This document shows positions 1 to 23,524 of a stretch of DNA of 23,524 nucleotides, in pieces. The stretch is from IMG/VR virus record IMGVR_UViG_3300029319_006928, positions 22,956 through 46,479 of that record; one strand, given 5' to 3'. Both the position numbers and the translations under genes were made by a program. The stretch's first letter is position 1; every line of letters starts with the position of its first letter. The notes beneath the pieces are model-generated. The model saw only the letters and a list, made by a program, of their open reading frames with translations, did not search any database and had not been told where the DNA came from. This DNA comes from a virus.

Positions 1-92
1 TAGATGGTTGGTGATCTTGGCAAACAACACGGAGGAAGTTATTAAAACTTACGTATATTTTTTTTTATTTTAAATTGTAGTATTATTGGTTA
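1..92. other. Left edge, no supported gene
   Basis: No reading frame here can be supported as a gene. The plus strand holds only short open stretches, and no start with a ribosome site is seen on the minus strand. The DNA is very AT-rich with a run of T residues near 59-68. A next minus-strand gene may begin outside the window. Confidence 0.3.
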
Positions 93-356
93 CTATCCGT
101 TGATAGTTACTTCTTGACGTGCAAAGCTTGGCTTTTCAATTACAGTATTGTGATTAAATACTCTCCAGCCATTTTGGTCAAGATCAAACACTACTTCATG
201 TTTTGTATCCAAGTAACGTGGTTTTGTACCAGAACCTCGAAGACTTTGTGGAACAGCATTTTCTTTTAAGAAACGCATTTGACGAGTTGTTCCGTCTTTC
301 TTTGTGAAGCTTCCGGTGTAAACGTTAGCGTTGAATGTGAATGAATTTGTAGACAT
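93..356 (-). CDS. Small DUF2693-like (SH3-fold) phage protein
   Basis: An 87-residue protein. The order of features, an early KKDGTTRQMRF segment and a late VVFDLDQNGWRVFN segment, resembles the small DUF2693/SH3-like beta-barrel family common in phage and plasmid accessory regions. No function is established for that family. The start ATG at 356 has a strong GGAGG four bases upstream. It is the most downstream gene seen and follows a 214-base AT-rich gap carrying two consensus sigma70 promoters, so it is probably an early, highly expressed gene. The family call comes from remembered motif pattern and was not checked by search. Confidence 0.7.
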   Translation of the reverse strand: MSTNSFTFNANVYTGSFTKKDGTTRQMRFLKENAVPQSLRGSGTKPRYLDTKHEVVFDLDQNGWRVFNHNTVIEKPSFARQEVTING

Positions 357-439
357 ATATCCTCCTTTATTTAATGAAATGTCTTAGTTGGTTTGAGGAT
401 TTTTGTTTCGGTTGATCTCTCAACAACCATCGTGTTATT

Positions 440-468
440 ATTATAACATGTTCTTAACATTTTGTCAA
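440..468 (-). promoter_or_regulatory. Sigma70 promoter (perfect consensus, extended -10)
   Basis: Reading the minus strand, TTGACA (468-463) is followed by exactly 17 bases and then TATAAT (445-440). A TG lies one base before the -10 box, giving an extended -10. Expected transcript start is near 433, with about 77 bases of leader before the 87-residue gene at 356. Confidence 0.85.
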
Positions 469-540
469 GTAATTTTTTTTATTTTTTTTCAGTGATGTTT
501 AAAGAGCAAACTTAATAAAGTTTTGTTTTCTTATACATTT

Positions 541-569
541 AATATAACACACTATTGAAAGTTTGTCAA
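541..569 (-). promoter_or_regulatory. Sigma70 promoter, second copy in the gap
   Basis: On the minus strand, TTGACA (569-564), a 17-base spacer and TATATT (546-541), again with TG one base before the -10 box. It starts directly after the stop codon of the 61-residue gene and would add to transcription of the 87-residue gene. Tandem promoters here suggest strong early expression. Confidence 0.75.
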
Positions 570-570
570 G

Positions 571-756
571 TTATTTTTTTAAAAAAGTTAGAATTTTTTC
601 TGCTTCTTGTTGAATCTGCTCTGTAGTTGGAGCTGTAGTTTTAGTTCCAGTTTGAATTAACATGTGGGTTTGTTCTGTTAAGATTTCTCTAGCCATATGA
701 AAAGCAGTTAAACGAAGATCTCGTTCATTTTTTTTTAATTGTTCTTTTTCACTCAT
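571..756 (-). CDS. Small hypothetical phage protein
   Basis: A 61-residue charged protein beginning MSEKEQLKKNERDLRL and ending in a helical QQEAEKILTFLKK tail. I chose ATG 756 because GGAG sits five bases upstream and a perfect promoter lies just before it; an upstream in-frame ATG at 798 has no ribosome site and would lie upstream of the predicted transcript start. It looks like the many short helical proteins of marine T4-like phages that accompany accessory genes, but I cannot assign a function. It lies between the pspA-like gene and the promoter-rich gap. Confidence 0.7.
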   Translation of the reverse strand: MSEKEQLKKNERDLRLTAFHMAREILTEQTHMLIQTGTKTTAPTTEQIQQEAEKILTFLKK

Positions 757-786
757 GTTGTCTCCTTTTTTATTTTGAGTAATTAT

Positions 787-815
787 ATTATAACACATTT
801 TAATAGATGTGTCAA
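787..815 (-). promoter_or_regulatory. Sigma70 promoter (perfect consensus, extended -10)
   Basis: On the minus strand, TTGACA (815-810), a 17-base spacer and TATAAT (792-787), with TG one base before the -10 box. The predicted start near 780 leaves a short leader of about 24 bases before ATG 756. It lies directly after the end of the pspA-like gene, marking a new transcription unit. Confidence 0.85.
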
Positions 816-822
816 GTTTTTT

Positions 823-1521
823 TTATAAATTTTTCTGAACGTTTAAAGTTTTACCTTGTTGAGACTTTAGTAGTTCTAATTGTTTTTTTGCTTTTAATCT
901 AGCAGAACTAGATTTAAACTTTTTCATTTTAAAAGAAGAAGAATTAGCTACTAATTCTGTATTAAGATTTGATTTAGCAATGTCTTCATCTATTTGTTCT
1001 CTTATATTTTCAATTGCTTTTACATCAGCATCTTCAGAGATACCATTGATTTTTTCAAAAGTCTCATTTTTAAGTTGAGCAGCTTTGTGCTGTGCTAATT
1101 TAAAAGATCTTTCTCTTTTTAATTTTTCAATATCATCTCTGTGATCTGTTAATGAACTTATTGCTTCTTCGCATTGAGAATTAAGTGTTTTAGCTTCATT
1201 GTCTAATTGTATTATTCTCTCTTCTAGTTCATTTTTTTGTTCTAAAAGCATAAGAGAATTTTCATCGTCTCCTTCGTTTAAACAATTTTCCAAAAACATT
1301 TCAACCTCATCAAGTCTTTTCCTCTCATCCTCCAGAGAAGAATTGGTTTTGTTCCTAAGCATTGTTAAGTTGGCAACAGCTTCTCTTAATTTTTTATGCT
1401 GTGCTATTTTGTTGTTTATGGCTTGTTCATATACTAGGGCAGGATTTGATTTTTCAATCCCTCCCACTAGTGAATAAAAAAATCCAGATATAAGATTTGC
1501 TATCCTGTTGAATATATTCAT
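823..1521 (-). CDS. pspA-like: PspA/IM30 (Vipp1) family protein, ESCRT-III-like membrane remodeller
   Basis: A 232-residue protein. Residues 1-24 form an amphipathic membrane-binding type helix (MNIFNRIANLISGFFYSLV...), as PspA/IM30 proteins have at helix 0. Residues 28-190 are long heptad-rich coiled coil, and an LxxCLNEGDDENSL turn near 77-92 matches the position of the conserved loop between PspA helices. The tail is Lys-rich. Length fits PspA (about 220-230). Family members bind stressed or curved membrane and polymerise into rods or rings of the ESCRT-III fold; that role here is inferred. ATG 1521 overlaps the TGA of the tubulin-like gene by four bases and has GGAGG four bases upstream, so the two are translationally coupled. 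A sigma70-type promoter inside the upstream gene (1692-1720) may give it independent expression. Confidence 0.82.
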   Translation of the reverse strand: MNIFNRIANLISGFFYSLVGGIEKSNPALVYEQAINNKIAQHKKLREAVANLTMLRNKTNSSLEDERKRLDEVEMFLENCLNEGDDENSLMLLEQKNELEERIIQLDNEAKTLNSQCEEAISSLTDHRDDIEKLKRERSFKLAQHKAAQLKNETFEKINGISEDADVKAIENIREQIDEDIAKSNLNTELVANSSSFKMKKFKSSSARLKAKKQLELLKSQQGKTLNVQKNL

Positions 1522-2327
1522 GATTCCTCCGATTGTTGAATATAGTGTGTAAACTTTATGGAATAGAAAAACGAGTGTTCAGACCCGTTTTCCCAAATTC
1601 CAAAGGTTGTGTTATTTTTTGTCTCAAGATAAGTCCTTATATTGTTTAAAAGATGTTTGTCGTTTTCTTTTTTGTAAGAACTTATACTATAATAATAACA
1701 TGATTCTGTTATGTTGTCAAGTAAAAAATACAAATTTTCTTTATTTTTTTCTATTTCTCCGATTGACACGGTACGAATTCTTGATATTTCTTTTGGTTCA
1801 TGTAAGTTACCCATAATTGGTTGAGTATTTTTGAACCATTTATAATTTGCAAGAAAGTTAGCGATGGCTGCATTTGCATTATCATAGTAAGAACCAAGAG
1901 CACCTTCTCCAACGATTGAAGAAATTATTTTATTATCAAAAAGCCAAAGAGAATGAACCATTCCAGATCTTGCATATTCTTGTAAAACATTAAAAACTAC
2001 TTTATGTTGGAGTTTTTGAGTTTTAGATAAAAAGAAAGGATCAGGTATAATGTACAAAACTTTTATTTCTTTATCTTTTATTTGCTCTAATATTTTAAGA
2101 GTTGCACCAGAAACTTTAGATGCTCCACAAACAATAAACCAAATGTCCTCTTCCTTTCCAAGTCTCAATTTATTTCCTAATTTAGGGACGCTAGATTCGT
2201 ATTCTTCATGCGTTTGGCACTTAGGTAAGCCTTTACCCTCGTCCAAGGTTATCGTCTTGTATTTGCCCAAATTCTCAAGCTTACGGCATATGTTTATTCC
2301 AGCGTTTCCAAGTCCGATTGTTATCAT
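1518..2327 (-). CDS. Tubulin/FtsZ-like GTPase-fold protein
   Basis: A 269-residue protein with FtsZ/tubulin landmarks in the right order. G5-LGNAG is the first nucleotide loop. The strand KTITLDEG (about 24-31) takes the place of FtsZ AINTDAQ. C67-GASKVSGA takes the place of the GGGTGTG signature. KVLYIIPDPFF (89-99) takes the place of VAVVTKPF. LFDNKIISSIVG (129-140) takes the place of IPNDKLLKVLG, and YDNANAAIANFLANY (148-162) matches core helix H7. The following loop, GNLHEPKE, takes the place of the catalytic T7 loop but lacks its NxDxxD acids. A short C-terminal beta domain follows. It is shorter than FtsZ (about 380) or jumbo-phage PhuZ (about 315). ATG 2327 overlaps the polymerase TGA by four bases, with AGGAG upstream. 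A filament or scaffold role is inferred; GTP hydrolysis is doubtful. Confidence 0.8.
   Translation of the reverse strand: MITIGLGNAGINICRKLENLGKYKTITLDEGKGLPKCQTHEEYESSVPKLGNKLRLGKEEDIWFIVCGASKVSGATLKILEQIKDKEIKVLYIIPDPFFLSKTQKLQHKVVFNVLQEYARSGMVHSLWLFDNKIISSIVGEGALGSYYDNANAAIANFLANYKWFKNTQPIMGNLHEPKEISRIRTVSIGEIEKNKENLYFLLDNITESCYYYSISSYKKENDKHLLNNIRTYLETKNNTTFGIWENGSEHSFFYSIKFTHYIQQSEES
1692..1720 (-). promoter_or_regulatory. Sigma70-type promoter inside the tubulin-like gene
   Basis: On the minus strand, TTGACA (1720-1715), a 17-base spacer and TATTAT (1697-1692), with TG one base before the -10 box, as in the intergenic promoters at the left. It lies in coding sequence about 165 bases before the predicted leader reaches the pspA-like start at 1521, and could drive that gene alone. 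Confidence 0.6.
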
Positions 2328-3499
2328 TTTAGCTCTCCTAAGTTCTTTCCAACGTTAATGTTCACTTTGAACTTTCCAAGTTTGGTGTTTTCAAATATTT
2401 CAACAATCTCTTTTATTCTTTGTTTCTCAGAAAAAGGAACGTCCAACACTATTGAATCATGAACAAGAAATGCTACGTTGGTTTTTAATCCTTTACAGTA
2501 TTTGTGGATTGCACAGGCTCTGTCAAGGAAGTTGTCTGAAGATGTAGATTGGATAAGGTAGTTGAGTGCATGGAAATCATCTGAAGGTATTGCTCTTCCA
2601 AACGGAGTAGTAACAATTCCCTCCTCATAATGTTTCTCCAAGACTTTTGACTTATCATAGTAGTCAGTAGTAACTGCTGTTGAAGTTGGGTTATAGAGCC
2701 ATGCAAAGATCTTCTTCTTAGCATCAGCTCGTTCAATAGTATTATTAAAAATGTTAGTTTGATTCCAATCATGTATATCCTCGTGTGGTTGTGGGTGCCC
2801 GGAGAGGTGTAGTAGGGTTCTCAACTCGGCACCATTAAAGTCAAGCTCCACAAAACAATCCCATTTAGGCTCTATAATGTCCTTTAGTGAGGTCTTAAGG
2901 TTAAGGATGGGAAAAGACCCTTGGTTAAGTCCCAAGCGTCCTGTAACGGTGCCCCAAGGGTTGTAATCGACAAAAGACTTGCCTTCCCAATGAGACTTAA
3001 CAAGATACATTGCTTTCTGATCTGTTTTGGCGTGTTGTTTCCATTTACCTTTATTAAATCTTATCTCTTGTTGAGCAATTTCTTTGCACATAATGTTTAA
3101 ATTATGCATCAATCTGTAGTTTTTGGGTTTTGGATTATTAGATACTGTCCATTCTGTAATTTCGTTTAAAAGACTGTAGTAATGTTGTATGTCTTTATCA
3201 GGTACAAGGTTGTAAAAACAAACATCTGAAAGATTTATCTTGGAAGAGATGAAAGATTTAAGGTGTGCTTTAATTTTTCTTTCTCTTACTTCCAGTCTTT
3301 CTCTTAAATGCTCGGGACAAGCTTGTTGAATTGTTTTTCCCTCTGCGATTATCTTTGCTAGTATTACATCTCGATCGTCAATAAGTTCTGACCAGTCCCA
3401 TGTAGTAGTAAGAGACTCAGGCAAGTCTCTTAATCTTAATCTGCCGTCAGCAAAGTAACCACGGCATTCTTTTTTATCATCAATAATTTGAAAAATCAT
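2324..3499 (-). CDS. polA-like: Family A DNA polymerase, polymerase domain only
   Basis: A 391-residue protein with the PolA core. TGRLGLNQGSFPILNLK (186-202) matches the TGRLS...NLQNIP region. Motif A is D220-FNGAELR (usual DYSQIELR) with Asp, Glu and Arg kept. The O-helix R257-ADAKKKIFAWLY keeps the Arg, Lys, Phe and Tyr spacing of E. coli R754/K758/F762/Y766. Q316 matches the Q helix, and motif C is H347-DS instead of HDE. The start leaves only about 180 residues before the palm, too short for the 3'-5' exonuclease domain, and none of its DxE-type motifs is visible. It presumably copies phage DNA, or repairs it, using a proofreading activity from elsewhere or none. ATG 3499 overlaps the preceding TAA by one base with GGAGG upstream; its own stop overlaps the tubulin-like start. 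Confidence 0.9.
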   Translation of the reverse strand: MIFQIIDDKKECRGYFADGRLRLRDLPESLTTTWDWSELIDDRDVILAKIIAEGKTIQQACPEHLRERLEVRERKIKAHLKSFISSKINLSDVCFYNLVPDKDIQHYYSLLNEITEWTVSNNPKPKNYRLMHNLNIMCKEIAQQEIRFNKGKWKQHAKTDQKAMYLVKSHWEGKSFVDYNPWGTVTGRLGLNQGSFPILNLKTSLKDIIEPKWDCFVELDFNGAELRTLLHLSGHPQPHEDIHDWNQTNIFNNTIERADAKKKIFAWLYNPTSTAVTTDYYDKSKVLEKHYEEGIVTTPFGRAIPSDDFHALNYLIQSTSSDNFLDRACAIHKYCKGLKTNVAFLVHDSIVLDVPFSEKQRIKEIVEIFENTKLGKFKVNINVGKNLGELK

Positions 3500-4761
3500 T
3501 ATTCCTCCGGTAAAAATGGATTTGTGTAATTATCAAAATATTTTTTCTTATCCTCCTGTTTTTTTAAGGCTTTATTAATTCCGCCTTCTTTTTGAGAATA
3601 AGAATACACAAACTGTTCATTAATATACCTTATTGATGTTTGTTTGTCAAGTTTATTTTTAAAAAAAATTGCTTTATCTTTAAGTCTTGCGATGTCAGCG
3701 CGAGGATAAAAATTTTGTTCTTCTATATTTCTGATTTCTATGTAAAGTTCAAACAATTGATTTTCTGAAAAATAAGAAAAGAAATTATCATTATTTATTT
3801 CTTGCCTTATTTTAAACGTTCTTTTAATTTTTTTATTTTCTATTTTTGTACTTTTATATTCAGGATAAATTCTTCTAAATTTGTTATATAATAATATAAT
3901 ATTATCTTTAAATATATTAATATCATTATAATATAATATATTATATTTAACTCTATAGAAAGATTCATTATTATAAATTTCATAATCTTTTAACAAACCA
4001 TCACCATTTGATTTTTTTAATTTGTAAGAATCCATGTTTGGATTAAAAACTAAAATCCAAGGACATTGAAAATGTAAAACAAAACCATGAGTTTCTGCTT
4101 GTAGTTTAAATTGTTCAAAATTTTGAGAGTTTATGAATTGTGATTTTTGTTCATCATTCCCACAATCATAATCAGTTATAGAAAAACATAGACCTGTGTT
4201 AAAAATGCTACTATGTCTTGACTTTTGCCATGCGACCCTAGTGAACGGCAACTCTGATCCTATTTTTTTAAAAAACTTTAAAAAGTGCTTGACAAACGAC
4301 TTGAAATCAACTATACTAGAATAGTTATTATTTGCTTCAATTTCCTCTCTAAATAAAGATTCTATTTCTTTTATGTAACTATTGTAAGAAACGTAAGGAG
4401 AACTATATGATTTAAAACATGTTATTTTTGATAAGTAAGGATCTTGCAGATCAAAATTATTTTTATTATCCAACAAAATTTGTGTAAATTCAGTTTTTAA
4501 TTTGTCAAATGCATCAACAGCAATGTCTAATCCTGAAAATTCATTTAAAAATTGTATTTTGCTCTCATTAACCCAAACCGAGTTTAATTGATAATCAGTT
4601 TTACCATAATAAATGTATTCAAAACTATTAAAATCTATAACACTAGAAAGTATCTCATCATCACTGTCCAATAATGCTGAAGAGAAATAATCTGCTCTTT
4701 GATAAAACTTGCTTCTTAAGTCTTCTGTATCATTATTCGCTGTAAAAATTTTTTTACTCAT
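3499..4761 (-). CDS. Conserved-looking phage protein of unknown function (420 aa)
   Basis: A very Asn/Lys/Tyr/Phe-rich 420-residue protein with no signal peptide or clear membrane segment. The middle, about 168-250, carries LPFTRVAWQKSR, then TGLCFSI, KSQFINSQNFEQF and HGFVLHFQCPWILVFNPN. I recall this pattern (LPFTR...SGL...FI...F...GF...PW.LV) from unassigned proteins of large marine myoviruses encoded next to tail genes, but no function is known to me. It starts six bases after the 1447-residue gene (GGAGG present) and is coupled to the polymerase gene by TAATG. A virion or baseplate role is possible from position only. Its base composition is even more AT-rich than its neighbours, with runs of Asn/Ile codons near 3880-3970. 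Confidence 0.65.
   Translation of the reverse strand: MSKKIFTANNDTEDLRSKFYQRADYFSSALLDSDDEILSSVIDFNSFEYIYYGKTDYQLNSVWVNESKIQFLNEFSGLDIAVDAFDKLKTEFTQILLDNKNNFDLQDPYLSKITCFKSYSSPYVSYNSYIKEIESLFREEIEANNNYSSIVDFKSFVKHFLKFFKKIGSELPFTRVAWQKSRHSSIFNTGLCFSITDYDCGNDEQKSQFINSQNFEQFKLQAETHGFVLHFQCPWILVFNPNMDSYKLKKSNGDGLLKDYEIYNNESFYRVKYNILYYNDINIFKDNIILLYNKFRRIYPEYKSTKIENKKIKRTFKIRQEINNDNFFSYFSENQLFELYIEIRNIEEQNFYPRADIARLKDKAIFFKNKLDKQTSIRYINEQFVYSYSQKEGGINKALKKQEDKKKYFDNYTNPFLPEE
3622..3650 (-). promoter_or_regulatory. Sigma70-type promoter ahead of the polymerase gene
   Basis: On the minus strand, TTGACA (3650-3645), a 17-base spacer and TATATT (3627-3622). It is inside the 3' end of the 420-residue gene and would give a leader of about 115 bases before the polymerase ATG at 3499. 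Unlike the left promoters it lacks the extra TG. Confidence 0.6.
4289..4317 (+). promoter_or_regulatory. Possible antisense sigma70 promoter
   Basis: On the plus strand, TTGACA (4289-4294), a 17-base spacer and TATACT (4312-4317). It points against every gene in the window and lies inside the 420-residue gene. It may be a chance match in AT-rich DNA or the start of an antisense transcript. Confidence 0.3.
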
Positions 4762-4767
4762 AATTTT

Positions 4768-7700
4768 TTATCCCTCCGTGTTTTCATCAGCTGTTCCAAT
4801 AACTTCTTGTTGTACTGATTGTATAACGTTATTGCAAGAACTATAATCATCCGGATCTATAGTTTCATCTTCTAAATCACTTTCTACTTCTTGACCCGTA
4901 CTAAGTGCTCTAATAATACTGTCTCCTTTAGCGCTAAAAACAAACCTAGACTCTATTTCTGTAGAAAATTTTCCAGATTCTATAGTTGACTTTACGCCTG
5001 TTATGAGATGATAACCACCAATTCCCATTAGTCTAAAAAAATTAATAGATATTCCCGGATCAATCCCTGGAGTTTCAGATCCCATAGCAAATGTGTTGCC
5101 GCCAAGATAACTTGGATCAATATAAATCATCATTCCCGGAAAAAATAAAAAATTACCATAAAGAGAAAGGCTAACATTATAATAGTTAGCTAATTGAGCA
5201 TAATCTCCAATACCTTGATTCTTCAACATCCTTCCTTCTCTGAGATAAGAAACGTTTGTTTTGCTCCAATTAGCACTTTTAACTATACCACTGTTTGAAC
5301 CTGGTGTCAAAGCGGCAACACATGGAATATTTCCAAAAGTTGTGGCATCTTCTTCTGGGCTACCTGTTTGTTTTGGTTGTGTATCCATATAAATGTAAAT
5401 TATTTCTGCATACTCAGAAGCTGATCTGTTGTTTGTTGTTGTTAAAGGAAATTGTGTTGTATCACAAGAAATAATAGAGCCTTGCGAAGAAGCATTAGAC
5501 AAACCTCCTAACATTGATAAATTTTCATAATCTACCAAATGACTTCCATGTCTAAACATTAAAGACTTATCTTCTTCCCGCGAAAAACAAACTTCTGTTA
5601 ACATACAACCACAAACATCATTTAGAAATTCTAATACAAAATCTATCAAAGGTTTATTATAAACGTTTTGAGAACTTATGTTGGAAAAAAACCAGTTTCT
5701 AAAATATTCAACAGAGATAGGCAAAGCAGCAATTGGTACAATTTCTATTTTTTCTGATAAATTTTTTATTTCTGCTTGAGACAAAGAACTTATAGGTTTT
5801 TCCGGAAGCCAATCTCTATATTCAAAATCTGTTAAAATAAAACTTATGTTTTCAGCTCCTAGTACATTAACATTAGAATCTCTATCATAAACACAATCTA
5901 ATAAATAATAAAATAAATCACCAAAATAAAAAAATGAAAAAACAGGATCATTAATAGCATTTGCAGTCGAGCCTGGTTCTATTTTAAATCTAGGTTTTGA
6001 TTCAAAGAAACCTTTTTCTTTGAAATTTTCAATTGCTTTTCTAGTTAAGCTTCCTTTTTTACCAGCATCTATTTTAAAACTATGAACGTGTTCATTTACA
6101 ATCAAATTTTCTATTATTCTTTTAAAAGCTCCTAAAGAAATACTCTTTCTTAAAGCTCCTATTGATGCATTCATTTCAATTAATTGTGAATTTGTGCATT
6201 TTCCACTTTGAATTAAATCCTCTAAATCTCTCTGTTTTTCTATAACTTGCATTTCTTCATAAACTGGTATCAATGCATTAAATCTATTCGATTTTAATAA
6301 TGTATCTCCATAGCCTCTAAAATTTATTTGCAACTCAACTGTTCCTTCATTTCCTATTTTTATGTCGTGATCTAATGCGCACATCATGAATGTTTTATTG
6401 ACTAATTCAATCCCTTTCTTGAATTCTTCAAAAGTAGTATAACCAGAACCATTCAAAATAGTTTGGTCAAAATTATTAGATACACTCCACCCAACTGTTA
6501 CCTTTACCCTGTAATAAGAAGGGTCATAATGTTCCATTTTGAACCTACCGTCGACTTCAGGTCTTTTTGTATTCATAGGGTTAACAACCAAATCAATATA
6601 CCTAAAAGTAGTTGGTTCAAAAATCGTTTCACCAGTATCAGTAAATTTTGAAAAAGTTGTTCTTTCTTCAAACAGTGAACTAAACTCGTTAAAAAATAAA
6701 ACCATAGTAGCAGAAACATATTTTTCTGCTGTAGCAGGTGTTTCACCATCAAAGTCAAAAGAAATGCTTTTTATACCTGCTCCGCCACCTTTGTAAACCA
6801 ATCCTTGGGTGTTCAATTTTTCTGTTAAATTTAATTCTCCATTTGTTAATGGATCTCTGCTATAGTTACTAAAAGGAATCTCAACTGTTTCCATTATGTC
6901 ATTGGTATTTACAAAAACTTTTTCTATTTTTATTAAAGGAACAAGATAAGATTGAATTTGTGGAGTAATAGATAAAAACTTTTCAATTTCAGTAAAAGTT
7001 TTATTAAAAATAGTATTCAATGTAGAATTAGCATCACCAGCAGTTAAGTTAAAAAACCTTCTATTATAAAAACCACGACCATGTGTTGGAAAACTATTGT
7101 CTTTTTTGCTTTGAGTTCTAATTTTATAATCACTATACATGTCACTAAGATTTGCTAACATTGCACATTGTCCCATTACTGCTTGCTTAGCTTCAATCTC
7201 TTTTGGATCTATAGCAACAGCGGCAGCTTCTGTTTTAGTTGCTTCTTCTTTAATTCCGTCTTTTAAGTCTTTTAAAGCTTTCTGTTTAGCATCTTCTATG
7301 TCAAGAGTATCATCTTGAGAAAGTTGATAGAGTATGTCAAAATAAGAAGCTTTTATTATATTTACTTGTTCCATAACAAATAATTTAAAAATCTCAACAG
7401 CAACCATATAAGCTACTCTGTCAAAATAATGTTTAAATGTTATGTCTGTTTTGGGGTCACCACTTTCTTCAAAAAATGTTAATTGATTGGTGATAGGTAT
7501 ACCATTATCATCTACAGTATTAAAAGATAAAGTTGCTTCTTTAGAAAATTCATCAACATACATATCACCAATAAGATTGGTTAAATTGACTGTTTTTCTA
7601 CCTTTGGGTCCTTCAAGAATTGTTAGTTGCTCTGGGTCAATTGGGTTACCAAATGCTTCTTTAAGGATACTATAAGCTTCTTCTTCTGAACCAAACAAAT

Positions 7701-9111
7701 TCTCGGTGGTGGATGTTAAAGAAGGCATGTCACTAGGAATATCTGGTTGAGCACCTCCAGCAGATGACATTTTACAAAAATTTATTGCTTTATAAAGTGC
7801 TATTGTGGCCGAGTTTCCACCACCACTTCCTGCACCAGGGTTATTACCATCAAATGCACCACCACTATCACCTAAATCAAATTTACTTTGTGTTGCAATT
7901 TTTCTTCTACCTTCACCTGTTGCGTAATTTGATTTACCACCATCCATTTGACCCTCAAAATTTTGTCTTGGAGCTAAATAAATTTGATCATTTGGAATAC
8001 TTTTTTCATTGTATAAATAAACTTTATTTAAATCAAGTACTTGCTCTTCTGGATTTGATGCTGATGGTATTTTATACAGATTATTAAGTTCATTATATAC
8101 TGTGGAAAGGCCATTAGTAGAATAAGCCCTACTATTTGCAACGATATCAACAGGGACACCAGCCTCTCCTAAACTATCAACCTTTGAAGGATAATAATAA
8201 ACAAAATCTGGATTTTGTATGAATTCTAATCTTGTAAGATTTGTTGCACCATCAGCCTGAACACCTTCTAAAATTAGTCTAAGGTATACTGAAATTGTCA
8301 GTTTAAACTTATTGTAAGAAAAAATTTCCTCTTGTAAAAGAGGGTTAAGTCTATAAAGTTCATTTTTTGTGTATAACAAATTATACCTTATGTTATCTCT
8401 GTATGAATATTCTCCATCAACAAGCTGTCCAAAAACGTTTATAGAATTACTAATAAGGTATTGAAAATAGATTTCAACTGCCTCAAGAAAATCATCAGAA
8501 CTTACACCTACAAAATTTACATCTGTTAGAAGATTTACATTTTTTTGTTGAGCCCAAGTTTGTTGTTGAACCCATGATTCAAACCATGCGCGAGCCTCGG
8601 GAAAGTTATCAATATAATCTGTCTGAAAAGGTTTTACAATTGTTGTATCATCAGATGTTGGTTCAAGATAACGAAAACCGCTGATACTTTTAACACCTGA
8701 ACCGCCCCATTCGTTTTCATATACATTAGAAGTTTCGTTAATAAATTCACTTTTAAACCACTTCATTAAGAAAATAAAATCTTTTACATTACTTAGCTGA
8801 CCAACACCAAATGTAGAAGTACTGAAGACGCGATTGTATAAAGCCGTCCAGGTTACTCCATGATGTTCGTTTAGCGCATCACCTAAGGGTTGATCTGCGG
8901 CTCCAATTTTATCATTGAAGTTCGGGATGTCAACAAATTGTTGACCAGAAGCAATCAAAAAATAAACGTGAAAATATTTATAATGTGCTGGGTTTTCTAA
9001 GTCTAGACCAACAAAACCAGAAGCAGGGGTAATTGTACCATTGTCAAATTTTCCTGTATTATTAGATGTGTTAATAACAATTGTTTCTTTAATCTTGCTT
9101 AGTATACTCAC
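4768..9111 (-). CDS. Very large virion protein, putative baseplate hub
   Basis: A 1447-residue protein, by far the largest gene here. Start is GTG at 9111, with GGAG eight bases upstream and a GTGA overlap with the LysM gene stop. No family is certain. The N-terminal third is Tyr/Phe/Asn-rich; a Gly-rich linker with GGNS lies near 430; an Ala/Lys helical stretch is near 625-650. Residues about 865-960 (YYRVKVTVGWSVSNNF ... VELQINFRGYGD) and the C-terminal 150 (LSLYGNFLFFPGMMIYIDP ... GIGGYHLITGVKS ... GKFSTEIESRF) resemble the barrel domains of gp27/gpD-type baseplate hub proteins, which carry this small-loop, PGM/YHLITGV, F.T pattern at their ends. Position after tape measure, tube cap and LysM genes fits a hub or central spike assembly. 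Hub is an inference; a tail-fibre or injected virion protein is the alternative. Confidence 0.6.
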   Translation of the reverse strand: MSILSKIKETIVINTSNNTGKFDNGTITPASGFVGLDLENPAHYKYFHVYFLIASGQQFVDIPNFNDKIGAADQPLGDALNEHHGVTWTALYNRVFSTSTFGVGQLSNVKDFIFLMKWFKSEFINETSNVYENEWGGSGVKSISGFRYLEPTSDDTTIVKPFQTDYIDNFPEARAWFESWVQQQTWAQQKNVNLLTDVNFVGVSSDDFLEAVEIYFQYLISNSINVFGQLVDGEYSYRDNIRYNLLYTKNELYRLNPLLQEEIFSYNKFKLTISVYLRLILEGVQADGATNLTRLEFIQNPDFVYYYPSKVDSLGEAGVPVDIVANSRAYSTNGLSTVYNELNNLYKIPSASNPEEQVLDLNKVYLYNEKSIPNDQIYLAPRQNFEGQMDGGKSNYATGEGRRKIATQSKFDLGDSGGAFDGNNPGAGSGGGNSATIALYKAINFCKMSSAGGAQPDIPSDMPSLTSTTENLFGSEEEAYSILKEAFGNPIDPEQLTILEGPKGRKTVNLTNLIGDMYVDEFSKEATLSFNTVDDNGIPITNQLTFFEESGDPKTDITFKHYFDRVAYMVAVEIFKLFVMEQVNIIKASYFDILYQLSQDDTLDIEDAKQKALKDLKDGIKEEATKTEAAAVAIDPKEIEAKQAVMGQCAMLANLSDMYSDYKIRTQSKKDNSFPTHGRGFYNRRFFNLTAGDANSTLNTIFNKTFTEIEKFLSITPQIQSYLVPLIKIEKVFVNTNDIMETVEIPFSNYSRDPLTNGELNLTEKLNTQGLVYKGGGAGIKSISFDFDGETPATAEKYVSATMVLFFNEFSSLFEERTTFSKFTDTGETIFEPTTFRYIDLVVNPMNTKRPEVDGRFKMEHYDPSYYRVKVTVGWSVSNNFDQTILNGSGYTTFEEFKKGIELVNKTFMMCALDHDIKIGNEGTVELQINFRGYGDTLLKSNRFNALIPVYEEMQVIEKQRDLEDLIQSGKCTNSQLIEMNASIGALRKSISLGAFKRIIENLIVNEHVHSFKIDAGKKGSLTRKAIENFKEKGFFESKPRFKIEPGSTANAINDPVFSFFYFGDLFYYLLDCVYDRDSNVNVLGAENISFILTDFEYRDWLPEKPISSLSQAEIKNLSEKIEIVPIAALPISVEYFRNWFFSNISSQNVYNKPLIDFVLEFLNDVCGCMLTEVCFSREEDKSLMFRHGSHLVDYENLSMLGGLSNASSQGSIISCDTTQFPLTTTNNRSASEYAEIIYIYMDTQPKQTGSPEEDATTFGNIPCVAALTPGSNSGIVKSANWSKTNVSYLREGRMLKNQGIGDYAQLANYYNVSLSLYGNFLFFPGMMIYIDPSYLGGNTFAMGSETPGIDPGISINFFRLMGIGGYHLITGVKSTIESGKFSTEIESRFVFSAKGDSIIRALSTGQEVESDLEDETIDPDDYSSCNNVIQSVQQEVIGTADENTEG

Positions 9112-9449
9112 TCAATTAACTCCAAAACTTTATTTAAGTTTTTTGGGATTCTAAGTTCCTCACCTTCGTTAAGATGAGATTCTGTTGGTTTAAAATTCCA
9201 CCTCGCTATAATCCACCATTTTGTCGGATCATTATAGTAAAGATTAGCTAGTTTCCAAAACCTATCTCCATTTGTCCAATAATGTCTGTGGTAATCAACA
9301 GAATTATATTGCTCTTTTGTTAAACTTCTAAATTTTGGAGTATCATATTGTTTTATTTTTTTTACTCCTCTATTCTCAAAAAGATCGCTATCTTTATAAG
9401 AATCAGATTTATTTGTTGCTATTCTTCGTTTTTTAAATCTATTACTCAT
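9108..9449 (-). CDS. 53-like: LysM-domain baseplate protein, gp53-like
   Basis: A basic N-terminus (SNRFKKRRIATNK) precedes a LysM-type domain in the C-terminal 55 residues: YWTNGDRFWKLANLYYND, then PTKWWIIARWN, then a GEELRIPKNL end. This arrangement is that of T4 gp53 and P2 gpX, small LysM proteins that join baseplate parts. Three ATG codons stand in a row (9455, 9452, 9449). I chose 9449 because GGAG at 9459-9456 is then six bases away, the usual spacing. The gene overlaps the upstream stop (9442-9444) by eight bases and overlaps the next start by four, so it is tightly coupled in the tail operon. About 113 residues. Confidence 0.75.
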   Translation of the reverse strand: MSNRFKKRRIATNKSDSYKDSDLFENRGVKKIKQYDTPKFRSLTKEQYNSVDYHRHYWTNGDRFWKLANLYYNDPTKWWIIARWNFKPTESHLNEGEELRIPKNLNKVLELIE

Positions 9450-10248
9450 CATCATCTCCAAAATTAAATGGATATCTTATCGTTTCTGCTGTGAGTGTCT
9501 TATTATCTCCATAAGCATTTACTAGTGAATCTCCGTCCACGTCAGTTCCTACGTTATGTGTATGAAGAACTCCAAATTCTAAACTAACAGAAATTTTTTG
9601 AAAATACTTTTCGTCTTGATTAGAAGAAGAAACTCCAATGGCAAACATACCATCTGCTTGGAAATCAACATTAAGACTTTTTATATAACCTAAAAGCATT
9701 TTTGGCTCAACACCTGTGAGATTGCCAGTAATAACATTTCCATACTTTATTTTTACTAAAGGAGCAGCTTTTAAGATACCAGTATTAAAGCTGTTATTAT
9801 TTTCAGCATTAAAATCATACCCAGGATAGCACATGTTAGCTAAAACATTTAGTTTTTCTAATTTTGCCTTGGCTAATGACAATTTTTTTATTTTAGATGA
9901 GCCTGCCGGAGTTACTAATTGCACAGTTATTGACACTGTCCTAGTTGTGTTTGAATATGTTGGAATAGGATCAAGCCTACCATAAACTACTTCTTCTTGC
10001 CAATTAGAAGACCATCCAAGAGAAACATTTGACACAACTCCTTGCAAGTAAACACTAGAATTGTTTATCATGCTTTGTATAATTAAAGGTTCAGTATCTT
10101 TAAAACTTTCATCATTGCTTACTCCAAGACTTATGCCTGAGTTTGCTGGTCCACCTGTAGGTTTATCTCTTTCTATAACTTCTGGTAAAGGTTCACCTTC
10201 GCTAGGTGGTTCTGTACTCTGTAAAAATGTCTCTGCTAAAACAGACAT
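9442..10248 (-). CDS. Putative baseplate tube-cap / tail-tube initiator protein
   Basis: A 268-residue protein directly after the tape measure gene, the position of T4 genes 48 and 54. The N-terminus is a Pro/Glu-rich low-complexity stretch (10-35). The core has NWQEEVVYGRLDPIPTYSNT (about 82-101) followed by a beta strand TRTVSITVQLV, a pattern I know from tail-tube-like and baseplate adaptor proteins of myoviruses and siphoviruses. Then come PLVKIKYGNVITG and LLGYIKSLNVDFQADGMFAI, again beta-rich. It probably caps the baseplate and starts tube polymerisation. The exact equivalence (gp48 or gp54) is not decided by sequence I can see. It has an AGAGGA ribosome site and ends overlapping the LysM gene. 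Confidence 0.6.
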   Translation of the reverse strand: MSVLAETFLQSTEPPSEGEPLPEVIERDKPTGGPANSGISLGVSNDESFKDTEPLIIQSMINNSSVYLQGVVSNVSLGWSSNWQEEVVYGRLDPIPTYSNTTRTVSITVQLVTPAGSSKIKKLSLAKAKLEKLNVLANMCYPGYDFNAENNNSFNTGILKAAPLVKIKYGNVITGNLTGVEPKMLLGYIKSLNVDFQADGMFAIGVSSSNQDEKYFQKISVSLEFGVLHTHNVGTDVDGDSLVNAYGDNKTLTAETIRYPFNFGDDDE

Positions 10249-10263
10249 GTTAGTATCCTCTTA

Positions 10264-12633
10264 TTAAACAGTTGCTACTGATGTTGTATCTCCATTGTAA
10301 TCACTCACAAGTTTTGTTATTTTTGCATCTAACTGTTTGCCATCTATTTCAATAACTAGTTTTATATTGTTTTTTAAATTGTTAGTAACATTTGACATTA
10401 GGTTAGAAGCTGTGGCTGATGCTGACGACATTGATGCAGATTTTCCTGTTGTAATTAAAGCTATGTTTTCTAAAGTAGCAGAAAATAGTTTTTTATCTGG
10501 TATTTTTGCCATCGCTGATCCGATCTTTTCTATTGAATCACTTATGTCAACCAAATTTTCAACTGCTCCAAATGATGCCTGGGTGCTATCCATAATGTCT
10601 TTATAAGCTCCTCCAATCATTTCAGCAGCTTGTCCCATCATAAAAGCAGCTGTTGCAATACCAAGAAGAATAAATACTGCTGGGCCACCGGTAGCAGTAA
10701 TTCCTGCGAGTGCTGGTACTAATTTATAAAGTCCAAACGCAAATGCTGCAATACCAAATACAGCCGCCAACATTTGTCCTCCAGTTGTTAATTTTGAAAA
10801 AGCTTCAACAAGGTATGATATACCAAATGCAGCAAGTCCAATACCTGCACCTGCCATCAATGCAGCAGCACCAATAGCTAAAATTGGACCCACTGCTGCT
10901 GATGCTCCGGCACCAAAGATTGTAATTTGAGGACCAGCTGTGGAACTAACAACACCTAATTTTGCCAATCCAGCAGCGGCCAATGAAGAGCCGGTGGCCA
11001 TTGCAAAACCTTTTGTTGCAATTACACCAAGTATGAGCGCTATGGTCATAATTGGATGTTGTAAACCAGTGGCAATCAATTCTATCATACCCATACCAAA
11101 CTCCATTATACTTAAAACATTATTGACCATGTCACCCTCAAGTGCCATAGATTGAAATGCTAAAGTTATTTGTGTCATTATGGGAAGTGCTTGATTCATA
11201 GCTTCGTTAAAAGATTTTTGGTTTTCTTCTGATCTTTGCATTTGTGCTTGATGATTTTTGTATTCACCAAGAGACATACCAAAGATCCTATTAGCCTCTG
11301 CCATGTCAGAAATACCAGCAGCTTGAGCTATTGCTTTTTGTGTAAATCGATCCATTTGTGCAAAAGATTTGCCCGTGGAATTAACTGTTTTTATTAATGT
11401 CTCAACTCTTTCGTCTTCTTTCATTAGCAACATGTCTGTTGCTGACATTGTTGTTCCAAGAATAGCATTTAATTTACCAGCTGAATCTGCGGCATCAGAG
11501 AATGTGTCAAATTTTCCTGCGATTGCTATTAGAGAATCAACAGAAGTACCAGCATCTCTTGCAGCAGCAGACAAGTTTTTAAACACATCAACAGATTTTT
11601 TACCATGTACAGCTAGAGTTCCTGATGCTTTTACAAAACCTTCAGCCATCTTTTGAGGACCAATTCCTAATTGTGCACCTGCTCCAATAAGATCTTCTGT
11701 CATAGATAAAGATTCCATAGCTGTGAGGCCCATGGATCTATTCATGTCATTCATTATATTAGTAACAGTTTCCCCTTCAACTCCTAGTTTTTTGAATTCT
11801 GCTACTTGAAGTCCAAGACTTGCTTGAGAGTCTGCCGAAGCGCCTGCCATTCCTATCAAATTTCCTCTAACAGCATTAATACCACCTGCGAATTCATCTA
11901 ATGCAACTTTGTTGTTTAAAGATTCTCGAGACAAATTAGCAAATGCCTCTTGCATTGCATCACCAGCACCAGTAGCTTTTACCATTTCTGATGTTAGCTT
12001 ATCAACTTCTAATGCTAAAGAAATAGTATTTTCAACAAGAGAGCCTAAAATCTGTCCTGGGCCGAATGTTTCAAGAGCACTAAAAAAGGCTGCCGTTCTC
12101 CCTTCAGCTGTTGTTAGTTGCACCGCAAATTCAGCAGCTTTGTTCACTGTTTTTGTTAATTGAGAATTACCAAAGCCAATTTTTTCAGCAATTGATTGCA
12201 TTATTTGATCGTTTTCTAAAGATAAATCTTTTGTTTCTTCTAGAAGTTTTTTTCTTTCCTTTAGTTTTTTCTTAACTTGTTCTTGTAAATCAGCACTTTG
12301 GATCAATTGATCTAATTCTTCTCCCCTTACATCAAACAATTCTTCTAATAAAGCTTTTTGGTCTTGATTAATTTGACTTACATCATTAAGAGCAGCTGCT
12401 TGTCCTAAAAGTTTTTCTTCTATATTAGCTAAAGCTTGTTCTTGTTCTCTAAAGAATTTAGTTCTTTCGCTACCAACAAGTTTTAACTGCTTTAATTCTA
12501 AATTGCTTAATTCTTGAGTTTTTAGACCAATCCTATAACCATCATCACTGATCTTATTATTTCTTTCTCTTGCTTTGGCTTGATCTTGTAATTGTTTTAA
12601 AATTTTTTGTAATAATACTTCTTGGTTTGACAT
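10264..12633 (-). CDS. 29-like: Tail tape measure protein
   Basis: A 789-residue protein. Residues 1-140 are charged coiled coil (QILKQLQDQAKARER..., VKKKLKERKKLLEETK). The middle is Ala/Gly/Met-rich helix with repeated quasi-TMP segments (FAGGINAVRGNLIGMAGAS; NMNRSMGLTAMESLSMTEDL). Residues about 500-690 hold several hydrophobic stretches, including MTIALILGVIATKGFAMATG and an Ala/Gly-rich run near 585-610. This is the classic layout of tape measure proteins, which set tail length and enter the host membrane during injection. The position, after the tail-chaperone-like genes and before the tube-cap and LysM genes, supports it. It starts four bases after the previous gene, with GAGGAATAA as the ribosome site. 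Tail length should follow protein length. Confidence 0.88.
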   Translation of the reverse strand: MSNQEVLLQKILKQLQDQAKARERNNKISDDGYRIGLKTQELSNLELKQLKLVGSERTKFFREQEQALANIEEKLLGQAAALNDVSQINQDQKALLEELFDVRGEELDQLIQSADLQEQVKKKLKERKKLLEETKDLSLENDQIMQSIAEKIGFGNSQLTKTVNKAAEFAVQLTTAEGRTAAFFSALETFGPGQILGSLVENTISLALEVDKLTSEMVKATGAGDAMQEAFANLSRESLNNKVALDEFAGGINAVRGNLIGMAGASADSQASLGLQVAEFKKLGVEGETVTNIMNDMNRSMGLTAMESLSMTEDLIGAGAQLGIGPQKMAEGFVKASGTLAVHGKKSVDVFKNLSAAARDAGTSVDSLIAIAGKFDTFSDAADSAGKLNAILGTTMSATDMLLMKEDERVETLIKTVNSTGKSFAQMDRFTQKAIAQAAGISDMAEANRIFGMSLGEYKNHQAQMQRSEENQKSFNEAMNQALPIMTQITLAFQSMALEGDMVNNVLSIMEFGMGMIELIATGLQHPIMTIALILGVIATKGFAMATGSSLAAAGLAKLGVVSSTAGPQITIFGAGASAAVGPILAIGAAALMAGAGIGLAAFGISYLVEAFSKLTTGGQMLAAVFGIAAFAFGLYKLVPALAGITATGGPAVFILLGIATAAFMMGQAAEMIGGAYKDIMDSTQASFGAVENLVDISDSIEKIGSAMAKIPDKKLFSATLENIALITTGKSASMSSASATASNLMSNVTNNLKNNIKLVIEIDGKQLDAKITKLVSDYNGDTTSVATV

Positions 12634-12637
12634 TCAT

Positions 12638-12997
12638 TTATTCCTCGTCTTTAAAAGGCCAAGTAATACCTGTTGTTTGTTCAAAATGATCAACAGCTTG
12701 ATCTAATAGTTCTTTTGTTTTTTGAGACTTTGGATGTTCTGATCCGTATTTTACAAAATCGTCTAAATAATTTTTTTCTGCTACAATTGCTTGAGCATAG
12801 GCTCTAACATCTACTTCTTCTCCACGGATAACAAATTTTAATTTGTTGTCTTCGGTTTCTTTCAATTGAGAAATATCTGCTGTTATAACAACATCATCTC
12901 CATACATGTATTTTAAAAGCGTTTTGTTCCAAGATGCCATGGCTCTCATCCAGTTTTCTTTTAAGAGTTTCTTATTAGTAAAATCAATCTCAAACAT
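12638..12997 (-). CDS. Unknown 119-residue tail-region protein
   Basis: An acidic 119-residue protein with an aromatic N-terminal helix (ENWMRAMASWNKTLLKYMYGD), a small beta section (VVITADIS...LKFVIRGEEVDV) and a helical acidic end (ELLDQAVDHFEQTTGITWPFK). I do not recognise a family. It is the first gene after a terminator and a late-promoter-like box, and directly precedes the tape measure gene. In T4 the equivalent gap holds genes 27 and 28; in other phages this slot belongs to tape-measure chaperones. A tape-measure-binding role is only positional inference. Start ATG 12997 has CGAGGA upstream. Confidence 0.6.
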   Translation of the reverse strand: MFEIDFTNKKLLKENWMRAMASWNKTLLKYMYGDDVVITADISQLKETEDNKLKFVIRGEEVDVRAYAQAIVAEKNYLDDFVKYGSEHPKSQKTKELLDQAVDHFEQTTGITWPFKDEE

Positions 12998-13013
12998 ATT
13001 GTATCCTCGTTAA

Positions 13014-13024
13014 CTATAAATAGT
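13014..13024 (-). promoter_or_regulatory. Late-promoter-like box ACTATTTATAG
   Basis: One of four copies of ACTATTTA(C/T) found in this window, all in gaps between structural genes. It lies just after a terminator and 17 bases before ATG 12997, with CGAGGA between, so it may start the tape-measure operon. It is inside a perfect inverted repeat (13010-13027, 8-base arms), and the opposite strand reads TATAAATA, the T4 late consensus, so orientation is not certain. Confidence 0.5.
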
Positions 13025-13031
13025 TAAAAAC

Positions 13032-13053
13032 AAAAAACCCGACTACTATCGGG
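13032..13053 (-). terminator. Rho-independent terminator after the gene 26 unit
   Basis: In RNA sense (minus strand): CCCGA, a six-base loop TAGTAG, TCGGG, then a run of six T (13037-13032). The stop codon of the 56-residue ORF lies in the loop. It separates the gp26 pair from the 119-residue/tape measure unit. Confidence 0.85.
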
Positions 13054-13216
13054 CTTTTCTAATTTGTTGTTCATGAAACTTCTTTTCATCTTCAAACTGC
13101 TTAACTAATCTATTAAAAAACCAAAATCTTAAACCAACTGGTAAATTATAAAGTTCAGTAAAAGACCACTTTCCATGATGCATCATAGAAAACATCTGTT
13201 CATAAACTGATTCCAT
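13046..13216 (-). CDS. Small overlapping-frame partner of gp26 (gp51 position; probable frameshift extension)
   Basis: A 56-residue ORF, MESVYEQMFSMMHHGKWSFT..., rich in aromatic and charged residues with a central NLPVGLRFWFFNRL helix. It sits right after gene 26, where T4 places gene 51. Its reading frame is +1 (or -2) to gene 26 and is open back through a run of seven T (13241-13235) at the end of gene 26. Its ATG at 13216 lies four bases after the gene 26 stop and has no Shine-Dalgarno, unlike almost every other gene here. It is therefore probably made as a gp26 fusion by frameshifting, as in tail-assembly chaperone G/GT pairs, or by reinitiation. It ends inside the terminator hairpin. 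Confidence 0.65.
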   Translation of the reverse strand: MESVYEQMFSMMHHGKWSFTELYNLPVGLRFWFFNRLVKQFEDEKKFHEQQIRKAR

Positions 13217-13220
13217 GTAT

Positions 13221-14048
13221 TTATCTGTTAGGCCAAAAAAAGTCTGCCCCGAAAGGCACCTCCAATTCTTGTGTGTGATTACAAGAGTAACATTGGAAAT
13301 TATGTTTTAATTCTACATTAGGATTTAGACTTTTATATGTTTTTTTCAAAAATGCCGCGTCTTTTATTGGCATCAAATCAATAAACTCAAAAAGTAATTT
13401 TTTATCAGTTACACCATTAGCAGACACAATCATCATCCTGTAGTGATCAATCATGGTGCTAGTTTTTTGAGAAGAAATCATTTTTATAATTTTCTTTTCG
13501 TCTTCACCTCTTAGTAATTTTATTTCTAAATTTACTTTTGAACTTGGTAAAGAGATTTCAAAATTGCCTTTTTCATTTAATTTAGCATGTTCTGGTACAA
13601 GACCATGATGCACCCTCTCAGTTTGAGAAATACCAAATTCATGAACATCTTTCTTACCACAATTTGGACAAATAACTTCTGTTTGATAAACATTTCCATA
13701 GCCTGTTTTTCTGGCTGCAATAAGAATTGCATTTTTATCACCAATTAAAAGAGAGTCTGTGCTTATCTGTTTATTAATAATAATGTTATTTAACATTCTA
13801 TCTAACGCAACACCTTCTTTGAGTAAAGATGGTGAACTTAAAGTATCTTCATCTTTTGCTGTCATATGTTTAACTTCAATAGTGTTTTTACCTTTAAGAG
13901 GATGTCCCTCAGGATAATAAAGACCTTTTGACGGTAGTTCAACGAACTCTGTTGGAGTTACAAAATTCAATAAACTGTTTTGTGGTTTTTGTTCTGTTTG
14001 TTGTGGCGGTAAAGGAGCCATCATCCTATCATTATTTCTATTTGTCAT
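13221..14048 (-). CDS. 26: gp26-like tail/baseplate assembly protein with Zn ribbon
   Basis: A 275-residue protein matching the T4 baseplate gp26 family (T4_baseplate): VELPSKGLYYPEGHPLKGK (37-55), then VKHMTAKDEDTLSSPSLLK, then LIGDKNAILIAARKTGYG. Paired cysteines CPNC near 128 and CYSC near 256 form a split Zn ribbon. In T4, gp26 acts with gp51 in hub assembly and has no clear place in the finished baseplate, so a chaperone role is likely. ATG 14048 has GAGG upstream. The end overlaps a T7 run that could shift ribosomes into the next small ORF. It starts a unit bounded by a late-promoter-like box upstream and the terminator at 13032. Confidence 0.85.
   Translation of the reverse strand: MTNRNNDRMMAPLPPQQTEQKPQNSLLNFVTPTEFVELPSKGLYYPEGHPLKGKNTIEVKHMTAKDEDTLSSPSLLKEGVALDRMLNNIIINKQISTDSLLIGDKNAILIAARKTGYGNVYQTEVICPNCGKKDVHEFGISQTERVHHGLVPEHAKLNEKGNFEISLPSSKVNLEIKLLRGEDEKKIIKMISSQKTSTMIDHYRMMIVSANGVTDKKLLFEFIDLMPIKDAAFLKKTYKSLNPNVELKHNFQCYSCNHTQELEVPFGADFFWPNR
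13235..13241 (-). promoter_or_regulatory. Candidate ribosomal frameshift site (seven T)
   Basis: Gene 26 reads GAC TTT TTT TGG here, five codons before its stop. Moving +1 or -2 on the T run continues as GGC CTA ACA GAT AAA TAC ATG into the 56-residue ORF with no stop. A -1 move meets a stop after two codons. Confidence 0.5.
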
Positions 14049-14058
14049 TTTTACCTCA

Positions 14059-14069
14059 TAGTAAATAGT
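14059..14069 (-). promoter_or_regulatory. Late-promoter-like box ACTATTTACTA
   Basis: It begins two bases after the stop of the second tube gene and is ten bases upstream of gene 26 ATG, with GAGG between. The core is identical to the box at 22467. If used like a -10 element the leader would be too short to hold the ribosome site, so it may instead be a processing or binding site. Confidence 0.4.
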
Positions 14070-14070
14070 T

Positions 14071-14706
14071 TTAATCTGTTATATTTTGTGTTGTCAGTGT
14101 GCAAGAATCATATTCTAAATCTATAGTGATTAAGTTAGTATCTTCTGAGCCGTAATCTAAATCACCAAAATTTATACCAGTCAAGATTGGCGATTCTATT
14201 GTCCAAACTTGGGCTAATTTGCCACTGACTATTGCGGTTCCAAGACCTTCACCAGCAGACACAACTTTTTCTTTTTTACCTGTGAACTTATAAATTTCTA
14301 TTTGTGAAAACTTTATACTACTATTTTCAACTTGCCCTAGAGCTAATTTCGAGTCTTTAGCTAGCGAATCTGGTACATCACCAAAGTTTAAACCCGGCAA
14401 TAGAAACCTACCAGTATTAAATAAGCCAGCTGCTAAAGATTCCTCATTAGTGTTCAGGCCACCAACAAGGTCTGTGTCATAAAAAGAAATTTTTATTGGT
14501 TGCCATTGAACTGTACCTTCTGTTCTCACCATTTTATTACCCAAAAGAACAGTTTCCACATTTCTTTGAAGAGAAGGTAAGGATAAGTCCTTTACTCTAT
14601 AGGTAAATTTTTGAGTAGTATTTTCTTCTTCTACAATAAACTTGACTTGAAAATCAAATTTTCTACTAGGCTGTATGCCAAACCCTTCTTTGTTCCACCA
14701 AGTCAT
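14071..14706 (-). CDS. Second tail-tube-like protein (gp19 paralogue)
   Basis: A 211-residue protein. It shares with the gene directly upstream an N-terminal W-x-x-G, a R/KKFDFQVKF strand, a V-K-x-L-S-x-P-S strand, TVQWQPIKISFYD (matching KIKWNDVEVTLID), and an end of ILTGINFGDLDYGSEDTNLI (matching FITNVKFGDFDYSSEDMREI) followed by YD.C. So it has the gp19 tube fold with a longer central loop (about 85-150). T4 gp54 and gp48 also use this fold, so this may be a minor tube, terminator or initiator ring. It starts ten bases after gene 19 with a weak AGG site, suggesting lower output. Confidence 0.75.
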   Translation of the reverse strand: MTWWNKEGFGIQPSRKFDFQVKFIVEEENTTQKFTYRVKDLSLPSLQRNVETVLLGNKMVRTEGTVQWQPIKISFYDTDLVGGLNTNEESLAAGLFNTGRFLLPGLNFGDVPDSLAKDSKLALGQVENSSIKFSQIEIYKFTGKKEKVVSAGEGLGTAIVSGKLAQVWTIESPILTGINFGDLDYGSEDTNLITIDLEYDSCTLTTQNITD

Positions 14707-14716
14707 AATTTACCTA

Positions 14717-15250
14717 TTATTCAAAGTAATCTTTACCTTGAACATTGCAAGAAGCCCAATCATATTTAAAAGTTATAGAAATTTCTCTCATGTCTTCTGA
14801 AGAATAATCAAAATCTCCAAACTTTACATTTGTTATGAATGCATTGTTAAGGGTCCATTCTTCCAAAACTTCTGCTCCGCTTTGACTTAAAGCTTCCAAA
14901 ATAACATTTCCATTATTTGTCACCAAGTCAGACTTAGCAAAAGTATCAAAATCACCATCCGCACTACCATCTGTTGGTATCTTATAACCAGCAAGTTCAA
15001 TCAATTCAAGTGTTTTATTTACAACATCTTTATCACCAGCTGGGTCAATCAGAGTCACTTCTACATCATTCCATTTAATCTTTCCTGGGTAATGAAAAAC
15101 ATGGTCACTAAAGTGATGTTCAATTGTTGAAATTTCAAATGAAGGAGCTGTAATAGACTTTACATACCAAGCAACTTCATTACTGAACAATTGCACCCTA
15201 AATCTAAACTTTCTTTTTGGTTCTGCTTCACCTGTTGTCCAAAAACTCAT
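14717..15250 (-). CDS. 19: Tail tube protein gp19
   Basis: A 177-residue protein, close to the T4 gp19 length (163). It has the tube-fold order: basic strand KRKFRFRVQLF, VKSITAPSFEISTIEHHF, YPGKIKWNDVEVTLIDP, an acidic helix and loop region, then WTLNNAFITNVKFGDFDYSS and a final strand ITFKYDWASC. It lies directly downstream of the sheath gene, as in T4 (18-19). An AGGAG ribosome site lies at normal spacing. It polymerises inside the sheath to form the DNA channel. Confidence 0.88.
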   Translation of the reverse strand: MSFWTTGEAEPKRKFRFRVQLFSNEVAWYVKSITAPSFEISTIEHHFSDHVFHYPGKIKWNDVEVTLIDPAGDKDVVNKTLELIELAGYKIPTDGSADGDFDTFAKSDLVTNNGNVILEALSQSGAEVLEEWTLNNAFITNVKFGDFDYSSEDMREISITFKYDWASCNVQGKDYFE

Positions 15251-15291
15251 TATTTATTTCTCCTGTAATTTTATTATAATTAGTTGTTACT

Positions 15292-18200
15292 CTAGAATTC
15301 TATACCAGATCTTGTAATAACAAAGTCAACTGCAATGTATTCTATTGCTCTTGCTGGTTTAATAAAGATTTTAGCATATAAAATATTTCTATCAATTAAA
15401 TCAGCTGTTGTTGTTTTATCGTCTAATACTAATTTATATTCTACAATTCCCAAACGAGACTGAACATCTCTTAAAACTCCATCAGCTTGAAATTTAAACC
15501 TACTCCATGTAGTTCTAACATTCTGATCAAAAAGAATTGTATTAGCAATAAGACCAATTCTGTGTTTCAAGAAAATCATCAATCTTCTAACATTAATTCT
15601 GTCTAATGCCGAAGGTGTTTGTTGAAGTGTCTTTTGTCCGAATATAACAATCTGATCTAATGATGGAAATCTAGCAATTGGATTAATGTTAGAAGAATAT
15701 AATTTATCTCTATCATCTTTTGTTAAATGTTCCCATGTACCAGTTATGATAGGTCCTTCAGGTCCACCAAGTTCATTGATACCACCTCGGTTGAATCCAG
15801 CAGGAGCAAACCATAATTCAGAGGCTCCTTGAGACTTAGCAAGAGCTCCAACAGCAGCCACAGATGGTGGTGCGTATAGAACGTCATTTTGCCCACCTAT
15901 GCGGTCTCTAAGTCGAACCCAGGGGTAATAGGTAGCAGCGTAAGAATTGTTTATTAAACGACCATCTAAAGCTGTTACGGTACCATTTATGTCACCTGTT
16001 GTGACCGAACCATTGTTCTCATAACCAGGCTTATAGCCACCTTCAACATCAATAATTGCCAAGAAGTCTTGCCGATCAGCTGCAATTGAAAGAATTTCGT
16101 CCGTCACATCAGTTTGTGTTACACCAGGAATTGTTAGCAAATCATATTCAACAGTTTCTTTGTCAGAAAGAGTTTCCAATGCCTTGAATACAGAATTGTA
16201 TGCATAAGAAGAAAGTCTACTCTTGTCTGTTAAATTTTTGTTAGAAAACGGTTCAACTTCTGTTAAATCAAGACCATCGTGTCCACCAAATAGTGGAGCT
16301 TCAAATTGTTTTACTTTAAGATCTAATAATGCTGAAAGCCCTTGTTTTCTGGAATAAGATTGATCTCCTGCGGAACCAGCATCATAAGAACCAGATTCAT
16401 AATAATAAGTGCTTGTGTTAGTTGAATCTTGTCTTATATCATCTAACGAAAACTGAAATGAATATTGAAGAGCATTAGGAAGCGATTCGCTCTCACCTAA
16501 GTGATGTGTCAATGTGCTTGAAGCATTTGAAGGAAGAACTCTAACTAAATCAACGTAAGAATCATCTCTTCTTGTTCCAGTTCCTCTGTGGTGTCTTACA
16601 CCAAAGACACTTCTAGCTGGATAATTTCTACCATTTGAATTTGAATTATTATCTGTCAATCTAAGAGAAGGAAAAATAACTGATCCTGTGAATCCATTTG
16701 GCAATGCAGCAAAAGTACTAGCATCTCCACCGTGACCAGCAATAGAATTATTTCCCACAACAAAGGAGTGAACAAAGTCGTCTGTATCTGTTCCTGCTGT
16801 GTTACTATTAGTGGTCATGTGACCTGAATGAGCAAGACCACCAACGGTTATATTAAAGTGTGGTCCCGCTACTCTTGATGTTATAACCATAGTGCTATTA
16901 CCAGTTGCTGGGGCATTATAGTGTGCAAGAGAATTTACCAGAGCTAGAATTGCATCGTAAACATCATTTTGACCAGACACCGCTCCTATTCCAACTTCAG
17001 CAGCAAAATTAGTAAAAGTTGTATCAGAAGCTGAAACATTTTTTGTATCTTTAAAAGTAATTGTATGAGTTAAGCCATCCAAAACCAGCGTCAGTGTGTC
17101 ATCAGCAGTTGGTATAGTGTTTCCTGTTATATTTATAGAAGCTTTGTCTCCATCAGAGAGGGTTTGAGGATCATGTAATTCATTAACCCCTTTTGAACCA
17201 TAAGCAAGAACAAAAGGTTTTGGTTGCAATGGTCCATAAAACCCAACAGGCAAAGCATGTCTATCTTGTAATTGTTGATCTTTAACAGCATTAGTCACTT
17301 CAACATAAACATAATTTGAATTATTTAAATATTCACCACGAACATTATACTTTAAGTTTGTTGCATCCCAAGAAAGATACTGGTCTCCAATAATTTTTGA
17401 AATATAATTTTCTGATGAAGGGTCCAAATTTAGTCCTGAGAATTGTTCAACAACAGTTCCATTTTTATCAACAATTTCAATTGTAAAAGTAGAGTTTGGA
17501 ACAAGAGTGTTACCAAGAACCAAGTCTTTTACTCTTATAGAGTAGTTATTTTGTAACCATTCTCCTTCGTGTATTGCAACAAGACGGAACAATTTTTCAG
17601 GATTTTGATAAGGCTGAGACTTTCTATTAAAAAACCATCCTGTTTTTGCTGGTAGCATGTCTTTTTTATGATCAGCAAAATTTAATGATCCAGAGTCTAA
17701 GGCCAAAAGAATACCATAAGAAGAACCAGCAGTCGTTGCTGTCCCAAGTTTAGAGTTAACAGCAACTTCATAGGTTTCTCCTAGGAAATAATTTTTATTT
17801 GTTAATCCAAAGTTTTTATTTGCTTGTAAAAGTTGAGGGTTTGTACTAAACACATCTCTAATATATTGTCTTGATCCGGGTGTAAAGTCAAATGTAAACT
17901 CCTCAGCGGCTGCTGAGAAATCATCTGTTTTATAAAGTTCCATTTGGAATTTTCCAACAGCTCCAGCTTGTGAATTAATCAAAGTACCAGCAGAGGAAGT
18001 AGCAGCAGCACCTGGATGGGATACTCTAGTTCCTTTTAGTGCTAATGCTGCACCTGTTACATAAAAAACAGCAGCTAAAGAACCAGTAGATTGAGTTCCT
18101 GACCCTGTGGCAGGAAAAACAAACAATCCATAAGCTGATGCGTTTGTTGAAGGAAGTGCGGTTGGATTAGCAGAACTATCTACCGACCAGCCAGCTAATT

Positions 18201-18552
18201 CATCGTTAGAGTTTGCAGCTACGTTTGCTTCTCCCAATAGTCTTACAAAAGTTACTGGTGTAGTTTGTGATGCGAGGTGAGCTTGAGCCGCATAGACCCC
18301 GTAAGTTGGTCCTAATGAATTTCCATTTCTCCAAATGTCATTATCTTGCGAACCTTTTCCAGAAATACCCTTTCCAAAAATTTCGTTAAAGTCATCTATA
18401 CTTCTAACTCTAATTGGTTTCATGGCTGGTCCAGATAATGATCTCCCTATGATAACGGGTCCTAGATCGTCACTGACAACAGCTGGTAATTGTGATTCAT
18501 CAACCTCATTTAGTTGAATTCCTGGTGAAATAAAATCAAATCTTGTAGGCAT
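15292..18552 (-). CDS. 18: Tail sheath protein gp18, unusually long
   Basis: A 1086-residue protein. The N-terminus (FISPGIQLNEVDESQLPAV, then DDLGPVIIGRSLSGPAM, and VRSIDDFNEIFG) and the last 200 residues (VLYAPPSVAAVGALAK, ELWFAPAGFNRGGINEL, NINPIARFPSLDQIVIFGQK, SALDRINVRRLMIFLKHRIG, KPARAIEYIAVDFV) match T4 gp18. The final part carries the core that binds the tube. Middle residues about 130-650 are much longer than in T4 (659 total) and rich in Ser/Thr/Ala/Asn, as in surface-exposed added domains. GGAG lies seven bases before ATG 18552, and a late-promoter-like box lies 30 bases further up. It contracts to drive the tube into the host. Confidence 0.92.
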   Translation of the reverse strand: MPTRFDFISPGIQLNEVDESQLPAVVSDDLGPVIIGRSLSGPAMKPIRVRSIDDFNEIFGKGISGKGSQDNDIWRNGNSLGPTYGVYAAQAHLASQTTPVTFVRLLGEANVAANSNDELAGWSVDSSANPTALPSTNASAYGLFVFPATGSGTQSTGSLAAVFYVTGAALALKGTRVSHPGAAATSSAGTLINSQAGAVGKFQMELYKTDDFSAAAEEFTFDFTPGSRQYIRDVFSTNPQLLQANKNFGLTNKNYFLGETYEVAVNSKLGTATTAGSSYGILLALDSGSLNFADHKKDMLPAKTGWFFNRKSQPYQNPEKLFRLVAIHEGEWLQNNYSIRVKDLVLGNTLVPNSTFTIEIVDKNGTVVEQFSGLNLDPSSENYISKIIGDQYLSWDATNLKYNVRGEYLNNSNYVYVEVTNAVKDQQLQDRHALPVGFYGPLQPKPFVLAYGSKGVNELHDPQTLSDGDKASINITGNTIPTADDTLTLVLDGLTHTITFKDTKNVSASDTTFTNFAAEVGIGAVSGQNDVYDAILALVNSLAHYNAPATGNSTMVITSRVAGPHFNITVGGLAHSGHMTTNSNTAGTDTDDFVHSFVVGNNSIAGHGGDASTFAALPNGFTGSVIFPSLRLTDNNSNSNGRNYPARSVFGVRHHRGTGTRRDDSYVDLVRVLPSNASSTLTHHLGESESLPNALQYSFQFSLDDIRQDSTNTSTYYYESGSYDAGSAGDQSYSRKQGLSALLDLKVKQFEAPLFGGHDGLDLTEVEPFSNKNLTDKSRLSSYAYNSVFKALETLSDKETVEYDLLTIPGVTQTDVTDEILSIAADRQDFLAIIDVEGGYKPGYENNGSVTTGDINGTVTALDGRLINNSYAATYYPWVRLRDRIGGQNDVLYAPPSVAAVGALAKSQGASELWFAPAGFNRGGINELGGPEGPIITGTWEHLTKDDRDKLYSSNINPIARFPSLDQIVIFGQKTLQQTPSALDRINVRRLMIFLKHRIGLIANTILFDQNVRTTWSRFKFQADGVLRDVQSRLGIVEYKLVLDDKTTTADLIDRNILYAKIFIKPARAIEYIAVDFVITRSGIEF

Positions 18553-18582
18553 TAAGTTTCTCCTTTCTTATATTCGTGTCTT

Positions 18583-18593
18583 CTATAAATAGT
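18583..18593 (-). promoter_or_regulatory. Late-promoter-like box ACTATTTATAG before the sheath gene
   Basis: In the 61-base gap between genes 15 and 18. The core matches the copies at 13014, 14059 and 22467. The distance of 30 bases to ATG 18552 leaves room for a transcript start and the AAGGAG site, so this copy fits a promoter well. Confidence 0.55.
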
Positions 18594-18613
18594 AGCTTAA
18601 AAATGTAAAAGCT

Positions 18614-19453
18614 CTATTCCTTATAATCATTGTTTTTCTTTTTCCATGGTATTTTGTCCCCAACAATTCTCCTTTCGTTGGTAAATCTAACTCTTACTTG
18701 ATTTTCTCTCCTAGCTAATAGTGGTTTCTTTCTAGAATAACCTTCACCTGATAGATATCCTAACACTTTTATACTTATTGTTGACTCGAACATCCTTTCT
18801 TCTTCTCCAACATTTTTGGTATTGTTGTTAGCAGAAAAATCTTGCTCAATAAATGCTTCATACCTGTGTCCTTTGTTTTCAAACACAAAAGAATTAATTT
18901 GTCCTGTTGTGGTTATGAAGGGTTGAATTGCGTCATTCATCTGTTGTTGAAACTCTGTCCTAACAACCACATTATATTTAACAGTTACATAAACAGGAAT
19001 TGGTGCTTTAAATGTATCATAGACTATTTGACTATTCTCATCAATTTTATAAGTTTGCTGCATGTTTTCAGTTGTTTTTTGACTAATTTCAGATTGAAAG
19101 TTTTGAGTTTTATCTTGATTAATTCTGGAACCAACTGGTTCAACACCGCCTCTATAATCTTCATTTTCAAAATTATTTGCTTGGTATGCACCTTTAAAGT
19201 TTGGATCTTTTGTAACAGAATCTCTATTAACAGTCATTAAGGGTAAAATTAGTTTACCAACCTTGTCTCTAATTCTAACATCGTTTTTAACTTGATAAGA
19301 TCTTTCTGCTCCAAGCCATAAAACTGGTATTTTATAGATTCCTTTGTTGGTTTTTGTATATACATCTAATACACTATTGACCCAATTGTATAAACCAGTG
19401 TCAATACTCTCCAATGTTGATGCCTCAAACTTTATAAACTCATCATTCTGCAT
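18614..19453 (-). CDS. 15: Tail sheath terminator/stabiliser gp15
   Basis: A 279-residue protein (T4 gp15: 272). Matching features are KIPVLWLGAERSYQV and ILPLMTVNRDS near the front, the central APIPVYVTVKYNVVVRTEFQ followed by an MNDAIQPFI helix, and the terminal ISIKVLGYL strand. T4 gp15 caps the tail and joins it to the head neck. ATG 19453 was chosen over 19465 because GGAG lies six bases upstream of it. It overlaps gene 14 by 11 bases. The order 13-14-15-18-19 keeps T4 order but with terminase genes 16 and 17 missing between 15 and 18, so those must lie elsewhere. Confidence 0.8.
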   Translation of the reverse strand: MQNDEFIKFEASTLESIDTGLYNWVNSVLDVYTKTNKGIYKIPVLWLGAERSYQVKNDVRIRDKVGKLILPLMTVNRDSVTKDPNFKGAYQANNFENEDYRGGVEPVGSRINQDKTQNFQSEISQKTTENMQQTYKIDENSQIVYDTFKAPIPVYVTVKYNVVVRTEFQQQMNDAIQPFITTTGQINSFVFENKGHRYEAFIEQDFSANNNTKNVGEEERMFESTISIKVLGYLSGEGYSRKKPLLARRENQVRVRFTNERRIVGDKIPWKKKNNDYKE

Positions 19454-19937
19454 TAAACACTCCATCTCTTGCTCTTATACAATCAGCAGTTATTTCAAAC
19501 TGTGTATCAGCTTGACCAAAAAGGTGTTTTGGTTCATTTGTTTTAACAATTTCATAAAAAATAGAACCATATCTGATAAAATCTCCTTCACGAACAAATA
19601 AATCTTGATCATCTGTTAATCTTCTTTTATGAAACATAACTTTTAATCCTGTTTTTTTATCTAGACCGATGTTTTCAACAACATTTGTTTCAACTCCTTG
19701 GTATTCAACTCTTGCAAACACTCTCAATGGTGGCAAGAAAGTCTTTTCTATTGCTTCTCCATAAAGAGGGTGAAAGTTGGTGTGTTGTATGTCAATTGGA
19801 AAATATAACAATTGTTGACCTGCCACTCTTTCAATAACTTCATCATTGACCTGCTTTACAAGGTTTTTTTCCTTCTCTCCTAGAAACATTGGAGGCGGAG
19901 GAGCATCTAATTTTGACCATTTGTTATCATCTGACAT
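19443..19937 (-). CDS. 14: Neck protein gp14
   Basis: A 164-residue protein, shorter than T4 gp14 (256). The C-terminal half carries the family signature: FVREGDFIRYGSIFYEIVKT, then EPKHLFGQADTQFEITADC, matching T4 [20 protein letters not shown]...YQLGQNA. The first 45 residues include a Pro-rich LDAPPPPMFLG stretch. It sits right after gp13, with which T4 gp14 forms the neck that joins head and tail. AGGA is the ribosome site, overlapping the end of gene 13 (five bases before the start). Confidence 0.8.
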   Translation of the reverse strand: MSDDNKWSKLDAPPPPMFLGEKEKNLVKQVNDEVIERVAGQQLLYFPIDIQHTNFHPLYGEAIEKTFLPPLRVFARVEYQGVETNVVENIGLDKKTGLKVMFHKRRLTDDQDLFVREGDFIRYGSIFYEIVKTNEPKHLFGQADTQFEITADCIRARDGVFNAE

Positions 19938-19941
19938 TTAT

Positions 19942-21219
19942 TTATCCTACAAAAATTCCCATGGGTGATTCATTCATTATATCTACCGCATTGTTTGTCA
20001 TTTCTTTATCAGCAGCAATCAATTTTGAATACTCTGTTTCTTCTAGAAGTTTTCTTAATTCTTCTTTTAGTGCTGTTTGTTCTTCTTTTGCCTGTCCTAA
20101 CAAATCTGATGCATTAAGGGTGACATTATCACCAGGAATTGGTATACTACCACCAAACTTACCTCTTATTTGACCAAGAGTTTCTTTCGAAAGTGCTAAA
20201 GCAAATCTTCTTATCCATTGTTGACCCATTGAGTTGATTTTTTCGTATGGAATGTTTTCAAAAGGTATTGTGTTTATATTATTAACACCATCTTGTCCTA
20301 CTCCTGTATCTGACCAAATATCTCCATTTTCAATTGTAAATTTAAACCAAAACTTTTCTGGTGAAACACTTGTTGGTATTGGAAAAATTCTTAACTTATT
20401 ATTGATAATTTCGTAAGAATAGTGTGAGGTTCTGGTATAAAGATGATCTTCATAAGAAATAGCTTGAAGTTTATTATGCCATGCTGGAATTACCTGAAAA
20501 GAAGAATCATCAGCATACTGTCCGTAATTGTGAAAGTTTCCAACAACGTTTAGTCCACCATAATATCCATAGAATCTCCACATTTGTTGAGGAGAGACAT
20601 AGTACATTTTTCTTATTTTAACCCTAGGGTTATTTACCATTTTATTATAATAAGGAGAATCTGCGTTATCAGTGTTAAATGCTGAAGATGAAACTAATTG
20701 TTGAAGATCATAATCTTGTTTTCCTGCCTGTGTACTTATTGAAGCACTATACACAGGAGTAGTGCCTCCAATTCCAGCTTCGGTTCCAAAAGAGTCGCCA
20801 ATCCTAAAAGAAGTTTCAAAAGAAAATCTAGGATATTTTAAAGCATAGCCATCAGGACCATCAGTTGTATCACCTTTGTGATTAAAAGAGCCTGTTTCGC
20901 CACCTAGAGCTGAACCGATAACGTTTTTGGCTTGATGTTGATTTACAATATAAGAATATTCTAGAACTGCTTCTTCATAGTTGGCAAAAACAGATCCACT
21001 TGTTATTTCTAAATCTAATACATCTCCGCCAAGTCTTTTATAAGTAAAAGCAACTTGTGCTATTGCTCCTGTAACAAAAGCAGCAGAGCCCGAATAAGCT
21101 CCAATAGGGCAAGCGTCTATAACTTCTGAGTTAATAGGGGCTGCTCCGTTAAATGAAGCTGTTTGTGGTAACACAATTGCTGATTGTGTTGAAGTTGGTG
21201 TTAAAGTAGGTAAAGACAT
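19942..21219 (-). CDS. 13: Neck protein gp13
   Basis: A 425-residue protein with a C-terminal half like T4 gp13 (309): INSMGQQWIRRFALALSKET, LGQIRGKFGGSIPIPGDN, a helical ASDLLGQAKEEQTALKEELR and an end of SPMGIFVG (T4 PPFGILVG). The N-terminal 130 residues, including a Gly/Thr-rich stretch, are extra compared with T4. The final helix before MGIFVG also carries a 30-residue insertion. gp13 closes the filled head with gp14 so that the tail can attach. GGAGG lies eight bases before ATG 21219. A terminator lies between it and the 54-residue gene upstream, so it may need its own promoter or read-through. Confidence 0.88.
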   Translation of the reverse strand: MSLPTLTPTSTQSAIVLPQTASFNGAAPINSEVIDACPIGAYSGSAAFVTGAIAQVAFTYKRLGGDVLDLEITSGSVFANYEEAVLEYSYIVNQHQAKNVIGSALGGETGSFNHKGDTTDGPDGYALKYPRFSFETSFRIGDSFGTEAGIGGTTPVYSASISTQAGKQDYDLQQLVSSSAFNTDNADSPYYNKMVNNPRVKIRKMYYVSPQQMWRFYGYYGGLNVVGNFHNYGQYADDSSFQVIPAWHNKLQAISYEDHLYTRTSHYSYEIINNKLRIFPIPTSVSPEKFWFKFTIENGDIWSDTGVGQDGVNNINTIPFENIPYEKINSMGQQWIRRFALALSKETLGQIRGKFGGSIPIPGDNVTLNASDLLGQAKEEQTALKEELRKLLEETEYSKLIAADKEMTNNAVDIMNESPMGIFVG

Positions 21220-21235
21220 TCATGAAACCTCCATT

Positions 21236-21250
21236 CCAAGTAATTAGTTT
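21236..21250. repeat. Direct repeat, copy 1
   Basis: CCAAGTAATTAGTTT on the plus strand, matching the copy at 21326-21341 (CCAATGTAATTAGTTT) except for one inserted T. The two copies flank the terminator and the 14-base palindrome. Confidence 0.6.
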
Positions 21251-21251
21251 T

Positions 21252-21290
21252 TTAAAAAGAAAAGCCCCTTGCAATTGGAGAGCGAGGGGC
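21252..21290 (-). terminator. Rho-independent terminator before gene 13
   Basis: In RNA sense: GCCCCT (21290-21285), a 15-base loop, AGGGGC (21269-21264), then a T-rich stretch TTTTCTTTTT. It ends transcripts from the gene 23 side after the 54-residue gene. Confidence 0.75.
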
Positions 21291-21303
21291 GAGAGCGGAG
21301 GAC

Positions 21304-21317
21304 TAACACATGTGTTA
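21304..21317. repeat. Perfect 14-base palindrome
   Basis: TAACACATGTGTTA reads the same on both strands. It lies between the 54-residue gene and its terminator. With no loop it is more like a protein-binding site than an RNA hairpin. Confidence 0.5.
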
Positions 21318-21325
21318 AGTAGTAA

Positions 21326-21341
21326 CCAATGTAATTAGTTT
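21326..21341. repeat. Direct repeat, copy 2
   Basis: CCAATGTAATTAGTTT, overlapping the stop codon of the 54-residue gene. See the copy at 21236. Confidence 0.6.
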
Positions 21342-21504
21342 ACTCCTCGGAAGAAGCCGCTTTTTTCTTTGCAGCTTGCGCTTTTTTCTTTGCAGCAGCT
21401 TTTTTCTTAGCTTCATCGGCTTTACGCTTTGCTTCAGCTTTAGCATCTGCTTTGCGTTTATCCTCTTTGGCTTTTATTTTACGTATGCTTGAAAACAAAC
21501 TCAT
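21340..21504 (-). CDS. Small Lys/Ala-rich basic protein (54 aa)
   Basis: It begins MSLFSSIRKIKAKEDKRKAD and continues as a tract of Ala and Lys with repeated AKKKA units, ending ASSEE. About 20 of 54 residues are Lys and 17 are Ala, a composition like the tail of histone H1 or bacterial histone-like Lys/Ala proteins. GGGAG, located in the end of the previous gene, gives a good ribosome site; the gap between genes is two bases. Position between capsid and neck genes suggests a role in the head, for example packaged-DNA binding or capsid binding, but this is inference. Small proteins of this type follow gene 23 in some marine phages as far as I recall. Confidence 0.7.
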   Translation of the reverse strand: MSLFSSIRKIKAKEDKRKADAKAEAKRKADEAKKKAAAKKKAQAAKKKAASSEE

Positions 21505-21506
21505 AA

Positions 21507-22352
21507 TTAAATCTCCCATGCACCACGAATGTAGTTAATTGTTAAAGATTCTGCGGCAGTTGCACCGGCAGCTTCTGCTACTTGAAGTACTAAGGCCATG
21601 GTCTGATCAGGAACTGAAGCCGAAACTGTCTTTACCAAATTTAAAGCACCAACCTCTGAACCAGTTGCTGCTCTTCCACCATAATATTTAATGTTTCCAT
21701 TTCCATCCCAATGTATAGCTAATGTAAGAACATCAGTATCTGCTGCTAAAGTAATTGCGGTATCAAGTGAAATATCAATATCATTTGTTGCATCAGTGTC
21801 TTTGTTTTGTCTAATTTTTATAGCACCAGTGGTGTGTACATTTTTACAAAAACCAGCAGAATCTGCGCCACCAGCAGCAGCTTTAACAGCTAGGTTTTCA
21901 CCTTCGGTATATGAAGCTTCTACTAAACCAAAAAACATCTCAGTTGTATCAATGTCATCTACTTTGAAAGATGCTTCAACCCACCATTTTTTTCCAGTGA
22001 CACACTGAAATGGTTCAGCAGCAGTTAAAATAGCAGTTTGATCAGCAGCTGCGCCACCGGTTGTTATTTTAAAAGCTCCATCTTTAAAATCAGCATTATT
22101 TGCTACAAGCGTTGGTGCAGGAGCACTGTTTTCGTCATCTCTTAACCAAACAGATGTAGTTTGTCCATCAACAGGAACATCTGTCAAGTCTTCCATTCCA
22201 AAACCATGCATCTGTCCAATTGCGATAACTCTTAAATTACGTTGTAAACCAGGCACCATTGGAGGACGGACAAATCCCCACTCATCGTTTGAATCATAAT
22301 TTCTTTCTAAAAGACTATCAAGTCTTCTACGTCCCATTCTTCTATTTCCCAT
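21507..22352 (-). CDS. Beta-rich virion protein downstream of gp23
   Basis: A 281-residue protein with an Arg-rich N-terminus (MGNRRMGRRRLDSLLERN), a start I recall from many uncultured marine phage proteins encoded near the capsid gene. From about 85 on it is beta-rich and Ala/Thr/Asp-rich, with GKKWWVEASFKVDDID, EMFFGLVEA and DVLTLAIHWDGNGNIKYYGG, the pattern of a lectin/jelly-roll surface domain. It is probably a head decoration or fibre protein, but no family can be named. AAGGAG lies before ATG 22352, at the end of a long structured leader. It is coupled to the 54-residue gene. Confidence 0.65.
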   Translation of the reverse strand: MGNRRMGRRRLDSLLERNYDSNDEWGFVRPPMVPGLQRNLRVIAIGQMHGFGMEDLTDVPVDGQTTSVWLRDDENSAPAPTLVANNADFKDGAFKITTGGAAADQTAILTAAEPFQCVTGKKWWVEASFKVDDIDTTEMFFGLVEASYTEGENLAVKAAAGGADSAGFCKNVHTTGAIKIRQNKDTDATNDIDISLDTAITLAADTDVLTLAIHWDGNGNIKYYGGRAATGSEVGALNLVKTVSASVPDQTMALVLQVAEAAGATAAESLTINYIRGAWEI

Positions 22353-22385
22353 AATATTTCTCCTTTTTATAATTATGGACCTGTT

Positions 22386-22457
22386 TTCTGGTCAGTTTCT
22401 ACCAGCCCCATTCCGGTAGAGACAGTGAGCAGGGGCCTCGCTCAAAGGAGACCAGAA
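22386..22457 (-). promoter_or_regulatory. Structured RNA leader: three-way junction with kissing loops
   Basis: In RNA sense, an outer 8-pair stem (TTCTGGTC at 22457-22450 with GACCAGAA at 22393-22386) encloses two hairpins. One is TGAGC/GCTCA (22444-22440 with 22430-22426; loop GAGGCCCCT). The other is TCTACC/GGTAGA (22420-22415 with 22403-22398; loop GGAATGGGGCT). The loops are complementary over GCCCC/GGGGC. It lies within the 5' leader of the 281-residue gene, starting about ten bases downstream of a late-promoter-like box, and is much more GC-rich than its surroundings. Confidence 0.65.
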
Positions 22458-22466
22458 TTCAAGTCG

Positions 22467-22477
22467 TAGTAAATAGT
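22467..22477 (-). promoter_or_regulatory. Late-promoter-like box ACTATTTACTA after gene 23
   Basis: The same core as the boxes at 14059, 18583 and 13014. It lies between the gene 23 terminator and the structured leader, where a new transcript start is expected. A start about seven bases downstream would put the stable RNA at the 5' end. Confidence 0.55.
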
Positions 22478-22481
22478 TTTC

Positions 22482-22517
22482 AAAAATAGAAAAGCCCCAA
22501 GGAAAATCCAAGGGGCT
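22482..22517 (-). terminator. Rho-independent terminator of gene 23
   Basis: In RNA sense: AGCCCC (22517-22512), then TTGG/CC inner pairs and a short loop, GGGGCT (22498-22493), followed by TTTCTATTTTT. It is 31 bases after the gp23 stop. Strong capsid expression probably makes this needed. Confidence 0.85.
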
Positions 22518-22548
22518 CTCATGATGAATAAGTTCAACCAATCAAAGA

Positions 22549-23523
22549 TTAGGAAGCACCTTCTCCACCTAGAAGATCACGAACGATAACAAGACCGTAC
22601 ATATCAGGACGAACCATCTTCTTAGCGTAACGAGTCATTACGCCTTTACGAGGAACAAAGTCTTCTGGTCCGAAGATTGTAGGTGTGGTTTGTAGAGGCA
22701 CATAAGGTGCGTAAACATAACCAGACTCAAGGAAAGAAGCTCCTTTACGTCCAACGAGAACAACGTTACGTGGGAAGTAAGGGTCAACAATAACATCAAA
22801 CTTACGAGAAAGACTTCCAGCCTTAACCGCGCCGATATCACCTTTGTCAGCATCAGCAGTTACGTTTGCACGGAAACCACTTGTGAACTCAAGGATGTTA
22901 GCAACTTCAGGAGAAACTACAACATAGTTAGCTCCACCACGAAGTGTCTTTCTGTGGATCTGAGCAGAAACATCGTTGATGGTTTCAATAAGAGTCTCAT
23001 ACCATTCAGAAACCGTTCCAGTGAAATCAGGAGCAGCAGATGTTGCACCAAGTTCTTCACCAGTTACTTTGTTTACAAAGAGTCCAGGAGAACGAGACCA
23101 GTAGTATGTTGCAGCAGTTGCACCATTTACAAGGTCAGCAAGGATCTCGCGATCGATCTCAAGAGCAATTTGCTCAGAAAGGATAGAAGTCAACTCAACC
23201 TCAGCATCCAAGTTATGGTATGCGTTAAGGTCTTGACCTAACTCAGGAGTCCACTTAGCTTTTAGCTTTTTGGTCTGAGCTGTGATCGCTGTTGAATCAA
23301 CCTTGATGTCGATCTCTGGAATGTCTTCGGTTCCTTCAAACGGAAGAGCACTTGCCAATACACCACCAATAGATGCACCAGTTGTTGTTAAAGTGTCAAT
23401 AGCAGGATAAGAACCAGTTAGATCAGCACCCATTGCAGCAGCAGAGTTGGCCATACGAGCATGGGTATCAACGAAGAAAAAGTCAATGTCACCATCTGCG
23501 TTTTTCTTTGTTAATCGTCGTAC
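22549..23523 (-). CDS. 23: Major capsid protein gp23, 5' part outside window
   Basis: 324 residues of the C-terminal part; the frame is open to the window edge, starting VRRLTKKNADGDIDFFFVD, so the gene continues to the right. The ATG at 23454 is therefore internal. Matches to T4 gp23 are ITAQTKKLKAKWTPELGQDL, NAYHNLDAEVELTSILSEQ, IALEIDREILADLVNG, the later VVSPEVANILE and VIVDPYFPRNVVLVG, and a C-terminus MYGLVIVRDLLGG. This is the HK97-fold shell protein. GC content is higher here than in the rest of the window, as expected of a highly expressed gene with chosen codons. Transcription ends at the terminator 31 bases after the stop. Confidence 0.95.
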   Translation of the reverse strand, partial: VRRLTKKNADGDIDFFFVDTHARMANSAAAMGADLTGSYPAIDTLTTTGASIGGVLASALPFEGTEDIPEIDIKVDSTAITAQTKKLKAKWTPELGQDLNAYHNLDAEVELTSILSEQIALEIDREILADLVNGATAATYYWSRSPGLFVNKVTGEELGATSAAPDFTGTVSEWYETLIETINDVSAQIHRKTLRGGANYVVVSPEVANILEFTSGFRANVTADADKGDIGAVKAGSLSRKFDVIVDPYFPRNVVLVGRKGASFLESGYVYAPYVPLQTTPTIFGPEDFVPRKGVMTRYAKKMVRPDMYGLVIVRDLLGGEGAS

Positions 23524-23524
23524 T

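Follow-up and report, generated by a model that had tools for sequence, protein, structure and literature searches.

A tubulin-like gene in the replication cluster of uncultivated ocean phages and its occasional PspA-type neighbour

On the minus strand of a viral genome fragment, the gene for a tubulin-like protein runs with a short overlap into the gene for a PspA-type membrane protein. An earlier note on this DNA had proposed that the two products form a joint cytoskeleton and membrane-remodelling module. Do both proteins act together, or did two genes of separate histories become neighbours? The window, i.e. the whole stretch of DNA analysed, comprises 23,524 nucleotides (bases 22956-46479 of a viral record of 46,479 bases). 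The overall best explanation, which we consider rather probable, is that a core tubulin-like replication gene lies beside a PspA cargo gene of separate history.

Gene layout and predicted folds

Four overlapping open reading frames form a chain on the minus strand. A frame of 420 amino acids (3499-4761) is followed by a family-A DNA polymerase that lacks an exonuclease domain (2324..3499; 391 amino acids; PF00476, E = 1.4e-13; phrog_17, E = 5e-22), the tubulin/FtsZ-superfamily gene (1518..2327; 269 amino acids, ATG start) and the PspA/Vipp1-type gene of the ESCRT-III superfamily (823..1521; 232 amino acids, ATG start). The lengths of the latter two frames and their ATGA stop/start overlap (1518-1521, TCAT on the plus strand) were exactly as had been noted earlier. 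A second ATGA overlap, between polymerase and tubulin-like gene (2324-2327), was missing from the earlier note. Further along the minus strand are a conserved small protein of 75 amino acids (571..798) and, by domain match, a WYL_2/Sm-like protein of 87 amino acids (93..356). Beyond the window genes for a gp32-like SSB, UvsX, a 5'-3' exonuclease and a DnaB-like helicase follow. The capsid protein of the window belongs to the T4 family (phrog_138) and capsid and replication genes are of T4 type; judged from this capsid protein, the phage clade which carries the tubulin-like family is T4-like. The isolates nearest by major capsid protein are members of the T4 superfamily with 39-51% identity, Flavobacterium phage immuto (51%), Microcystis phage Mel-JY01 (43%) and Rhodothermus phage RM378 (39%).

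The AlphaFold2 model of the 269-residue protein was based on an alignment of 41 relatives (mean pLDDT 92.3, pTM 0.91). Its elements are ordered as in tubulins, a Rossmann-type sheet, a long central helix (144-167) and a C-terminal beta domain. A Foldseek search of the PDB returned FtsZ, TubZ, CetZ or tubulin as all of the best 50 matches (E = 5.9e-11, TM-score 0.63-0.72 by query, 10-15% identity). The best viral folds in BFVD were annotated as FtsZ, cell division protein or tubulin. The nearest were 'FtsZ Cell division GTPase' A0A6J5RW92 from an uncultured Caudovirales phage and related entries (E = 7e-11); the top two, compared by fold only, have 387-452 amino acids and are 12-13% identical to the 269-residue protein. 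By sequence the relationship was weak. Pfam scores of the family remained below threshold (best Tubulin, E = 0.0048), with TrkA_N as frequent as Tubulin, and hhalign against E. coli FtsZ and two PhuZ proteins reached a probability of 21%. Because this match is weak, superfamily membership rests mainly on the predicted structure. Could the protein then be a plain dinucleotide-binding Rossmann protein of the TrkA_N or oxidoreductase type, which resembles tubulin solely at its N-terminal glycine loop? The frequent TrkA_N scores would fit; however, the whole chain including the long central helix and the C-terminal beta domain matched exclusively FtsZ, TubZ, CetZ and tubulin among the top 50 PDB structures. 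The whole-chain search led us to reject this identity, to which we assign hardly any probability. By its predicted fold, the protein belongs to the tubulin/FtsZ superfamily.

The 232-residue protein was recognized by Pfam as PspA_IM30 (PF04012; 56.1 bits at a cut-off of 33.9, E = 5e-15). Its model comprises alpha0 to alpha5 with hairpin, alpha4 and alpha5 formed by helices 27-82, 86-160, 167-198 and 205-229. Model confidence was only moderate (pTM 0.49) because the alignment held just three sequences. Solved Vipp1 and PspA structures were the top structural matches. With Vipp1/IM30 and PspA the protein shares the PspA_IM30 domain, an amphipathic alpha0 (residues 1-18; hydrophobic moment 0.61, mean hydrophobicity 0.77), the long hairpin, alpha4 and alpha5. 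It differs in that it is phage-encoded, about 20% identical and without Psp operon genes nearby: PspF-, PspB- or PspC-type partners were absent among the operon neighbours, which are replication and small phage genes. PADLOC produced a weak match only, and a phage-encoded PspA was not found in the open-access literature. Structure prediction and Foldseek, which the earlier note had proposed as a check, were run on both proteins. The tubulin core and the ESCRT-III hairpin were present, and both family assignments were borne out, that of the tubulin-like protein weakly by sequence and strongly by structure.

Constant and variable neighbours

Sampling by peptide words yielded at least 78 lineages of the tubulin-like family (clusters at 95% identity) from uncultivated ocean phages; the counts given here refer to these retrieved relatives, not to all phages. 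The motif ILEQIKD was rejected as an invariant family signature; it is a search word and was present in 46 of the 78 lineages of the wider set. A tblastn search of 50,697 phage records with the tubulin-like protein, PspA and one distant family member returned nothing, and among the nearest isolated phages no family member was detected by profile search. Two scans of bacterial and archaeal genome contigs found no cellular relatives, a weak result as the method needs exact peptide words. The family is widespread in uncultivated phages, yet nearly invisible to Pfam.

Which genes accompany the tubulin-like gene across these lineages? A DNA polymerase was located upstream within 800 nt in 66 of the 71 lineages with readable upstream DNA. 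In 54 of the 71 it was adjacent (at most 40 nt), and in 42 the genes overlapped by ATGA. Downstream, a gp32-like SSB was encoded in 67 of 69 lineages with readable DNA, with UvsX behind it. Across relatives the family-A polymerase has about 390-400 amino acids and consists of a polymerase domain, the exonuclease domain being absent. This demonstrated that the tubulin-like gene is a fixed member of a phage replication cluster with polymerase and SSB/UvsX as its constant partners. A tubulin coupled to a phage polymerase was not found in the open-access literature. Immuto and Mel-JY01 have the gene order PolA - x - gp32-like SSB - UvsX in common with the clade of the window, where x in these two phages includes an unrelated protein of 130-150 amino acids; the tubulin-like family is absent from both and from RM378.

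Two side observations concern this region. T4-like relatives carry a conserved protein of 130-150 amino acids between polymerase and SSB (L115, 1346-1801; L116, 2121-2564; L117, 3785-4174), close to the place which the tubulin-like gene has in the window's clade. Motif C of the polymerase (2324-3499 in the window) is HDS here and in some relatives and HDE in L061, i.e. the second acidic residue varies.

PspA was a rare neighbour. It adjoined the tubulin-like gene in 2 of the 78 lineages, a lower bound, namely in the window and in L006/L007/L085, which are one virus (>99.8% identity). No third PspA lineage emerged from 2.9 million viral contigs in a targeted search; in 16 relatives, searched over the whole contig, PspA was confined to the L006/L007/L085 lineage. 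The two PspA proteins are 65% identical and in both viruses the gene overlaps the tubulin-like gene by ATGA; co-translation of PspA with the tubulin-like protein is therefore possible. Between the window and L007 both genes are under purifying selection (dN/dS about 0.17 for the tubulin-like gene and 0.21 for PspA). On a poorly resolved tree the two PspA lineages were never sisters (0% of bootstraps). The nearest tree relatives of the window are L005, in which the place of PspA is empty, and L001, in which it is taken by an unrelated gene for a 351-residue protein.

This place, bordered by the tubulin-like gene on one side and the SSB operon on the other, is a variable slot. In the window's clade the conserved small protein of 75 amino acids bounds its far end. 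Besides PspA and the 351-residue protein it contained a GmrSD-like protein (PF03235; L003), a 205-residue protein together with a GHKL ATPase (PF13589; L010-L012), or a protein of 611 residues (L013). Cargo was absent in L002, L008, L009 and L014, and in L002 and L008 a 61-residue reading of the small protein comes immediately after the tubulin-like gene. Thus, PspA is an accessory cargo gene and an occasional neighbour of the tubulin-like gene. As a side observation, PADLOC matched the GmrSD-like protein to NsnA/PD-T4-2_A and, weakly, the GHKL ATPase to MzaB; it made no defence assignment for the tubulin-like protein. Possibly the slot (L001, L003, L010-L013) is a hotspot for defence or counter-defence.

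A promoter-like site lies inside the tubulin-like gene. Codons 203-213 encode a predicted sigma70-type TTGACA-N17-TATTAT with an extended TG (1692..1720, minus strand). The motif occurred at any position in 57 of the 78 lineages and at the homologous site in 49, compared to a mean of 4.8 and a maximum of 10 after synonymous codon shuffling. Within the clade of the window, 9 of the 13 codons for invariant residues in this stretch were frozen, compared to 31 of 123 over the gene as a whole (p = 5e-4). The site is directed towards the slot, here PspA, and the SSB operon. Therefore, expression of PspA could be independent of the tubulin-like protein, and judged by sequence the site could drive slot and SSB operon separately. 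Further near-perfect TTGACA-N17-TATAAT sites with an extended TG were seen in gaps between the small genes (787-815, 541-569 and 440-468, minus strand).

How does the proposed joint module fare? A tubulin filament and a PspA coat would cooperate in remodelling the membrane or in bringing phage DNA to it. Both folds were confirmed by models and fold search, and the ATGA coupling is retained in two viruses with 65% identity between their PspA proteins. However, as far as readable, 76 of the 78 lineages lack the pairing, the slot may hold other, unrelated genes instead, the two lineages with PspA do not group as sisters and the internal promoter-like site could uncouple both genes. The earlier note had regarded genes that are never neighbours in related phages as evidence against the module. 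Strictly, 'never' does not apply since two lineages pair the genes, but such pairs occur rarely and in a patchy pattern. The rare pairing, the contigs of relatives and the tree ruled out the module as a general explanation, and we regard it as very improbable. In the two PspA-bearing viruses a real interaction of both proteins may exist. The attractive reading of the gene pair was misleading; comparison across relatives alone revealed the constant neighbour.

Motif loss and possible roles

The T1 glycine-rich loop was retained in 77 of 78 tubulin-like lineages, N132 at the start of H6 in 77 and N152 in H7 in all 78. Mapped by the order of elements rather than by superposed coordinates, both residues appear to fall at the guanine-binding Asn positions of tubulins. 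The T4 signature GGGTG[ST]G was present in none of the 78 lineages; GASKVSG, GSSYSSN or GGSGxIS stand there instead. The T7 synergy loop NxDxx[DE] was absent from all 56 members of one set and present once among the 78 lineages, a chance match in L119. In the model a short loop lies behind the central helix, helix H8 is missing, and the chain ends with a strand (253-260) and nine residues, without a long C-terminal helix after residue 260. Because T1 and two Asn are kept while the T4 signature, H8 and T7 are lost, the family probably binds nucleotide and hydrolyses it poorly, i.e. without the hydrolysis which drives the dynamics of PhuZ and FtsZ.

FtsZ, TubZ and CetZ share with the family the whole-chain fold, the T1 loop and Asn at the H6 and H7 positions. 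In contrast, the family is only 10-15% identical to them, lacks both motifs, has a shortened H8 region and a length of 269 residues in the window, and scores under the Pfam cut-off. PhuZ from nucleus-forming jumbo phages is likewise a phage-encoded member of the tubulin superfamily and is also below the Pfam cut-off (28-32 bits). Yet PhuZ has GG[GA]SGS, a catalytic T7 loop (PMC7950403), and a C-terminal helix and tail, all absent here. Unlike PhuZ, the family of the window is coupled to a PolA polymerase.

Blocking host cell division is a known phage strategy. A decoy which caps or poisons the host FtsZ ring and halts division during infection would agree with this and with an FtsZ-like fold of which one functional end is altered, as would suit a cap. 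However, the gene is strictly coupled to DNA polymerase, SSB and UvsX and not to early takeover genes; we consider a decoy unlikely. Rated lower still is a dynamic cytoskeleton like PhuZ or TubZ, which would use GTP hydrolysis to centre or segregate the site of phage replication. The fold nearest to FtsZ and TubZ and the position in a replication cluster are in line with it, and this role is known from phage tubulins: PhuZ forms dynamic filaments which move phage DNA (PMC7950403). Against it stand the missing T4 signature, the effectively missing T7 motif, the shortened H8 region and the absent C-terminal helix. Catalytic T7 mutants of PhuZ which lose hydrolysis yield nondynamic filaments and mispositioned nucleoids (PMC7950403), which makes a PhuZ-like motor improbable for this family. 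Thus, the analogy to PhuZ drawn in the earlier note was weakened.

Above both we rank, tentatively, a role in the phage replisome, either as a static scaffold or as an accessory factor. The protein would bind nucleotide, hydrolyse it poorly and, translationally coupled to the family-A polymerase, be made in step with it. Our best reading is a new, degenerate family of phage tubulins which would serve replication. A little more doubtful is the narrower version, a tubulin fold minus GTPase catalysis that is now a dedicated, non-cytoskeletal component or scaffold of the replisome coupled to the polymerase. The position in the replication cluster falls short of proof for a replisome role. Binding to the replisome or phage DNA would reveal that replication has recruited a tubulin fold; continued filament formation would make the protein a natural tubulin of poor hydrolysis. 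For PspA, the family and the predicted fold suggest, with about even chances, a membrane-protecting cargo, which would coat and stabilize the host inner membrane in infection independently of the tubulin-like protein; the two genes, of separate histories, would simply be neighbours in the window.

Finally, two features were observed in L083. A phage ClpS, a Clp protease adaptor, is encoded in the same viral record (1184-1507, minus strand; PF02617, E = 7e-30) beside an adenosine-deaminase-like gene. Four otherwise unrelated reading frames on the minus strand (2767-3420, 3354-3986, 12783-13400 and 13800-14426) have an N-terminal stretch like MKLTKQKLEQLIMEEY in common, which resembles a common signal or propeptide.
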